Assembly (NCBI RefSeq): GCF_001570525.1
Contig: NZ_BBXC01000008.1
Coordinates: 709,841-773,840, forward strand
DNA length: 64,000 nt
Direction: 5' to 3'
Source: Herbidospora sakaeratensis
GTDB lineage: Bacteria > Actinomycetota > Actinomycetes > Streptosporangiales > Streptosporangiaceae
Position 1 is the first letter of the stretch, and the number at the start of each line of letters is the position of its first letter. Positions 1 to 64,000 of the stretch are shown here, piece after piece. Below the pieces are notes generated by a model. That model did not search any database, was not told where the DNA came from, and saw only the letters and a program-made list of their open reading frames with translations. The translations under genes and the position numbers were made by a program.

Positions 1-406
1 GCACGGTCAGCGTGCGGTCGCGCAGGCTGCGCGGTTTGGTCGCCGAGACCACTCCCCCGCCCACCCCCATGATCATCCACAACACGGCCGCGCCGAAGAC
101 CAGCCACAACGTGCCGGGAAGGCTCTGCAGGATCAGCGTGGAGACCGGCGTCTGGCTGATGAACGAGGTGCCGAGGTCACCGCGCAGCAGGTTGCCGAGG
201 AAGCCGAAGTACTGCTCGTAGAGCGGCCGGTCGAGCCCGAGGGTGTCCTTGATCTGCTCGACGACCTCGATGGGCGCGCGCGGCCCGGCCAGCCGCCGCG
301 CCACGTTGTCGGCCGGACCGGCGAAGAACAGCAGGAACACCGTGGTGGCCACCAGCCACAACACCACGATCCCGAAGACGATCCGCCGGATGAGAAAGCG
401 CCACAC
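1..406 (-). CDS. dppB: Dipeptide/oligopeptide ABC transporter permease, DppB-type (partial)
   Basis: Inner-membrane permease of a peptide/nickel-type ABC importer. Translation from GTG at 406 gives a typical DppB start: one membrane helix after WRFLIRRI, then a periplasmic stretch with GLDRPLYEQY and GDLGTS, which are hallmarks of the family, and a second helix. The AGGAGG ribosome site lies in the last codons of dppC, 8 nt before the GTG, so the two genes are translationally linked. Only the first 135 residues of about 310 are inside the window; the C-terminal part lies beyond the left edge. It is the last visible gene of the operon. The family assignment is firm; the substrate (di- or oligopeptide, or another small solute) is inferred from the family only. 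Confidence 0.9.
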   Translation of the reverse strand, partial: MWRFLIRRIVFGIVVLWLVATTVFLLFFAGPADNVARRLAGPRAPIEVVEQIKDTLGLDRPLYEQYFGFLGNLLRGDLGTSFISQTPVSTLILQSLPGTLWLVFGAAVLWMIMGVGGGVVSATKPRSLRDRTLTV

Positions 407-409
407 AGG

Positions 410-1330
410 TCACCTCCTGGGGTCGAGCGCGTCGCGGATGCCGTCTCCGAGGAGGTTGAACGCGAGCGTGGTGAGCAGCAGCAGCACGGCCGGGAAGATC
501 AGCAGCCCCGGGGCGACGCGGTAGAAGTCGGTCGAGTCGGCCAGGATGGCTCCCCAGCTCGGGGTGCGGGGGTCGACCCCGAGCCCCAGGAAGCTGAGCG
601 TGGCCTCGAACACGATCGAGGTCGGGATGAGCAACGAGGCGAGCACGGTGACCGGCGCGACCAGGTTCGGCAGCACGTCGATCACCATGATCCGCAACGG
701 CGACGCGCCGAGCGACCTGACGGCCTCGGTGAACTCCCGCTCGCGGAACCCGATCGTCTGCCCTCTGACCACCCGGGCCATGGCGGCGAACGAGAAGAAC
801 GCGATGACGAAGATCGTCAGCGGCACCGACGCCCCCACGGCCGCGACCAGCACGATCGCCACCAGCAGATACGGGAAACTCAGCACGACGTCGAGCACCC
901 GCGCGAGCACCCCGTCGACCCACCCGCCGTAGAACCCGGCGAGCAGCCCGACGACGACCCCGAACACCGTGGCGAGGATCGTGGCGCTCAGGCCCACGAG
1001 CAACGAGATCCGCGCCCCGTAGGCGAGCCGGACGAACAGATCCCGCCCGAGACTGTCGGCCCCGAGCCAGAAGTCGGCGCCCGGCCCGACGGGCAGTCCT
1101 TCGGGCGTCAACGCGGTCGAGGGATACTGCGTCAGCGGATCGTGCCCGGTGATCAGCGCGAACAGCGGCGCGAACAACGCCAGCAACGCGACCAGCACGA
1201 TCACGACCATCGACGCGACCGCGGCCTTGTCGCGCCGCAACCGCTCCCAGGCCAGCCGCCAGGGCCCCTTGCCGTGGACGACCTCGACCTGGACGGGCTC
1301 CGCCTCGAACGCGGCATCGGTGAGACTCAC
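410..1330 (-). CDS. dppC: Dipeptide/oligopeptide ABC transporter permease, DppC-type
   Basis: Second permease of the peptide importer, 306 residues. The N-terminus is cytoplasmic, followed by the usual first helix, a periplasmic segment with FWLGADSLGRDLFVRL (typical of DppC), and a BPD_transp_1 core with the ATPase-docking loop EAVRSLGASPLRI. I chose the GTG at 1330 because GGGGAGGG precedes it; a further in-frame start lies upstream at 1369 but has no ribosome site and adds a low-complexity tail. It ends TGA at 410, 3 nt before dppB. Its upstream neighbour dppF ends at 1727, so a gap of about 400 bp with repeats interrupts an otherwise tight operon. Confidence 0.9.
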   Translation of the reverse strand: MSLTDAAFEAEPVQVEVVHGKGPWRLAWERLRRDKAAVASMVVIVLVALLALFAPLFALITGHDPLTQYPSTALTPEGLPVGPGADFWLGADSLGRDLFVRLAYGARISLLVGLSATILATVFGVVVGLLAGFYGGWVDGVLARVLDVVLSFPYLLVAIVLVAAVGASVPLTIFVIAFFSFAAMARVVRGQTIGFREREFTEAVRSLGASPLRIMVIDVLPNLVAPVTVLASLLIPTSIVFEATLSFLGLGVDPRTPSWGAILADSTDFYRVAPGLLIFPAVLLLLTTLAFNLLGDGIRDALDPRR

Positions 1331-1410
1331 CCGGCCCTCCCCTCGAACCCCGGCCGAGCCACCGGCCACCCGACCTCAGCTGCCGAAATTCCGCGACCTG
1401 CGCCGCTGGT

Positions 1411-1504
1411 GCGACGGGAGACCCCCCACCCACCCGGGGCCGACCCAGCGTCGCCGACGTGGCCGACGGAATCGGTCCGGGCGACCGCCCGCTGTGGAAA
1501 ACCG
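1411..1504. repeat. Direct repeat copy A
   Basis: First copy of a roughly 94-bp direct repeat. Over the best 84 aligned bases (1421-1504 against 1642-1725) I count 71 identities and no gaps. Shared blocks include CCCACCCACCCGGGGC and CCGACGGAATCGG. It ends in TGTGGAAAA (1493-1501), the complement of TTTTCCACA, a DnaA-box-like nonamer. Confidence 0.8.
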
Positions 1505-1631
1505 CCTACGGACGCCCGCGACGGGCCGTCCGGGCGAGTCTCGCGTTGCCCGCACCGTGGACAGACGTGGTGCGCGTAAGGCGGACGACAGGTGCGGCTC
1601 ATCGACCCGCCCCTCGGTTCTGCAGACGTTC

Positions 1632-1725
1632 GCGACCGTGGACCGCCCACCCACCCGGGGCGGGCCCAGCGTCGCCTGCGCGACCGACGGAATCGGCCCA
1701 GGCGACCACGCGTTGTGGACAACCG
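1632..1725. repeat. Direct repeat copy B
   Basis: Second copy of the 94-bp repeat, offset by exactly 221 bp from the first. Near its end TGTGGACAA (1714-1722) is the exact complement of TTGTCCACA, the actinobacterial DnaA-box consensus. The copy abuts the stop codon of dppF at 1727. With only two to three such sites this is not an origin. Confidence 0.8.
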
Positions 1726-1726
1726 T

Positions 1727-2689
1727 TCACTGGCCCGGCTCCCGGCTCTGGAGGCGTTCGCCCGGTTCCAGTGGGAAGTGGCAGGCCCACTTGTGGCCGT
1801 CTCCCAGGAGGAGCGGCTCCTCGACCACGCAGCGTTCCTGCGCCTTCGGGCAGCGCGGGTGGAAGCGGCAGCCCGTCGGCGGTGAGATCGGTGACGGCAC
1901 GTCGCCGCGCAGCACCACCCGCTCCCGCTGCCTGTCCGGGTCGGCGACCGAGGCGGCCGACAACAACGCCGCGGTGTACGGGTGGCGGGGGCGTTCGTAG
2001 AGTTCCTCGCCCGGGGCGATCTCGACGATCTTGCCCAGGTACATGACGGCCACGCGGTCGCTCACGTAGCGGACGACCGAGAGGTCGTGGGCGATGAAGA
2101 CGTAGGTCAGGCCGAGTTCGGTCTGCAGGTCCTTGAGCAGGTTGACGACCTGGGCCTGGATGGAGACGTCCAGGGCCGAGACGGGCTCGTCGCAGACGAC
2201 CAGGCGGGGGTTGAGGGCCAGCGCCCGCGCGATGCCCACCCGTTGCCGCTGGCCGCCGGAGAACTCGGCGGGGAACCGGTTGTAGTGCTCGGGGTTGAGG
2301 CCCACGAGCGCCATCAGCTCACGCACGCGTTCGCGCCTGGACGCGGGAGTGCCCTCGCGGTGGATGACCAGCGGGTCGGCGATGATCGAACCGATGCGGC
2401 GGCGGGGGTTCAGCGACCCGTACGGGTCCTGGAAGACCATCTGCACGTCGCGCCGCATGTCGCCGTCGAAGGTGATGGTCCCGGAGGTCACGTCGTACAG
2501 GCCGGTCATGCAGCGGGCCAGGGTCGACTTGCCGCAGCCCGACTCCCCCACCACGCCGAGCGTCTCCCCCGCCTCGACCGACAGGCTCACGCCGTCGACG
2601 GCGTGCACGCGGCCGACCTCGCGCCGGAAGAAGATGCCCGACTTGATCGGGAAGTACTTGCGCACGTCGGAGACGTCGAGGAGGCTCAC
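1727..2689 (-). CDS. dppF: Peptide ABC transporter ATP-binding protein, DppF-type
   Basis: ATPase subunit of the peptide importer, 320 residues, cytoplasmic face of the membrane. Walker [10 protein letters not shown] is at residues 48-56, the Q-loop follows in [11 protein letters not shown], the signature FSGGQRQR is at 143-150 and Walker B LVVCDEP at 163-169. The C-terminal oligopeptide-HPY extension contains the family Cys pair in [12 protein letters not shown], which in relatives binds an iron-sulfur or metal centre. The GTG start at 2689 overlaps the dppD stop by 4 bp (GTGA) and has GGAGGAGGG upstream. [12 protein letters not shown] places it in the DppF rather than DppD branch. Confidence 0.93.
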
Positions 2690-3615
2690 CGGCCCTCCTC
2701 CAGCCAGCAGGCGTCGGGGTGGTCGTCGGGCCCCAGCATCGGCGGCTCCTCGATCGGGCAGCGCGGGATCCGCACGGGACAGCGGGGGTGGAAGGAGCAG
2801 CCCGTCGGCGGGCTGAGCAGGCTCGGGGGGCGGCCCTCGATGGGCTTCAGGCGCTCCTTGCCCTGCGGCAACGAGTTGAGCAGGCCCCTCGTGTACGGGT
2901 GGCGCGGGTCGTGGAACAGCGCGCGGCGGCCGGCCTTCTCCACCGGCTTGCCGGCGTACATGACCATCACCTCGTCGGCCATGTCGGCGATGACGCCCAG
3001 GTCGTGGGTGATGACGATCAGGGCGCAGCCGAGCCGTCCGAGGAGTTCGAGGATCTGGGCGCGGACGGTCGCGTCGAGGGCCGTGGTCGGCTCGTCGGCG
3101 ATGATCAGTTCGGGGTCGAGCGCCATCGCCATGGCGATCATCACCCGCTGGCGCATGCCGCCGGAGAACTGGTGCGGGTAGTCGCGGGCCCGCGCGCCGG
3201 GGATGCCGACCTGTTCGAGCCGCTCGCGGGCCACCGTCCACGCCTGGTCCTTGCTGACCCGGCGGTGGACGAGGACCGCCTCGGCGATCTGCCTGCCGAC
3301 CGAGTACATCGGGTGCAGGCTCGACAGCGGGTCCTGGAAGACCATGCCGATCCGGGCGCCCCTGATCCGGCGCAGCCGCTCGGCCGGCATGCCGATCAAC
3401 TGCTCGCCGTCGAACAGGGCCGAGCCCTCGACCCGCGCGCCGGGGATCAGGCCCAGCAGCGCCTGGACGCTGACGCTCTTGCCCGAGCCCGACTCGCCGA
3501 CGACACCGAGCGTCTGCCCGGCCTCGACCGCGAACGACACGCCGCGCACCGCCCGCAGGTCGCCGTCGGGCGTCGAGAACGTCACGCGCAGGTCCGCGAC
3601 CTCCAGGAGGCTCAT
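2686..3615 (-). CDS. dppD: Peptide ABC transporter ATP-binding protein, DppD-type
   Basis: Partner ATPase to DppF, 309 residues. Walker A GESGSGKS is at 40-47, the Q-loop region reads [11 protein letters not shown], the signature is FSGGMRQR, Walker B is LIIADEP, and the C-terminal HPY domain carries CSFHPRCP. The ATG at 3615 overlaps the stop codon of the binding-protein gene as ATGA, and its own stop overlaps the dppF start, so the three genes are tightly coupled. The DppD branch is indicated by the [10 protein letters not shown] and [11 protein letters not shown] segments. No unusual residues are seen. Confidence 0.93.
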
Positions 3616-5357
3616 GAGGCCAGCCAGAGCTGCGTGTAGTCGAACTGCTGGGTGAGCGGCGTGTAGAGGGCGTTGCGCACCCGGTCGGAGTGGAAGATCG
3701 GCACGTTCTGCGAGGTCAGCGGCACGATCGGCGCGTCGGCCATGATGCGGGCGTTGGTCTGCTTCCACAGTCCCTCGGCCTGGCGGGCGTCGGGGGCGGT
3801 CAGCGCCCGGGTGATGAGGTCGTTGACGGCCGGGTCGTTGTAGGCGCCGTAGTTCGTCGAGCCCTCGGTGTAGTTGCGGCCGTCGAACAGCGGCACCACG
3901 ATCGAGCGGGCGTTGTTGCCGTACCAGTCTGGGATCCAGCCGGGCGCGCCGATGTCCCACTTGCCCTCGCGGCTCTTCTGGACGCTGGACAGGTAGCGGC
4001 CGTAGAAGTCGTCGGGGGCGGTCGGGATGAGCTGCGTGGTGATGCCGCACTTGGTCAGGTCGCCGGCGATCGACTGGGCGACCTTCGGGTGGTTGCCGTT
4101 GGTGCGGTAGGGGAACTGCAGGTTCAGGTTGACGGCCCCGGCCTCGGCCAGCAGCGCCTTGCACCGGTTCACGTCGCCCCGGCCGCCCGGGGTGGCGTAG
4201 GGGCGGACCGTGCTGTCGTACCCGATGGAACCCGGCGGGATCGCCCCGTCGAGCACGGTGTTGATCTTCGAGCCGCCGTAGATCTGGGCGATGGCCGCCT
4301 TGTTGACGACGTAGTTGATCGCCTGCCGGACCTTCACGTTCGCCAGGGCGCGGTTGTTGTTGGGGCTCTGCATGTTGAAGGCCAGGAACGGGTTCAGCGT
4401 CGAGCCCTCGTAGACCTTGTAGGCCGGGTTGCCGGTCAGGCGCGGAATGGCCGAGGTGGGCACCGGCTGGTCCCACGACAGGTCGGCGACGCCCGCCTCC
4501 AGCTGCTGCTGGACGACGTCGGGGCTGTCCTGGCCCAGGGTGACCAGGATGCGGTCGACCCAGCGGTGGCGTACCGGATCACTCGACTGCTTCCACACCG
4601 GGTTGTGCTCCAGCATGATCTGCCGGCCCGCGAAATAGGTGGTGATCTGGTAGGGCCCGGCGGAAACGGTGTTCTGCCGGAAGTCCGGCCCGTCGGGCAC
4701 GTATTTCTCGTATTCGACCGGGGCCGCCGAGGCGAAACCGAGGGCCATGATGTTGAGGAAGTCGCTGGCGGGCGCGGTGAGCTGGATCTTCAGCGTGGTC
4801 GCGTCCACCGCCTGAACGCCGGAGATGCGCGTCGCGTTCATGAACTTCGCCATTCCGGCGGCCGTCTTCGGCTGTTTCTGGAACGCGGTGAAGAATTCCT
4901 GGAAACCCGCGATGGTCTGGGTGAAATAGGAGATGCCGCCCGACGGCTGCACCGGGTTGGCCAGCCGTTTCAGCCCCCGCTCGAAGTCGGCGGCCACGAC
5001 CGGGCGCGGCGGGCTGGTGTTCCACATGACGTCGGGCCGGAGCGTGAAGGTGTACGTCTTCCCGTCGTCGCTCACCTTCGGCAGCGCGGCGGCGACGTCG
5101 GGCACGACCTTCCCGGCGACCGAGATGTCGCTCCCGGCCGGATAGGTCACCAGCTGGCGGGTCCAGGTGCGGCCGAGGTTGTAGGCGACCACCGTGTAGG
5201 ACGACGAGGGGTCGAGGTGGTCGACGTCGCCGGAGCCGACGACCCGGAGCATGCCGCCCTTCTGCGGCCCGCTCCCCGTCGCGGTGGTCTGACCGCCCCC
5301 ACAGGCCGCGAGGACCATGGCGAGGGCCGGGACCAGCAGGCCGGCACGTTTCCTCAT
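3612..5357 (-). CDS. Peptide-type ABC transporter substrate-binding lipoprotein
   Basis: Extracellular receptor of the importer, 581 residues, SBP_bac_5 (DppA/OppA) family. A lipoprotein signal peptide ends in the lipobox LAAC at residues 16-19, followed by a Gly/Thr linker. Family motifs include [23 protein letters not shown] and a C-terminal [15 protein letters not shown] segment. It is the first gene of the operon; the ATG at 5357 has only a weak GATGGGG ribosome site. A GTGATCAC palindrome (5371-5378) lies in the 59-bp upstream gap. Having the receptor followed directly by D and F, then C and B, differs from the common A-B-C-D-F order. Confidence 0.9.
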
Positions 5358-5416
5358 GGGACCCCATCATGTGATCACGCCACCGATGGGGCCGCAAAAC
5401 CCGTGCCAGGTGTCGG

Positions 5417-7762
5417 TCAGGACAGCTCGTCGACCGCCGACCGCACGTCGTCGCCGGTGATGGTGGTCAGCTCGGCCGAGGTCGCGCTGCCCTGCGCGGC
5501 CAGCCGGACGTCGCGCCGCATGGCCGCCCGCTCGTAGAGGGACCGGGCGAACCGCCCGTTGCCCAGGCCGTCGATGAGGCGCTCCTGGCAGACGTAGCCG
5601 AACACGTCGTTGAGGTCGCGCGTGGCGGCGGCGTCGAACCGGTCGCCGGCGTCGGCGGCGGTCATCTCGGCGATCTCGGCGAGCTCCGCCGGCGAGTAGC
5701 TCGGGAACACGACCCGGCTGTTGAACCGGCTGCCCAGCCCGGGGTTGGTGTTCAGCAGGGCGTCCATCTCCCGCTCGTAGCCCGCCAGGATGATGACGAG
5801 CCGGTCGCGGTCGTCTTCGGCCCTCTTCAGAAGGGTCTGTACGGCTTCCGCCCCGAACGCGTCACCCCCCGAGTAGCCGGAGTTGACCAGCCCATACGCC
5901 TCGTCGATGAACAACACCCCGCCGAGGGCGCGGTCGACCAGCTCGTTGGTCTTGATCGCGGTCGCGCCCAGGTGTTGCCCCACCAGGTCGGGCCGCGACG
6001 CCTCGACCACGTCGGGCCGGGCCAGCAGCCCGAGCGCGGAGAAGATGCGCCCGATGATGCGCGCCACGCTGGTCTTGCCGGTGCCGGGCGGCCCGACGAA
6101 CACGAAGTGGCGGGTCTGCGACTGGACCGGGAGCCCCTGCTCCTCGCGCATGCGGGCCACCCGCAGCTGCGCGGTGATCGCCCTGACCTGCCGTTTCACC
6201 GGTTCGAGCCCGGCCATGCGGTCGAGGTCGGCCAGCGCGTCTTCGAGGGTCGGGGTCGCCTGGTAGCCGCGGAACCGGGCGGTGATCTCGCCGAACGCCT
6301 TGGAGACGTCGGAGGCCGTCGTCGTCACCAGGTCTTCGCCCCGGGGCGCTCCCCCGACGCTGATCACCCGCACGTCGCGGGCCTGCGCGGCGGCCTCGAC
6401 GACGCTGCGCGCGAACCGGGCGTTGCCCAGTTCGTCGACCAGGCCGCGCCGGTGGACGTCGTCGAACAGGCCCAGCAGCACCGGCCGCGCGGCCGGGTCG
6501 AGGCGGTCGCCGCGCTTGACCTGGAGCGCCTCGGTGATCTCGAGCAGCTCGGAGGGCTGGTAGCTGGGGAACCTGACGCGGGTGGAGAACCGGCTCGACA
6601 GGCCCGGGTTGGAGGCCAGGAAGGCGTTCGTCTCCTTCTCGTATCCGGCCAGGATGATGATGAGCCGCTCGCGGTCGTCTTCGGCCCGCTTCAGCAGCGT
6701 CTGCACGGCCTCGTGGCCGAACCGGTCGGTCTGCCCGTCGCCGGAGTTGATGAGCGCGTAGGCCTCGTCGATGAACAGCACCCCGCCGAGGGCGCGGTCG
6801 ATGAGCTCGTTGGTCTTGATGGCGGTCGCGCCGAGGAACTCGCCGACCAGGTCGGCCCGCTGCGCCTCGACGACGTAGGGGGTCTCGAGCAGGCCGAAGG
6901 CGTAGAAGATCGAGGCCAGGCTGCGGGCGACGCTGGTCTTGCCGGTGCCGGGCGGGCCGACGAAGACGAAGTGGCGCATCGGCGCGTCGGAGGTGAGCCC
7001 GGCCTCGCGGCGCAGCCGGGCCGCCTCGATGGAGGCCGCTATCGAGCGCACCTGCTCCTTGACGGGTTCGAGGCCGATCATGCCTTCGAGCTGCGCGAGG
7101 GCCTGCTCGACCGTGATCTGCGGCGGGCGGCTCTGGTGGTCGGCGTGGGCATAAGGGTGGGGCGGAGCCCCGGCGCGGACCCGCTGCTGGGCGGGCACCT
7201 CGGGCGGCGCCTGGCGGGCCTTGGCCTGACGGGCCAGCACGAACCGCCAGACGAGCACGACGGAGGCGGCGCCGTAGGCGCCGTAGAGCGCGGCCGGGTC
7301 GCTGACCAGGCGCAGCAGCATGCCGGCGACCGCCGCGGCGGTCAGCGCCAGCGCGGTGGTCAGCCACGGGGGCACCCAGCGGATGAGATGGGCGATGGCC
7401 GCCACGATGAAGCCCAGCAGCCACATCGGAATGAGCAGGAGGGTTCCCACGGCCTGGCTGTTGGCCATCTGAAGCGTGAACGTCGAGACCGGCGTCCACA
7501 CCGCGACCACGATCATCGTCGCCGCTGCTCTGGGGAAATGCAGGGCCAGCACCGTGAACGCCAGGATCGTCAACGTGGCGAAAAAGGTATAGAGCATATC
7601 CCAGCCGAGTCCGGCGGCCAGTGCCACCGAAGCGACCAGTAACACGATGAAAACGGCTCTTCGGGCGACCGGAGGAAGAGCGAAATAGCGCTGTCGCGCC
7701 TGCTCGAAAGCGTTTCTCGCAGCCACTCGCCCCGTGGGGCGGGCTCGGCCGTCCTCCCGCAT
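5417..7762 (-). CDS. Membrane-anchored double AAA ATPase, CbxX/EccA-like
   Basis: A 781-residue protein with about five hydrophobic segments at residues 35-175, then two complete AAA modules of the CbxX/CfqX (CbbX, EccA) type. Walker A GPPGTGKT occurs at 269-276 and about 557-564; Walker B VLFIDEAY follows in both, as does a conserved LLKRAEDDR...IILAGYE block with a sensor and an NPGLxSRF arginine-finger motif. The two halves are highly similar, a tandem duplication within one gene. Relatives remodel Rubisco or serve type VII secretion, but no such genes are nearby, so the client is unknown. ATG at 7762 follows GGAGGCAGG. It lies 56 bp downstream of the TPR membrane gene, likely the same transcript. 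Confidence 0.88.
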   Translation of the reverse strand: MREDGRARPTGRVAARNAFEQARQRYFALPPVARRAVFIVLLVASVALAAGLGWDMLYTFFATLTILAFTVLALHFPRAAATMIVVAVWTPVSTFTLQMANSQAVGTLLLIPMWLLGFIVAAIAHLIRWVPPWLTTALALTAAAVAGMLLRLVSDPAALYGAYGAASVVLVWRFVLARQAKARQAPPEVPAQQRVRAGAPPHPYAHADHQSRPPQITVEQALAQLEGMIGLEPVKEQVRSIAASIEAARLRREAGLTSDAPMRHFVFVGPPGTGKTSVARSLASIFYAFGLLETPYVVEAQRADLVGEFLGATAIKTNELIDRALGGVLFIDEAYALINSGDGQTDRFGHEAVQTLLKRAEDDRERLIIILAGYEKETNAFLASNPGLSSRFSTRVRFPSYQPSELLEITEALQVKRGDRLDPAARPVLLGLFDDVHRRGLVDELGNARFARSVVEAAAQARDVRVISVGGAPRGEDLVTTTASDVSKAFGEITARFRGYQATPTLEDALADLDRMAGLEPVKRQVRAITAQLRVARMREEQGLPVQSQTRHFVFVGPPGTGKTSVARIIGRIFSALGLLARPDVVEASRPDLVGQHLGATAIKTNELVDRALGGVLFIDEAYGLVNSGYSGGDAFGAEAVQTLLKRAEDDRDRLVIILAGYEREMDALLNTNPGLGSRFNSRVVFPSYSPAELAEIAEMTAADAGDRFDAAATRDLNDVFGYVCQERLIDGLGNGRFARSLYERAAMRRDVRLAAQGSATSAELTTITGDDVRSAVDELS

Positions 7763-7818
7763 CCTGCCTCCCCGGTCCGCCCCCGGTTATACCGCACGGG
7801 AAAGACGAATGGGTGGAC

Positions 7819-9860
7819 CTAGCGCGTGCGAGCCTGGTGGCGGCCGGGATATTCCCGGACCAGAACCTCACGCGGGGTGATCCGCAGAACGTCGTTGTCG
7901 GCGATGGCCACGCCGCGCACCTCGGCCCAGAACCGGGGGTCGCCGACGAAGACCGCCACCCGGGGATCGCGCTCGACCGCCTCCCACGCGTCGTCTCCGG
8001 CGATGACCCGCATCTCCCCCGACGGGCTGACCGACGTGACCGCGCTGACCGCGACCGAACGCGGCCCGCCCGGCCCGGCATAGGAGAGCACCACGCTCCG
8101 GGAGAAGGTGGCGGCGTGGCGCACCTCGTCGGTGAGGCCCGAGGAGGGCCCGAGGTCGGCGGGCGGGTGGTCGCGCGGCACGAGCGAGGCCCGGGTCGGC
8201 CCCGGCGCGCCCCGCCACCAGGCCGACGCCCCCCTGACGAGGAACGCGAGAGCCACCCCGCCGAGCGCCCCCCACCCCCGACCCGCCGCACCGACTCGGG
8301 CGCGCCCCCGCCGGCCACCCCGAGCACGGCCGCCCCGAGCGAAGCCAGCACGGCGACCCCGAGCAACACCAGCGCGACGACCAGCCAGCGATCCCCCCGC
8401 AACACCCGCACGGCCCCCGCCCTCCGCAGGGCCACCACGAGCCAGACCGCCAAGCCCGCCAGCACCGGCACCGCGACGACACCGACCACCGCCACCACGG
8501 AAGAGACGACCGGCGCGGCGAACACCCCCGACACCGACAACACAGCCGGTGCGGCCAGCGCAACCGACAGCGCCAGCTCAGTCGGTGCGGCGACCGCACC
8601 GGATATGGCGGGGGCGGCGAGTATGCCGGGTTCCTCGAAAGGCGCCATCGCGGTGAGGGATGGCCAGGGGAGGGCGGCGGCAAGGGTGATCCACCAGGCG
8701 CGGCCGACGATCAGCCAGAGGGTCACGTCGGCGTCGCGGCGGGCGATCGGGTCGCCGGGGACCTTCGCGAACTGGGTCAGGGCTTTCAGCGGGTGGCCGC
8801 GCCAGGTTTCGACCAGGAGTCGCAGGATCAGCAGGGCGGGGGCGTTGAACAACACGAAGCCGAGCGCGCCGGCCCACTCTCCCCCGGCCACCGGGGCGAG
8901 GAAGGAGCCGGTCAGGGTGATCTCCAGGGCGGGCATCCCGGCCACGCCGATCACGTAGGCGGCCACCGTCATCACCGCGACGGTCACCGAGACACTCAGC
9001 CACAGGTCGCGCCCGAGCATGGCCGGGACCAACGGCCACACCGCGACCTTGGCGGCCTGCCGCCAGGTGATCACCGGGACCGCCGCGAGGACGGCCCATC
9101 CGGCGATTCTGGCCTCCTGGTGGAGGTCGAAGCCGAGCCCGGCGACGGAGACCGCCGTCAGGGCGATGGCCAGGAGCAGCCGGATCCGGCGCGACCAGGT
9201 CTCCAGGGCGCGGCGGGCGCGGCCGGTGTCGCGGGGGTCGGCGTCCCAGGCGGGATCGTGGTGGTCGCGGTGCCGGTCCCAGCGCAGGAGGGTGAGGCCC
9301 AGGTTGACGCGGGCCCCCGGCTGGCCGGGGTCGCGGCGCAGCGCCGCGCGGTAGTTCGCGGCGGCGGTGTCGTGGTCGCCCCTGATCAGGGCGAGGTCGC
9401 CGGACAGGGCGTGGGGGCCGGGCTCGTCGGGGGCGTAGCGGACGGCGCGGCGGGCCTCCTCCCGGGCGTCGTTCCAGCCGGACGGGAGCCGCCGCAGCGC
9501 CCCGGCCAGCCGGAGTCGCGCGGCCCAGGAGCCCGGCGCGAGCCGGACGGCCTCCTGGGCCGACGCGACCGCCTCGGAGTCGCGGCCGAGACGTTCCAGA
9601 GCGAGGCTCGCCAGGCGATGCCCCCACTCGCCGTGCGGATCACGATCCACCGCCTGACGAGCGGCCTCCAGCGCCTCTTCGGGCCGGTCGCGGCGTAATC
9701 GTGCCGCCGCGACCCCACACCAGGCCCGTGGATCGGCGCGGTCGCTCGGGGGCGGCACCTCGGACGCGGGTTCCCGCCGGGCACGGGAAGGGTGATCCTC
9801 GGCATCGCTCCCCACCCCCGAATGATCTGGTGCCGGGCGGGGCGTGGCTAGGGCCCGCAA
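7819..9860 (-). pseudogene. TPR-containing membrane protein, frame interrupted once
   Basis: The N-terminal part (9860 down to about 8290) has about four tetratricopeptide-like repeats at residues 45-215, such as PEEALEAARQAVDRDP and DHDTAAANYRAALRRDPGQPGARVNLG, then several membrane helices. The C-terminal part (about 8270 to 7819) continues in another frame with a helix at GALGGVALAFLVRGASAWW and a soluble tail. The first frame has no stop for a further 2 kb through the AAA gene, so a 1-base loss near the G-rich run at 8266-8285 (minus frame) is the best reading. It may be a sequencing error, a real inactivation or programmed shifting. The start is uncertain: TTG 9860 has AGAGG 4 nt upstream. 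Confidence 0.7.
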
Positions 9861-9875
9861 TACACCTCTATCTCT

Positions 9876-10913
9876 CTAGAGAGGTCTGCCCGGAGTCAAG
9901 CGCGGCGACAGCCACTTGACCGCCATCACGTAGCGGTCTTCAAGGTTGGCGTGGGTGCCCTCGAAGAGCTCGAAGAACACGTTCCCGGCGGGCACGCCGG
10001 CCTTCTTCACCTCCTCGTGGAAGGCGGTGGCGCCCATATCGATGAAGTATTCGTCGTTTCGTCCGGCGTCGATCCAGATGCTGTGCAGGCCGCGGAGCTC
10101 CTCGGCGTGCTTGGCGGCCATCACGACCGGGTCATATTCCAGCCACCTCAACCACACTTCGGGAACCAATCTCCCGAGGTGGTCGAAGGGGATGTCAACC
10201 GAACCGCCCGGGTTGGCGGAGTAGGAGGCGGCGTTGCCGTAGAAGAGGATGAGGTGGCTGCCGGGGCAGCGTCCGCCGGTGGCGTGGAAGCGGTCGAGGA
10301 ACCTCTCCCAGGAGCCGTCGTACTCGTCGCGCAGGATGCGGGCGGCGGGTACGAATTCGCGCGGGTAGAGCACCTCGAACAGGGCGTCGCCCGCGTGGGT
10401 GGCCAGGGCGCCGAACAGGTCGGGGCGCAGCATCGGGGTGATCATCGCGCCGTAGCCGCCGCTCGACTTGCCGGTGATCGCGCGGTGTGCGGGCGCGGCG
10501 AGGGTGCGGTAGTGCTCGTCGACGAAGGGGACGACCTCGTCGCAGAGGTAGGAGTGGTAGGCCCCGTGGCCGTGGGAGTCGACGAACTGGCTGCCGCCGA
10601 GGCGGGTCCAGGCGTCGACGTAGACGACGATCGCGGGCGGGGCCTCGCCGCCGGCGAAGAGCCGGTCGAGCATCTCGGGCACGGTCGGCCGCCACGGCTG
10701 GCGGTTGCCCCACATGACGACCTGGCCCGAATAGCCCTGGAGGACGTAGATCGTCGGGTACGCGATCGCGCCGTCGTCGTAGCCCGGCGGGAGGTACACC
10801 CACAGGGGGCGTTCGTACGGGTCGCCGAGAGGGTTGTCGCGCAGGACCCCGCTGACCACGGTGACTCGATCGAGGCGTCCGGACATTTCCGCATTCCAGG
10901 GCAGCATGCTCAT
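9876..10913 (-). CDS. Esterase, alpha/beta hydrolase (FrmB/esterase D-like)
   Basis: A 345-residue serine hydrolase of the putative-esterase family, without signal peptide. Family block LWVYLPPGY is near the N-terminus; the nucleophile elbow is GKSSGGYGA, the acid probably in WIDAGRNDEYF and the histidine in FEGTHANLEDRY. Such enzymes hydrolyse short acyl esters or S-formylglutathione; the natural substrate is not evident. Start codons at 10913, 10907 and 10886 are all possible because none has a strong ribosome site; the family alignment favours one of the first two. It is divergent from the MFS gene with under 100 bp between them. Its stop lies in a 12-bp palindrome (9872-9883). Confidence 0.82.
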   Translation of the reverse strand: MSMLPWNAEMSGRLDRVTVVSGVLRDNPLGDPYERPLWVYLPPGYDDGAIAYPTIYVLQGYSGQVVMWGNRQPWRPTVPEMLDRLFAGGEAPPAIVVYVDAWTRLGGSQFVDSHGHGAYHSYLCDEVVPFVDEHYRTLAAPAHRAITGKSSGGYGAMITPMLRPDLFGALATHAGDALFEVLYPREFVPAARILRDEYDGSWERFLDRFHATGGRCPGSHLILFYGNAASYSANPGGSVDIPFDHLGRLVPEVWLRWLEYDPVVMAAKHAEELRGLHSIWIDAGRNDEYFIDMGATAFHEEVKKAGVPAGNVFFELFEGTHANLEDRYVMAVKWLSPRLTPGRPL

Positions 10914-11007
10914 CACACTATGACGGGAATTTCCGGGACACTCGGGCGGAGACCGAGTCTTGGCAACCGCCTGAGTGATCTTCGGTGGATCACCTAAGCT
11001 GCGCCTC

Positions 11008-12543
11008 ATGTTCCCGAGGGCCGACCCGAGAGCGGACCGGTGGGCGATCCTCGCGCTGCTGTGCTTCAGCCTGCTCCTGATCGCCGTCGACGCGACCGTC
11101 CTGCACATCGCCGTGCCGGCGCTGACCGCCGCGCTCGAACCGACGGGCGTGCAGCTGCTGTGGATCATCGACGTCTACTCGCTGGTGGTCGCGCCGCTGC
11201 TGGTCACGTTCGGCACGCTCGGCGACCGGTTCGGGCGGCGCAGGCTGGTGCTGCTCGGCTACGTCGTGTTCGGCCTCGCCTCGCTGGCGGCGGCGTTCGC
11301 GGCCACGCCCGAGGCGCTGATCACCGCGCGGGCGTTCCTGGGCGTCGGCGGGGCGATGATCATGCCCGCGACGCTCTCGATCATCCGGCAGGTCTTCACC
11401 GACCGGCGCGAACGCGCCGTCGCGCTGGGCGTCTGGAGCGCGGTGGCGGCCGGGGGCGCGGCCCTCGGGCCGGTGCTCGGCGGGGTGCTCGTGGAGCACT
11501 TCTGGTGGGGCGCGGTGTTCCTGATCAACGTGCCGCTGCTGGTGGTCGCGCTGCCGCTGGCCGCCCGGCTGATCCCCGACGTCTCCCACCGCCACGGGCA
11601 CTCGTGGGACTGGCCGAGCGCGCTGCTGTCGGTCGTCGGCGTGCTCGCCGTCGCCTTCGGGCTCAAGGAGGCCGGCTACGGGCACACGGTCGGCCGGGGC
11701 GTGGCGGTGCTGATCCTGCTGGGCGGGGTGGCGGTGCTGGCCTGGTTCGTGGCCCGTCAGCGGGCGCTGGCCGCGCCGCTGCTCGACCTCGGGCTGTTCG
11801 CCAACCGGGGGTTCGCGACCGGCGTGGCGTGCGTGTTGTTCGCGGTGTTCGCGCTCGTCGGGCTGGAGCTGCTGCTCGCGCAGTACCTGCAGCTCGTGCT
11901 CGGGCTGCGGCCGCTCGACGCGGCGCTGCGGATGTTGCCGCTGATGGTGGCGGCGATCTGCGGCGGCCTGGCGGCGGCCCACGTGCTGCAGCGGATCGGG
12001 CTGCGGGCCACCATGAGCGGCGGGCTCGCGCTGACGGCGCTCGCGCTCACGCCCACCCTCGGCTGGGGCGTCGAAGACCACCCGCTCACGCTGACGCTCT
12101 GCTTCGTCGGCATCGGGTTCGGCATCGAGGTCGCCCTGCTGGCCGCCTCCGACGCCATCATGTCGGCCGCGCCCGAGTCGCGCGCCGGCGGCGCGGCCGC
12201 CATCGAGGAGACCGCCTACGAACTGGGCGCGGGCCTCGGCATCGCCGTCCTGGGGACGGTCACCACCATCGTGTACGCCCCCCGGCTCGCCGCCGTCGCC
12301 GGAGTGCCCGGGGAACTGCTCGCCGAAGCCCGGGGGTCGCTCGCGGCGGCCGCCCACGTGGCCGCGGAGGTCGGCGGCGCGGCGGGGGCGGCCCTGCTCC
12401 AAGTGGCCCGATCGGCGTTCGTGTCGGGGCTGCACGCCGCCGTCGGGGTGAGCGTCGTGTTGCTGCTGGCCAACGCGTTCGTGGTCGCGGTTCTGGTGCG
12501 GGGACGGGAACGCCGGGCCGAGAAGGAACGTGTCTCCGTCTGA
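11008..12543 (+). CDS. MFS drug-export transporter, DHA2 (EmrB/QacA) family
   Basis: A 511-residue, 14-helix major facilitator. The N-terminal half carries motif A in GTLGDRFGRRR, motif B in ARAFLGVGGAMIMPATLSIIR and motif C in GPVLGGVLVEHFWWGAVFLINVP (read in two parts), all typical of proton-driven multidrug exporters such as SmvA and QacA. The drug range cannot be told from sequence. The ATG at 11008 has no ribosome site but lies 8 nt after TAAGCT (10995-11000), a -10 candidate, so the message may be leaderless. A longer in-frame start at 10975 would place the promoter inside the gene and is less likely. The esterase gene is divergent. Confidence 0.9.
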   Translation: MFPRADPRADRWAILALLCFSLLLIAVDATVLHIAVPALTAALEPTGVQLLWIIDVYSLVVAPLLVTFGTLGDRFGRRRLVLLGYVVFGLASLAAAFAATPEALITARAFLGVGGAMIMPATLSIIRQVFTDRRERAVALGVWSAVAAGGAALGPVLGGVLVEHFWWGAVFLINVPLLVVALPLAARLIPDVSHRHGHSWDWPSALLSVVGVLAVAFGLKEAGYGHTVGRGVAVLILLGGVAVLAWFVARQRALAAPLLDLGLFANRGFATGVACVLFAVFALVGLELLLAQYLQLVLGLRPLDAALRMLPLMVAAICGGLAAAHVLQRIGLRATMSGGLALTALALTPTLGWGVEDHPLTLTLCFVGIGFGIEVALLAASDAIMSAAPESRAGGAAAIEETAYELGAGLGIAVLGTVTTIVYAPRLAAVAGVPGELLAEARGSLAAAAHVAAEVGGAAGAALLQVARSAFVSGLHAAVGVSVVLLLANAFVVAVLVRGRERRAEKERVSV

Positions 12544-12601
12544 CATATGCGGGTTGGTTCTGGGGCAATTGCCTCGTAAAGCCATCCCATAACCCCCCAG
12601 A

Positions 12602-13342
12602 ATGAGTCCCGTGAAGAAAACCTTCATCGACCTCGCCACGCTCGCGGCCCGTATAGGCGTCGGCGGGATCTTCTTCGCCAACGGCTGGGCCAAGCTGCGG
12701 GCCGGCCTGGACGCCACCGAGACACAGTTCCTCCAGCTCGACGCGCCCATCCCGTCGTTCTGGGCGGCCTCCACCATGCTCATCGAGCTGCTGGGCGGCA
12801 CTCTTCTCATCGCCGGGCTGGCCGTGAAGATCGTCGGCGTGCTGCTGTTCGCCGAGGCACTCGCGGTGTTCATCCTGGCCGCCGGCGACACCGGCCTGCC
12901 CCTGACGGGCGGCAGCGTGCAGCTCGTCGTGGCGCTGGGCGCCGCGTCGGTGCTGCTGTCGGTGAACGGCGGCGGACGGCTCTCGGTCGACCACATGGTC
13001 GTCATCAAGCGCCGCGACGCCGAGGCGGCCGACGAGATCGCGGCCGACATGGAGGCCGACACGGTCATCAACGCGCTGCGTGAACCCAAGCGGAGCGAAC
13101 CGACGCCCGATGCGCCGGCGCAGTCGAAGCCGTCGCCGGATTCGGAGCGCACCGACGCGCACAAGGGCCCGGTCACCTTCCCGAACCAGCCCGACGAGCC
13201 GACCGCGCCGCACGCCAAGCCGAAGCCCGCGCCGCGCAAGCCGCGCCGCGACACCACGACCGAGAGCCGGAGCGAGCCGGCGACCGGCGGCGAACCGGGC
13301 GACACGCTGGTCGCCGGCCGCCGGAGCGGCAAGACCGAATAG
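12602..13342 (+). CDS. DoxX-family membrane protein with long charged tail
   Basis: A 246-residue protein. Residues 10-125 hold four predicted helices with the DoxX pattern (ARIGVGGIFFANGWAKL, then IELLGGTLLIAGL). Residues 130-246 are an Ala/Pro/Lys/Arg-rich, low-complexity cytoplasmic tail. DoxX proteins are linked in other actinobacteria to thiol and redox stress complexes, but no partner is near here. Start ATG 12602 or the GTG three codons on (12611); no clear ribosome site. A strong GC hairpin follows 6 nt after the stop. Confidence 0.8.
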   Translation: MSPVKKTFIDLATLAARIGVGGIFFANGWAKLRAGLDATETQFLQLDAPIPSFWAASTMLIELLGGTLLIAGLAVKIVGVLLFAEALAVFILAAGDTGLPLTGGSVQLVVALGAASVLLSVNGGGRLSVDHMVVIKRRDAEAADEIAADMEADTVINALREPKRSEPTPDAPAQSKPSPDSERTDAHKGPVTFPNQPDEPTAPHAKPKPAPRKPRRDTTTESRSEPATGGEPGDTLVAGRRSGKTE

Positions 13343-13347
13343 GCCGT

Positions 13348-13378
13348 CGCCGAGCGCGGCGCACGCGGCCGCTCGGCG
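13348..13378 (+). terminator. Hairpin terminator after the DoxX gene
   Basis: CGCCGAGCG (13348-13356) pairs perfectly with CGCTCGGCG (13370-13378) around a 13-nt loop, starting 6 nt after the DoxX stop. No U-tract follows, as is usual in high-GC actinobacteria. Confidence 0.65.
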
Positions 13379-13450
13379 CCGGATGCGGCGCGTGCGGAGG
13401 GCGGCGGTCGGCGCCGGGGTAGGCGGAGCCGTAACGGAGAAGAAGGAAAT

Positions 13451-14389
13451 ATGACGCTTCCGGTGATCGACGTGCGCCCGCTGCTCGACGGCGGGCCCGC
13501 CGACGGGGTGGCCGCCGAGATCGAGGCGGCCTGTGTCGACAGCGGCTTCTTCTACGTCACGGGGCACGGCGTCTCCGCCGATCTGATCGAGGAGCTCGAC
13601 GACTGCGCGCGGCGGTTCTTCGCGCTGCCCGAGGAGACCAAGCTCCAGATCGCCATGTCGCGCGGCGGCCGGGCCTGGCGGGGCTTCTTCCCGGTCGGCG
13701 GCGAGCTGACCTCGGGGCGGCCCGACCTCAAGGAGGGCCTCTACTTCGGGGCCGAGCGGGAGCCCGACGGGCGGCCGCTGCACGGACGCAACCTGTTCCC
13801 CGAGGAGATCCCCGAGATGCGCGGCGTGGTGCTGCGTTACCTCGGCGAGGTCGAGCGGGCGGCGCAGGCGGTGCTGAGCGGCGTGGCCCTCAGCCTCGGG
13901 CTGCCCCGCGACCACTTCTCGGCGGGGTCGACGGCCGACCCGACCGTGTTGTTCCGGATCTTCCACTATCCGCCCGGCGTCGACGACTCGTGGGGCGTCG
14001 GCGAGCACACCGACTACGGGCTGCTCACGCTGCTGCTCCAGGACGCCAACGCCGGGCTGCAGGTGCGCACCTCGGCGGGCTGGGTGGACGCGCCGCCGAT
14101 CGCCGGGACCTTCGTGTGCAACATCGGCGACATGCTCGACCGGCTCACCGGCGGCCACTACCGCTCGACGCCCCACCGCGTGTTCAACGCGACCGGCCGC
14201 GACCGGTTGTCCTTCCCGTTCTTCTTCGACCCGGGCTGGGACAGCGAGCTGCCGCCGCTGCCGCCAACCGCCAAGGGCTTCCGGCGCTGGGACGGCCAGG
14301 ACCTGCGGGCGTTCACCGGCGCCTACGGCGACTACCTCCTGGGCAAGGTCTCCAAGGTGTTCCCAGAGCTGCGCGACGAGGTCATCTGA
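13451..14389 (+). CDS. 2-oxoglutarate/Fe(II) oxygenase, isopenicillin N synthase family
   Basis: A 312-residue cytosolic non-haem iron oxygenase. The DIOX_N region (residues 3-115) includes [11 protein letters not shown]; the 2OG-FeII domain holds the iron triad H186 and D188 in GEHTDYG and H242 in TPHRVFN, with R252 and S254 in RLSFPFF to bind 2-oxoglutarate. ATG 13451 has AGAAGGAA upstream. Family members hydroxylate or desaturate small molecules, nucleobases or amino-acid derivatives; nothing nearby identifies a substrate. It stands alone between a terminator and a secreted-protein gene. Confidence 0.88.
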
Positions 14390-14562
14390 ACCTTTCACCC
14401 GGCCCGGACCGGCCGCAACCTCGCCCGGTGGCCCCGGACCAGGCCGGGACCCGCTTCGCCCGGCCGCATTACCGGCCCGCCGGAACCACCGGGTCGTTGA
14501 CCTCGGCAGGCGACAAATGGCTGCATTCGCGGTGGCCCGATGTCCCAAGCTGAGGAGAAACG

Positions 14563-15039
14563 GTGAAAGCTGCCGCGACACTGGCTCGCCGAGTGACGAC
14601 GCTCGGATCCGTGCTGGCCACCACCGGCGCGCTGGCCCTCGTGGGCCTGGCGCAACCCGCCGCCGCGTCCACCGTCACCATGCAGGGGACGGTGGACTGC
14701 ACCAGCTCCAACAACTACGGGGACACCCGCGACTGGTATCCCTCGGCGGTGAACCTCTCCACCTCACCGGCCACGTCGGCGCCCGGCCTGGTCGCGGTGC
14801 CCGCCACGAAGGCCTTCTCGTTCACCCACCCGCTCCCGGCCGGCGCCACCTCGGCCGGGGTCACCGCCCTGTGCAGCAGCGGCCACTACCCCTACGGCGA
14901 CTTCACCGGATCGTGGAGCGGCTTCTCCATCCCCGCCGGCACGACGAACGTCGTGGCGGCCTGGGGCTGCTCGGCCCAGCCGGTCAACCCCGGCCCGTGG
15001 GTCACCAGTTGCAGTCTGACGTCGGTGTCGTTCAGCTAG
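14563..15039 (+). CDS. Small secreted protein of unknown function
   Basis: A 158-residue protein with a clear Sec signal peptide (RR near residue 9, hydrophobic core, AQPAAAS cleavage region around 34-36). The mature part is Ser/Thr/Gly/Pro-rich with four Cys (DCTSSNN, LCSSGHY, WGCSAQP, SCSLTS), suggesting two extracellular disulfides. I do not recognise the family. GTG 14563 follows GAGGAGAAACG. The gene converges with the GH1 gene and their stop codons share one CTAG (15036-15039). Confidence 0.75.
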   Translation: MKAAATLARRVTTLGSVLATTGALALVGLAQPAAASTVTMQGTVDCTSSNNYGDTRDWYPSAVNLSTSPATSAPGLVAVPATKAFSFTHPLPAGATSAGVTALCSSGHYPYGDFTGSWSGFSIPAGTTNVVAAWGCSAQPVNPGPWVTSCSLTSVSFS

Positions 15040-16325
15040 AGGAGGCCGTTGCGGGCGATCACCTCGCGGTACCAGTGAGCGCTGGACCGCGGGGTGCGCT
15101 CCAGGGTGTCGTAGTCGACCCTGACCAGGCCGAAGCGCTTGTGGTAGCCGCGGGCCCACTCGAAGTTGTCCAGCAGCGACCAGACCAGGTAGCCGCGCAG
15201 GTCGGCGCCGCGCTCGACGGCTCTGGCGGCGGCGCGGAAGTGGCCGTCGAGGAAGGCGATCCGGTCCTGGTCGTCGACGGAGTCGGGGTAGGCGGCGCCG
15301 TTCTCGGTGATCATCAGCGGCACGCCCGGGTAGTCCGTCGACAGGCGGACCAGCAGGTCTTCGAGGCCCTGCGGGATCACCTCCCAGTTCATCTCGGTCG
15401 GCGCGCCGCGCGGCGGGAGCCAGGCGATGCCCTCGCAGCCGGGGTACTCCTCGTGGCCCTTCGACGCCGGGTCGGCCTCCAGGCGGGCGACGGTGTAGTA
15501 GTTCACGCCCAGCAGGTCGATGGGCTCGTAGGGCAGGTCGCCCAGGTCGGTGAACTTGGCGATGTGGGCGGCCACGTCGTCGGGGTAGCGGCCGTCCTTC
15601 AGCGCCGGGTCGAGGAACAGGCGGTTGGCCAGGCCGTCGGGCAGCGTCGTGACGTCGGGGTCGCCGACCATCGGGGTCAGGTTGAGCGTCAGGCTCACCT
15701 CCTGCGCGCCGCCCGCGCGCAGGGCGCGCACGCCCAGCATGTGGGCCGTGAGCAGGTGGTGGGCGGCGGTGAAGGCGGCGGCCGGGTCGGTGACGCCGGG
15801 CGCGTGGCGGCCCGAGGCGTGGCCGACGAAGGCGGACACCCACGGCTCGTTCAGGGTGGTCCAGGTCTGGACGCGGTCGCCGAGCCGGGCGTGCATGATC
15901 GCGGTGTACTCGGCGAAACGCTCGGGCGTGGCCGGGTCGCGCCAGTCGAGGGTGGCCGGCAGGTCCCAGTGGTAGAGGGTGGCCACCGGCTCGATGTCGT
16001 GGGTGAGCAGGGCGTCGACGAGGCGGTCGTAGAAGTCGAGGCCCGCCGGGTTGGGGTCGCCGCTCCCGGTGGGCTGGATGCGCGGCCACGCGATCGAGAA
16101 GCGGTAGGCCTTCAGGCCGAGGTCCGCCATGATCGCGACGTCTTCGGGATAACGGTGGTAGTGGTCGCAGGCGACGTCGCCCGTGTGGCCGTCGGCGGTC
16201 TTCCCGGGGGTGTGCGAGAAGACGTCCCAGATGGAAGGTCCTCGGCCGTCTTCGGTGACGGCTCCCTCGATCTGGTACGACGCGGTGGCCGCACCCCAGC
16301 GGAAGCCCTCCGGAAACGTGATCAA
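15036..16325 (-). CDS. Beta-glucosidase, glycoside hydrolase family 1
   Basis: A 429-residue cytosolic retaining beta-glycosidase. The GH1 start FRWGAATASYQIEGA is intact; the acid/base E160 is in TLNEPWVS and the nucleophile E341 in ITENGAAY; the aglycone/glycone Trp segment is WSLLDNFEW. I place the start at TTG 16325 since it overlaps the LacI stop as TTGA and has GGGAGAG 6 nt upstream, and the protein then begins just before the conserved FPEGF. It should release glucose from imported cello- or xyloglucan-derived oligosaccharides. It is third in the GH3-LacI-GH1 operon, under the operators at 20082-20144. Confidence 0.93.
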   Translation of the reverse strand: MITFPEGFRWGAATASYQIEGAVTEDGRGPSIWDVFSHTPGKTADGHTGDVACDHYHRYPEDVAIMADLGLKAYRFSIAWPRIQPTGSGDPNPAGLDFYDRLVDALLTHDIEPVATLYHWDLPATLDWRDPATPERFAEYTAIMHARLGDRVQTWTTLNEPWVSAFVGHASGRHAPGVTDPAAAFTAAHHLLTAHMLGVRALRAGGAQEVSLTLNLTPMVGDPDVTTLPDGLANRLFLDPALKDGRYPDDVAAHIAKFTDLGDLPYEPIDLLGVNYYTVARLEADPASKGHEEYPGCEGIAWLPPRGAPTEMNWEVIPQGLEDLLVRLSTDYPGVPLMITENGAAYPDSVDDQDRIAFLDGHFRAAARAVERGADLRGYLVWSLLDNFEWARGYHKRFGLVRVDYDTLERTPRSSAHWYREVIARNGLL

Positions 16326-17314
16326 CGTGTGCTCTCCCTGATCGTGAGACGTGGTTCCAGCAGGATCGACCCCGCCGGCAGCCCGTCGAGCTTGGCCATC
16401 AGCAACCGGACCGCCTCCCGGCCGAGCTCCTCGGCCGGGATGAGGACCGAGGTGAGCCGGGCCCGCTCGGCGATGTCGTCGGGGCAGATCGCGACGACCG
16501 ACACGTCCTCCGGTACGGCCCGGCCCAGGGCGCGCAGCGCCCCCAGCACGTGGCCGACGGCCGCTTCGTTGTGCACGACCAGCCCGGTCAGCCCCGGGTG
16601 GGCGTCGAACAGCAGCTTCACCGCCGAGGCGACCTCGTCGTAGGTCTCCTCGCACGGCACCGCGACCGCGTGGAGCCCGCGGCCGGTCGCCTCCGCCAGG
16701 AACCCTGCCCTGGTCCGTTCGGCGAAACCCGTGCCGCGTTCGTAGACCACCTCGGGCGCGCCCAGGAGGGCGATCTCGCGGTGGCCGCGCCCGGCCAGGT
16801 GGGCGGCGCAGAGGGCGCCCGCCTGGTTGAAGTCGAGGTCGACGCAGGTCAGGCCCTCGGCGTCGGCGGGGAACCCGATGAGCACACTCGGTTCGGCCAG
16901 GTCGCGCAGCAGCGGGACCCGGGTGTCGCGGACCTCGACGTCCATCAGCAGCAGGCCGTCGACCATGGCGCTGGCCGCCACCCGGCGGATGCCGTCGGGG
17001 CCCTCGTCGGCGGTCATCAGCAGGACGTCGTGATCGTACTGGCGGGCGGTGGCGACCACCGAGGTGGCGAACTGCATCAGCACCGGCAGGTTCATCCCGG
17101 CCCGCAGCGGCAGCACCAGGGCGATCACGTTGGCGCGTTTGCTGGCCAGGGCGCGGGCGCCCGCGTTCGGGTGGTAACCGAGCACCCGGACGCTGTCGAG
17201 CACCCGCTGCCGGGTCGTGGCCGAGATGGCCCGCTTGCCGCTCAGCACGTACGACACCGTGGAGACGGCCACCCCGGCGTGCCGGGCGACGTCGGCGATC
17301 GTCACCGTCCTCAC
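16322..17314 (-). CDS. LacI-family transcriptional repressor of the beta-glucosidase operon
   Basis: A 330-residue regulator. The N-terminal helix-turn-helix reads VTIADVARHAGVAVSTVSYVLSGKR with the hinge helix NAGARALASKR, followed by a periplasmic-binding-like ligand domain. GTG 17314 overlaps the GH3 stop as GTGA. It is encoded between the two beta-glucosidases and most likely represses its own operon by binding the TCGAAGCGCTTCGA palindromes upstream of the GH3 gene, similar in shape to the CebR operator of Streptomyces. The inducer is probably a short beta-glucoside (inference). Confidence 0.92.
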   Translation of the reverse strand: MRTVTIADVARHAGVAVSTVSYVLSGKRAISATTRQRVLDSVRVLGYHPNAGARALASKRANVIALVLPLRAGMNLPVLMQFATSVVATARQYDHDVLLMTADEGPDGIRRVAASAMVDGLLLMDVEVRDTRVPLLRDLAEPSVLIGFPADAEGLTCVDLDFNQAGALCAAHLAGRGHREIALLGAPEVVYERGTGFAERTRAGFLAEATGRGLHAVAVPCEETYDEVASAVKLLFDAHPGLTGLVVHNEAAVGHVLGALRALGRAVPEDVSVVAICPDDIAERARLTSVLIPAEELGREAVRLLMAKLDGLPAGSILLEPRLTIRESTR

Positions 17315-20067
17315 GCGTGGAACCTCAGCGTGGTCACGGTCACTCCCTCGTTCTCGCACACCAGATAAACATCGCGTACTCCGGTCACCGGCGAAAGGTG
17401 CGCCCGGGTCTCGACCGCGTCGAAACGGGAGGCCGTACGCGGCACCGCGAGGGTGGCGGCGACCTCGCCGAGGGGGTCGCCGAGCCGGAGGGTGACCACG
17501 CCGCCCTCGTCTCCGGCGGCGGTGACGACGGCCGTCGTCTCCCCCGCGAAGGCCACGTCGCGGAACCGCACCCAGGCCCCCGGCTCGGCCGACCTGACCG
17601 CGTCGCCCCGGTCGCGGGCGGCCTCGCACAGGGTCATGCCGTCGTACTCGTCGCAGGCGGCGGCGTCGAGCCGCGCCGGGTCGCGCGGCGGGACGGTCTC
17701 CCCCGGCAGGTCGAACCGCGCGCACAACCGGATCGTGCCGCTCGACGGGCCCACCTGGGCCTTGCAGGGGGCCGCCTCGACGACGAAGCGGTCGCGGGTG
17801 ACGTCCCAGAAGGCGAGGTCGCGCAGCGGCACGGTGACGCCGACCCGGCGCGACTCGCCGGGCGCGAGCCGGACCTTCGCGAACCCGCGCAGCGACCGCA
17901 CCGGCTGCTTGACCCGGGAGCGGCACTGGTGGGTGTAGAACTGCACGACCTCGACGCCCGCGCGGTCGCCGGTGTTGGTCACGGTCGCCTCCAGGCGCAG
18001 CGACTCCTCCCCCGGCACGGCGGTCAGGTCGGCGTAGCCGAACGTGGTGTAGCTCAGGCCGTGGCCGAACGGGTAGAGGGGGCTGCCCCGGAAGTAGAGG
18101 TAGGTGGCGTCGGTGGCGATGATGTCGTAGTCGAGCAGGTCGGGCAGCTCGCACGCCGACCGGTACCACGTCTGGGTGAGCCGGCCGCCCGGGTCGGCGT
18201 CGCCGAAGAGCACGTCGGCCAGGGCGTGGCCGTACTCCTGGCCGCCGTGCGACGACCACATGATCGCCGGGACGTGTTCCTGGGCCCAGTTCAGCGCGAA
18301 CGGGTAGCCGCTGGAGACGACCAGCACGGTGCGCGGGTTGGCCGCGTGCACGGCCCTGAGCAGGTCTTCCTGGAGCGGCGGCAGGGCGAGGTCGGCGCGG
18401 TCCTCGGTCTCGCGGCCGTTGACCAGCGGGTGGTCGCCGAGCACGACGACGGCCACGTCGGCCTCGGCGGCGAGCCGGGCGGCCCGGCCCGCGCCGCTCT
18501 CGACCGTCTCCACGACGAAGACGGCGGCGTTCTCGGGGTCGTCGGCGAGTCCGAGAACGCCCTCGCGTATCCCGACGTAGCGTCCGGTGGAGATGTGGCG
18601 GAGGACCACGCCCCTGAAGCGGTCCTCCATCCGGAACGTCTGCCGGACCTCCCAGCCGCTCGGCCCCGGCTGGTCGTTGACGAGCACGCCGTCGTCGTCG
18701 ACGCCGACGTGCCGGCCGTTGGGCACGCTGCGCAGCGCGACCGCGCCGCCGCCCCAGTCGAACAGGTCGAACTCGGCCGACGGCCCGGTGGTCAGCGGCC
18801 CGCCGGTGGTCTCGGCGCTGGCCGAGACGTAGCCCTCCTCGGCGCGCAGCACGATGCGGTCGACGCCCTCGCACCACACGGTCTCGGCCCGTGCGGCCAG
18901 GCCCGCGCGGGCGGTGACCTGGTAGGGCAGGGTGCCGCTGTACCAGTCTTCGAGCAGCACGTCGGCCAGCGGGCCGACCACGGCGATCTTCGTGGACGTC
19001 AGCGGCAGCAGCCCGTCGTTCTTGAGCAGCGTCATCGACTCGGTGGCGGCCTCGCGGGCCAGCTTCTGGTGCTCGGGCCGGTTCACCACCGCCTCGGTGA
19101 TCTCCAGGAACGGCTCGACCGGGTCGAACTCGCCCAGCCGGACCCGGATCGACAGGGTGTGCCGGACGGCGGTGTCGACGTCGGCCTCGTCGATCAGGCC
19201 GCGCCGCAGCGCCTCCCGGATGTGGCCCAGCGTCGCGGCCGAATCGGCGTCGTCCTGGGTGAAGCTGTCGAGGCCCGCCTTGATGGCGTGGGCGTAGGCC
19301 GCGGGCGCGTCGTCGTGGTAGCCCTGGACGCCGAACAGGTTCGCCGGGGCGTAGGCGTCGCTGACCACCAGCAGGTCGTCGCGGGCCCACGTGCGCAGCA
19401 CGTCGTTGATCAGCGGCGACAGGTGGGCGGGGCGGCCGTTCACCAGGTTGTAGCTGGGCATCACGGCCACCGCCGCGCCCGCCTCCACGGGGGCGCGGAA
19501 GGCGCGCAGCTCGTATTCGTGCAGCACGCGCGGCGGGAGGTTGCTGCTGGTCGAACAGCGGTCGGTCTCGTTGTTGTACGCGAGGAAGTGCTTCAGCGTC
19601 GGCGCGGTCTTCATGACCCGGCCGTCGCCCTTGAGTCCTGAGGCGTAGGCGGTGCCCAGCACGCCGGTCAGCCACGGGTCCTCGCTGTAGCCCTCTTCGT
19701 TGCGGCCCCAGCGCGGGTCGCGTAAGGGGTTCACGACCGGCGCCCACACGTTGCGGCCGGCGCCCGACCGGTCTTTGCGGTGGAAGGCGATCACCTCGTC
19801 GGCGGTGGCCGCGCCGACCCTGCGGACCAGCTCGGGGTTCCACGTGCTGGCCAGGCCCACGGCCTGCGGGAACACCGTCGCGGGGCCGAGCCAGGCCAGG
19901 CCGTGCAGGGCCTCAGTGCCGGTGCGGAACGGCTCCAGGCCGAGCCGGTCGACGGGGGCCTGGTACTGGTGCAGCAGGCCGATCTTCTCGTCGACGCTGA
20001 GCCGGTTGAGCAGGTCGGCGACGCGTTCGGCGACCGGGCGCGCGGGGTCGCGGAAGGGTTCGCTCAT
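17311..20067 (-). CDS. Glycoside hydrolase family 3 beta-glycosidase with internal and C-terminal carbohydrate-binding-like domains
   Basis: A 918-residue GH3 enzyme without signal peptide. The N-terminal barrel holds DPRWGRNEEGYSEDP, KHFLAYNNE and the nucleophile D237 in VVSDAYAP; the alpha/beta sandwich begins near 340 (LLKNDGLLPL) and resumes at 530. Residues about 402-522 are an inserted beta-trefoil/fascin-like module (LRSVPNGRHVGV, HISTGRYVGI). A fibronectin-III-like part follows, and the last 115 residues resemble a family 6 carbohydrate-binding module. ATG 20067 is preferred over GTG 20073 because GAGGAC lies 6 nt upstream. It is first in the LacI-regulated operon. Confidence 0.9.
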   Translation of the reverse strand: MSEPFRDPARPVAERVADLLNRLSVDEKIGLLHQYQAPVDRLGLEPFRTGTEALHGLAWLGPATVFPQAVGLASTWNPELVRRVGAATADEVIAFHRKDRSGAGRNVWAPVVNPLRDPRWGRNEEGYSEDPWLTGVLGTAYASGLKGDGRVMKTAPTLKHFLAYNNETDRCSTSSNLPPRVLHEYELRAFRAPVEAGAAVAVMPSYNLVNGRPAHLSPLINDVLRTWARDDLLVVSDAYAPANLFGVQGYHDDAPAAYAHAIKAGLDSFTQDDADSAATLGHIREALRRGLIDEADVDTAVRHTLSIRVRLGEFDPVEPFLEITEAVVNRPEHQKLAREAATESMTLLKNDGLLPLTSTKIAVVGPLADVLLEDWYSGTLPYQVTARAGLAARAETVWCEGVDRIVLRAEEGYVSASAETTGGPLTTGPSAEFDLFDWGGGAVALRSVPNGRHVGVDDDGVLVNDQPGPSGWEVRQTFRMEDRFRGVVLRHISTGRYVGIREGVLGLADDPENAAVFVVETVESGAGRAARLAAEADVAVVVLGDHPLVNGRETEDRADLALPPLQEDLLRAVHAANPRTVLVVSSGYPFALNWAQEHVPAIMWSSHGGQEYGHALADVLFGDADPGGRLTQTWYRSACELPDLLDYDIIATDATYLYFRGSPLYPFGHGLSYTTFGYADLTAVPGEESLRLEATVTNTGDRAGVEVVQFYTHQCRSRVKQPVRSLRGFAKVRLAPGESRRVGVTVPLRDLAFWDVTRDRFVVEAAPCKAQVGPSSGTIRLCARFDLPGETVPPRDPARLDAAACDEYDGMTLCEAARDRGDAVRSAEPGAWVRFRDVAFAGETTAVVTAAGDEGGVVTLRLGDPLGEVAATLAVPRTASRFDAVETRAHLSPVTGVRDVYLVCENEGVTVTTLRFHA

Positions 20068-20081
20068 GGACACGTCCTCGA

Positions 20082-20095
20082 TCGAAGCGCTTCGA
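20082..20095. promoter_or_regulatory. LacI-type operator, proximal
   Basis: Perfect 14-bp palindrome TCGAAGCGCTTCGA, 14 bp upstream of the GH3 ATG. The central CG dyad is typical of LacI-family sites. An identical copy lies 49 bp further upstream. Confidence 0.8.
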
Positions 20096-20110
20096 ATTAC
20101 GACGGAGAAG

Positions 20111-20118
20111 AAGCGCTT
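20111..20118. promoter_or_regulatory. Possible middle LacI half-conserved operator
   Basis: The core AAGCGCTT of the operator recurs here without the outer bases. Its centre is 26 bp from the proximal and 23 bp from the distal site. It may be a weak third binding site. Confidence 0.45.
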
Positions 20119-20130
20119 GGAGGTCAGGTG

Positions 20131-20144
20131 TCGAAGCGCTTCGA
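20131..20144. promoter_or_regulatory. LacI-type operator, distal
   Basis: Second perfect TCGAAGCGCTTCGA palindrome, centre 49 bp from the proximal copy. The pair in the GH3 promoter region would suit cooperative or looping repression by the LacI protein encoded in the operon. Confidence 0.8.
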
Positions 20145-20219
20145 AATCATTTCGTCGGTGTTAAGTCCGACATATCCGAAGGGTGCCGCTTAACCGGTTC
20201 GGGGTCAAGACCCAATGGT

Positions 20220-22547
20220 TCACTCGGCCCGCAACGTGCCCGCCACGTGGAGCCGGGCGGCCCGGCGTCCGGGCAGCGCCGCCAGCGCCGCCGCGACCGC
20301 CAGTCCGGCGGGCGCCGCGAGCACGAGGGTCTCCACGGGGGTCGGCGGCACGTACACGAGCGGGGTGCTCTCGGCGACCAGCCGCCACAACGCCCGGCCG
20401 GCCGCCACCCCGAGCGGCACGCCGAACGACAACCCCGTCGCCGTGAGCACGGCGGCCTGGGTGCGGGGGATCCATCGCACCTGCCCCGGCGTCATGCCGA
20501 GGGCGCGCAGCACCGCGACGTCGTGCCGCCGGCGCCGTCCGGCCGCGCCGACCGCGTGGGCGAGCGTCGCCACGGCGAGCAGCCCGAGGCAGCCCGCCAG
20601 CACGACCGGCAGCACCCGCACGTCGCGGACCTCGGCGAACTGCGGCGGCAACACGGCGGGGATCACGCTCACCCTCGGGCCCGTCACCTCCTGGAGGCGG
20701 TGCAGCACCACGCCCGGATCGGCCCCGGGCCGGAGGGCGAGCAGGCCGAGGCCGAGGTCGAACGACCGGGCGAGCCGGTCGTAGCCGCCCTGGGTGAGGA
20801 TCGCGCCGTCGTCGTAGGTGTTGGACACGCCGACGGGCAGCAGCCCGACGGCCGAGACGCGGAAGTCCCCGGCGCCGTCGGGTCCGGCCAGCCTGACCTG
20901 GTCGCCCACTCCCGCGCCCAGCTGGTCGGCGGTCCCGACGGCCAGCAGCACTTCGCCGTCGGTCGCCGGCGCCCTCCCCCGCACCACCTCGGGCGGCACC
21001 CGGCCGGCCACCGGAGCGACGCCGTAGGCGACGAAGACCACGTCGCCGGCCGAGACCATCGCGGCGCGGGCGTCCACCACGCCCGACAGACCGGGATCGC
21101 GGGCGGCCTTCTCGATCGCCCCCTCCACCCGCTCACCGCTCTGACCGTGGAACAGCATGGCCTGGTGGGTCTGCCCGAAACGGGACGGGTCGCCCGACGC
21201 ATCGGCCACCCCGGCCGAGAAGGTCAGCGCCGCGACCAGCCCGAAGATCCCGGCCGCCGCGCCGGAGACGGTGCGGCTCAGCGCGTACCGCAGGCCGATG
21301 ACCACCTGCACCGGGAGGTTCAGCCGGACGACCGCCAGTGCCACGCCGGAGACGGCGGGCGGGCGCGGGGTGCGCCGGGCCCAGGTGAGCACCGCGGCCT
21401 CCAGCACGATCAGCAGCGGGACCGCGACGAGGGGTGCGGCCAGGACCGGCACGTCGAGGTCGAATCCGGGCGCGGGTTCGAAGCCGGCGGCGGCGCCGAT
21501 CGGCGTCCAGAACGAGGCCGCCGCCGCACCGGCCACGCCGAGCACGCTCCCGGCCAGTCCGGCGGCGACCGGGCCGAGCGCGGCGGCGGCCGTCTCCTGC
21601 CGTGGGGTCAGCCCGCTCGCCCGCAGCACCCGCAGGTCGGCCTGCGCCGACTCGACGACGCGGGCGACGTGCAGGCCGGTCGACACGGCGGCCACGGCCA
21701 GCGCGGCCAGGCCGAAGGCGAGCACGGTGAGCGCCTGGTAGGAGGTGAGCCGGTCGTAGTGGCGGTCGGTCGCGCTAAGGTCGTCCACCTGCATGGGCTG
21801 TCCGGTCAGGGCCGCCATCTGGGCGCGCAGCCGGGGCACCCCGGCCGCGCCGTCGGTGAGCCGGGCCAGCGCGATTGTGAAGCCCAGGCCCGAGGTGCCC
21901 ATGAGGTTGTCGCGGTAGGTGCGGTAGAGCCCCGAGGAGGGGAGCACGACAGCCGGGCCGTCGACGCCGTCGGAGAAACGAGGTGATCGGATGACGCCGA
22001 CGATCCGCGCGGTGATCCGGGGTCCGTGACCACCCGCGAGCCCGCCTCCGGCGTTCGCCAGGAGATCGGCCTCCTCGGGGGTGTTGAGCTTGATGGTCAC
22101 CGTGTCGCCGACGGTCTTCCCGTGGAGCACCGTGAACCGGTGCTGGACGACCACCTCGTCGGCCCGTGCCGGATCGGGCAACCGGCCCGCCAGCAGCACC
22201 GGCCGTTCGAGGTCGCGCCAGAGCGCCGCGTCGGCCGGCGGCACGCTGAACCAGTTCAGCGGCAGGTCGTCGACGTAGAACGCGGCGATGGCGTAGGGCG
22301 CGACCGCCTCGACGCCGGGCAGCGCGCGCACCCGGTCCCAGTCGAGGCCGGGCTCCTGGTTGGAGATCAGCACATGGGCGGGCCGGGTCACCTCGCGCAG
22401 CCGGTCGAGGGCGCTCTCGCCGCGCCGCGCGCCCGCCAGCGCGGCCGACACCACGCCCACGCCGGCGGCGACCAGCAGGACCAGGACGCACAGGTCCCGC
22501 CGGCGACGGCGGGCCTCGACGCCGAACCAGGCGGTCAGTAATCCCAC
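20220..22547 (-). CDS. FtsX-like ABC transporter permease, no adjacent ATPase
   Basis: A 775-residue MacB/FtsX-type permease: an N-terminal helix (about 20-42), a large extracellular domain to about 275, three helices, a linking pair of helices near 375-395 and 425-445, a second extracellular domain and three C-terminal helices, i.e. a fused duplicate FtsX core. LRASGLTPRQETAAA and LRALGMTPGQVRWI are the two cytoplasmic coupling segments. Such proteins export lipoproteins, peptides or lipids. No ATPase gene is adjacent on either side, so the partner must be elsewhere. GTG 22547 has only a weak ribosome site. Confidence 0.85.
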   Translation of the reverse strand: MGLLTAWFGVEARRRRRDLCVLVLLVAAGVGVVSAALAGARRGESALDRLREVTRPAHVLISNQEPGLDWDRVRALPGVEAVAPYAIAAFYVDDLPLNWFSVPPADAALWRDLERPVLLAGRLPDPARADEVVVQHRFTVLHGKTVGDTVTIKLNTPEEADLLANAGGGLAGGHGPRITARIVGVIRSPRFSDGVDGPAVVLPSSGLYRTYRDNLMGTSGLGFTIALARLTDGAAGVPRLRAQMAALTGQPMQVDDLSATDRHYDRLTSYQALTVLAFGLAALAVAAVSTGLHVARVVESAQADLRVLRASGLTPRQETAAAALGPVAAGLAGSVLGVAGAAAASFWTPIGAAAGFEPAPGFDLDVPVLAAPLVAVPLLIVLEAAVLTWARRTPRPPAVSGVALAVVRLNLPVQVVIGLRYALSRTVSGAAAGIFGLVAALTFSAGVADASGDPSRFGQTHQAMLFHGQSGERVEGAIEKAARDPGLSGVVDARAAMVSAGDVVFVAYGVAPVAGRVPPEVVRGRAPATDGEVLLAVGTADQLGAGVGDQVRLAGPDGAGDFRVSAVGLLPVGVSNTYDDGAILTQGGYDRLARSFDLGLGLLALRPGADPGVVLHRLQEVTGPRVSVIPAVLPPQFAEVRDVRVLPVVLAGCLGLLAVATLAHAVGAAGRRRRHDVAVLRALGMTPGQVRWIPRTQAAVLTATGLSFGVPLGVAAGRALWRLVAESTPLVYVPPTPVETLVLAAPAGLAVAAALAALPGRRAARLHVAGTLRAE

Positions 22548-22598
22548 ACCGCCGACTGTGCGCCTCCGGAGGGCCGCCGCGAAGGGTGCTGGCCCCCC

Positions 22599-23051
22599 TT
22601 ACAACCCCAGGTCGCTCAGCCCCGGGTGGTCGTCGGGGCGGCGGCCGATCGGCCAGTGGTACTTCCGCTCCGACTCGGCGATCGGGAGGTCGTTGATGGA
22701 GGCGTGCCGGAAGGCCATCAGCCCGTCGTCGGCGAACTCCCACTGCTCGTTGCCGTAGGAGCGGTACCACTGGCCGGAGTCGTCGTGGCACTCGTACGCG
22801 AACCGCACCGCGATCCGGTTGCCGGTGAACGCCCACAGCTCCTTGATGAGGCGGTATTCGAGCTCCCGGCGCCACTTGCGGGTGAGGAACTCGACGATGG
22901 CGTCGCGGCCGGTGAGGAACTCGGCGCGGTTGCGCCAGCGGCTGTCGGGCGAGTAGCCGCGCGACACCCGTTCGGGGTCGCGGGTGTTCCAGGAGTCTTC
23001 GGCCAGGCGGACCCGTTCGAGCGCGCTCTCCCTGGTGAAGGGTGGTGTCAT
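22599..23051 (-). CDS. DUF1348 / nuclear transport factor 2-like protein
   Basis: A 150-residue cytosolic protein matching the DUF1348 branch of the NTF2-like fold: [54 protein letters not shown] and the C-terminal [19 protein letters not shown] are family signatures. Function is not established; the fold forms small-molecule pockets. It lies 51 bp upstream of the FtsX-like gene on the same strand and is divergent from the sigma factor gene. Confidence 0.87.
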
Positions 23052-23110
23052 GGCGACGACCTACCCGAGATCATCTCGCTTCCAACCGACGGCCGTGCCG
23101 CCGCGTCCAT

Positions 23111-23635
23111 ATGGACGTGGACCGATATGAGGGTTTCCGGGAGTTCCTCCGCGCCCGGCAGATGGCGCTGATGCGGACCTCCTTCCTGCTGTGCGGCGAC
23201 GCCCACCAGGCCGAGGAGATGCTGCAGAGCGTGCTCGTGAAGGTGGCCGTGAACTGGCGCGGCATCGCCCGCGACAACCCGGAGGCGTACGTGCGGCGGG
23301 CGCTGGTCAACGAGCACATCTCGTGGTGGCGGCGGCAGCGGCGCAACCTCACGTTCACCGGGCCGCCGAGGACGGGCCGCGACCCCGGCGACGAGAGCGT
23401 CAGCCGCATCGTGTTGTGGCAGGCGCTGGCCCGGCTGACGCCCCGCCAGCGGGCCGTGCTGGTGCTGCGCTTCTACGAGGACCTCAGCGTCCAGGAGGCC
23501 GCCGACCTGCTCGGCTGCTCGCCCGGCACGGTCAAGAGCCAGACCAGCCACGCGCTCGGCCGGCTGCGCGCCCTGGCTCCGGAACTCGCCGACCTGATGG
23601 ACGGCTCCGACTCTGCCCCTCAGGAGGCGAAGTGA
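23111..23635 (+). CDS. RNA polymerase sigma factor, SigE (ECF-like) family
   Basis: A 174-residue sigma-70 family protein of the actinobacterial SigE type. Region 2 includes TSFLLCGDAHQAEEMLQ and region 4 the HTH VQEAADLLGCSPGTVKSQTSHALGRL (in two parts). The ATG at 23111 gives the canonical start DRYEGFREFLRAR; an upstream GTG at 23042 would add a non-conserved leader overlapping the divergent gene. Its stop and the ATG of the next gene overlap as TGATG, which implies co-translation with a membrane propeller protein that may act as its sensor or anti-sigma factor. Confidence 0.92.
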   Translation: MDVDRYEGFREFLRARQMALMRTSFLLCGDAHQAEEMLQSVLVKVAVNWRGIARDNPEAYVRRALVNEHISWWRRQRRNLTFTGPPRTGRDPGDESVSRIVLWQALARLTPRQRAVLVLRFYEDLSVQEAADLLGCSPGTVKSQTSHALGRLRALAPELADLMDGSDSAPQEAK

Positions 23636-24816
23636 TGAACCGGCTGCACGACGAACTGGAACGCATCGCCGCCCACGCCCCCGGCGTCGACCTGACCGAC
23701 CGCGTGCTGCGCGGGGCGCGGCGCAGACGGACGGGATACGCCTCGGCCTCCGTGATGACGGCGGTGGCCGTCACCGTCGTCGTGGCGATCACTCTGACCG
23801 TGATCGGCGCCGGGCCGAAGGCGACGCCGATGCTGGGCGCGCCGGTCGCGTCCCCGGGCAGGGGCGAGCTGCCCGTCAAGGGGGTGGGCCCGGCGGCCTA
23901 CGCCTACTACGACTGGTGCGGCGAGGAGATCACCTCCGGCACCTCGCGCCTGCACGGGCGCGACTGCCTCCAGTGGCGGCTGGTCACCCGGACGGGCGAG
24001 CGCTATCGCGTGCCCGAGGCGAGGAGCGCCTACGCCGGGAAGACCAACGACGACTACCTGCTCAACGCCCCGCCGATGGCCGTCAGCGCGGACGGCCGGA
24101 AGATCGCCTACTACAGCGAGAAGGACCGGCGGTTCGCGGTCCGCGATCTGGAGTCGGGCGTGATCCGGCTCGCGCCGCCCGTCGTGGCCGACCCCGACAT
24201 CCGGCGCGACGCGGCGCAGATCGCGTTGTCGGCCGACGGGCGGTATCTGGCCGTCGGCGTGACGGACGTGCTCAACACGCTGACCGACCTGGAGACCGGC
24301 GCGCTCACCGAGATCCCGGCGGGCTGGACGGTGCACGGTGTCGGCGCGGGCGGCGCCCCGGTCGTCGTGGGCGACACCGGCCGCCTCGGCCTGTTCGCCG
24401 GCGGAGAGGTGACGCCCTTCACCGGCAGGGCGTGGCACACTCCCGGCCCGGCGAGCCCCGACGGGACGGCCGTCGCCTACCTGAGCCGCGCCTACCCGGA
24501 GAACGGCGGCTCCACGGACGCCACCGTCGTCGACGCGGAGATCGCCACCGTGGACGCCGTCACCGGCGAGGCCCGGACCGGCGTCCGGCTGCGGGACGTG
24601 CCCGAGGATCTCTTCCCGCTGGCCCTGGGGCCCTGGCTCAACGCGACCGAGGTCACGATGCTCGCCAGGGAGCTCGACGCCCGCCCGGTCAAGGGCGACG
24701 GCAACGTCCTCGGCTTCGACACCTGGGCGATCGACGTCACCACGGGCCGGATGCGCAAGCTGGAGACCTACTCCTTCGCGGCCTGGGCGGGCGGGCTCGT
24801 GCTGCCCGGTTTCTAG
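23635..24816 (+). CDS. Single-pass membrane protein with beta-propeller-like exterior, partner of the sigma factor
   Basis: A 393-residue protein. Residues 1-35 are cytoplasmic (LERIAAHAPGVDLTDRVLRGARRRR), residues about 38-60 form one helix, and the rest is extracellular with repeated SADGRKIAYYS, SADGRYLAVGV and SPDGTAVAYLS blades typical of WD40/PD40 propellers. No zinc-binding anti-sigma motif is present. It overlaps the sigma gene by 1 bp, a layout common for SigE-type factors and membrane partners. Role as a regulator of the sigma factor is inference. It converges with the next gene, sharing CTAG as both stops. Confidence 0.75.
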   Translation: MNRLHDELERIAAHAPGVDLTDRVLRGARRRRTGYASASVMTAVAVTVVVAITLTVIGAGPKATPMLGAPVASPGRGELPVKGVGPAAYAYYDWCGEEITSGTSRLHGRDCLQWRLVTRTGERYRVPEARSAYAGKTNDDYLLNAPPMAVSADGRKIAYYSEKDRRFAVRDLESGVIRLAPPVVADPDIRRDAAQIALSADGRYLAVGVTDVLNTLTDLETGALTEIPAGWTVHGVGAGGAPVVVGDTGRLGLFAGGEVTPFTGRAWHTPGPASPDGTAVAYLSRAYPENGGSTDATVVDAEIATVDAVTGEARTGVRLRDVPEDLFPLALGPWLNATEVTMLARELDARPVKGDGNVLGFDTWAIDVTTGRMRKLETYSFAAWAGGLVLPGF

Positions 24817-25259
24817 TTGTACGGGTTGTCGTAGAACGCGGAGTTGGTGTGATAGGTGCTGTTCGGCGGGTTGAACTTCACGCCGTCGACGATGATCGAC
24901 ACGTTGCCGATCGTCCCGCCGGTCGCCTCGCCGGTGACGAGGGTGGCCTGGCCCGTGCACTGCGGGATCGTCACCGGGGTGCTGGTGCCCGACAGCGGCG
25001 AGCGCCAGGCGCCGTTGACCGAGGCGTAGAGCGTGGGGCGGCTGTAGCTGCCCTGCCAGCACACCGCGATCGAGTAGCGGTACTTGGTGTTCCCGTCGTC
25101 GAACGCGATCGAGCCGTAGGCGCCGGAGAGCTTGATGCCCTGGCCGTAGACGTCGAAGTTGACCGGGAGGTCGGCCCCGTAGGCGGCCTGCGCCGGGGCC
25201 GCCGGGATTGCGAGCACGGCGAACAGCGCGATGACGATGATGCGCGATAAACGACCCAT
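24813..25259 (-). CDS. Small secreted protein of unknown function
   Basis: A 148-residue protein with a signal peptide (hydrophobic core IIVIALFAVLAIPA, cleavage near AQAA at 23-26). The mature chain is rich in beta-forming residues with two Cys (AVCWQGSY and PQCTGQA), suggesting one disulfide, and many Asn/Tyr at the C-terminus. I do not recognise the family. A good promoter lies just upstream with the ATG 6 nt past the -10, so the message may be leaderless. Confidence 0.75.
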   Translation of the reverse strand: MGRLSRIIVIALFAVLAIPAAPAQAAYGADLPVNFDVYGQGIKLSGAYGSIAFDDGNTKYRYSIAVCWQGSYSRPTLYASVNGAWRSPLSGTSTPVTIPQCTGQATLVTGEATGGTIGNVSIIVDGVKFNPPNSTYHTNSAFYDNPYN

Positions 25260-25265
25260 GGGCCG

Positions 25266-25294
25266 AATATCCGTACCGGCCGCACCCGCGTCAA
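25266..25294 (-). promoter_or_regulatory. Vegetative-type promoter for the small secreted protein gene
   Basis: On the minus strand, TTGACG (25294-25289) is followed after 17 bp by GATATT (25271-25266). The ATG at 25259 lies 6 nt downstream of the -10, consistent with leaderless transcription. Confidence 0.6.
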
Positions 25295-25318
25295 TACACG
25301 TCTTAAAACAAGGCGTGG

Positions 25319-26848
25319 CTACTTCAGGGTGCAGCCCCTGCGCGCCAGGTCCAGCCGCGATCCCGTGGTCAGGCAGGCGGCGATCCGGTCGACCTGCTGG
25401 CCGTAGGACCGGCCCTGCACGGAGGTCACCTCGCCGTGCGGCCCGACCTCGCAGGGGTTGTCGTCGGTGCACCTCCCGCCGGCCTCGTTGTGGGTGTTGT
25501 GCACGCCCACGACCGTCGTGCCGTCGGGGGCCAGCAGCGCCGAACCGGACATGCCGTGGCCGGGCGCGCAGTCCTTCGCGGTGGCGTAGCGGATCGCGTC
25601 GTCCTGCCGGTAGCCGCCCTCGCGCAGCTGCCCGACGACGGCCTCGGCGGTGCACGACATGCGCCGGGTCGTGTACGCCAGCCTCAGCCGGTCGCCCGCG
25701 CGCACCGGGGTGGAGGTGAGCCGGAACACCTTCGCGCCCTTGGCCGCCAGCTGCGCGTAGGTCCGGTTCAGGCGGTAGAGGGCGACGTCGGTGCCGGTCA
25801 TGGTGGCGTACACCAGCCGGTTGGCGCGGGCGGTGACCTTGGGATACCCCTGGCGGTCGGCGATCGGCGCCACCCGGTCGGCGGGCCGGTCGACCAGCGA
25901 GGTGCCGGGCGCGGGCCGCGCGCCCTCCACGCAGTGGCCGTTGGTCAGCAGCAGCGCCGGGTCGCTTGGACGGGAGGCGGCGGTGCGGACGACGGAGCCC
26001 ACGCAGTCGCCAAGGTTCACGGCCCCCTCCACGTTCGGGATCTTGTCGTCGGGGGGCACGGCGGCGCCGGAGATGATGCCCTTGATCCAGTCGGCGTGCC
26101 GGGTGGCGTCGGTGTAGAGCGTCGGGGCCCTGTCGCCGCCGGGCCCGCTGACCACCCCGGCCACCGCCCAGCGGCCGCCCTCGCGGACCAGCACCGGGCC
26201 GCCGGAGTCCATGTTGCCCGCGGCGACGCTGCCGTCACGGCTGCCGACGCACAACTCCCCCGTCTGCGCGGCCGACGGGCACGCCGACAGCGGCTGCACC
26301 ACGGTGTCGGCCTCCCGCAGCTTGGTCGGGAAGCACCTGGGGTTGTCGACGTCGTCGCAGGTCATGCCCCAGCCGACGATGCGGACGGGGGTGCCGGGCC
26401 GGGGCGTGGCCGAGGCGATGCGCACCGGCGCGGCTTTGACGGGCGTCCGCAGGTGCATGAGGGCGAGGTCGCGGCCCCAGATGCCGCCCTCGTCCTGGTA
26501 GTTGGACAACCGGTAGTAGTGGTCGACCTCGGCGACCTCGCCGCCGGAGGTGGTGCCGAGCGACCCGACCCGGACCTTCCAGCCGCGCGGCACGCCCGCC
26601 TTCGCGATGGTCGGGTTCTTGCCGGCGCAGTGGCTCGCGGTGAGCACCCACTGGGGCGCGAGCACCTCGACCCCGCACCCGTGCCCGTCGGGGCGCGGCG
26701 GGGCGGGATAGGCGGGCTGGAAGGAGCCCATGAACGAGTAGGCGCGGGGCGACGCGTGGCCGCCCACGATGGCCTGCGCCGGGGAGACTGCCGTCAGGAA
26801 CGGGGCCAGCACGAGCGCGGCGCCGAACAGGAGGGATCGTTTTCGCAT
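25319..26848 (-). CDS. Secreted serine protease with two trypsin-like (S1) domains
   Basis: A 509-residue exported protein. A signal peptide ends near AQA (24-26), immediately before IVGG (27-30), the usual new N-terminus of active trypsins, so activation may need only signal removal. Domain one carries H73 in TASHC, D127 in RDLALMHL and S215 in NMDSGGP. Domain two, from about 275, carries a second triad: H305 in LTNGHC, D354 in TDVALYRL and S434 in GHGMSGSA, resembling glutamyl-endopeptidase/V8-type proteases. Both triads look complete. The double-domain layout is unusual. Start ATG 26848 is chosen; GTG 26866 adds six residues. Confidence 0.87.
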   Translation of the reverse strand: MRKRSLLFGAALVLAPFLTAVSPAQAIVGGHASPRAYSFMGSFQPAYPAPPRPDGHGCGVEVLAPQWVLTASHCAGKNPTIAKAGVPRGWKVRVGSLGTTSGGEVAEVDHYYRLSNYQDEGGIWGRDLALMHLRTPVKAAPVRIASATPRPGTPVRIVGWGMTCDDVDNPRCFPTKLREADTVVQPLSACPSAAQTGELCVGSRDGSVAAGNMDSGGPVLVREGGRWAVAGVVSGPGGDRAPTLYTDATRHADWIKGIISGAAVPPDDKIPNVEGAVNLGDCVGSVVRTAASRPSDPALLLTNGHCVEGARPAPGTSLVDRPADRVAPIADRQGYPKVTARANRLVYATMTGTDVALYRLNRTYAQLAAKGAKVFRLTSTPVRAGDRLRLAYTTRRMSCTAEAVVGQLREGGYRQDDAIRYATAKDCAPGHGMSGSALLAPDGTTVVGVHNTHNEAGGRCTDDNPCEVGPHGEVTSVQGRSYGQQVDRIAACLTTGSRLDLARRGCTLK

Positions 26849-26938
26849 GCGACCCACCCTGGACACGGGAGATGTCCGGTCCGCCGCGACGCCGTGTCGG
26901 CGGCCGCTCTGACGTGTATCAGTCCGGCCGCCGTGGGC

Positions 26939-27010
26939 TCACTCGTCGTCGGGGGCCGCCAGCCGGGTGGTCAGGTCGTTGGCGAACCGTTCGAGCAGCC
27001 GGCCGAAGGT
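26939..27010 (-). pseudogene. C-terminal remnant, probably of a regulator
   Basis: Reading from about 27010 on the minus strand gives 23 residues, TFGRLLERFANDLTTRL then AAPDDE and TGA at 26939. This amphipathic helix and acidic end look like the C-terminus of a MarR-type or similar regulator, but the rest of the gene is absent: the adjoining DNA is a monooxygenase fragment on the other strand. The family call is weak; that it is a truncated gene end is more likely than chance, given the context. Confidence 0.4.
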
Positions 27011-27422
27011 CCTCCCTGTACGCCGTGGGCGAGGGCGACACGGTGCACGGGTTCCTCTTCCGCGACCCCGCGGCGCAGCGCGACCTGGTCGCCTCGACCT
27101 TCGCCGGCGACGGGTGGGAGGTCCCGCGCCTGGTGGCGGCCATGCGTACCGCCGACGACCTGTTCTTCGACGTCGTCAGCCAGATCAGGATGCCCCGGGG
27201 TCGTCCGGCCGGGTCGTGCTCGTCGGCGACGCCGCCGCCGCGCCCTCGTTCCTGACCGGGCAGGGCACCAGCGTCGCGCTCGTCTCGGCGGGCGACGCCG
27301 CGTTCTTCCCGAGGACCGCCGAAGCGCTGGCGCGGCGCGACGCGATGGTGCGCGGCCTGACCGCGCTGCCCTCCCACGAACGGCCCGAGCACTCGGCCAT
27401 CACGCTCGACGAGGTCGCCTAA
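27008..27422 (+). pseudogene. Degraded FAD-dependent monooxygenase (PHBH-type) fragment
   Basis: Two frames together give internal and C-terminal parts of an FAD-dependent aromatic-ring monooxygenase. Frame one (about 27008-27195) reads LYAVGEGDTVHGFLFRDP, AGDGWEVPRLVAAM and FDVVSQIRM. Frame two (about 27195-27422) has the FAD-binding GRVVLVGDAAAAPSFLTGQG motif, then GTSVALV, and after an apparent internal deletion a short C-terminus ending in AITLDEVA. The whole NAD/FAD N-terminal half is missing and there is a frameshift near 27195. It ends in TAA at 27420-27422, overlapping the ROK stop. Confidence 0.75.
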
Positions 27423-28681
27423 GCGGGCGCGGGCAACCGGCCCGAGTCGACCGAGTCGAGGACCCGCGCCGCGGCCCCCAGCGCCGCCGCGCCGTAGCCC
27501 AGGCCCGAGACGACCAGCCGGCAGCCGCCTCCCCCGGGCGCGAGGGCGCGGGCGAGCATCTCCTGCTCGGCCCGCGCCAGGATCCACGGGGCGAGCTTCA
27601 CGTAGTAGCCGCCCAGCACGACGACCTCGGGGTTCAGCAGGTTGGCGACGATGCCGACGCCCCGGCCGAGGTTGCCCGCGAGGGTGTCGAGCAGGTCGAG
27701 CACGACCGGGTCGCCCGCTTCGGCCCGCTGCACCACCTCGTCGATCTCGGGCTCCAGTTCCGCCGGGGACACCCCGCCCGGGACGGTGCGGTCGAGCAGC
27801 GCGCCCAGCCCGGCCACCACCTCCAGGCAGCCGCGCCGGCCGCAGTGACACGGCGGGCCGCCGGGCACGATCTCGATGTGCCCGATCTCGCCGCTGAACC
27901 CGGCGCCCCCGCGCCGCAGCCGCCCGTCGAGCACGATGCCGGCGCCGACCCCGATCTCGCCGGTCAGGTAGACCAGGTCGCGGACGCCGGAGTGGGGCCC
28001 GAAGCGCAACTCCGCCAGCGCGCCGAGGTTGGCGTCGTTGTCGACCAGCACGGGGAAGCCGGGGTCGCGCAGCGCCTTGGCCAGGTCGCCCGCGAGGTCG
28101 ACGTCGCGCCAGCCCATGTTGGGCGCCAGGCGTACCGAGCCGGTCAGGTCGACGAGGCCGGGAACGGCGACGGTGAGGCCGAGCACCTGCCGGGCCTCCT
28201 TGGTCATGCGGGTCACCACGCGGCGGGCCACGCCGGCGATCCCGGCGACCGCCTGGCCGGAGGAGGCCGAGCCGCCCGGGAAGGCGCGCCGCCACGACAG
28301 CAGCGCCTCGCCCTTGAGGTCGACCGCGACGGCCGTCAGGTAGTCGACGTTCACCTCGATGCCGACGGCGGCGTAGGGCGAGCCGTCGAGCACCAGCATG
28401 GTGGCCGGGCGGCCCACCCGGTTCTCGGTCAGCCCCGTCTCCCGCAGCAGCCGACGGTCGATCAGGTCGGCCACCAGGCTGGACACCGTCGCCTTGTTGA
28501 GGCCGGTCGAGGCGGCGATGTCGGCGCGCGAGCAGGGGGCGTTCTCGCGGACGAACCGCAACACGACGGCGAGGTTGGTGGCCCGCACGTCGGTGAAGTC
28601 GGCCGGCTGGGGGCCGGTGCCCGGAGCGCTTCCCTGAGTATTGGTGATCAATTGAGCCCCGTTCCGTGTCGGCCTCATCAT
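27419..28681 (-). CDS. ROK-family transcriptional repressor (NagC/XylR-type)
   Basis: A 420-residue regulator. The N-terminal winged helix covers VVLRFVRENAPCSRADIAAST and GLNKATVSSLVADLIDRRLL; the ROK domain has the sugar-site ENR/DNDAN segment VDNDANLGALAE, the GEIGH motif with its His, and the zinc loop CHCGRRGCLE. The regulator probably senses a sugar imported by the divergent ABC system. Start codons at 28681, 28678 and a TTG at about 28648 are possible; none has a strong ribosome site. The 93-bp divergent region contains an operator-like inverted repeat. Confidence 0.9.
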   Translation of the reverse strand: MMRPTRNGAQLITNTQGSAPGTGPQPADFTDVRATNLAVVLRFVRENAPCSRADIAASTGLNKATVSSLVADLIDRRLLRETGLTENRVGRPATMLVLDGSPYAAVGIEVNVDYLTAVAVDLKGEALLSWRRAFPGGSASSGQAVAGIAGVARRVVTRMTKEARQVLGLTVAVPGLVDLTGSVRLAPNMGWRDVDLAGDLAKALRDPGFPVLVDNDANLGALAELRFGPHSGVRDLVYLTGEIGVGAGIVLDGRLRRGGAGFSGEIGHIEIVPGGPPCHCGRRGCLEVVAGLGALLDRTVPGGVSPAELEPEIDEVVQRAEAGDPVVLDLLDTLAGNLGRGVGIVANLLNPEVVVLGGYYVKLAPWILARAEQEMLARALAPGGGGCRLVVSGLGYGAAALGAAARVLDSVDSGRLPAPA

Positions 28682-28700
28682 GCCGCATAGGCGGCGCCAC

Positions 28701-28729
28701 TTGTGGTGCCCTGCCTTCTGGACTAGTTT
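28701..28729 (+). promoter_or_regulatory. Promoter of the sugar ABC operon
   Basis: TTGTGG (28701-28706) and TAGTTT (28724-28729) are separated by 17 bp. The -10 overlaps the left arm of the inverted repeat at 28724-28750, which would allow repression by steric block. Confidence 0.55.
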
Positions 28730-28750
28730 GTTTGGTCGTTAGACGAACTA
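28724..28750. promoter_or_regulatory. Likely ROK/XylR-type operator
   Basis: Inverted repeat TAGTTTGT-N11-ACGAACTA with 7 of 8 arm positions matching, centred at 28737 in the ROK/transporter divergent region. Written as GTTTG-N13-CGAAC it has the same half-sites and spacing as the site at 50137-50163. The left half resembles xylO half-sites bound by XylR. Confidence 0.65.
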
Positions 28751-28774
28751 ACTCTACCAGGAAGGGGGCGCTCT

Positions 28775-30421
28775 GTGAGAACCACCACGAGACGGGGATT
28801 CCTCGGTCTCGCCGGGCTGACCGTGCTCGCCGCCTGCTCCGCCCCGCCGGGTCCGAAACCCGGCGCCAAGGCCACCGCCGCCGCGATGGACAAACTCGCC
28901 GCGCTGGTGCCCAAGTACGTGCCGCGCACGGTGACCACCCCCGACATCCCGGCCGTGGTGCCCGGCTTCGGACGCGACGGATACCTGTCCTATCCGCCGA
29001 GCGAGAAGCTGGTCGACCTGGTCAAGGCCGCCCCGGGCAAGGGCGGCGTCTACAAGGCGATGGTGCCCACCTGGAGCCCGCTGCCCGCCCCGCTCGGCGA
29101 GAACTCCTACTACGACGCGGTGAACAAGGACCTCGGGGCGACCATCGACTTCAACTACCTCGACGGCATGACCATCAACGACAAGCTGCCGACGCTGCTG
29201 GCCGGCGGCGACGTCGTCGACGTCACCACGCTGCCGGGCTGGGCGCTCGCCGCCGTGCCCGACTACGCGCGCGCGGTCGACGGCCTGTTCGAGGACCTCA
29301 CCCCCTACCTGGCGGGCGACGTCTCCGCGAAGTATCCCGGCCTGTCGGCGATCCCGACCACGGCCTGGCAGTACTCGGTCTTCGGCGGCAAGCTCAAGGC
29401 GGTGCCCGCCTGGCCGGCCCCGCAGTTCGGCTGGGTGCTCTTCCACCGCAAGGACCTGTGGGAGGAGCTCGGCCAGGGCGCCCCGAAGAACGCCGATGAA
29501 CTGCTCGCGATGGGCAAGGCCGTCACCGACGCGTCCAAGGACCGCTGGGCGTTCAGCGACATCTTCCCGATGATGGAGGAGATCTTCCGCGCGCCCAGGA
29601 AGTGGCGCAAGGAGGGCGGCACGCTCGTCAACCGCTACGAGACCCCCGAGTACGCCGCCGCCGTCGAGTGGATGCGCAAGGCCGTGGACGCCGGGCTGGT
29701 GCACCCCAACGTCCTGTCGGCCAAGTCGGCGGCCGACGACAAGGAGCTCTTCAAGTCGGGCCAGGTGCTGGTGAAGAGCGACGGCTTCTCGTTCTGGACC
29801 GAGACGCTCATCCAGGTCGGCAAGGAGCAGCCCGACTTCTGGATGGAGCCGCTGCCCGTCTTCGGGGCCGACGGGGGCAAGCCCGAATACCGGATGAACC
29901 AGGATCCGTCGTACACGTTCATCAAGAAGGGCACCCCGAAGGAGAAGGTCGAGGAACTGCTCGCGATCTTCGACTACCTCTCCGCGCCGTTCGGCACCCA
30001 GGAGCAGCTGCTGTTCAACAACGGCGTCGAGGGCACCCACTTCACCCGCGACGACAAGGGCGCCCCGCAGGTCACCGAGCTCGGGCCCAAGGAGATCGTG
30101 GGCAGCTACGTGTGGCTCGGCGGCCGGGTCGACCCCATCTTCGAGTCGCAGGCCCACCCCGACTACGTGCGGGCCGCGACGGCCTGGTGGAACGCGGCCG
30201 TGACGGTGCGGCACCAGGACCCGTTCGACGGCATCCGCGTCGAGGAGCCCGGCGACTTCACCGCGGCGGCCAAGCCGTTCGAGGACAAGGTCGTCGACAT
30301 CATCCGGGGCCGGCGCGGGCTCGACACCCTCCAGCAGGCCATCACGGAGTGGAAGGCGGGCGGCGGCGACGCGGGCCGCGAGTTCTACATGAAGGTCCTC
30401 ACGGAGAACGGCCGTGCTTAG
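28775..30421 (+). CDS. Sugar ABC transporter substrate-binding lipoprotein
   Basis: A 548-residue extracellular binding protein of family 1 (LplA-like, the type serving complex oligosaccharides). The start RTTTRRGFLGLAGLTVLAAC combines a twin-arginine motif with a lipobox ending at C21, so it may be a Tat-exported lipoprotein. The chain has the typical large insertion set of 500-550 residue oligosaccharide receptors. GTG 28775 follows AGGAAGGGGG. It overlaps the next permease gene by 8 bp. Control by the divergent ROK protein is inferred from the operator at 28724-28750. Confidence 0.9.
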   Translation: MRTTTRRGFLGLAGLTVLAACSAPPGPKPGAKATAAAMDKLAALVPKYVPRTVTTPDIPAVVPGFGRDGYLSYPPSEKLVDLVKAAPGKGGVYKAMVPTWSPLPAPLGENSYYDAVNKDLGATIDFNYLDGMTINDKLPTLLAGGDVVDVTTLPGWALAAVPDYARAVDGLFEDLTPYLAGDVSAKYPGLSAIPTTAWQYSVFGGKLKAVPAWPAPQFGWVLFHRKDLWEELGQGAPKNADELLAMGKAVTDASKDRWAFSDIFPMMEEIFRAPRKWRKEGGTLVNRYETPEYAAAVEWMRKAVDAGLVHPNVLSAKSAADDKELFKSGQVLVKSDGFSFWTETLIQVGKEQPDFWMEPLPVFGADGGKPEYRMNQDPSYTFIKKGTPKEKVEELLAIFDYLSAPFGTQEQLLFNNGVEGTHFTRDDKGAPQVTELGPKEIVGSYVWLGGRVDPIFESQAHPDYVRAATAWWNAAVTVRHQDPFDGIRVEEPGDFTAAAKPFEDKVVDIIRGRRGLDTLQQAITEWKAGGGDAGREFYMKVLTENGRA

Positions 30422-31379
30422 AAAGTCCCCGCCGGCGGATGCCCTGACCTCATCCGCCGGCACGGGACGGCTTCCGCTCCGGGCGCGGCTGCGGCGCGAC
30501 TGGCAACTGCTGGCCATGACGGTCCCGGCCGTCGGGTTGCTGATCGTGTTCCACTACGTGCCGACGCTCGGCAACGTCATCGCCTTCCAGGACTACAGCC
30601 CCTACGACGGCATCACCGGCAGCCCCTGGGTCGGCTTCTACAACTTCCAGTGGCTGCTGTCGGACCCCGAGTTCTGGACCGCGCTGCGCAACACCGTCAC
30701 GATCACGGCCTTCCAGCTCGTGTTCTACTTCCCGGTCCCGATCGCGCTGGCCATCCTGCTCGACAGCGTGTTGTCACGGCGGCTGCGGCTGTTCATCCAG
30801 GGCGTCGTCTACATGCCGCACTTCTTCTCGTGGGTGCTGGTCGTGGCGCTGTTCCAGCAGATCCTCGGCGGCGCGGGCCTGCTCGCGCAGACCCTCCGCC
30901 AGGCCGGGCACGAGCCGTGGAACGTCATGACCAACCCCGACGCCTTCATCGTGCTGGTCACCGCGCAGTCGGTCTGGAAGGACGCGGGCTGGGGCACGAT
31001 CATCTTCCTGGCCGCGCTGGCCGCCATCAACACCAACCTGTACGAGGCCGCGGCGGTCGACGGCGCCTCCCGGTGGCGTCGCCTGTGGCACATCACGCTG
31101 CCCGGGCTGCGGCCGGTCATCCTGCTGCTGCTGATCCTGCGGCTGGGCGACGCGCTGAACGTCGGCTTCGAGCAGTTCTTCCTCCAGCGCGACGCGGTCG
31201 GGGCGGAGGCGGCGGAGGTGCTCGACACGTTCGTCTACTGGCGCACCCTGATGACCGGCGCGTGGAGCTACGGCGCGGCGGCGGGGCTGTTCAAGGGCCT
31301 GGTCGGGCTCATCCTCATCGTGGTGGCCAACAAGGTCGCCCACCGGTTCGGCGAGCAGGGAATTTACAAACGATCATGA
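30414..31379 (+). CDS. Sugar ABC transporter permease, LplB-type
   Basis: A 321-residue six-helix permease. The ATPase-docking segment is YEAAAVDGASRWRRLWHITLP (split over its two halves), and the N-terminus has the LplB hallmarks WQLLAMTVPAVGLLIVFHYVP. GTG 30414 lies within the end of the binding-protein gene, with an 8-bp overlap. No ATPase gene is present in the operon; in streptomycetes such importers share the MsiK ATPase encoded elsewhere, which is the likely arrangement here. Confidence 0.92.
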   Translation: MLRKSPPADALTSSAGTGRLPLRARLRRDWQLLAMTVPAVGLLIVFHYVPTLGNVIAFQDYSPYDGITGSPWVGFYNFQWLLSDPEFWTALRNTVTITAFQLVFYFPVPIALAILLDSVLSRRLRLFIQGVVYMPHFFSWVLVVALFQQILGGAGLLAQTLRQAGHEPWNVMTNPDAFIVLVTAQSVWKDAGWGTIIFLAALAAINTNLYEAAAVDGASRWRRLWHITLPGLRPVILLLLILRLGDALNVGFEQFFLQRDAVGAEAAEVLDTFVYWRTLMTGAWSYGAAAGLFKGLVGLILIVVANKVAHRFGEQGIYKRS

Positions 31380-32275
31380 CTACCCGTCCCGTCTGGCAGG
31401 AACGGCCGACCGTCTTCGGGCTGACGCTGAAGACCGTCGTGCTCACGCTGATCGTGCTCGCCATGGTCTACCCGATCTACGTCGTGGTGCTGACCAGCCT
31501 GTCGACCGCGCGGACCGTCACCGAGGCGGGCGGCCTGGTCACCCTGCCGGGCGAGTTGTCGCTCGACGCCTACCGGGAGTTGTTCGGGGGCGGCGTGGTG
31601 ACGCGCGCGGTGCTGGTCTCGACCGGGGTGACGGTCGTCGGGACGGTGCTGAGCCTGGGGCTCACGATCTTCGCGGCGTACGGGTTGTCGCGGCCCGGGT
31701 CGGTGCTGCACCGGCCGCTGCTGTTCCTGTTCCTGCTGACGTTCCTGTTCACGCCCGGCATGATCCCCAGCTACCTGATCGTGCGGGAGCTCGGGCTGAT
31801 CGACAGTTACTGGTCGCTGATCCTGCCGACGGCCGTGTCGGCGTTCAACCTGGTCGTCATGCGGGCGTTCTTCATGAACATCCCCGGTGAGGTGCTCGAC
31901 AGCGCGCGGATCGACGGGGCCTCCGACTTCCGGATCCTGTGGCGGATCGTGTTGCCGATGTCGAAGGGCGTGACGGCCGTCATCGGGTTGTTCTACGCGG
32001 TCGGCTACTGGAACGCCTTCTTCAACGCGGTCCTCTACATCAACGACAACGGCAAGTGGCCGCTGCAGCTGATCCTGCGGCAGTACGTGCAGCAGGGCAT
32101 GAACCTGGTGCCGAACCAGCGGGCCGTCGACACGGTCGCCGGCTACGCCCTGCCGCCCAACCTCGCCATCAAGATGGCCATCATCGTGGTGGCGCTGGTG
32201 CCGGTCCTGCTGATCTATCCGTTCGTCCAGCGCCACTTCACGAAGGGCGTGATCATCGGCGCGGTCAAGGGGTAG
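31376..32275 (+). CDS. Sugar ABC transporter permease, LplC-type
   Basis: A 299-residue second permease, MalG superfamily. Features include the N-terminal helix VYPIYVVVLTSLS, the docking motif LDSARIDGASDFRILWRIVLP (in two parts) and the C-terminal IYPFVQRHFTKGVIIGAVKG, which is the exact LplC/YtcP ending. The ATG at 31376 overlaps the previous stop as ATGA. With the LplB-type permease it forms the heterodimeric channel for the sugar receptor upstream. Confidence 0.92.
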   Translation: MTTRPVWQERPTVFGLTLKTVVLTLIVLAMVYPIYVVVLTSLSTARTVTEAGGLVTLPGELSLDAYRELFGGGVVTRAVLVSTGVTVVGTVLSLGLTIFAAYGLSRPGSVLHRPLLFLFLLTFLFTPGMIPSYLIVRELGLIDSYWSLILPTAVSAFNLVVMRAFFMNIPGEVLDSARIDGASDFRILWRIVLPMSKGVTAVIGLFYAVGYWNAFFNAVLYINDNGKWPLQLILRQYVQQGMNLVPNQRAVDTVAGYALPPNLAIKMAIIVVALVPVLLIYPFVQRHFTKGVIIGAVKG

Positions 32276-32309
32276 CCTTCGCCGGGCCTCTGTGCTCCCA
32301 TCTAGGCCC

Positions 32310-33653
32310 ATGAAGGGCATCTCATCGGTCGTGCTGGCGGCCTGTCTGCTCGCCGCGTGCGCCTCCCCCGAAGCGCCGGCGCCGGGCGGGGTCCGGGTGG
32401 TCGCCACCGGGCTCGCCGACCCCTACGAGATGGTGTGGGGGCCCGACGGGTTCCTCTGGGTCACCGAGAAGAGCGGCGGCCGGGTCACCCGCGTCGATCC
32501 GAAGAACGGTCGCACGTCCGTGGCGCTCACGGTCGAGGGCGCCCTGCACACCGAGGGCGGCCAGGACGGCGTCCTCGGCCTGGCCCTGCACCCCGGCCTG
32601 CTGAAGGGCGACGGCCACGACTGGGTCTACCTCGCCCACACCTACGCCGGGGAACGCCGCCAGACGAAGATCGTCCGATATACCTATGACGCGGCCAAGC
32701 AGGCCCTGACCAGCCCCGTCGACGTGCTCACCGGCCTGGTCTCCAGCGTCGACCACCAGTCGGGCAAGTTGCGGTTCGGCCCCGACGGCACGCTCTACTA
32801 CACGATCGGCGACCAGGGGGCCAACCAGTTCGGCCTCTACTGCGAGACCATCGAGGCGCAGACGCTCCCCACGTCGGCCCAGGTGGAAGCGGGCGACTGG
32901 CGCGCCTACCAGGGCAAGGTGCTGCGCCTGCGCCCCGACGGCTCGATCCCGGCCGACAACCCGGAGTTCGGCGGCGTGCGCAGCCACGTCTACGCGGTGG
33001 GCTTCCGCAACGCCCAGGGGCTGACCTTCACCTCCTCGGGTCTCCTGTACGGCACCGACCAGGGCCCCAAGACCGACGACGAGGTCAATTTGCTGCGGTC
33101 CGGAAAGAACTACGGCTGGCCGCACGTCGCCGGGTACCGCGACGGCAAGGCGTACGTCCACGCCCGGTGGGCCGAGGCGGAGGGCGGCTGCGCGGCTGAA
33201 AGGTTCAGCGACTACGAGATTCCGGCGGGCGTTCCGTACACGGAGGAGACCGACTGGGACGACCCGGATTTCGCCCCGCCGCTCGCCACCTTCGACACGG
33301 TGGAGGACGGCTTCGACTTCCGCGCCGACCCCGACTGCGACCCCGCGACGGCGTTCGTCTGCTGGCCGACCCTGGCGCTGTCGAGCCTGGAGCCCGGCCC
33401 GGCCGGGAGCCTGCTGGCGACCTCGCTCAAGGACGGCGCCGTCTACCGCATCCCCCTCGACCCGGGCGGGGAGAAGGCCGGAAAGGCCGAGCGGATCGCC
33501 GACACGGTCAACCGCTACCGCGACACCGCTCTCGACCCCGCGGGCACGACCCTCTACATCGCCACCGACACCGCGGGCCTCACCCGGGGCCCCGACGGCA
33601 GGCCGACGCGCGACCTGGCGAATCCGGGGGCGATCCTCGCCTACGAGCTCTGA
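32310..33653 (+). CDS. Sugar dehydrogenase-like (GSDH/sorbosone) propeller lipoprotein
   Basis: A 447-residue exported protein with lipobox LAAC near residue 17 and a six-bladed propeller of the glucose/sorbosone dehydrogenase family: [54 protein letters not shown] and NYGWPHVAG. In characterised relatives these loops bind PQQ, calcium and the sugar at the cell surface. No PQQ synthesis genes are in view. The ATG at 32310 lies 34 bp after the permease gene without a ribosome site; it may have its own leaderless start. Close position suggests a link to the sugar importer. Confidence 0.85.
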
Positions 33654-33668
33654 CCGCCCCCGGGGCGG
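33654..33668. terminator. Short GC palindrome between convergent genes
   Basis: CCGCCCC (33654-33660) mirrors GGGGCGG (33662-33668) in the 16-bp space between the sugar dehydrogenase stop and the transhydrogenase stop. It could fold as a short hairpin for both strands; evidence is positional only. Confidence 0.35.
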
Positions 33669-33669
33669 G

Positions 33670-35073
33670 CTAGTGGCTGAAGCGCTGGACCCGCCGCAGC
33701 TTGTTCATCGCGTCGAGGGCCGCGACCTTGTAGCACTCCGACAGGGTCGGGTAGTTGAAGACGGCGTCGACCAGGTAGTCGATGGTGCCGCCGCAGCCCA
33801 TGACGGCCTGGCCGATGTGCACCAGCTCGGTCGCCTGGGTGCCGAAGACGTGCACGCCGAGGAGGGTGCGGTCTTCGGGGGAGACCAGCAGCTTGAGCAT
33901 GCCGTGGGTGTCGCCGATGATCTGGCCGCGGGCCAGTTCGCGGTAGCGCGACAGGCCGGTCTCGAACGGGACGTGCGCGTCGGTGAGCTCGTCTTCGGTC
34001 GCGCCGACGAAGCTGATCTCGGGGATCGTGTAGATGCCGATCGGCTGCAGGCGGCTCATGTCGGAGACCGGTTCGTCGCACGCGTGGTAGGCCGCCAGAC
34101 GGCCCTGCTCCATCGACGTGGCGGCCAGGGCGGGGAAGCCGATGACGTCGCCGACGGCGTAGATGTGCGGGACGGCGGTGCGGTAGTGCTCGTCGACCGT
34201 GATCCGGCCGCGCGCGTCGGCCTCCAGGCCGGCGGTGTGCAGGGCGAGCGACTCGGTCATGCCCTGGCGGCCGGCCGAGTACATGACCGTGGCGGCCGGG
34301 ATCTTCTTGCCGCTCTCGAGGATCGTGAGGGCGCCGCGCTCGTGGCGTTCGACGGCGGCGACCGTCTCGCCGAACCGGAACGTGACGGCCAGGTCGCGCA
34401 GGTGGTACTTGAGCGCCTCGATGACCTCCAGGTCGCAGAACTCCAGCATGCGGTCGCGGCGTTCGACCACGGTGACCTTGGTGCCGAGGGCGGCGAACAT
34501 GGAGGCGTACTCGATGCCGATCACGCCGGCGCCGACGACGACCATCGAGTCGGGCACGTGGTCGAGCTGGAGGATGCCGTCGGAGTCGATGATCGTGGAG
34601 CCGTCGAACTCGACGCTGTCGGGGCGCGCGGGGCGGGTGCCGGTGGCGACGATGATCTTGTCGGCGGTGACCTTCGTCTCCCGGCCCCGGTCGTCGATCA
34701 CCGCGATGGTGTGGGGGTCGAGGAACTGGCCGGAGCCGGTCAGCGTGGTGATGCGGTTGCGGGACAGCTGGTTGCGGATCACCTCGACCTCGCGGCCCAC
34801 GACGTGGGTGGTGCGGGCGGTCAGGTCGGCGATGCCGATCTCTTCCTTGACGCGGTAGTTGCGGCCGTACATCTCGCGCTGGCTGAGGCCGGTCAGGTAG
34901 AGCACGGCCTCGCGCATGGTCTTGGAGGGGATCGTGCCGGTGTTGATGCACACCCCGCCGATCATGTTGCGCCGCTCGACGATCGCTACCCGGCGCTCCA
35001 GCTTGGCGGCCGCGATGGCGGCCTTCTGCCCACCCGGCCCGGATCCCAGGACGAGTACATCAAAGTCGCTCAC
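33670..35073 (-). CDS. sthA: Soluble (Si-specific) NAD(P) transhydrogenase
   Basis: A 467-residue cytosolic flavoprotein that exchanges reducing equivalents between NADPH and NAD+. FAD motif [18 protein letters not shown] is at the N-terminus. The active-site region reads [14 protein letters not shown]: the second cysteine of related disulfide reductases is replaced by Thr, as in SthA. NAD(P) motif [20 protein letters not shown] (read as two parts), FAD motif [15 protein letters not shown] and the C-terminal dimerisation domain with [13 protein letters not shown] follow. GTG 35073 is chosen; no clear ribosome site. It stands alone, convergent with the sugar dehydrogenase gene. Confidence 0.93.
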
Positions 35074-35232
35074 ACCTAGCAGTGTGGTCGCTGCGACCAG
35101 CGACGAGAAGACCTTGACCGGCTTCACCGGACAATTGGCCGGGTTGTGCGGCGGCGGCAACGTGACGGCCACCATACCGGTGCAATCGGGAGACAAGCAG
35201 ACATCAAGCGGGCTCCGCCAGGATCGGGCCCC

Positions 35233-35580
35233 ATGTGGAAGGACACCCCTCAGTACCTCGGCGAACTGCTCATCTGGGAGATCGAGGACTACCTCATCGC
35301 CCAGTCACAACGGCCCGAGCGGGCCAAGGTCGCCTTCATCCGGCTGGCCGACGCGTGGGGCGCCGCCTCGATCGCGGCCGAGCTCGACAACGGCGGCAGC
35401 TTCTACTCGGCCGCCAAGCGGGCCGACGCCCTGGGCATGACCCTCCCGGGCGACATGTTCGGTACGGTGACCCGCGAGCAGATGCCGCACGTCTTCGCGG
35501 CGGTGCCCGGCACGACGTTCCCGCCGATGCCCGACGGGGACGGGTGGGTCATTGTCCGATTGGTCGCTTTCGAATCCTGA
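35233..35580 (+). CDS. Hypothetical protein, 115 residues
   Basis: A small acidic-aromatic cytosolic protein beginning [20 protein letters not shown], with helical N-terminal half and a C-terminal [10 protein letters not shown] segment. I do not recognise it. ATG 35233 is preceded by AGGATCGGG; the upstream in-frame start at 35146 adds a low-complexity leader. It lies 67 bp upstream of the kinase-like cluster on the same strand and might share its transcript. Confidence 0.65.
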
Positions 35581-35646
35581 TATTTCGGGATTCGGCAGTA
35601 GGCTGATCGCCATAATGATCCACCGACGCGTAATCGGAGGATCCAC

Positions 35647-37722
35647 TTGGCAGTGCCACAGCCGCTCCGCGATCCCCGCCGGCTCGGCGGCCACACCCTG
35701 GTCGGCGCGTACCCGCCGGGTGATCGGTCCGCCTCGTTCGAGACGGGCGACGGCGCCCTGCTGACGCTGTTCCACACCCGCCTGCCCGACCCCGACGCCT
35801 TCCTCGAACGCGTCGACGAACTCCAGCGCGCGGGCGGCTACCCGTGGTTGTCGCTGCTGGACGCCGGCACCTCCGGCGGCGAGCCCTACGTGGTGGTCGA
35901 GAAGGTCGACGGCCGCCATCTGGACGACGCCCTCCCGGAGAGCGACGCCCAGCGCCTGGCCATCGCCTCGATGACGGGCCTCGCCGGCCTCCACCGCGAA
36001 GGCGTGGCCCACGGCTCGTTCACCCCGTGGTCGGTGATCCTCACCGGCGCGGGCCCCCGGCTCGCCCTCCTCGACCTCGACGCCCTGGTGACGGAGGGGG
36101 TCACCAGAAGCACCCGGTCCGCCGCCTCGGCCGCCCCTTCCCCGGCAACCGAGACCGGCGACCCGGATGCCACGGCGCGGGTCGACGGCCGCGGGGCCGC
36201 GACGGCCGAGGCCAACGACCCCGACGCGACCGCCCGGGTGGCCGAGCGGGTCGCCACGTGGCCCAAGACCGAGACCGGCCCGGACTCCCCCGCCGACGAG
36301 ACGCGGCCCGTCGGGTCGCTCGCCTACCTGCCGCCCGAGGCGTTACGTCCCGACCCTCGGCCGCCCGCGCCGCCCGGCGACCTGTTCGCCTGGGCCGCCG
36401 TCATGGTCTTCGCCGCCACCGGGCGGCACGCGTTCGAGCGCGACTCCCCCGCCGCCACCATCAACGCCGTCCTCCACGACGATCCCGACCTCGGCGGGAT
36501 GCCCGAAGGGCTGGCGGGGGTCGTCGCGGCCTGTCTGGCCAAGGACCCCGGGCAGCGGCCGACCGCGCGGGAGGCGCTCGAACGGCTGATCGGCGAGACG
36601 CAGCTGACCATCGACCGGGCCACGCTCGACGTGGTCGCCACCCTTCCTCCGGCCGAGCCGGAGGAGACCGAGCCCGCCGTCCCGCCATTGCCGCCCCGCC
36701 GGGGGCCCAACTGGGTCGCCGTCACCGCCGCCGCCGTCGCGATCGTGCTGGTCGCCGGGCTGGGCGGCTACCTGCTCGGCGGCACCAAGACCGGCGCGGC
36801 GGCCGCCCCGGCGGCCGCGACCGGCGTGCCCTCGACCTCGGTCAGCACGCTGGCCGCCGTCGACGACCCGGCTCCCCCGCCGCCCGCCGTCGGCGGCTTC
36901 ACCGCTCCCGGGCCGGCCATCACGCTGCGGGAGAACCCCGCCGACCCGGCCCGGCTCACCGGCTACCGCAGGGGCGCCGACACGTGGGTGCGCGCCGAGG
37001 GCGACGCCTTCACCGAGCTGCCGGGCGAGGACCTCGAACCGGCCCGCGCACCCGGCGGGAAGTGGCTCGCCGCGGTGGGCCCAGAGACCATCACGTTCAC
37101 CGGCGCCGGTGAACCCTTCACGGTCACCCCCGGCGTCGCGTACACCCGCCCGACCTGGTCGCGCGACGGGGCGAAGCTGATGCTCACGACCACCTCCGGC
37201 GAGGAGGGCCGCCCGGCCGGGTTCGTCGTCGTCGACGTCGCCACCCGGGCCGTCTCCACCGTCGACACCGACGACGAGACGACCGGCGGCGAAGGGCACT
37301 TCGCCTGGTTGCCCGACGGTTCGGGCGTCGTGGTCGGCTACCGGACCGAGACCGAGCACGGGATCAGGTTGCGCGACCTCACCGGCGACCTGACCAAGTC
37401 CTACCACTGGGTGGGCGAGACCTACGGGCGGCGCATGTTCTCGCCGTCCGGGAAGACGTTCGTGACGTTCTGCCCGAGCGGCGGCACGTACTGCGTCTGG
37501 GACACCGCGACCGGGGTGCGGCAGGCGTCGATCGCGCTGTTCTACCCCGACGGCCTCCTGTACGGCTGGTACGACGACGCCCACCTGATCGTCGCCGACC
37601 CGCGCGAGGACCCGCACAAGATCGTGGCCATGGACCTGCGCGGCCGGCCGCAGCGGGTGCTGGCCGAGATCCCGCCCAAGGACGACACGACCGACCTGCT
37701 CCTCTACTACACGGGGAACTGA
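35647..37722 (+). CDS. Receptor pseudokinase with extracellular propeller-like domain
   Basis: A 691-residue protein with the outline of a PknB-type receptor kinase: kinase-like domain 1-315, Pro-rich linker, one helix at about 356-377, and an extracellular half with SRDGAKLMLTT, SPSGKTFVTF and CVWDTATG propeller-like blades. The catalytic residues are lost: the beta-3 Lys position reads LLTLFHT, HRD is HGS (122-124) and DFG is DLD (143-145). The C-lobe (DLFAWAAVMVFAATG, CLAKDPGQRPTA) is well kept, so the fold is probably intact. TTG 35647 follows GGAGG by 6 nt. Tandem with the next two kinase-like genes. Confidence 0.85.
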   Translation: MAVPQPLRDPRRLGGHTLVGAYPPGDRSASFETGDGALLTLFHTRLPDPDAFLERVDELQRAGGYPWLSLLDAGTSGGEPYVVVEKVDGRHLDDALPESDAQRLAIASMTGLAGLHREGVAHGSFTPWSVILTGAGPRLALLDLDALVTEGVTRSTRSAASAAPSPATETGDPDATARVDGRGAATAEANDPDATARVAERVATWPKTETGPDSPADETRPVGSLAYLPPEALRPDPRPPAPPGDLFAWAAVMVFAATGRHAFERDSPAATINAVLHDDPDLGGMPEGLAGVVAACLAKDPGQRPTAREALERLIGETQLTIDRATLDVVATLPPAEPEETEPAVPPLPPRRGPNWVAVTAAAVAIVLVAGLGGYLLGGTKTGAAAAPAAATGVPSTSVSTLAAVDDPAPPPPAVGGFTAPGPAITLRENPADPARLTGYRRGADTWVRAEGDAFTELPGEDLEPARAPGGKWLAAVGPETITFTGAGEPFTVTPGVAYTRPTWSRDGAKLMLTTTSGEEGRPAGFVVVDVATRAVSTVDTDDETTGGEGHFAWLPDGSGVVVGYRTETEHGIRLRDLTGDLTKSYHWVGETYGRRMFSPSGKTFVTFCPSGGTYCVWDTATGVRQASIALFYPDGLLYGWYDDAHLIVADPREDPHKIVAMDLRGRPQRVLAEIPPKDDTTDLLLYYTGN

Positions 37723-37728
37723 ACCCTG

Positions 37729-39639
37729 ATGCCTCCCGTCGAGCCGCTCACCCCGCAGGACCCGGCCTCGCTCGGCCCCTATCCCCTGGTGGGCCGTCTG
37801 GGCGGGGACGTCTATCTGGCCACCGCGCCCGGCGGCGAACAGGTGGCCGCGCGCAGGCTCGCCCGGCCGCTCGACGCGCCCGGACGCGAGGCGCTGGCCC
37901 GCGTCTGGGAGGCCGCGGCCGTCGGCACGCCGCACATCCTGGACACCGGGCGCGACTACATCGTGTCCGAGTACGTGCCGGGGCCCAGCCTGGCCGAGGA
38001 GATCGCCGAGCGGGGCGCGCTGGCCGGGCCCGCGCTGCACCGGCTCGCCGTCGCCACGGCGACCGCGCTGGCCTCCCTCCACCGGGCCGGGCTCACCCAC
38101 GACGCCATCGCGCCCGGACGGGTGCTGCTCGGGCCCGACGGGCCCCGGCTGATCGGGGCCGAACGGCCGGTCACGCCCGCCTGGCGGGCCGACGACGCCC
38201 AGGAGCTCTGGCAGGACCCCGACGAGCCGCCGGGCCCCGCCGCCGACGTGTTCGCGTGGGCGGCGGTGATCGCGTTCGCCGCGACCGGGCGGCCGCCGTT
38301 CGGGGAGAACCCGACACGCGTCTCGTACGGGGCGGCCGACCTCGGGCCGCTCTCGGGGTCGCTGCGCGACCTGGTCGCCGACTGTCTCGCCGACGAGCCC
38401 GCCGCCCGGCCGGGGGCCGAGGAGACGCTGCTCCGGCTGCTCGGCCACGCGGGGGCGCTCGACACGGTGCTGCCCGCCACCGCGCCCCGGGTGGTCGTGG
38501 CGCCCGAGGTCGGCGTGAGCCGTACAGTCCCCGAGAAGAGACGGAAGGGCGGCGCGGTCGCCCTCGCGGCGGGCGGGCTGGCGCTGGCGCTGGTGTCCGG
38601 CGCGGGAGGGTACCTGCTCGCGCCCGCTCCGGCCCCGCAGGCGCGGAAGCCGGCGCCGAGCGCCGCGCCGACCGCGCGCCCGGCCGCGTTCCCCTCGCCG
38701 GGGCCGTCGCCGCTGGCCCTGACCGGCGGGGTGCTGAACGAGCGGCCCGGCGATCCGCTGCGGCTGGCCTCCTACCGGGCCAGCGTGTCGGCCGACGCGA
38801 CGGCGGCGTTCGCGCGCAGCCGCGACGGCGCGGGCTTCGACCGGACCGGCGGCGACAACCACGTCTCGGTCGTCTCGCCCGACGGCCGCTGGACGGCCAC
38901 GATCGACGAGTTGTTCGTGGCCAGCACGGAGCGGCTCGACGTCGAGTTCACCGACCGGGCGAGCGGCCGGCGGTTCACCGTGCCGACCGTCTCCGCGCCG
39001 CTGAGCGCGCACAATCCGGCCTGGTCGCCCGACGGGACCCGGCTGCTGCTGTCGTTGTGGGTCAGCCAGGGCGCGACCGACGTCGTGCCCTTCGGGTTCG
39101 TGGTCGTCGACCCCGCCACCCGCGCGGCCACCGTCGTGGAGACCGCCAACGACGCCGACCGCGACGCGTTCCTGGCCGCCGACCCCGAGGCGCGGCTCGG
39201 CGCGCTGCCCGCCTTCCGGTGGACGCCCGACGGCCGCGAGGTCGCCACCGCCTACCTGACCCCCGAGGGCCGGTACGGCGTGCGCTTCCACGACCTGACC
39301 GGACGTGTACTGCGCGGTTTCCACTGGGTGGGGCTGCCGGCCGGGACGTCCTGGTTCTCCCCCGACGGGCGGTCGTTCGTGACGACCCAGTGCGAGAAAC
39401 GGCACGTCTTCTGCGTCTGGGACACCGCCACCGGCGCGCGCCGGGGCGGCGTGCCCTCCGGGAAGGGCGACGGCATGCTCGGCTGGTTCGACGCCACCCA
39501 CCTGCTCTACTCGCGGGAGGAGAAGGGCGAGTACCGCGCCGACGTGATCGACTTCGCCGGCGAGACCACCCGGACCCTGGTCGAGCTCGACCTGCCCGGC
39601 GACGACCCCCTCGTGCAGTTGTTCTTCCTGCGGAGCTGA
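37729..39639 (+). CDS. Second receptor pseudokinase with propeller-like exterior
   Basis: A 636-residue paralogue of its neighbours: kinase-like domain 1-245, helix at about 275-298, Pro/Ala linker, then an extracellular domain with SPDGRWTATI, SPDGTRLLLSL, SPDGRSFVTTQ and CVWDTATGARRG. Catalytic motifs are degraded in a different way from the first: VAVK is VAAR (39-42), HRD is HDA (124-126) and DFG is GAE (143-145). The C-lobe ADVFAWAAVIAFAATG is kept. It starts 7 bp after the first pseudokinase stop and ends 5 bp before the active kinase. Confidence 0.85.
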   Translation: MPPVEPLTPQDPASLGPYPLVGRLGGDVYLATAPGGEQVAARRLARPLDAPGREALARVWEAAAVGTPHILDTGRDYIVSEYVPGPSLAEEIAERGALAGPALHRLAVATATALASLHRAGLTHDAIAPGRVLLGPDGPRLIGAERPVTPAWRADDAQELWQDPDEPPGPAADVFAWAAVIAFAATGRPPFGENPTRVSYGAADLGPLSGSLRDLVADCLADEPAARPGAEETLLRLLGHAGALDTVLPATAPRVVVAPEVGVSRTVPEKRRKGGAVALAAGGLALALVSGAGGYLLAPAPAPQARKPAPSAAPTARPAAFPSPGPSPLALTGGVLNERPGDPLRLASYRASVSADATAAFARSRDGAGFDRTGGDNHVSVVSPDGRWTATIDELFVASTERLDVEFTDRASGRRFTVPTVSAPLSAHNPAWSPDGTRLLLSLWVSQGATDVVPFGFVVVDPATRAATVVETANDADRDAFLAADPEARLGALPAFRWTPDGREVATAYLTPEGRYGVRFHDLTGRVLRGFHWVGLPAGTSWFSPDGRSFVTTQCEKRHVFCVWDTATGARRGGVPSGKGDGMLGWFDATHLLYSREEKGEYRADVIDFAGETTRTLVELDLPGDDPLVQLFFLRS

Positions 39640-39644
39640 CCTCC

Positions 39645-41309
39645 GTGGAGGGCACCCGGCTGGGCGGCTACACGATCCTGCGGACCCTGGGGGCCGGCGG
39701 GCAGGGCACCGTCTACCTCGCCGCCGCGCCCGACGGCGGGCAGGTGGCGGTGAAGGTGCTGCACGCGGTGCCGGAGGACGGTTCGGCCGAACGTTTCCTG
39801 CGCGAGGCCGAGGTGCTGCCGGAGGTGGCGTCGTTCTGCGCGGCGCAGGTGCTCGGGTTCGGGGTGGCGGACGGCGTGCCGTACATCGCCAGCGAGTACG
39901 TCGAAGGGCCGACGCTCCAGGCCCTGGTCAGGGAGCGCGGCCCGCTGGCCGGGGGCCCGCTGCGGTCGGTGGCCGTCGGCACCATCACCGCGTTGTCGGC
40001 CATCCACCGGGCCGGGGTGGTGCACCTCGACTTCAAGCCCGCGAACGTGATCCTCGGCCGCGACGGCCCCCGGGTGATCGACTTCGGCATCGCCCGGGCC
40101 GTGGACGCCGAGGCGACCGGCACCGGGGCGGTCGGCACCCCCACCTACATGGCGCCCGAGCAGCTCGGCGAGACGCCACCCGGCCCCGCGGCCGACGTGT
40201 TCGCGTGGGCGGCGACGGTGGTGTTCGCGGCGTCCGGGACGCCGCCGTTCGGGGCCGACACGGTGCCGGCGGTGCTGAACCGGCTGCTGCGCGGCCAGCC
40301 CGACCTCGGCCCGCTGACCGGGGACCTGCGCGAGGTGGTCGCGGCCTGCCTGGTCAAGGACCCGCTCGCCCGGCCGGCCTCCTCCGACGTGTTGTTGCGG
40401 CTGCTCGGGCGGGCGCCGGCGGCCTCCCGGCGGATCGGGCGGCGGATTCTGGTCGCCGGGGCGGCGCTGGCCGTCGCGGCCGCCGCCGCCGGGGTGGCGG
40501 TGTGGGCGTCGCGGCCCGAGCCGCCCCGGTCGTCGGGCCCGCCGTCGGCGGCCTTCACCTCTGTCGAGGTGCCCGAGTTGCCGGGGTTTCTGCACGAGCA
40601 CGCGTCCGACCCGGTCCGGCTCACGTCGTTCAGTGTCAGTACGTCCGTGACGAGCATCCGGTCGTATGTGCGCTCGCGTGACTCCTTCGCGCCGACCGGA
40701 CGGCAGCGGCATCCGGTCGTGTCGCCCGACGGGACGACCCTGGCGGAGGTCAACTGGGCGCCCCGGTCGGCGGCCGACGGGAACGCGGTGACGTTCACAC
40801 GGGACGGGGCGACGTTCGCCGTGCCGACCGTGGAGCCGCCGCTGGCGGTGCGGTCTCCTGTCTGGTCCGGGGACGGGGGGCGGGTGCTGCTGACCGTGTG
40901 GTCGGAGGAGGGGCGGACGGGGTTCGTGCTCGTGGACGTGGCCGCCCGGCGGTCGGCCTATGTCAGCGTGGGTTCGCCGGAGACGGATTTCGCCTTCGGG
41001 CCCGGCGCGACCGTGACGTCCGGCGGGGTGGTGTACGGCGCGGATGGGACCCGGTCCCGGGCCTACGACGGAATGTCCAGCCTGGTCTTCTCGCCCTCGG
41101 GGCGGCGGTATGCGGGGGCCTGCGCGTCGGGGATCTGCGCTCCCGGACCTTTCAGGTCGTCGGGCGAGGTGATCGGCTGGTTCAACGAGGACACCCTGAT
41201 CGTGCGCGACGGGCGCAGGGTGCTCGCGGTGGACGCGACCAGCGGGGCCACCCGACGGACCCTCGCCGACCTGAACTCGGACCAGGAAACGATCATCCAT
41301 TACTCATGA
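39645..41309 (+). CDS. Receptor Ser/Thr protein kinase with extracellular propeller-like domain
   Basis: A 554-residue kinase with all catalytic motifs: glycine loop GAGGQGTV (16-23), K37 in VAVK, HLDFKPAN (127-134, D129), DFG (146-148) and MAPE. One helix (ILVAGAALAVAAAAAGVAVW) lies near 268-290, followed by an extracellular part with SPDGTTLAEV and SPSGRRYAG blades. GTG 39645 has CGGAG 9 nt upstream and lies just after the second pseudokinase stop. It is the only member of the triplet expected to phosphorylate, and the adjoining pseudokinases may form receptor complexes with it (inference). Confidence 0.9.
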   Translation: MEGTRLGGYTILRTLGAGGQGTVYLAAAPDGGQVAVKVLHAVPEDGSAERFLREAEVLPEVASFCAAQVLGFGVADGVPYIASEYVEGPTLQALVRERGPLAGGPLRSVAVGTITALSAIHRAGVVHLDFKPANVILGRDGPRVIDFGIARAVDAEATGTGAVGTPTYMAPEQLGETPPGPAADVFAWAATVVFAASGTPPFGADTVPAVLNRLLRGQPDLGPLTGDLREVVAACLVKDPLARPASSDVLLRLLGRAPAASRRIGRRILVAGAALAVAAAAAGVAVWASRPEPPRSSGPPSAAFTSVEVPELPGFLHEHASDPVRLTSFSVSTSVTSIRSYVRSRDSFAPTGRQRHPVVSPDGTTLAEVNWAPRSAADGNAVTFTRDGATFAVPTVEPPLAVRSPVWSGDGGRVLLTVWSEEGRTGFVLVDVAARRSAYVSVGSPETDFAFGPGATVTSGGVVYGADGTRSRAYDGMSSLVFSPSGRRYAGACASGICAPGPFRSSGEVIGWFNEDTLIVRDGRRVLAVDATSGATRRTLADLNSDQETIIHYS

Positions 41310-41325
41310 CCGACCCCGGCTGGTC

Positions 41326-41363
41326 CCGGGCGATCAAGCCGGCTGGTCACGCTGATCGCCCGG
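41326..41363. terminator. Bidirectional hairpin terminator
   Basis: CCGGGCGATCA (41326-41336) pairs perfectly with TGATCGCCCGG (41353-41363), an 11-bp stem with a 16-nt loop that holds its own AGCCGGCT palindrome. It lies between the kinase stop at 41309 and the convergent small gene ending at 41372. Confidence 0.7.
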
Positions 41364-41371
41364 AACTCTGG

Positions 41372-41611
41372 TCAGGCCATCACTCGGTCGACGATCTCCG
41401 AGGCGCCCATCGAGCGGGCGCAGTGGGCGCCGCAGAACCACTTGCGGTCGGCCTCCACGCCGTGGCCGATGATGCGGCAGCCACAGTGTTCGCAGATCGG
41501 CGCCATCCTGGTGATCGCGCACTCGAAGCTGTCGAAGGTGTGGACGGCCCCCTGGGCGTGCACCTCGAACGTCATGTCGTAGTCGTTTCCGCATACTTCG
41601 CAAGCGGCCAT
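41372..41611 (-). CDS. Small Cys-rich zinc-ribbon/metallothionein-like protein
   Basis: A 79-residue cytosolic protein with eight Cys and several His: C4-x2-C7, C31, C40-x2-C43-x-C45, C60 and C64, plus H42, H50 and H63. The spacing suggests two treble-clef or metallothionein-like zinc sites. Similar small proteins in actinobacteria are annotated as metallothionein-like; the job is unknown. ATG 41611 has GGGGGGAA upstream. It lies 50 bp downstream of the Pro-rich membrane protein gene and may be read with it. Confidence 0.8.
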   Translation of the reverse strand: MAACEVCGNDYDMTFEVHAQGAVHTFDSFECAITRMAPICEHCGCRIIGHGVEADRKWFCGAHCARSMGASEIVDRVMA

Positions 41612-41661
41612 GATTCCCCCCGGATAGGTCGTTACCGCTTACCTACCCAGGGGGAAACCGG

Positions 41662-44600
41662 CTACAGCGTCGCGAGCAGGCCCTTGGCCATCTCCTTGGC
41701 CCCGGCGGCGGCCTCGGGCAGGGGCATCAGCACCGCCCCGATGTTGTTGATCTCGGTCCCGGCCGGGCGGTCGGCGCCGCCGAACAGGACCGTCACGACG
41801 AACGTGCCCTGCATGACCTTGACCTCATAGGCACCGCTGTAAGCGGTCTCGGTCTGCTGCCTGATCGCCTGGCCGTAGTTGTCGGTGCCCAGGCCCGGGA
41901 TCTTCTGGATCTTGCTCCACTGGATGCCGCCGATCTTCGACCCGGCCGTGCCCCGGCTCTTGCCGCGCTCGTCGACCAGGTAGAACCGGGCCATCTCGGC
42001 GTTCGGGAACTCCCGGATGCCGATCCGCAGGTTCCGCCAGCGGACCTTGCCGCCCTCGACCGGCATGGCGTCGTTCCACCACTGACACTCGGTCAGCTTC
42101 GCCTTGCCCTCCGTGAGCGACTGCGCCAGGCCCTCGGTCTGCGGCACCAGCTTCGCGGCCACCGGGTTCATCGTCACGCAGTTGGGCGGCAGGGCGATCT
42201 TGACCGGCGACGGGCTCGCCGTCGGCGTGGGGCTCGGGCGGGCCTTGCCCGCGAACGGGAGCGGCTTCTTGGCGTACCAGGCCTCGGCCGACTGGGCCAG
42301 CTGGGTCAGCAGCGCCTTGACCTCGCGGATCGCGTTCTCCTCGGTGATCGACTGCTTGGTGTCGTTCGTGAGGACGTCGGCTTCCTTGTGCTGCTGGCTG
42401 GCCTCGTACTTGACGTCGAAGGTGATGTTGCCGACCCGGCCCATGCCGGTGCCGAAGGCGTAGCGGTAGTCGTCCTCACGCGTCCACTGGTACTGGGCGA
42501 CGGCCGCCTCGCCGATGCCGGTGAACACCGAGGGCTTCGAGTAGTACCGCTCCTCGTTGGAGACCGAGGCGGTGTAGTCGTACTGGCGCTTCTCGCCGTC
42601 GAACTGGATCGAGGCGGCCTTGTCGGCGGTGGTGTCGCCTATCGCCTCGTAGCGGGCGACGTTGACGGTGATCTGCCGCTGGCGGTTGTACTCGCCGAAC
42701 GAGATGTTGCGGTTGGTCCACTCGCACGTCCACCGGACGTAGCTGACGAGGTTCCCGTCGCGCTCGTCGGACATCCGCATGTCGATCTTGGCGGCCGGGA
42801 CCAGCCGCTCGGTCTGCTCCGGGTCGAGCATCGCGCAGACGTCGAAGTCGGTCGCCCCCTTCGGGTCGTCGCCCGCCGCCGGCGGAGCCGCCCCGGACGC
42901 CTCGGGAGTCGCCCCCGTCTTCGGCGGCGGCGCGGTCTGCGGGGTGTCCTCGCCGCCGGTCGTCTGGAAGAACACGAACGTGCCGCCCGCCACGACCAGG
43001 ACCACCACGGCCGCGATCAGCGGCCAGAGCCACTTGTTCCTCTTCGGCGGCCCGGGAGGCTGCGCCCACCCCGGCTGGGTGGTGCCCTGCCACGGGCCCG
43101 AGTTCTGCTGCTGCCACCCGCTCTGCGCCTGCCACGGGTCGCCGCCCCCGCTCGGGGCGCCGTTGGCCTGCGGCTGGAACAACACCGCCGTGCCCTCGGG
43201 CCCCGCCTGGCCCTGGGGGGCCTGCGGGTTCCAGGGGCCCTGCGGGGGCTGGTCGGCGTCCGCGGGTCCGCGCCACCGCTCACTGCCCCGGGGGACGTGG
43301 CCGTGCGGGCCGGGAGGCTCGGGGGTGCTCGGCGTCTGCGGCGCCCAGGGGGTGCCCTCGGACGGGGTGGACCAGGCCGACCCCGGGGCCGTCAGGCCAG
43401 AGGACTCCTGACGGGACTCGGGCGACGGGGACTCGGTGCCGGGCCACTTGGCGGTGGGAGACCCCTCGGTGCCGGGCCAGGGGGCGTCGCTCTTGGACTC
43501 GGCGCCGGGCCACTGCGGGCCGGACGTGGACTCGGCGCCGGGCCACTGCGGGCCGGACGTGGACTCGGCGCCCGGCCACTGCGCGCCGCCCTGAGGCTCC
43601 GAACCGGGCCACTGCGCGCCGCTCGGACCTTCCGCGCCGAATCGCTGCGGACCCGACGGGGACTCGGTGCCGGGCCACTTGGCGGTGGGGGAACCCTCCG
43701 CGCCCGGCCACTGCGGACCCGGCGAAGACTCCGCAGGAGGCCGCTGCGGGCCGGACGTGGACTCCACACCTGGCCACTGCGCGCCGCCCTGGGGCTCCAG
43801 ACCGGGCCACTGCGGGCCAGTCGGACCATCCGCACCGAGCCTCTGCGGACCCGACGAGGACTCCACGCCGAACGGCTGCGGGCCCGACGGTGATTCGGGG
43901 CCGGGCCACTGCGGGCCCGGGGCGCCGAAAGCCGGTGGCGGGGTGGTCGGTGAGGACTGGCGGGGGTCGGCGGGCGGCTCCGGCATGCCGGGCCAGTCGG
44001 GTCCGGCCGAGGGCCATGGCTGGTGCGGGCTCGCCGGGGGCTGCGAGGGGCGGTTGGAGCCGAAGGCGTCGAAACCCTGGCCGGGGGTGGAGGGCTGGTT
44101 CGGGGCCTGACCGGGGCGTCGGCCGGAGGCGGGGCCGTCGGCGATCGGGGAGACGCCGTTGGCGCCCGGCGCGTGCCGGTCGGAGGGGCCGTGGGGGACC
44201 GGGCCGCCGCCGCGTCCGGGGGCGTCCGGGCGGCTGAAGTCGCGGAAGTCGGAGCGGCCCTCGGGCGGGCCCTCCGGGGTCGGCGCGCCGAACATCGCGG
44301 GCGGACGGAGCCCCCCGGGCGGGCCTTCCGGGGTCTGGGGTTTGCGGGGCTGGCTGGCCGGGGTGTCGAACCAGCCGGGGCGGTCAGACGGCGGGGAGGA
44401 CGGGGTGGCCGACTGCCGGGTGGACGACTTGGGGATCCGCCTCGGCAGTTCGGAGGCGCTTTCCCGTAACCGCGTGGTCGCCGGGTCGACGCCGCCGGGG
44501 TCGCCGCCCTGCGGCCCCGCGGAAGGCTCGCCGGGGCGCTCGGCCGCGTCGCCGCCGTCGCGCTTCGTCGTGTCGTCGCTCGGGCCGCCGTCCGTGGGAG

Positions 44601-44958
44601 GCGTCGGCTGGTCGAGGTCGCGGAGCATCGCGCCGAAGGGGTCCGGTTCGTCCGGGCGCAGGCCCGGGTCCCGTGCAGGCGGGGGTTCCGGGGCAGGGTC
44701 CTCGTTGCGCCACGATGCCACCCTCGTCGGGTCGCCGATCATGGGGACGCCCGATTCGCCCGGCCGGCGGACGAACGGCAGGCTCGGCCCGGTCGTCTTC
44801 GGGATCTCGCCCGTGGCCGGGTCGTCCTCGTCGTAGGCGTGGGGGCGCGGATCCCGTGCCGGAGAACCGAAGGCCGGCGGGTCCGCTGGGGGCGTGTCCT
44901 CCGGGGGCGGGGGGACCGCACGCAGGTGGTTCCGGGGCTTCTGGGGATCTTCGGACAT
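41662..44958 (-). CDS. Large Pro-rich single-pass membrane protein with DUF3558-like exterior
   Basis: A 1098-residue protein. Residues 1-640 are a disordered, Pro/Gly/Ser-rich cytoplasmic region with 11-residue repeats of the GPQWPGAESTS type at about 345-510. One helix (WLWPLIAAVVVLVVAGGTFVFF) lies near 645-665. The exterior (about 700-1098) has two modules of the Cys...Cys-x-Trp kind: FDVCAMLDPEQTERLVPAA with TCEWTN, and NCVTMNPVAAKLVP with ECQWWN, which resemble DUF3558. The cytoplasmic tail is rich in Ser/Thr and lies 15 bp downstream of two receptor kinases, so it is a plausible substrate (inference). ATG 44958 has AGGAGTCC upstream. Confidence 0.8.
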   Translation of the reverse strand: MSEDPQKPRNHLRAVPPPPEDTPPADPPAFGSPARDPRPHAYDEDDPATGEIPKTTGPSLPFVRRPGESGVPMIGDPTRVASWRNEDPAPEPPPARDPGLRPDEPDPFGAMLRDLDQPTPPTDGGPSDDTTKRDGGDAAERPGEPSAGPQGGDPGGVDPATTRLRESASELPRRIPKSSTRQSATPSSPPSDRPGWFDTPASQPRKPQTPEGPPGGLRPPAMFGAPTPEGPPEGRSDFRDFSRPDAPGRGGGPVPHGPSDRHAPGANGVSPIADGPASGRRPGQAPNQPSTPGQGFDAFGSNRPSQPPASPHQPWPSAGPDWPGMPEPPADPRQSSPTTPPPAFGAPGPQWPGPESPSGPQPFGVESSSGPQRLGADGPTGPQWPGLEPQGGAQWPGVESTSGPQRPPAESSPGPQWPGAEGSPTAKWPGTESPSGPQRFGAEGPSGAQWPGSEPQGGAQWPGAESTSGPQWPGAESTSGPQWPGAESKSDAPWPGTEGSPTAKWPGTESPSPESRQESSGLTAPGSAWSTPSEGTPWAPQTPSTPEPPGPHGHVPRGSERWRGPADADQPPQGPWNPQAPQGQAGPEGTAVLFQPQANGAPSGGGDPWQAQSGWQQQNSGPWQGTTQPGWAQPPGPPKRNKWLWPLIAAVVVLVVAGGTFVFFQTTGGEDTPQTAPPPKTGATPEASGAAPPAAGDDPKGATDFDVCAMLDPEQTERLVPAAKIDMRMSDERDGNLVSYVRWTCEWTNRNISFGEYNRQRQITVNVARYEAIGDTTADKAASIQFDGEKRQYDYTASVSNEERYYSKPSVFTGIGEAAVAQYQWTREDDYRYAFGTGMGRVGNITFDVKYEASQQHKEADVLTNDTKQSITEENAIREVKALLTQLAQSAEAWYAKKPLPFAGKARPSPTPTASPSPVKIALPPNCVTMNPVAAKLVPQTEGLAQSLTEGKAKLTECQWWNDAMPVEGGKVRWRNLRIGIREFPNAEMARFYLVDERGKSRGTAGSKIGGIQWSKIQKIPGLGTDNYGQAIRQQTETAYSGAYEVKVMQGTFVVTVLFGGADRPAGTEINNIGAVLMPLPEAAAGAKEMAKGLLATL
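43430..43925. repeat. 33-bp tandem repeat array inside the Pro-rich gene
   Basis: About fifteen degenerate units of 33 bp, each encoding an 11-residue G-x-E-S-x-S-G-P-Q-W-P pattern. Two adjacent units near 43503-43570 are almost identical, while others have diverged, which suggests continuing unit gain and loss by slippage or recombination. Confidence 0.8.
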
Positions 44959-44973
44959 GGGGGGACTCCTTGG

Positions 44974-46245
44974 TCAGCCGATTCCGGCCGCGACCAGCTG
45001 GGCGGCCTGGCGGGCGCGCTCCCTGGTGTCGTCGCCGGGCGACTTGTAGGTGACCTGGGCGGACAGGTTGCTTCTCCGGAACCAGACGGTGGCGCCGCCG
45101 TCGGCGGGCGCCACGTAGGCCTCGTCGGCGACGCCGGTGAGGTTCTCGGCGCCGTCGGGGCGGGCGGGGGCGGCTCCGGTGGTCAGGCGGTAGCCCACGA
45201 CCACTTCGGTTCCGCCGGAGCGGTTGATCCAGCGGCAGCCGCCGTCGGGCGTGGGTTCGGCGTTGGCCTGGGTGCCGAGCAGGTGGGTGATCTGCGCGGT
45301 GGTCAGCGACGTGCAGGCGTCGGGGGCGGCGGTGAAGCGGGCCGGCACGTCGTCCGGCCCGGCCGCGAACCGGGACGCGGCCCAGCCCGCGCCGACGCCG
45401 AGGGCGATCGTGAGGGCGGCGCCGATCGCCCAGCGGCCGGTCCGGCGCGAGCGCGGGGGCACCGCGGCGACGGCGTCTCTGAGCAGGTGGCGGGTGGTCG
45501 CGGCCGGAGGGCGGTGGGCGGGGTCCTTGGCGAGGAGCGCGCCGACCGCGCGGGCCAGCGCGGGGGTCGCCTGCGCCATCGGGGGCGGGTCGTGCATGAC
45601 GACGGCCGCCACCACGGCGGCGGGCAGGTTGCGGTGGAAGGGGCCCCGGCCCTCCACGGCCGCGTAGAGGGTCGCGCCGAGCGACCACAGGTCCGACGGC
45701 GGGCCGGCGGGCAGGCCGCGGAACCGTTCGGGGGCCATGTACGCCGGCGACCCCGAGCTGTCGGCCGGGTCGGCCCCGAACGGGGCGGCGATGCCGAAGT
45801 CGGCCAGCATCGCCCGGCCGTCGTCGCCGACGAGCACGTTGGCCGGTTTGACGTCGCGGTGCAGGATGCCGTGGGCGTGCGCGAGTTCGAGGGCGTCGAG
45901 GATCGACAGGCCGATCTCGGCGACCCGGGTGCTCGGCAGCGGCAGCAGCTTGTCGAGGGACGTTCCCGGCACCAGGTCCATCACGATCCACGGCGCGCCG
46001 TCGTGGGGCACCACGTCGTGGATCTTGACGATCGAGGGGTGGTTGAGCCGCCCGGCGGCCCGCGCCTCCCCGATCGCGCGGGAGGTGTACTCGGCCAGCT
46101 CACCGGGCCCGAGGTCGCTGGGCGTGCGCATCTGTTTGACGGCGACCTCGCGCCGCAGCAGTTCGTCGTGGGCACGCCAGACGGTGCCCGCGCCGCCCTT
46201 CCCGAGGGGTTCGGCGAGCCGGTAGCGGCCGGCGAGCAGGGTCAC
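44974..46245 (-). CDS. Receptor Ser/Thr protein kinase with DUF3558-like sensor
   Basis: A 423-residue PknB-type kinase with complete motifs: GKGGAGTV, K37 in VAVK, HRDVKPAN (129-136), DFG (149-151) and APER. A helix at about 271-291 leads to a short exterior with ACTSLTTAQITHLLGTQ and GGCRWIN (C311 and C337 with W339), the same module as in its two operon partners. GTG 46245 overlaps the upstream kinase stop as GTGA; the GTG at 46257 would add four residues and is less likely. Confidence 0.9.
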   Translation of the reverse strand: MTLLAGRYRLAEPLGKGGAGTVWRAHDELLRREVAVKQMRTPSDLGPGELAEYTSRAIGEARAAGRLNHPSIVKIHDVVPHDGAPWIVMDLVPGTSLDKLLPLPSTRVAEIGLSILDALELAHAHGILHRDVKPANVLVGDDGRAMLADFGIAAPFGADPADSSGSPAYMAPERFRGLPAGPPSDLWSLGATLYAAVEGRGPFHRNLPAAVVAAVVMHDPPPMAQATPALARAVGALLAKDPAHRPPAATTRHLLRDAVAAVPPRSRRTGRWAIGAALTIALGVGAGWAASRFAAGPDDVPARFTAAPDACTSLTTAQITHLLGTQANAEPTPDGGCRWINRSGGTEVVVGYRLTTGAAPARPDGAENLTGVADEAYVAPADGGATVWFRRSNLSAQVTYKSPGDDTRERARQAAQLVAAGIG

Positions 46246-47738
46246 GCGTGACCCCACAGCGTGTCGGCCGCGGCGCGGGCGGCGGTCTCGGCGCCCGAGC
46301 GGAGCTGGTCGGCGGTGCGGTCGCCCAGGTCGGCGTACTCGACGCGGCCGACGAAGTCGCCGACGCGGAAGTAGACGTCGACGGCGATCATCCGGCCCTC
46401 GGAGGAGGTGACGTCCCAGGTGAACGCCTCCTCGCCGACGCCGGTGAGCGGGCGGATCGCCGAGGTGACGGTGGTGATGCGGCGTTTGGTGCCGATCTCG
46501 TACCAGATGAGGGACGAGTCACGGGGCATGTTGGCGATGCGGCGCTGGATGCCGCCGTACAGGGAGCGGGCCGCTTCGGGGTCGAGGTCCCACCAGTCGG
46601 GGGTGTCGGAGTCGGTGGCGGGTTCGAGGCGCAGGCCGGTGCCCTCGACCGTCCACTGGCAGCCGCCCTCGATCTCCTTCGGCCGGGCGTCCTGCCCGAG
46701 CAGCGCCTTGACCTGGCCGGCGGAGACGACCCGGCATAAGTCGACCCGCTCGGTGAACACCGGCGCGGGCGGCCGCTGCGCCGTGGGGGCGGCCGCGCCG
46801 CCGGACTCCCAGGGCGCGACGAGCACCACGGCCGCCGCGACGACGGCCGCGGCCCCGGCGGCCACCGCGACCCACAACCCGTTGTTCTTCTTCCGGCGTA
46901 CCGGCGCGATGTCGGGGTTGCCGCCCCGGACGATCTCCTGGAACAGCCGCCCCGCGGTCGCGGCGTCGGGCCGGTCGGCCGGGTCGCGCGCCATCAGCCA
47001 GCTGACCAGGGCGCCCAGCGGCCCGCCGACCTGCGGCGCGGGCACCGGCGCGGTCAGCGTCGCCTGGATGACCTGCACGTGGCCGCCCCGGTACGGCGGC
47101 ACGCCCTCCAGCGCGGTGTACAGAGTCGCCCCGAGCGACCACAGGTCGGCGGCCGGCCCGCCGGGGTCGCCTTCGAGCCGCTCGGGCGCGATGAAGCCCG
47201 GGGAGCCGATCAGCATGCCGTCGCCGGTCAGGTTGGTCGTGTCGGCCTGCCGGGCGATGCCGAAGTCGGTCAGCACCACCCGCCCGTCGACGGTGAGGAA
47301 CACGTTCCCGGGCTTGACGTCGCGGTGCTGCACGCCGTGGGCGTGCGCGGCCGACAACGCGTCGACCATCCGGGCCCCGATCTCGGCCACCGCGCCCGGC
47401 TGGAGCCCGCCGTGGGCGGAGATCTCCGCCGACAGCGGCCGCCCGTTGAGCCGCTCCATGACGATCCAGGGCCGGCCGTCGGCGACCAGGACGTCGTGCA
47501 CGCTGACGACGGCCGGGTGCCGCAACCGTGCGGTCACCTCGGCCTCGCGCATCACGCGGGTGACGAGCTCCGCCCGCTCCCGCTCCCCCATCCCGTCGGG
47601 AATGCGCAGTTCCTTGACGGCGACCTCGCGGTCGAGCATCTCGTCACGGGCGAGCCAGACGGTGCCCATGCCACCGGAGCCGAGGGGACGCAGCAGGAGG
47701 TAGCGGGAGGCCAGTCGTTCCCCGATCGATTCGGCCAT
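46242..47738 (-). CDS. Receptor Ser/Thr protein kinase with DUF3558-like sensor
   Basis: A 498-residue PknB-type kinase. GSGGMGTV, K42 in VAVK, HRDVKPGN (138-145), DFG (158-160) and APER are all present; a helix lies at about 288-309. The exterior carries LCRVVSAGQVKALLGQD and GGCQWTV (C335, C360), the shared sensor module. It is the first gene of the kinase-kinase-Pro-rich operon. ATG 47738 has no ribosome site but lies 6 nt after TATTCT (47750-47745), pointing to a leaderless message; the longer start at 47819 would read through this promoter. Confidence 0.9.
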   Translation of the reverse strand: MAESIGERLASRYLLLRPLGSGGMGTVWLARDEMLDREVAVKELRIPDGMGERERAELVTRVMREAEVTARLRHPAVVSVHDVLVADGRPWIVMERLNGRPLSAEISAHGGLQPGAVAEIGARMVDALSAAHAHGVQHRDVKPGNVFLTVDGRVVLTDFGIARQADTTNLTGDGMLIGSPGFIAPERLEGDPGGPAADLWSLGATLYTALEGVPPYRGGHVQVIQATLTAPVPAPQVGGPLGALVSWLMARDPADRPDAATAGRLFQEIVRGGNPDIAPVRRKKNNGLWVAVAAGAAAVVAAAVVLVAPWESGGAAAPTAQRPPAPVFTERVDLCRVVSAGQVKALLGQDARPKEIEGGCQWTVEGTGLRLEPATDSDTPDWWDLDPEAARSLYGGIQRRIANMPRDSSLIWYEIGTKRRITTVTSAIRPLTGVGEEAFTWDVTSSEGRMIAVDVYFRVGDFVGRVEYADLGDRTADQLRSGAETAARAAADTLWGHA

Positions 47739-47744
47739 ACCGGG

Positions 47745-47750
47745 AGAATA
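47745..47750 (-). promoter_or_regulatory. -10 element of the kinase operon (leaderless)
   Basis: TATTCT on the minus strand, 6 nt before the ATG at 47738. A clear -35 at 17-18 bp is not seen; TTGACG lies about 30 bp upstream, too far to pair. Confidence 0.45.
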
Positions 47751-47819
47751 GCGAAACCGGACCGGCCCGAATTGACCATTCGTCAACCCCGGCCGCCTTC
47801 GGCGGTCCCGCCAGGGCAC

Positions 47820-50099
47820 TCAGCCGACGACGACCTCCGCCGAACCGCCCACGATCTCCACCCCGACGATCGTCTTGGGCCCGTCCGACCGCACGACGAG
47901 CCGTCCGTGGTCGTGTACGGCCGTCACGACCGTCTCCCCGTCCACGTCGCGCACCACGGTCCGGGACTCGCCGTCGGGGAGGCCGTACACGAGAAGGGAG
48001 ATCTCCGGCGTGTCGGTCACGGTCGGGCCGGGGGTCGTCGTGGGGATCAGCGCGCCGAGGCGTCCGTAGAGGGGGATCCGGTCGAGCGGCGGGGAGACGC
48101 GCAGGTAGCGGCCGCCCGTGTGGTGCTCGCCGGTCCAGTGGTCGACCCACGTCCCGGCCGGGAGGTAGACGTCGCGGGTGCCGTCGGCCGAGGTCATCGG
48201 GGCGACGAGGAGGTCGGGGCCGAGGAGGTACTGGAGGTCGGCCTGCCAGCTCACCGGGTCGCCGGGCCGGTCGACGCACAGGGCGCGCATGATCGGCAGC
48301 CCGGTCGTGACCGCCTCGACCGCCGCCGAGTAGAGGTAGGGCATCAGCCGGTAGCGCAGCCGCAGCGCCTCGACCGCGCCGCGTTCGGCGTGCTCGGGGA
48401 ACTCCCACGGCTCGCGGCTGGTGGTCCCGTGGAAGCGCACCAGCGGAGACAGCGCCCCGAACTGCGCCCAGCGCACGAACAGGTCAGGGGTGGGCGTGCC
48501 GGTGAACCCGCCGGCGTCGTGGCTCCAGAACGGGATGCCCGACAGCCCGTGCGACAGGCCGCCGCGGATGGTGCTGCCCATCGCCGGGTAGGTCGCGTCG
48601 ACGTCGCCGCTCCACTGCGCCGGATGCCGCTGCCCGCCGAGGTACGACGACCGCGCCCACACCAGGCCGTGCCCGGCGACCTCGCGGGTCACCTCGGCGA
48701 CCAGGTCGTTGAACAGCAGCGAGTAGACGTTGTGCAGTTCGGCGCCGCTCATCCCGTTGTAGGCGACCGCGCGGGCGGGCACCCCCTCGGCGAAGTCGGT
48801 CTTGAACACCTGGACGCCCTGCTCCAGCAGCCCCTTGAGCAGCCCGCGGAACCAGGTGCGGGCGGCGGGGTTGGTGAAGTCGACGATGCCGCAGGCCGGG
48901 TAGGAGCCGTGCCAGGCGTCGGCCACGTAGGGCTCGCCGTCGCGGGTCAGCAGCAGGTAGCCGCTGCTGGCCGCCTCCTCGAAGGCCGGGCTCAGGTGGG
49001 AGATGTACGGGTTCATCCAGAGACAGACCTGGAAACCCTGCTCGGCGAGTTCCGCCAGCATGCCCTCCGGGTCGGGGAACGCCTGCCGGTCCCACCGCAG
49101 GTCCGACCAGTGCCCGTCGATCTGCCAGAACGTGTCGAGGTGCAGCACGTCGCACGGGATGCCCCGGTCGCGGATCTTCCGGGCCCGCTCCAGCACCCGC
49201 TCCTGGCTGTCGCGGAAGAACCCCGAGGAGATCCACGCCCCGAACGCCCACTTGGGCGGCAGCACGGCCGGCCCGGTCAGCGCGCGCAGCCGCCGCAGCA
49301 CGTCGGCGGGCTCGGGGCCGCCGAGCACGTAGTAGTCGATCAGGTCGTCGGGCACCACGATCTGCACGTCGCTGTGGGTCGACTGGCACACGTCGAACTC
49401 GACCGGCATCCCGCTGTCGACGACGATCCCGTATCCCCGGCTGGACAGGTAGAAGGGCACGTTCTTGTACGCCCGCTGCGACTCCGCGCCGAACGCGTCG
49501 AAGTTCCACATCAGGGGCCGTTGCCCGCGTTTGTCGAGCGGCGTGAACGACTCCCCGAACCCGCTGAACGCCTCGTCGGCCGGGGCCAGGAACGTCTCGT
49601 GGTAGGCGACGGTGACCCCGTCGACCTGGGACCGGCCGAAGGGGAGCGTGCGGAGCCGTCCGGAGATGTCGGGGCGGCCGGGGTCCTGCTCGGTCAGCAC
49701 CCGCCCGGCCGGGTCGGTGAAGCGCAGGTTCCACGGGTTCAGCCGGATCTCCGCCCGCACCGCCCCGGCGTCCACCACGACCGTCTCGTCGCCGACGGTG
49801 ACCTGCGCGGGCGACCGCACCGGCCTCGTCAGCCGCAGGGCCCGCGCCGACCGGGTGCGCGCGTCGGCCTGCTCGCTGAGCTTGACCCGGACGATCCCCT
49901 CCCCCGCCGCGCTCACCTGGACGACGAGCGACTCGTCGGTGGAGGTCACCCCCTTGAAGGTGACGCCGCAACCGTCGGAGGCCACCACCTCGGCCCGCGC
50001 CAGCCTCGCGATCCCGCCTTCGCCGTGCTGCCGCACGGGCAGCTCGGGCGGGTCGGCCACGAAGTACTCGCGCGCGATCAACGGGGGGCGATACGGCAT
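47820..50099 (-). CDS. Alpha-xylosidase/alpha-glucosidase, glycoside hydrolase family 31
   Basis: A 759-residue cytosolic enzyme, closest in motif to YicI-type alpha-xylosidases. The N-terminal sandwich has GFGESFTPLDKRG, typical of YicI; the barrel has the nucleophile D435 in VFKTDFAEGVP (YicI: KTDFGERIP) and the acid/base D499 in WSGDVDATY. It should remove alpha-1,6-xylose from the non-reducing end of xyloglucan oligosaccharides. ATG 50099. Divergent from the GH42 gene, with an operator-like site between them matching that of the ROK-linked transporter. Confidence 0.9.
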   Translation of the reverse strand: MPYRPPLIAREYFVADPPELPVRQHGEGGIARLARAEVVASDGCGVTFKGVTSTDESLVVQVSAAGEGIVRVKLSEQADARTRSARALRLTRPVRSPAQVTVGDETVVVDAGAVRAEIRLNPWNLRFTDPAGRVLTEQDPGRPDISGRLRTLPFGRSQVDGVTVAYHETFLAPADEAFSGFGESFTPLDKRGQRPLMWNFDAFGAESQRAYKNVPFYLSSRGYGIVVDSGMPVEFDVCQSTHSDVQIVVPDDLIDYYVLGGPEPADVLRRLRALTGPAVLPPKWAFGAWISSGFFRDSQERVLERARKIRDRGIPCDVLHLDTFWQIDGHWSDLRWDRQAFPDPEGMLAELAEQGFQVCLWMNPYISHLSPAFEEAASSGYLLLTRDGEPYVADAWHGSYPACGIVDFTNPAARTWFRGLLKGLLEQGVQVFKTDFAEGVPARAVAYNGMSGAELHNVYSLLFNDLVAEVTREVAGHGLVWARSSYLGGQRHPAQWSGDVDATYPAMGSTIRGGLSHGLSGIPFWSHDAGGFTGTPTPDLFVRWAQFGALSPLVRFHGTTSREPWEFPEHAERGAVEALRLRYRLMPYLYSAAVEAVTTGLPIMRALCVDRPGDPVSWQADLQYLLGPDLLVAPMTSADGTRDVYLPAGTWVDHWTGEHHTGGRYLRVSPPLDRIPLYGRLGALIPTTTPGPTVTDTPEISLLVYGLPDGESRTVVRDVDGETVVTAVHDHGRLVVRSDGPKTIVGVEIVGGSAEVVVG

Positions 50100-50128
50100 C
50101 GCTGCACTCCAACGGTATGGCGGCTTGT

Positions 50129-50156
50129 ATGATAATTAGTTTGCCGTCCATCCCAA
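50129..50156 (-). promoter_or_regulatory. Promoter of the GH31 gene
   Basis: On the minus strand TTGGGA (50156-50151) and TATCAT (50134-50129) are 16 bp apart. On the plus strand the overlapping TATGAT (50128-50133) could serve the GH42 gene. The operator at 50137-50163 overlaps the GH31 -35 and spacer. Confidence 0.5.
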
Positions 50157-50163
50157 CAAACGT
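50137..50163. promoter_or_regulatory. Second ROK-type operator-like site
   Basis: TAGTTTG (50137-50143), 13 bp, then CAAAC (50157-50161). Half-sites and spacing equal those of the site at 28724-28750. It lies in the 82-bp space between the divergent GH31 and GH42 genes. Confidence 0.6.
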
Positions 50164-50181
50164 CAACGAGAGCGGGAGACG

Positions 50182-51891
50182 ATGTACTTCGGCGGCGACT
50201 ACAACCCCGAGCAGTGGCCCGAACACGTCTGGCACGAGGACGTCGCCCTCATGCGCCGGGCCCGGGTCAACCTCGTCACGCTCGGCGTCTTCGCGTGGAG
50301 CAGCCTCCAGCCCGCGCCCGGACGCTGGGAGTTCGGCCGGCTCGACCGCGTCTTCGACCTGCTGCACGACAACGGCATCCAGGTCGATCTGGCCACGCCG
50401 ACCGCGTCGCCGCCCCCGTGGTTCGGCCGCCGGCATCCCGACACGCTGACGGTCACCGCCGACGGCACCCGGCTCGGCCACGGCAGCCGCGACACCTACT
50501 GCGTGAGCGCGCCGGCGTACCGGACCGCATCGAGGGAACTGGCGTCGGTGCTGGCCGAGCGCTACGGCGGGCACCCGGCGCTGGCGATGTGGCACGTCCA
50601 CAACGAGTACGGCACCTGGTGCCACTGCGACCACGTGGCCCGCGCCTTCCGGACGTGGCTTCGGGCCCGCCACGGCGACCTGGCCACCCTGAACGAACGC
50701 TGGACGACGGCGTTCTGGTCGCAGGGCTACTCCGACTGGGACGAGATCCAGCCGCCCCGGGCGACCCAGTGGTTGCCGAACCCGTCGCAGCTGCTCGACT
50801 TCCGCCGGTTCCTCTCCGACGAGATGCTCGCCCACTTCACCGAACAGCGCGACCTGCTGCGCCCGACGGGCAAACCGGTCACCACGAACTTCGCCTTCGG
50901 CGCGTGGGTGCCGGTCGACCACTGGAAGTGGGCCCGGGAGGTCGACCTGCTGGCCGTCGACGACTACCCGACGGGCGACCTGGCCGAGGAGTCGGCCTTC
51001 ACCGCCGACCTGGCCCGCTCGTGGGCGGGCGGCAAGCCGTGGATCCTGATGGAACAGGCGGCGGCCGTCGAGTACACCCCGCGACGCACCCTCCCCCGCC
51101 CGCCGGGCGACCTCGCCCGGACCACCCTGATCCACGTCGAGCGCGGCTCGATCGGCGCGATGTTCTTCCAGTGGCGCGCCTCCCGGGGCGGCGCGGAGCA
51201 GTGGTTCCACGGCATGGTGCCGCACGCGGGCCCCGACACCCGCACCTTCCGCGAGATCACCGCCCTGGGCGAGACCCTCGCGGCCCTGCCCTCTCCGGCG
51301 AGGCGCACCCCCGAGGTCGCGATCGTCTGGGACGACGAGGCGTGGTGGGCGCTGCAGGGCCGGGGCCTGCCCTCGCAGGACCTCGACTACCTGGACGCGG
51401 TCAAACAGCCCCACCGGCTCCTCTACCGGGCCGGGCACCACGTGGCCTTCGTCCACCCCGAACACGATCTGTCGCCGTTCCGGCTGGTCATCGTGCCGAG
51501 CCTGCTGCCGGTCACCGACGCGGCCCTGGCGAACCTGGCCGCCTGCGAGGGCACGGTCCTCATGTCCTACTTCTCGGCCGTCACCGACGAGCACCTCCGG
51601 GTGCGGCTCGGCGGCCGGCTGCCCGCCTTCGGGATCACGATCAGGGAACATCGCCCTCTCGCCGGGCCGCTGACCCTCTCCGACGGCACGGAGGCCTCGC
51701 TCTGGAGCGAGGAGATCGCCCTCGACGGCGCCGAGGCCGTCGTCGCCTACCCCGACGGGACCCCCGCCATCACCCGCTTCGGTAAGGCGTGGTATTTGTC
51801 CACGCGATTGGCCGACAAAGGCTATGAAAAGCTTCTGACCTGCCTTTTACACCCCTCTTACTGTCCAACCGGTACATATGTGGAGAGGTAA
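50182..51891 (+). CDS. Beta-galactosidase, glycoside hydrolase family 42 (short C-terminus)
   Basis: A 569-residue cytosolic enzyme. The barrel begins FGGDYNPEQWP, with acid/base E142 in MWHVHNEYG and nucleophile E291 in WILMEQAA; the trimerisation domain follows from about 390. Family members are usually 650-690 residues and end in a small beta domain; this chain stops after GKAWYLSTRLADKGYEKLL with a divergent tail, so the last domain is missing. The final 110 bp are less GC-rich than the gene. ATG 50182 has AGCGGGAGACG upstream. Removal of galactose from xyloglucan side chains would fit the GH31 neighbour. Confidence 0.88.
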   Translation: MYFGGDYNPEQWPEHVWHEDVALMRRARVNLVTLGVFAWSSLQPAPGRWEFGRLDRVFDLLHDNGIQVDLATPTASPPPWFGRRHPDTLTVTADGTRLGHGSRDTYCVSAPAYRTASRELASVLAERYGGHPALAMWHVHNEYGTWCHCDHVARAFRTWLRARHGDLATLNERWTTAFWSQGYSDWDEIQPPRATQWLPNPSQLLDFRRFLSDEMLAHFTEQRDLLRPTGKPVTTNFAFGAWVPVDHWKWAREVDLLAVDDYPTGDLAEESAFTADLARSWAGGKPWILMEQAAAVEYTPRRTLPRPPGDLARTTLIHVERGSIGAMFFQWRASRGGAEQWFHGMVPHAGPDTRTFREITALGETLAALPSPARRTPEVAIVWDDEAWWALQGRGLPSQDLDYLDAVKQPHRLLYRAGHHVAFVHPEHDLSPFRLVIVPSLLPVTDAALANLAACEGTVLMSYFSAVTDEHLRVRLGGRLPAFGITIREHRPLAGPLTLSDGTEASLWSEEIALDGAEAVVAYPDGTPAITRFGKAWYLSTRLADKGYEKLLTCLLHPSYCPTGTYVER

Positions 51892-51917
51892 GGGAACCAT
51901 CACGGCGGGGGAGAACG

Positions 51918-52091
51918 ATGCTCAAGGTGGTGCCGTCGCTCGCGAAGGTCAGAGACATCACGTCGGCTCTGCGCAGGCGGGCGTCTCACCGTGACAGCAG
52001 GGGCGATTCAACGGTGATCGACCTGCGGGCGTACCGCGACGCCAAAATCATCAGATTTCCCCGCACCGGTGGCCCGACCACGGTCGCCTGA
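51918..52091 (+). CDS. Small ORF, 57 residues, unknown
   Basis: ATG 51918 is preceded by GGGGGAGAACG, a strong ribosome site, and opens a 57-codon frame ending TGA at 52089-52091. The product begins MLKVVPSLAKVRDITSALRR and has the central STVIDLRAYRDAKIIRFPR segment: basic, amphipathic, no signal or membrane helix. I do not recognise it. It lies 26 bp downstream of the GH42 stop and just upstream of the hairpin at 52152-52197. Confidence 0.55.
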   Translation: MLKVVPSLAKVRDITSALRRRASHRDSRGDSTVIDLRAYRDAKIIRFPRTGGPTTVA

Positions 52092-52151
52092 ACGGCCGTA
52101 TCACCCCGTGAGGGCCGCGCGGCAATCGGCGCGCCGCGCGACAGCACAACG

Positions 52152-52197
52152 GTGACGGGGTGCCGGCCGTGCCTGAACACGGTCGCCACCCCGTCAC
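52152..52197. terminator. Long bidirectional hairpin terminator
   Basis: GTGACGGGGTG (52152-52162) pairs with CACCCCGTCAC (52187-52197) and, in register, CCGTG (52167-52171) with CACGG (52178-52182). The 20-position stem has one mismatch and one G-U pair around a 6-nt loop. It overlaps the last codon and stop of the CitE-like gene and follows the small ORF on the other strand. Confidence 0.8.
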
Positions 52198-52955
52198 ATA
52201 ATCTCCGGAAGCAGCAGACGGCGGGCCCGGTCGACGACGGGTTTGTCGATCATCCGACCCCGGACCACCCCCACTCCCCCGGTCGACGCCGCCAGGACCT
52301 CGCGGGCCCAGGCCAGGTCCTCCTCCGACGGCGTGAACGCCGCCAGCACCGGCCCGACCTGCCGCGGATGCACGCACAACTTCCCCGAGAAGCCGAGTGA
52401 GGCCGCGTGCTCCGCGTCGCCGCGCACCCTGTCGTCCGAGGTCAGGTCGGTCGTCACCCCGTCGAGGGGAGCGCCCACCCCGGCCGCTCGCGCCGCCAGC
52501 ACCAGCAGGGAACGGGCCTGCAGGAGAGCGGTCCGGTCATCGGGGGAGACGCCCAGCTGGGCCGCCAGGTCGACGCTGCCGAAGGCCGGCCGCACCACGC
52601 CCGGCGCGGCGCAGATCTCGCGGGCGTTGAGCAGCCCCGCCGCGGTCTCGATCAGGGGGTAGGCCGTGCCGAAGACGTCGGCGGCCGACTCGGCCTTGGG
52701 GATCATCACGCCGCAGCCGAACTCGGTCACGAGGGCCACGTCGTCGGCGTGCCATTCGGTGCCGCGCGCGTTGATCCGTACCAGGCCGGAACCGCCGCCC
52801 GCCAGCCACGCCCGCACCCGCTCGCGCGCCATCGGTTTGGCGGCGGGCGCGACCGCGTCCTCCAGGTCGAGGATGATCGTGTCGGCCCCGGCGGCGGCCG
52901 CCTTCGCGAAGCGGTCGGGACGGTCGCCGGGGACGAACAGGGCCGCCCGGAGCAT
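52194..52955 (-). CDS. CoA-ester lyase, HpcH/HpaI (CitE-like) family
   Basis: A 253-residue TIM-barrel lyase. The N-terminal LFVPGDRPDRFAKA, the ILDLEDAV metal-site segment, RINARGTEW, the metal-binding Glu in IPKAES and the ETAAGLLNAREICAAPGV and FGSVDLAAQLG blocks are those of CitE-like proteins that cleave or form beta-hydroxyacyl-CoA or malyl-/citramalyl-CoA. It is slightly shorter than typical stand-alone members. ATG 52955 overlaps the hydrolase stop as TGATG. In this cluster it may split the CoA thioester made by the class III CoA-transferase (inference). Confidence 0.87.
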   Translation of the reverse strand: MLRAALFVPGDRPDRFAKAAAAGADTIILDLEDAVAPAAKPMARERVRAWLAGGGSGLVRINARGTEWHADDVALVTEFGCGVMIPKAESAADVFGTAYPLIETAAGLLNAREICAAPGVVRPAFGSVDLAAQLGVSPDDRTALLQARSLLVLAARAAGVGAPLDGVTTDLTSDDRVRGDAEHAASLGFSGKLCVHPRQVGPVLAAFTPSEEDLAWAREVLAASTGGVGVVRGRMIDKPVVDRARRLLLPEIM

Positions 52956-54655
52956 CAGCCGGGCACCACGGGAAGCAGCAGGTAGGAGGCCGTGTCGCCG
53001 CCCGTGTGGATGGTCACCTCGTTGTGGAAGATTTCGGCCGGGCGGTCGGCCGGGTCGTCGTGCAGGAAGGGGCCGCAGCCCTTGAGCGGGTTGCGGAGGT
53101 TCGACAGGTGACCGGCGGGTTTGTCGTGTTCGTAGTCGCGGCCGCGCACCTCCAGCACGATCCGGTAGCCCTCGGGCACGACCAGGCAGGTCGGCAGGAT
53201 CTCCACGTCGAGCTCGTAGATCTCCCCAGGCGTCAGCGGCGCCGGGTTCGTGTGGGTGTGGACGGGCAACCACGGCCGCGACAAATCCGGGTCGAGTTCA
53301 CGGTGGGAGGCCCGCAGCCAGCCCTGCGCGACGGGGGTGTGCGGGTCGAGCGCGCCCTGGAAGGCGACCTCCTCCCCCGCCGGGTCGAACACCCGGACCA
53401 CCACGAACAGGTCGGCGTCCGAGGTCGACGACGACACGAACAACTTGGCCGCCAGCGGGCCGGTGATCTCGGTCGCCTCGGCCAGCGGGGGCAGTTCGAA
53501 CTGCACGCCGCGTCCCGTGGCGGCGTAGGTGACCCGCGCGGGGGCCGGCGGCTCGCCCAGGGTCAGGTGGGCCGCGTCGAGATACTTCCTGGTCCATTCC
53601 GTACGGGGGATCGGCCACGCCTCCTCGAACCGGGGCGTGAACGTGGCGTCGACGTGGCGGACCTGGAGCTGCACGGGCGGCTGCTTCGACCAGCCGGTGT
53701 CCGCGCCCTTGAGGAAGTGGCCGAAGAAGCGTTTCTGCAGGTCGACGCCGTAGTCGGCGTAGAAGAGCGACCAGTGGGTGTCGCCGTGCATCTCCAGCCA
53801 TTTGTCCTCGGAGGCGGCCCGCAGGTAGCCGTAGGTGTTGCCGCGCAGATGGAGCCCCTGGCCGCCCCAGTTGCCCGCCGACAGCAGGGGCACCCTCACC
53901 CTGTCCCAGATCGGCGAGCGCTCGCGGTGGTAGGCGTCGTCGAGCGGGTGGGCCTGGATGCTCCCGCCCAGGTCGGCCCGGTTGGCGGCCAGGTCCTCCT
54001 CGGAGAGGGTCTGGGAACCGGTGGCGAGCGCCCCGGTCACCGGGTTGCGCGGGCCGTTCTCGCCCAGGCCGTGCTGGACGGTGGTGACCTGCATCCCGTA
54101 CCAGTTGTCCCAGAACGTGGTGCGGATGCCGCCGTGGTGGGTGGCGTCGCGGTACCAGTCGGCCGCGCCCTCCCACACGATGATCGCCGCCAGGTGGGGC
54201 GGCTGGAGGGAGGCGACGTGCCACTGGTTCATGGCGAAGTAGGAGATGCCGTTCAGGCCGACCTTCCCGTTGCTCCACTCCTGGACGCCGGCCCACTCGA
54301 CGCACTCGTAGTAGTCGCGCGTCTCCCTCGGCGAGAAGCAGTCGATCACGCCCGGCGAGGCCCCGGCGCCGCGGGAGTCCACCCGTACGCAGACGTAGCC
54401 GTCGGGCACCCACTTCTCCGGGTCGACGACCTCCCACGCCTGGTAGACGTTGGACGAGCCCTGAAGCGCGTCGGGATGCTCGGCGGCCATCTTGGTCCAG
54501 GCGCTCGGGTAGCCCTCCTGGAACGACAGGCCCTTGGCGTAGGGGCCGTAGGTGAGCACGACCGGATAACGTCCCGGGGCGTCGGGCCGGAAGACGTCCG
54601 CGCGCAGCACGACTCCGTCGCCGGTCTCGATCGGCACGTCCCATTCGACGATCAT
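52955..54655 (-). CDS. CocE/NonD-family hydrolase (X-Pro dipeptidyl-peptidase S15-like)
   Basis: A 566-residue alpha/beta hydrolase without signal peptide. Motifs include VVLRADVFRPDAPGRYPVVL, VRVDSRGAGASPG, the nucleophile in LNGISYFAMNQW, and a C-terminal jelly-roll with PGEIYELDVEI and VPEGYRIVLEV. Relatives hydrolyse esters and amides such as cocaine or nonactin, or act as acyl transferases. ATG 54655 follows TAGGAGCCC. It lies 11 bp after the permease gene and overlaps the CitE-like gene, so it is part of the import/catabolism operon and may open the imported ester or amide. Confidence 0.88.
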   Translation of the reverse strand: MIVEWDVPIETGDGVVLRADVFRPDAPGRYPVVLTYGPYAKGLSFQEGYPSAWTKMAAEHPDALQGSSNVYQAWEVVDPEKWVPDGYVCVRVDSRGAGASPGVIDCFSPRETRDYYECVEWAGVQEWSNGKVGLNGISYFAMNQWHVASLQPPHLAAIIVWEGAADWYRDATHHGGIRTTFWDNWYGMQVTTVQHGLGENGPRNPVTGALATGSQTLSEEDLAANRADLGGSIQAHPLDDAYHRERSPIWDRVRVPLLSAGNWGGQGLHLRGNTYGYLRAASEDKWLEMHGDTHWSLFYADYGVDLQKRFFGHFLKGADTGWSKQPPVQLQVRHVDATFTPRFEEAWPIPRTEWTRKYLDAAHLTLGEPPAPARVTYAATGRGVQFELPPLAEATEITGPLAAKLFVSSSTSDADLFVVVRVFDPAGEEVAFQGALDPHTPVAQGWLRASHRELDPDLSRPWLPVHTHTNPAPLTPGEIYELDVEILPTCLVVPEGYRIVLEVRGRDYEHDKPAGHLSNLRNPLKGCGPFLHDDPADRPAEIFHNEVTIHTGGDTASYLLLPVVPG

Positions 54656-54666
54656 TGACAGGGCTC

Positions 54667-55446
54667 CTAGTCCTGGTGGGTCTGCTGCCACGGCGCGACG
54701 CGCCGGATCAGCCGTTCGGTTCCGGCGCGGGCGAGCACGCCGAGGAGGGCCAGCACGGCCACGCCCACGAACGCCTGGTTCTGGGCGAACGACCGCGCGC
54801 TGGTCAGGATGAACGTGCCCAACCCGTCGAGGTTGGCCAGGAACTCGACGGCGGCGGCCCCGACGAGGGCCCGGCCGACGGCGATGTGCACCCCGGCGAC
54901 CGCGAACGGCAACGCCGAGGGCAGCACGAAGTCGAGCACGAACCTGCTCCTGGGCACGTTGAGCACCCGGGCGACGTCGCCCAGGTTGGCGGGCAGCGAC
55001 CGGGCCCCGTCGGCGGTGGAGACCGCGCAGGGCAGGAACGCCGACAGCGCGATCACGATCACCCGGGTGGTGTCGTCGTAGCCGAACCAGATGGTCGCCA
55101 TCGGCACGATCGCCAGCATGGGCATGGCGTACAGGCCGCTGATGTACGGCGTGCTGAGCTGCCGCAACCAGGTGATCCGGCCGATGAGCAGGCCGGCGGC
55201 CGTACCGGGCACACACCCGAGCACCAGCCCGAGCAGGACCGCCACGACCGTCTCCCCCAGCGCGGAGAGGAACGCCGAGGAGGTCAGCGTCGGGACCAGC
55301 TCGGCGAGCACGCCGACGGGCGTGGGAAGGTAGTCGGGCAGGAAGGCCGACCCGGCGACCTGCCACACCCCGAGGAGAACCACGACGGCGACGACCTTGC
55401 CCAGCACGTCCCTGCCGGCCGGGGCCTTCATGGTCAGGACGGTCAT
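54667..55446 (-). CDS. ABC transporter permease, SsuC/TauC type
   Basis: A 259-residue permease with about six helices. PDYLPTPVGVLAELVPTL and the docking loop VARVLNVPRSRFVLDFVLPS are typical of the NitT/TauT family of anion importers. ATG 55446 overlaps the other permease stop as ATGA. Two different permeases in the operon suggest a heterodimer, in contrast to many TauC or SsuC systems that use one. Confidence 0.9.
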   Translation of the reverse strand: MTVLTMKAPAGRDVLGKVVAVVVLLGVWQVAGSAFLPDYLPTPVGVLAELVPTLTSSAFLSALGETVVAVLLGLVLGCVPGTAAGLLIGRITWLRQLSTPYISGLYAMPMLAIVPMATIWFGYDDTTRVIVIALSAFLPCAVSTADGARSLPANLGDVARVLNVPRSRFVLDFVLPSALPFAVAGVHIAVGRALVGAAAVEFLANLDGLGTFILTSARSFAQNQAFVGVAVLALLGVLARAGTERLIRRVAPWQQTHQD

Positions 55447-56216
55447 TCGGTGCTCCCCTCGCGCCAGGGCGCGAACGCCTTCTCCAGTCGCCGGCCCAGG
55501 CCCATCAGCAGGGCCGCGATCACCGACACCAGCACGGTCAGCCCCAGCACGGTCGCCGAGTCGAACCGGGCCGAGGCCGACAGCAGCAGGCCGCCGATCC
55601 CGGTGGCCTGGAGGAAGAACTCGGCGATGAACGTGCCGACGAAGGCCATCGCGATGCCCTGCCGGATCCCGCTCATCGCGTAGGGCAGGGTGTGCGGGAT
55701 CAGCACGTCCCGCCACAACGGCCACTCCCCGCTGCGGTGCACGCGGGCGACTTCGAGCAGGGTCTTCGGCGCGTGCTTGGCCCCCTCGACCGTGTTGATC
55801 AGGATCGGGAAGACCGCGCTCAGGAACACCACCAGGGTCTTGGCCCCGAAACCGAACCCGAACGCCGCCAGGATCAGCGGCGCCAGCGCCACGATCGGCA
55901 CCGACTGGAAGGCGAACACCATCCAGCCGGTGCTGCCGCGCAGCGCCTTCGACCGCGACAACACCAGCCCGTAGCCGACCCCGCCGACGATCGCGGCGGC
56001 CAGCCCGACCAGGAACAGCAGGCCCGTGTCGAGCAGGGCGGCCGGCAGGGTGCCGTCGGACACCATCCCGGCCAGCGCCTCGACCGAGCGGACCGGGGTG
56101 GCCAGCAGGACCGGGTCGCGCTCGCCGGCGACCTGCCAGGCGATCAGCCCGAGCAGCAGGCCAGCCAGCGCGACCGCGACGGCGCGGGGCCGCGAGTCAC
56201 TTCCCGAGCGCTTCAT
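55443..56216 (-). CDS. ABC transporter permease, SsuC/TauC type
   Basis: A 257-residue permease of the same family as its neighbour: FAFQSVPIVALAPLILAAFGFG and the docking loop LLEVARVHRSGEWPLWRDVLIP (in two parts). It overlaps the binding-protein gene by 20 bp and the other permease by 4 bp, so the three are translated as a unit. Substrate not evident from sequence. Confidence 0.9.
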   Translation of the reverse strand: MKRSGSDSRPRAVAVALAGLLLGLIAWQVAGERDPVLLATPVRSVEALAGMVSDGTLPAALLDTGLLFLVGLAAAIVGGVGYGLVLSRSKALRGSTGWMVFAFQSVPIVALAPLILAAFGFGFGAKTLVVFLSAVFPILINTVEGAKHAPKTLLEVARVHRSGEWPLWRDVLIPHTLPYAMSGIRQGIAMAFVGTFIAEFFLQATGIGGLLLSASARFDSATVLGLTVLVSVIAALLMGLGRRLEKAFAPWREGSTE

Positions 56217-57210
56217 CGAACACCGTGAGGTCGACGAAGTCCTCGTACGTGGGGGCCTTGTCGGCGGGCACGTTCCCGGCCTTCACCTGGGCCTCGACCG
56301 CGTGGTCGACCCGGTCGCGGGTCAGGCCGGCGTCGGTCGGCCAGAAATTGATGCCGACGAACTGGCCGAGGGCGACCTTGGAGATCTCGGGGCTGCGCTT
56401 GGTCATGGTGGCGGCGATCTGCGACACCTCGTCGGCGTTGGCCGGGTCGTTGATGAACGTGATCGCCTTGTGGATGGCGGCCACGGCCTTCACCCAGGCG
56501 GGGCGCTTGCCGCCGTCGCCGAGCTCGTCCTGGCGGGTGACCAGCATCGTGTAGTGGGAGGTGGGGTCGACCTTGGCGAGCGCGACCACCTCGTGGGCCT
56601 GCGCCTTCTCGTTGACCGCGGCCAGCTCGTCGGGGTGCAGCACGGCCGTGTCGACCTGCCCGGCGATCATGGCGTCGACCGACTGCGGGCCGCCCACGTT
56701 CACGGTGGTGATGTCGGCCGGGGTCAGGCCGCAGGAGCCGATCATCTGGTTGACCGACAGGGCCTTGGGGGCGCCCGCGCCGTCGACGGCGACGGTCTTG
56801 CCCTTGAGGGAGGCGCAGTCGGTGACCTTCGGGTCGGAGGAGGCGATCAGGAACGACGGGTTCTCGTTGCCGAGGATGGCCACCACGTTGCCGCCGGAGG
56901 CGCGCAGCGCGACCGCGCCGGAGGTGCCGATGACCCCGCCGTCGAGCTCCTTGCTCTGGATGGCGCGGCCGACGTCGGCGCCGGTCGGCAGGGGCCGCAG
57001 GGTGACGGTGACGCCGCCCTCCTTGAAGTAGCCCTTCGACTCGGCGACGTACGCCATGAGGTTCACGAAGACCGGCGGGATGCCGGGGACGCCGACCGAC
57101 AGGCTGGTCGCGCCGCCGTCGCCCGAGGAGGAGCCGCCGCCGCAGGCGGCGAGGGCGGTGAGGGAGACCAGGGCCAGCGCGGCCGCTCCCAGGCGCTTGA
57201 TCGACAACAT
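56197..57210 (-). CDS. NitT/TauT-type ABC transporter substrate-binding lipoprotein
   Basis: A 337-residue extracellular receptor: lipobox LAAC near residue 20, Gly/Ser linker, then VGVPGIPPVFVNLMAYVAESKGYFKEGG, GTSGAVALRASGGNVVAILG and LKGKTVAVDGAGAP segments of the SsuA/THI5-like family, which bind nitrate, sulfonates, taurine, thiamine precursors or aromatic and organic acids. ATG 57210 follows AAGGACGG. It stands second in the operon after the ATPase gene. Confidence 0.9.
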   Translation of the reverse strand: MLSIKRLGAAALALVSLTALAACGGGSSSGDGGATSLSVGVPGIPPVFVNLMAYVAESKGYFKEGGVTVTLRPLPTGADVGRAIQSKELDGGVIGTSGAVALRASGGNVVAILGNENPSFLIASSDPKVTDCASLKGKTVAVDGAGAPKALSVNQMIGSCGLTPADITTVNVGGPQSVDAMIAGQVDTAVLHPDELAAVNEKAQAHEVVALAKVDPTSHYTMLVTRQDELGDGGKRPAWVKAVAAIHKAITFINDPANADEVSQIAATMTKRSPEISKVALGQFVGINFWPTDAGLTRDRVDHAVEAQVKAGNVPADKAPTYEDFVDLTVFDEALGK

Positions 57211-57257
57211 GTGCCGTCCTTCCCAGGTGCCGCCTCCGGGCGGGCACCGTTGTGCTT

Positions 57258-58073
57258 TCAGCCCGCCTGACCGGCGTCGGGGGACATGACGAGAGACCAG
57301 ACGCGTTCGCGCAGCGCGGCGAACTCCTCCGACCTCGCCACCGCACGGTCGCGCGGATGAGGCAGCGCGACGTCGATGACCTCGTGCACCCTGCCGGGGC
57401 GGCCCTTCAGCACGACCACCCGGTCGCCGAACAGCACCGCCTCGTCGATCGAGTGCGTGACGAACAACATCGTGATCGGGTGCTCCTCCCACATGCGGAG
57501 CAGCTCGAAGCGCAGCACCTCGGCGGTCTGCGCGTCGAGCGCCCCGAAGGGCTCGTCCATGAGGAGCACCCGGGGCCGCACGGCCAGCGCGCGGGCCAGG
57601 CCCGTGCGCTGCTGCATGCCGCCGGAGAGCTGGTGCGGGTAGGACTTCTCGAATCCGGAGAGGCCCACCATGCCGATCAGCTCCCGGGTGCGGGCCGCGA
57701 TCTCCTCTTTCGGGAGGCCGCGCAGCCGCAGCGGGTAGGCGACGTTCGCCTCGACGGTCTTCCACGGGAACAACCCGAAGTGCTGGAAGACCATCCCGAC
57801 CCCCTCGGGGGTGCGGTCGACGGTCTCGCCGTCGACCTTCACGCTCCCCTCGGACGGGGCGATCAGCCCGGCCACCGCACGGAGCAGCGTCGTCTTACCG
57901 CAGCCGGAGGGCCCGACGACGGAGACGATCTCGCCGGGCGCGACGTCGACCCGGATGTTCGACGCGGCGACACGGTCCCCGAACCGCATCGTCACATCGT
58001 CGATGGTGACGGCCGCGCCGCCCCTTCCGGGGCTGGTCAGCGTGGGGGCTTTGCGCCGGTCGTGCAGTGACAT
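57258..58073 (-). CDS. NitT/TauT-type ABC transporter ATP-binding protein
   Basis: A 271-residue ATPase. Walker A GPSGCGKTT, the Q-loop in VFQHFGLFPW, signature LSGGMQQR, Walker B VLLMDEPFGALD and the switch His in THSIDEAV are complete. ATG 58073 is chosen; the frame extends upstream but would cover the divergent regulatory region. No ribosome site is visible, so the message may be leaderless. First gene of the importer operon, divergent from the alpha/beta hydrolase-GntR pair. Confidence 0.9.
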   Translation of the reverse strand: MSLHDRRKAPTLTSPGRGGAAVTIDDVTMRFGDRVAASNIRVDVAPGEIVSVVGPSGCGKTTLLRAVAGLIAPSEGSVKVDGETVDRTPEGVGMVFQHFGLFPWKTVEANVAYPLRLRGLPKEEIAARTRELIGMVGLSGFEKSYPHQLSGGMQQRTGLARALAVRPRVLLMDEPFGALDAQTAEVLRFELLRMWEEHPITMLFVTHSIDEAVLFGDRVVVLKGRPGRVHEVIDVALPHPRDRAVARSEEFAALRERVWSLVMSPDAGQAG

Positions 58074-58086
58074 GCGACGTACTGTT

Positions 58087-58098
58087 GCATAATGATGC
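58087..58098. promoter_or_regulatory. GntR operator-like site A
   Basis: GCATAATGATGC in the 61-bp divergent region. Its complement GCATCATTATGC shares the core GCATCATT with the sites at 58132 and 61940. It lies 14 bp upstream of the ATPase start codon. Confidence 0.5.
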
Positions 58099-58131
58099 CT
58101 TCTATACAAGAGTGATGTGTCATGAGAGTTA

Positions 58132-58145
58132 ATAATGCATGATTT
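58132..58145. promoter_or_regulatory. GntR operator-like site B
   Basis: ATAATGCATGATTT overlaps the ATG (58135) of the alpha/beta hydrolase gene. It differs from the site at 61940-61953 at one of 14 positions. Binding here would block a leaderless start of the hydrolase-GntR operon. Confidence 0.6.
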
Positions 58146-58962
58146 CCGGCATCCTGTACTGCTCCTGCACACGCTGGGAGCCTCCGGGGAGACCTGGGCC
58201 GAGGTCATCGGCGCAGATCAGGGGCGCTTTTCGGCCCCCGACCTCCCTGGTCACGGTACGCGGCGAGACGAGGTGTTCGACACCTCGGAAGCGGTCGCGA
58301 CCTGCCTGGAAACGGGGCCGCGCTTCCACGTCGCGGGTTCGGGGCTGGGTGCGTACGTGGCCCTGGAGCTCCTCCGGGCCGCGCCCGAACAAGTCGCGTC
58401 GCTGGTCCTGGCGGGCTTCCCGGCAGCGGGCGGCCCGGACCGCGTGACAACCACCGCGAAGCTGTTGGACGAGCAGGGCGTCGAAGGGTTCGCCACCTCA
58501 TATATGGAGGCCACGCTCTATATGGGGGCCGGTCGTCGCCGGGAGACCGCACTTGAAGGGGAGGCCGCTCTTCGCCTGGGCGCTGCCCAACCCGATGCCG
58601 CACTTCTCCTGGGTGCCGCCCAACCTGATGCCGCACTTCATGAAGACGGCCCGGCGCCGACCTCCTCTCGGGAGGTCTTCGCGCGGGCGTTCCGGGCGAT
58701 GCGCCCGGAAGGGTTGCTGAGCGCGCTGGCGGCCGCGTTGAGCTGGCGTCTTCCCGAGGCCCGGATCCCGACGGCGGTGCTCCGGGGGGAGCACGACGTG
58801 CGGGTGGATGAGGAGGCGGCGCGATCACTGGCCGCCGCCCTTGGGGCGGATTACGTTACTCTTCCCCTGGCCGGGCACGTCGCGTACGTTGACGACCCTC
58901 GCGGCTTCCGCGAAGTTCTCGATGCCTTTCATCGCGCCACCGAAGCGCAGGAGGAACACTGA
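58135..58962 (+). CDS. Alpha/beta hydrolase-fold protein with non-canonical nucleophile elbow
   Basis: A 275-residue protein of the 3-oxoadipate-lactonase-like group: PVLLLHTLGASGETW oxyanion region, DLPGHG, and C-terminal PTAVLRGEHD and AGHVAYVDDP with H248. The elbow reads AGSGLGAYVALEL: aligned to the usual GHSLGA, glycine 70 stands where the catalytic serine should be and S69 is shifted. Residues 148-169 contain a duplicated 11-residue unit. The enzyme may be inactive, or use S69. ATG 58135 lies in an operator-like site, probably leaderless. It overlaps the GntR gene as TGATG. Confidence 0.8.
   Translation: MHDFRHPVLLLHTLGASGETWAEVIGADQGRFSAPDLPGHGTRRDEVFDTSEAVATCLETGPRFHVAGSGLGAYVALELLRAAPEQVASLVLAGFPAAGGPDRVTTTAKLLDEQGVEGFATSYMEATLYMGAGRRRETALEGEAALRLGAAQPDAALLLGAAQPDAALHEDGPAPTSSREVFARAFRAMRPEGLLSALAAALSWRLPEARIPTAVLRGEHDVRVDEEAARSLAAALGADYVTLPLAGHVAYVDDPRGFREVLDAFHRATEAQEEH
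58575..58640. repeat. 33-bp tandem duplication inside the hydrolase gene
   Basis: Units 58575-58607 and 58608-58640 differ at 4 of 33 positions and encode LGAAQPDAALL and LGAAQPDAALH. The duplication falls in the cap region of the hydrolase and keeps the reading frame. Confidence 0.85.
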
Positions 58963-59639
58963 TGACCGGCAGTCCGCGCACCAAACGCGACATCATCGTC
59001 GCGGAACTGCGCCGCATGATCTCCGCGGGCGAGCTCGCGCGGGGCAGCCGGATCCGGCAGGACGTGCTGGCCTCCCAGTTCAAGACGAGCATCACCCCGG
59101 TCCGCGAGGCGCTGCGCCTGCTGGAGGCCGAGGGCATGCTGATCAGCGAGCCGCACCGCGGGGTCCGGGTCGCCGACGCCGACTACGACCGCGTCAAGAC
59201 CGTCTACCTGCTGCGCATGTCGGTCGAGCCCTACGCCATGCGCCGCGCCTCCCGCCGCCTGTCGCCCAAAGACCTCGACCACGCGCGCCGGCTGGTCGAG
59301 GAGATGGAGCAGGCCGCCGCCGAAGGCGACCGCGCCACGCTCAACGAGAAGAACCGCCAGTTCCACTTCCTCTTCTACGACCGCTGCGGCAACGAGGGCC
59401 TGAGCGAGGAGATCGCCCTGCTCTGGCAGCGTTTCCCGTGGGACATGCTCCAGGTGGTCGAGAGCCGGGCCGGGGAAGCCTCCCGCGAACACCGCACGAT
59501 CCTCGACGCCGCCCGCGCCGGCGACACCGACGCCCTCGCCCGCGCCACCGAGATCCACCTGACCAACAGCTTCCTCGCCCTGGCCCGCCACCTCGTCGGC
59601 CACGACGTCCCCGACCCCTACGAGATCGACAACGACTGA
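58962..59639 (+). CDS. GntR-family transcriptional regulator (FadR subfamily)
   Basis: A 225-residue regulator. The winged helix covers residues 7-70 (LARGSRIRQDVLASQFKTS, TPVREALRLLEAEGML); the C-terminal FCD-type helical domain has the metal-site residues in ERNRQFHFLFY-like NEKNRQFHFLFY and EHRTILDAARAGD. FadR-type FCD domains usually sense organic acids. ATG 58962 overlaps the hydrolase stop. It likely controls the divergent transport operon and the CoA-transferase operon through the three AT-rich sites (inference). Confidence 0.9.
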   Translation: MTGSPRTKRDIIVAELRRMISAGELARGSRIRQDVLASQFKTSITPVREALRLLEAEGMLISEPHRGVRVADADYDRVKTVYLLRMSVEPYAMRRASRRLSPKDLDHARRLVEEMEQAAAEGDRATLNEKNRQFHFLFYDRCGNEGLSEEIALLWQRFPWDMLQVVESRAGEASREHRTILDAARAGDTDALARATEIHLTNSFLALARHLVGHDVPDPYEIDND

Positions 59640-59654
59640 CCCGGTCGGGGTCCA

Positions 59655-59686
59655 CGCGCCGGCCGACCGTCCACGGGCCGGTCGCG
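59655..59686. terminator. Hairpin between convergent genes
   Basis: CGGCC (59660-59664) pairs with GGCCG (59676-59680), extended by CGCG (59655-59658) with CGCG (59683-59686) across a small internal mismatch. It lies between the GntR stop and the CoA-transferase stop. Confidence 0.45.
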
Positions 59687-59706
59687 CACACATCGGTTCA
59701 CCCGCC

Positions 59707-60915
59707 CTACGGCCGGTTGGCGATCGGGCCGGGTCGGCCGACCACGCCCGCCGCCGCCAGGTCGGCCACCTCCTCCTCCGACAGCCCCAGTTCGGCGAGC
59801 ACCTCCCCGGTGTGTTCCCCCACGTCGGGGATGGCCCGGAGGTCCTCCTCCGCGCTGCCCGGGTGGAACGGCGAGGTGACCACGGTCGCCTTCGCCCCGT
59901 CCGGGAGCAGGGCCGACGACCATCGGCCCGTCGCCTGCGCCTGGGGATGCGCGAGCACGTCGGGGAGCCGGTTGAGGCGGGCGTTCGGCACGTCGGCCCG
60001 GTCCAGACGGGAGGTCAGCTCGTCGGTCGGCAGGGCCCTCAGCGCCGCCTCGATGACCGATTCCAGGCGCTCCCGGTTCCGGAGCCGGTCGGTGTTCAGG
60101 GCGAAGTCGCGGTCGGTGGCCAGCGCCGGGTCGCCCACGACGACCTCGCACAGACGTCGCCACTGGCCCTCGTTCTGCACCGCGATCAGCACCAGGTCGC
60201 CGTCGGCCGACACGTAGGGGCCGTAGGGGGCGATGCTGGCGTGGCTCAGCCCAGCCGGTTCGGGGGCGGTCCCGGCGTGCGACTGGGCCAGCAGCAGCGG
60301 GCTCATCCATTCGAGCAGCACGTCGAACATGGCCACGTCGATGCGCTGCCCACGCCCGGTCCGCTCCCGTGAGTAGAGGGCCGCCGTCACGGCCGACAGC
60401 GCGTACGTCCCGCCGCTCAGATCGGCCAGCGACACCCCCGGTTTGGCGGGCTGCGCGGGGGTGCCGGTCGCCGTCACGACCCCGGCCTCGCCCTGGATGA
60501 GCATGTCGTAGGCCTTGCGGTGGGCGAACGGGCCCCGGGTGCCGTACCCGGACAGGAAGAGCCTGATCAGCCGGGGGTTGAGCGCGACCAGTTCGTCGTC
60601 GGTGAAGATGCGGTCGAAGGCGCCGGGGGCCAGGTTGCAGACCAGCACGTCGGCCGTGCGGAGCAGCTCCCCCAGGACGCGGCGGCCCTCGGGCGCTTTC
60701 AGGTCGAGGGCGACGCTGCGTTTGCCCCGGTTGAGCCAGACGAAGTGGCTGGACATGCCGCCGACGAAGTCGTCGTAGTCGCGGGCGAAGTCGCCCGACA
60801 ACCGCTCGACCTTGATCACGTCGGCGCCCAGGTCGGCCAGGTGCCGGGAGCAGAGCGGCACCGCGACCGCCTGCTCGACCGCCACCACCCGCACCCCCGC
60901 GAGGTCGGCCCTCAC
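59707..60915 (-). CDS. Class III CoA-transferase, CaiB/BaiF family
   Basis: A 402-residue family III acyl-CoA transferase. ADLGADVIKVE, LNRGKRSVALDLKAPEGR, the catalytic-region Asp in YDMLIQGEAGV context, SGGTYALSAVTAALYSRERTGRGQ (two parts) and FDVLLEWM are family blocks. It moves CoA between carboxylic acids, so it could activate the imported acid. GTG 60915 overlaps the metallo-hydrolase stop as GTGA; a GTG at 60927 would add four residues. Confidence 0.9.
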   Translation of the reverse strand: MRADLAGVRVVAVEQAVAVPLCSRHLADLGADVIKVERLSGDFARDYDDFVGGMSSHFVWLNRGKRSVALDLKAPEGRRVLGELLRTADVLVCNLAPGAFDRIFTDDELVALNPRLIRLFLSGYGTRGPFAHRKAYDMLIQGEAGVVTATGTPAQPAKPGVSLADLSGGTYALSAVTAALYSRERTGRGQRIDVAMFDVLLEWMSPLLLAQSHAGTAPEPAGLSHASIAPYGPYVSADGDLVLIAVQNEGQWRRLCEVVVGDPALATDRDFALNTDRLRNRERLESVIEAALRALPTDELTSRLDRADVPNARLNRLPDVLAHPQAQATGRWSSALLPDGAKATVVTSPFHPGSAEEDLRAIPDVGEHTGEVLAELGLSEEEVADLAAAGVVGRPGPIANRP

Positions 60916-61886
60916 CTCGCGCCCCACGTGAACACGCTGCCGACGGCGGGCTGCACGTAGCGGTCGGCCAGCACGTCCGACATGTGCGCGTGGCTGCGCA
61001 GGCCCGAACAGTGCATCGGTACGACCGTCTTCACGTCGAGGTCGCGGAACGCCTCGGCGGTGAGCTCCACGTTCTTCGCGGGCGTGGTCGGGAAGCCCAG
61101 GTGGAAGCCGCCGAGCACGGCCCTGATGGGCTTGTCCCCCGCGATGGCCTTCGCCTGGCGCAGCGTGTTGACCACCCCGGCGTGCGCGCAGCCGGTCAGC
61201 ACGACCAGGCCCTCGTCCTTGACGTCGATGATCAGGCCCATCTCGTCCATGACCTCGTCACGGCGGACCTCGCCGGTCGCGGCGACCTGGTAGAGCCCCG
61301 GCGCACCGCGCTCGAACGGCGGGGCGGCGGCCTCGAACGGAACGTTCCTGGGGATCTCGCCGGTCGTCCAGACGCCCCAGCCGAGGTCGAGCGGGTCGCG
61401 GCTGAGCACCGGCGCGCCGCCGCTGGCCTCGATCTGGCCGAAGGTGAAGGCGGTGTTGTAGACGGGCGAGACCCGGCCGTCGCCCATGACCGCGTAGCGC
61501 GGCAGTTCGGCGTCGTGGTGGGTGGCCACCGGGACGCGGCGGCCGGCCAGTTCGAGGAAGGTGTGCACGCCGCCGAAGTGGTCGGGGTGGCCGTGGCTGA
61601 TGACCAGGTGGTCGACCGCGCCGGCGTCCACCCCGAGGACCTTCATGTTGTGCGCCAGCACGCTGCCCGTCAGGCCGACGTCGAACAGCACCCGGGTGGT
61701 GTGCCGGCCGCGGGTGGCCTCGACGAGCATGCTGATCCCGTTCTCGGCCTGCGGCGGCACCCTCTTGCCGTCGAAGTGCTCGATCAGCCCGTACCGGCTG
61801 ACGCAGTGGTCCGCCACGTCGGGCAGCAGCATGTCGACCCAGTTCTCGACCAGGACCGTGACCGTGACCGAATCGGCCTGGAACAT
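60912..61886 (-). CDS. MBL-fold metallo-hydrolase
   Basis: A 324-residue protein of the metallo-beta-lactamase fold. The metal motif is SHGHPDHFGG, with further ligands probably in TGCAHAGV and MHCSG; LFDVGLTGSVLAHNM resembles the family that includes proteins annotated as dihydropterin phosphate synthase-like. Substrate unknown. ATG 61886 has AAGGAG 6 nt upstream. It heads the CoA-transferase operon, whose promoter region holds the third GntR-like site. Confidence 0.87.
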   Translation of the reverse strand: MFQADSVTVTVLVENWVDMLLPDVADHCVSRYGLIEHFDGKRVPPQAENGISMLVEATRGRHTTRVLFDVGLTGSVLAHNMKVLGVDAGAVDHLVISHGHPDHFGGVHTFLELAGRRVPVATHHDAELPRYAVMGDGRVSPVYNTAFTFGQIEASGGAPVLSRDPLDLGWGVWTTGEIPRNVPFEAAAPPFERGAPGLYQVAATGEVRRDEVMDEMGLIIDVKDEGLVVLTGCAHAGVVNTLRQAKAIAGDKPIRAVLGGFHLGFPTTPAKNVELTAEAFRDLDVKTVVPMHCSGLRSHAHMSDVLADRYVQPAVGSVFTWGAR

Positions 61887-61939
61887 GGGCGGCTCCTTCC
61901 ATCGCACAATTAGGAAGGAACATTACATGATCGATATAG

Positions 61940-61953
61940 ATAATGCATCATTT
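61940..61953. promoter_or_regulatory. GntR operator-like site C
   Basis: ATAATGCATCATTT, 54 bp upstream of the metallo-hydrolase start. A candidate minus-strand promoter (TGACAA, 18 bp, TATATC) brackets it, so binding would block initiation. One mismatch to site B. Confidence 0.6.
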
Positions 61954-61959
61954 GTCTTG

Positions 61960-62724
61960 TCATGCCTTACGGAAGTAGGACGAGGCCGGCACACCGCCCC
62001 TCAGGAACTCCTGGAAGGTGATGCGCCCGACGGCGTGCTCGGGCGCGAGCTGGTAGCCCGACCGGAACGCCTTGCTGACCCGGCCCGGCACGAGCAGCTC
62101 GACGACGGGCTTCTTCCTGCCCTCCGCCGCGAGGTAGAGCTCGACCATCTCCCGGAAGCTGAGGACCTGCGGCCCGCCCATGTCGGCGACGCGGCCCGCC
62201 GGGTCGCCCATCGCCAGCGTGACGAGTTGCGCCGACACCTCGGAGATCGCGATCGGCTGGGCCGCCCACCCGAGCGGGACCGGCACGATCGGGGACTTGG
62301 TCATGGTTCGGCAGAGCGAGGCCATGAAGTCGTGGAACTGCGTGGTGCGCAGGATCGTGTACGGCAGCCCGGAGGCCTCGACCATCTGCTCCACGGCGTG
62401 CTTGACCTGGTAGTACGAGTAGGGGTGCCGGTCGACCCCGACGATCGAGATGTAGACGACGTGGGTGCCCGGCGCGAGCGCCGACAGCAGGTTGCGGGCC
62501 GCCTGGACGTCGGTCTTGCCGGGCGGCTTGCTGGCGAGGTGGACGACCGTGCTGACGCCCTCCGCGGCCGCGGCGACCCCCTGACCGGTGACCAGGTCGC
62601 CCTGGTAGGGCCCGTCGGCGCTACGGGCGAGGTTGCGGACCTCCCGGCCCGCCCGCTTGAGGTCCGCGATGACCTGACGGCCCAGGATCCCGGTGCCGCC
62701 GGTGACGAGAATCGTACCGTCCAT
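61960..62724 (-). CDS. NmrA-like NAD(P)-binding oxidoreductase (atypical SDR)
   Basis: A 254-residue protein with the Rossmann motif ILVTGGTGILGRQVIADL, VVHLASKP, VYISIVGVDRHPYSYYQVKHAVE carrying the YxxxK pair, and LPYTILRTTQFHDFM of the NmrA/SDR_a group. These act as NAD(P)-dependent reductases or redox sensors. ATG 62724 has AAAGGTGGG upstream. It is upstream of the GntR-site operon on the same strand but separated from it by that promoter. Confidence 0.87.
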   Translation of the reverse strand: MDGTILVTGGTGILGRQVIADLKRAGREVRNLARSADGPYQGDLVTGQGVAAAAEGVSTVVHLASKPPGKTDVQAARNLLSALAPGTHVVYISIVGVDRHPYSYYQVKHAVEQMVEASGLPYTILRTTQFHDFMASLCRTMTKSPIVPVPLGWAAQPIAISEVSAQLVTLAMGDPAGRVADMGGPQVLSFREMVELYLAAEGRKKPVVELLVPGRVSKAFRSGYQLAPEHAVGRITFQEFLRGGVPASSYFRKA

Positions 62725-62838
62725 GATGGTTTCCCACCTTTTGAGGCATTATCCGGATCCATACCCCATCACGACGCGCTGAACGAACTCACCCCACAGG
62801 CTCATGAATCCGGGGCCCAGGTCTGTCAGGATGGGGGG

Positions 62839-63282
62839 GTGAGCCATTCCCCGGCCGTGGTCCAGCCCGACCAGGAACTGATCATCGAGATCCTCAACGA
62901 ACTCGACATCGACTTCACCTTCGACGCAGACGGCGACCTCGCGATCTCCACCGAGGCGCTCACGGTCTTCTTCCTGTTCGGCTCAGAAGGCGACCTGTTC
63001 ACGATCCGCACCTTCTACGACCGCCACTACTCCGTCGACGAGAAGCCGCTGCTGCTCACCGCGCTCAACGAGTGGAACGCCGACACCATGTGGCCCAAGG
63101 TCTACGCCTTCACCCCCGACAACGGGGTGATCCGGGTGATAGGCGACGCCCAGCTCTACATCGGCGCCGGAGTGACCTACGAACACCTGATGACGATCGT
63201 CGCCCACTGGGTGAGGTCGGCGATCAAGTTCCACCGCTGGCTCAGCGACCGTCTGGCCTTCGAAGAGGACGACGCCGAATAG
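62839..63282 (+). CDS. YbjN-domain protein
   Basis: A 147-residue cytosolic protein. The YbjN-like (type III secretion chaperone-like) fold is suggested by FTFDADGDLAISTEA, NEWNADTMWPKVYAFTPD and GAGVTYEHLMTIVAHWVRSA. In actinobacteria these proteins are common, often linked to sensory or stress roles, without a defined reaction. GTG 62839 follows a run of G. Its last 41 bp overlap the convergent metallo-hydrolase gene. Confidence 0.87.
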   Translation: MSHSPAVVQPDQELIIEILNELDIDFTFDADGDLAISTEALTVFFLFGSEGDLFTIRTFYDRHYSVDEKPLLLTALNEWNADTMWPKVYAFTPDNGVIRVIGDAQLYIGAGVTYEHLMTIVAHWVRSAIKFHRWLSDRLAFEEDDAE

Positions 63283-64000
63283 TCCGGCCCAGCGCCTCTT
63301 CGAGGGTCTTGCGCGGGTACGGCGACCGGGCCGCCGCCCCCTCGATGTCGAGCTCCCCACGATTCAACCGCTCACAGAGCGTCACGATCTCGGTGATCTC
63401 CGCTCGCTGCCGCTCCACGAAGTCGGGGGTCACCGGGTCGCCGTGGCCCGGCACGATCACCCGGGGCGCGGCCTCCAGCATCTTCTCCAGCGCCATCGGC
63501 CAGGCGCCCGGATAGGAGTCGCCGAACTGCGGCGGCGCGCCCTGCTCCACGAGGTCTCCGGCGAACAGCACCCCCGCGTCGGGCACGTGCACGGTGAGGT
63601 CGTGGCCGGTGTGGCCGGGCCCGGGGTGGCCGAGCAGCACCTCCCTGCCGCCGAGGTCGACGCTGAACGGCGCGCGCAGCGGCAGCACGACCGGCGCGGT
63701 CGCGACGCCCGGGAACTGGCCCGACCATTCGGCGGCCTGCTTGTGGGCCGTGTCGACCAGGGCCTCTCGGCAGCCCTCGGTGGCGAAACAGGTGCCGAAG
63801 GCCGCCGTGCCGAAGGCGTGGTCGAAGTGGGCGTGGGTCAGCACGACCGTCCAGGGCAGGTCGGTGACCTCCCTGATCGCGTCGGCCCAGGCGTGGCCGA
63901 AGGCCTCGTCGATGCCGGTGTCGACGACGAGACAGCCGGTCTCCCCCACGACGAGTCCGAGGGTGAGGTCGAGTTCGGTGTGCCGGCGGATCCAGACTCC
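63242..64000 (-). CDS. MBL-fold metallo-hydrolase (N-terminus beyond window)
   Basis: At least 252 residues of a metallo-beta-lactamase-fold hydrolase. Metal motif THAHFDHAFG, then HPGPGHTGHDLTVHV, LFAGDLVEQG and VPGHGDPVTP supply the expected His and Asp ligands. The frame stays open to the window edge with GVWIRRHTELDLTLGL-like codons in front of the GTG at 63949, so the true start lies to the right of 64000. Glyoxalase-II-like or lactonase-like activity is possible; the substrate is not evident. Confidence 0.87.
   Translation of the reverse strand, partial: GVWIRRHTELDLTLGLVVGETGCLVVDTGIDEAFGHAWADAIREVTDLPWTVVLTHAHFDHAFGTAAFGTCFATEGCREALVDTAHKQAAEWSGQFPGVATAPVVLPLRAPFSVDLGGREVLLGHPGPGHTGHDLTVHVPDAGVLFAGDLVEQGAPPQFGDSYPGAWPMALEKMLEAAPRVIVPGHGDPVTPDFVERQRAEITEIVTLCERLNRGELDIEGAAARSPYPRKTLEEALGRTIRRRPLRRPDGR

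What the first reader, a model, noticed from the sequence alone, without database searches (positions are those of the whole stretch)
35647..41309. Triplet of receptor kinases: two independently degraded pseudokinases and one active kinase
Three tandem paralogues share kinase fold, one helix and a propeller-like exterior ending in a CVWDTATG-type blade in two of them. The first has HGS/DLD and no beta-3 Lys; the second has VAAR, HDA and GAE; the third keeps K, HxD and DFG. Different losses with intact C-lobes suggest the inactive forms are maintained, possibly as allosteric or co-receptor partners of the third. I know of no described bacterial system with this layout.
Basis: partly seen in the sequence, partly recalled or inferred. 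Interest (0 to 1): 0.7.

Follow-up and report, generated by a model that had tools for sequence, protein, structure and literature searches.

The report
Dead co-receptors beside a live kinase
Some actinobacteria keep one or two catalytically dead copies of a membrane receptor kinase directly in front of a working copy, and the dead copies are preserved and carry a shared possible phosphorylation site, so they look like partners or targets of the live enzyme rather than decaying genes.

Summary
Three tandem receptor-like genes, T1 (35647-37722), T2 (37729-39639) and T3 (39645-41309), lie in a Herbidospora genome; T1 and T2 have lost catalytic residues, T3 keeps them. T1 and T2 are intact in 7 of 7 genus genomes, T3 in 6 of 7; H. 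yilanensis cleanly lacks only T3. The dead kinase lobes are under purifying selection: dN/dS T2 0.14-0.19, T1 0.24, T3 0.17-0.18, so simple decay is rejected. The triplet follows a wider family rule: the last gene of an array is intact in 29 of 29, upstream genes are degenerate in 42 of 43. First-slot genes carry a Thr-x-x-Val site with Arg/Lys inside the activation segment in 26 of 29, against 0 of 52 intact kinases (motif chosen on the same sequences). In Herbidospora T1 the site is copied in a variable insertion. Best reading: hetero-receptor modules in which dead co-receptors bind, and are phosphorylated by, the live kinase. That step is inferred; T1/T2 persisting without T3 in one species is the main evidence against it.

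The parts
35647..37722 (+). T1: receptor pseudokinase, 691 aa, TTG start behind a GGAGG; kinase-fold domain, hydrophobic stretch, propeller-like exterior
   Evidence: orthologues in 7 of 7 genus genomes
36160..36183 (+). first DPDATARV copy (T1 residues 172-179) in the activation-segment insertion
36217..36240 (+). second DPDATARV copy (T1 residues 191-198); same peptide, 6 of 8 codons differ synonymously from the first
36301..36312 (+). TRPV (T1 residues 219-222) just before GSLAYLPPE; the position where doublet first genes have T-R-x-V
37729..39639 (+). T2: receptor pseudokinase, 636 aa; glycine loop reduced, VAAR, HDA, GAE, no activation segment, no helix G in the model; exterior with a PD40 hit
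37729..37980 (+). T2 N-lobe, lowest dN/dS (0.144) of the 12 segments compared in the triplet
38314..38352 (+). T2 TRVSYGAADLGPL in place of the helix-G segment; YGAADLG also in T2 of Acrocarpospora and NEAU-GS5, but G034 T2 keeps a helix-G-like stretch
39645..41309 (+). T3: receptor kinase with all catalytic residues (K, E, HLD, KxxN, DFG), 554 aa, GTG start; exterior lacks the CVWDTATG strand
33670..35196 (-). neighbour: Si-specific NAD(P)+ transhydrogenase (sthA-like), shared with some other array loci
   Evidence: (NF003585, 679.9 bits, cut-off 465)
41372..41611 (-). neighbour: small Cys-rich gene, 79 aa, shared with some other array loci
   Evidence: no NCBIfam hit for my typed copy, which had dropped one residue

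Best explanation
A membrane hetero-receptor module. One or two propeller-bearing pseudokinases act as co-receptors and phospho-acceptor scaffolds for the active propeller kinase encoded last in the same unit. SHOWN: slot order, catalytic loss upstream and retention in the last gene, purifying selection on the dead domains, and an activation-segment T-x-x-V site found in degenerate first-slot genes and not in intact kinases. INFERRED: co-expression (genes 5-6 bases apart), association through kinase domains and exteriors, phosphorylation of the T-x-x-V threonines by T3, and use of those phosphothreonines to hold the complex or recruit FHA-domain proteins. In Herbidospora T1 the site is copied (0-3 copies of a DPDATARV-type motif per protein), which would make the dead activation loop a multi-site docking segment. 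T2, with neither activation segment nor helix G but a very conserved N-lobe, would act mainly through N-lobe contacts.
For: Last gene intact in 29 of 29; upstream genes degenerate in 42 of 43; stand-alone kinases of the family intact in 22 of 23 and 2 of 2 more. dN/dS of kinase lobes: T2 0.144 and 0.192, T1 0.240 and 0.243, T3 0.181 and 0.168. T-x-x-V site in 26 of 29 first-slot genes and 0 of 52 intact kinases (0 of 2 more); with one triplet genome each kept for Herbidospora and Acrocarpospora, 16 of 19 and 0 of 41. In the window the two DPDATARV copies differ at 6 of 8 codons, all synonymously. Leu/Val at +3 and acidic residues at -1 and -3 to -6 are enriched around threonines whose phosphorylation falls on PknA depletion in M. 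tuberculosis (PMC7164672, passage); the match here is partial (Asp at -4 and -2, Val at +3). [quoted passage not shown] PMC6180346 passages). With starts assigned by script, neighbouring genes overlap by 1 or 4 bases in five fetched loci. Genes group by slot in the propeller tree.
Against: H. yilanensis keeps open T1 and T2 with T3 deleted and no match to T3 above 53% identity; so the loss is recent or T3 is not the only partner. There T2 ratios are ordinary, while the T1 C-lobe (0.281) and exterior (0.278) ratios are the highest of seven species, by a small margin. No interaction or phosphorylation was shown. The motif was defined after seeing the same sequences, the genes are related, and one gene (L096 first) sits in both groups, so the Fisher p of 3e-18 is not a fair probability. 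The motif was counted anywhere from DFG to helix F: at the position before the P+1 loop, Herbidospora T1 has TRPV in 3, TRPI in 3 and ARPV in 1 of 7. T2 has the site in 4 of 14. L081 T1 has no DPDATARV-type copy. Codon differences between copies outside the window are mixed: L078 11 synonymous and 4 replacing over three pairs, L080 5 and 5, L082 0 and 2. One doublet has two intact kinases (L096). T3's exterior is the least constrained of the three (0.335). No partner gene such as an FHA protein or phosphatase was identified beside the arrays, but most neighbours were clustered without annotation.
Confidence: 0.47

Rival explanations
1. T1 and T2 are maintained pseudokinase receptors that work without T3, with other kinases or as ligand-binding scaffolds; the array reflects common descent and co-regulation.
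For: T1 and T2 persist with open frames in H. yilanensis without T3. T1's exterior is more constrained than T3's (0.230 and 0.335). The window's genome has 52 Pkinase matches at E up to 0.001, so other partners exist.
Against: An intact kinase is the last gene in 29 of 29 arrays that have one; the only degenerate genes without an intact neighbour are those of H. yilanensis, the contig-edge gene L180 and the chimera L184.
Confidence: 0.3
2. The dead-looking domains have another chemistry (AMPylation, glutamylation or Lys-independent phosphotransfer), as SelO and SidJ do.
For: Many doublet first genes keep the HxD Asp and an Asn or Asp at DFG while losing the beta-3 Lys or the helix-C Glu. Such chemistry is described for SelO and SidJ (PMC12599244 section 4).
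Against: T1 and T2 lack both the beta-3 Lys and the HRD Asp; T2 also lacks the activation segment, and the T2 of G034 shows no recognisable N-lobe.
Confidence: 0.1
3. The upstream pseudokinases are negative regulators or decoys that hold the live kinase inactive or compete for its ligand.
For: Fits the same gene order; loss of T3 with retention of T1/T2 is tolerable if they are harmless without it.
Against: Gives no reason for an activation-segment T-x-x-V site in first-slot genes and its copying in Herbidospora T1.
Confidence: 0.1
4. T1 and T2 are decaying duplicates.
For: Catalytic motifs are lost and differ between genera; T1 has a length-variable insertion.
Against: No internal stops in 7 of 7 T1 and 7 of 7 T2 genes; kinase-lobe dN/dS 0.14-0.24; slot-wise grouping across genera.
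Confidence: 0.03

Closest known systems
ActPs1 bacterial pseudokinases (review PMC12599244, section 6)
   Same: Actinobacterial; all three catalytic motifs substituted; about 60% lack helix G; often a PQQ-type domain behind the kinase domain. T2 resembles this
   Different: The exterior here has PD40/WD40-like, not PQQ, hits; T1 has helix G; the sections I read do not mention tandem dead and live receptor genes
ActPs3 / MviN (MurJ) pseudokinase of mycobacteria
   Same: Membrane protein with a dead kinase domain, phosphorylated by an active Ser/Thr kinase and binding an FHA protein
   Different: MviN is a flippase fusion, not a propeller receptor; its operon partners as listed are not kinase paralogues
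AfsK and PknD type bacterial kinases with a propeller part (propeller types recalled)
   Same: T3's best NCBIfam match is AfsK, 172.8 bits
   Different: Far below AfsK's cut-off of 1300 bits; I recall no dead paralogues in those operons
HER3/ErbB-type pseudokinase co-receptors of animals (recalled)
   Same: Dead receptor kinase phosphorylated by a live paralogue, as proposed here
   Different: Analogy only; other architecture, and no evidence that the layout is shared by descent

Membership tests
ActPs1 pseudokinases | Substitution of beta-3 Lys, HRD Asp and DFG Asp | tested here: met
   T2: R, A, G. For T1: T, S, and L or D depending on the alignment, so inconclusive for T1
ActPs1 pseudokinases | Helix G absent (about 60% of members) | tested here: met
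   T2 model: no helix between 170-186 (F) and 210-219 (H). T1 model has one at 268-277, so not met by T1
ActPs1 pseudokinases | PQQ_2 domain behind the kinase domain (many members) | tested here: not met
   No PQQ match in T1-T3; PD40 in T2 at 21.8 bits, cut-off 20.9; PD40 in 8 of 26 relatives and no PQQ family listed
ActPs1 pseudokinases | Family-specific residue constraints and tree position | not testable with these tools
   Family alignment and figures not held
ActPs2 pseudokinases | Lys to Arg, HRD Asp to Asn, DFG deletion, 32-aa insertion after beta-3 and ~250-aa activation-loop insertion | tested here: not met
   T2 has Arg but HDA and a shortened segment; T1 has Thr, HGS and a far shorter insertion
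ActPs3 / MviN | Activation-loop deletion and a membrane helix behind the pseudokinase domain | tested here: inconclusive
   T2 lacks the activation segment and has a hydrophobic stretch read by eye; no family alignment to test descent
AfsK | NCBIfam AfsK cut-off (1300 bits) | tested here: not met
   T3 172.8, T2 63.1, T1 44.5 bits
Active Ser/Thr kinase (T3) | beta-3 Lys, helix-C Glu, HxD Asp, Asn, DFG Asp | tested here: met
   KEHDKNDG in T3; same residues intact in 29 of 29 last-slot genes
Active Ser/Thr kinase (T3) | Catalytic activity | not testable with these tools
   Needs an assay

The most novel reading that the evidence does not exclude
A bacterial counterpart of pseudokinase co-receptor signalling: obligate hetero-receptor complexes of dead and live propeller kinases, in which dead activation loops have become phospho-docking segments and the docking motif has been multiplied within one genus to tune output.
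Probability: 0.33. Interest if true: 0.8.

Novelty: new variant of a known kind. Interest (0 to 1): 0.6.

Why it matters
Bacterial pseudokinases are many, and the held review calls them largely unexplored by experiment (PMC12599244, abstract and discussion). Here each dead receptor has a candidate partner next door, a candidate phosphosite found in degenerate copies and not in intact ones, a natural T3 deletion (H. yilanensis), a natural first/second-gene chimera (L184) and a doublet with both genes intact (L096). Together they make the question of what such a pseudokinase does directly testable.

Tried and rejected
Decay of T1/T2: rejected by open frames and dN/dS. Doublet pseudokinase as sister of the doublet live kinase: rejected by the AU test (p 0.018) but not by SH (0.073). 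One or several origins of the pseudokinases: not resolved. Naming the exterior fold by structure search: the 50 rows shown for each model were kinase folds, so 'propeller' rests on the strand pattern and weak PD40/WD40 hits; a second aligner was not available. Searching the family with n=150 failed twice and was done with n=60 and 70. The first AU run hit the time limit and was redone on 53 of 83 sequences. A conserved partner gene beside the arrays: only general neighbours were found. Unexplained: T2's N-lobe has the lowest dS (0.164; the other 11 segments 0.253-0.533).

Rows dropped before counting: loci L097-L102, L105 and L106 as duplicates of genomes held under other ids; frames with no kinase hit (L183, L204-L206 and the cut first frame of L103). 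Slots set by hand: L103 as slots 2 and 3, L082 as slots 1 and 2 of 3, L180 and L181 as one doublet split by contig ends. The 95 genes include H. galbida copies (L207, L208). Of the 92 matches listed, 72 lay in stretches fetched first; the other 20 were fetched and read (2 intact single kinases, 18 without a kinase hit, some at contig ends).

Changed on checking: the best explanation was lowered from 0.50 to 0.47, the novel case from 0.35 to 0.33 and the first rival raised from 0.27 to 0.30, because codon evidence for the copies holds well only in the window and L078, and T1 in H. yilanensis shows slightly raised ratios.
Full report
What is there. Three genes lie head to tail: T1 (35647-37722, 691 aa, TTG start), T2 (37729-39639, 636 aa) and T3 (39645-41309, 554 aa, GTG start). 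Each has a kinase-type domain, a linker with one hydrophobic stretch that I read by eye as a membrane helix, and a C-terminal exterior. AlphaFold2 models of T1 and T2 (mean pLDDT 69.5 and 77.5) show a kinase-like domain and a strand-rich, propeller-like exterior; the linkers are unreliable, and T3 was not modelled. The 50 Foldseek rows shown for each model are kinase folds, PknB first. Pfam Pkinase gives T3 123.3 bits; T1 and T2 fall just short of the cut-off (30.7 and 26.8 against 31.7).

Catalytic state. T1 has ALLTLF at beta-3 and HGS at HRD; its DFG is LLD or DLD depending on the gap. T2 has a reduced glycine loop, VAAR, HDA, GAE and no activation segment, and its model shows no helix G. 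T3 has all residues (KEHDKNDG, with HLD rather than HRD).

Conservation in the genus. T1 and T2 are open and full length in 7 of 7 genomes, T3 in 6 of 7. In H. yilanensis the DNA matching window 39650-41349 is missing while the two sides align at 90.8 and 88.5% identity; the best-scoring T3 match elsewhere there is 45% identical and none listed exceeds 53%. Mean pairwise dN/dS (Nei-Gojobori; 21 pairs, T3 15): T1 N-lobe 0.240, C-lobe with insertion 0.243, exterior 0.230; T2 0.144, 0.192, 0.316; T3 0.181, 0.168, 0.335; linkers 0.42-0.53. T2's dead domain is held as tightly as the live one, T1's somewhat less. In H. yilanensis the T2 ratios are ordinary; the T1 C-lobe (0.281) and exterior (0.278) ratios are the highest of seven, narrowly.

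Beyond the genus. Doublets share the plan, degenerate gene first and live kinase second, including a second array in the window's own genome (C7:788479-792119). A profile of the exterior finds the family in 25 of 70 sampled genomes of the same family (E up to 1e-25); in 79 genomes drawn from the class it finds 4, all of that family (E up to 1e-20).

The rule. Among 95 kinase-bearing genes of the family, upstream slots are degenerate in 42 of 43 (exception L096, both genes intact), last slots intact in 29 of 29, stand-alone genes intact in 22 of 23, plus 2 of 2 read later. The odd stand-alone gene, L184, is a chimera: its first ~60 residues match doublet first genes best, the rest doublet second genes. 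Keeping one triplet genome each for Herbidospora and Acrocarpospora leaves 22 of 23 and 19 of 19. These are related genes, not independent trials.

History. In a propeller tree of 83 sequences T1, T2, T3, most doublet first genes and most doublet second genes form separate well-supported clades; the pairs L089 and L095 fall outside these, and L096 groups with stand-alone genes. Deep branches are weak. On 53 of these sequences, AU tests do not reject a single pseudokinase clade, T1+T2, T2 plus doublet-first, T1+T3, T2+T3 or T1+T2+T3; only doublet-first plus doublet-second is rejected (p-AU 0.018; p-SH 0.073). Independent loss is neither shown nor excluded. With a crude gene caller, an sthA-like neighbour is shared by 5 of 22 array loci (two Herbidospora, NEAU-GS5, and the doublets L093 and L177) and a small Cys-rich gene by 4 of 22 (two Herbidospora, L093, L179); the Acrocarpospora and G034 triplets have other neighbours. 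So some triplets and doublets occupy the same chromosomal neighbourhood, and others do not.

A site of first-slot genes. Between DFG and helix F, first-slot genes carry T-R/K-x-V or T-x-R/K-V in 26 of 29, intact kinases in 0 of 52 and 0 of 2 more. Without it are L089 (segment deleted), L177 (TTRRMA) and L096 (the intact one, which is in both groups). T2-slot genes have it in 4 of 14. The motif was chosen on these same sequences, so this is a description, not a test. In doublet first genes it lies just before the P+1 loop; there Herbidospora T1 has TRPV in 3, TRPI in 3 and ARPV in 1 of 7, and further copies of the DPDATARV type in an insertion: 2, 1, 3, 1, 3, 0 and 2 in window, L077-L082. In the window the two copies are the same peptide with 6 of 8 codons changed synonymously. 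Elsewhere it is mixed: L078 11 synonymous and 4 replacing over three pairs, L080 5 and 5, L082 0 and 2. So selection on the repeat peptide is suggested, not shown. In M. tuberculosis, threonines whose phosphorylation falls on PknA depletion are enriched for acidic residues at -1 and -3 to -6, Leu/Val at +3 and basic residues at +4; the PknB set reached no significance (PMC7164672, passage). DPDATARV fits in part.

How it probably works. Shown: arrangement, constraint, shared site. Inferred: mixed complexes, sensing by the exteriors, phosphorylation of T1's dead activation segment by T3, and use of the phosphothreonines to hold or recruit partners such as FHA proteins. [quoted passage not shown] PMC6180346 passages). 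The strongest evidence against sole dependence on T3 is H. yilanensis.

Known or new. Bacterial pseudokinase families are described (PMC12599244: abstract and sections 4, 6, 7, 8, 13 and 14 read). T2 resembles ActPs1 but lacks its PQQ label, and descent could not be tested. I noticed no report of operons that pair dead and live receptor paralogues in the listings; of these papers I opened only PMC12599244, PMC7164672 and PMC6180346, the last two in passages. I file it as a new variant of a known kind.

Noticed in passing
G000:C7:788479-792119 (L086:7474-11132): A second array in the same genome: degenerate kinase (VVIR, HGD, DFG) followed by an intact one; matches in 6 of 7 genus genomes, none listed for H. 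yilanensis.
   Followed up: partly
L184:6733-8757: Stand-alone chimera: N-lobe of a doublet first gene fused in frame to the rest of a doublet second gene; looks like a deletion between tandem paralogues.
   Followed up: partly
L084:9153-10910: T2 of G034: after the end of T1 its frame has no recognisable N-lobe but keeps C-lobe, linker and exterior; the frame stays open upstream over T1's 3' end.
   Followed up: partly
L183, L204-L206, L209-L223, L226: Propeller-type genes, mostly about 300-400 aa, without a kinase hit, related to the receptor exteriors; some are cut by contig ends.
   Followed up: no
window 37729-37980: T2 N-lobe has the lowest synonymous divergence (dS 0.164) of the 12 segments compared in the genus; possible extra constraint on DNA or RNA.
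   Followed up: no
window 40545-41309: T3's exterior is shortened and lacks the CVWDTATG strand, but keeps both cysteines that are invariant in the 18 aligned exteriors.
   Followed up: no
window 44974-47819, minus strand: Two more Ser/Thr kinase genes with canonical VAVK, HRD and DFG motifs, outside this family.
   Followed up: no
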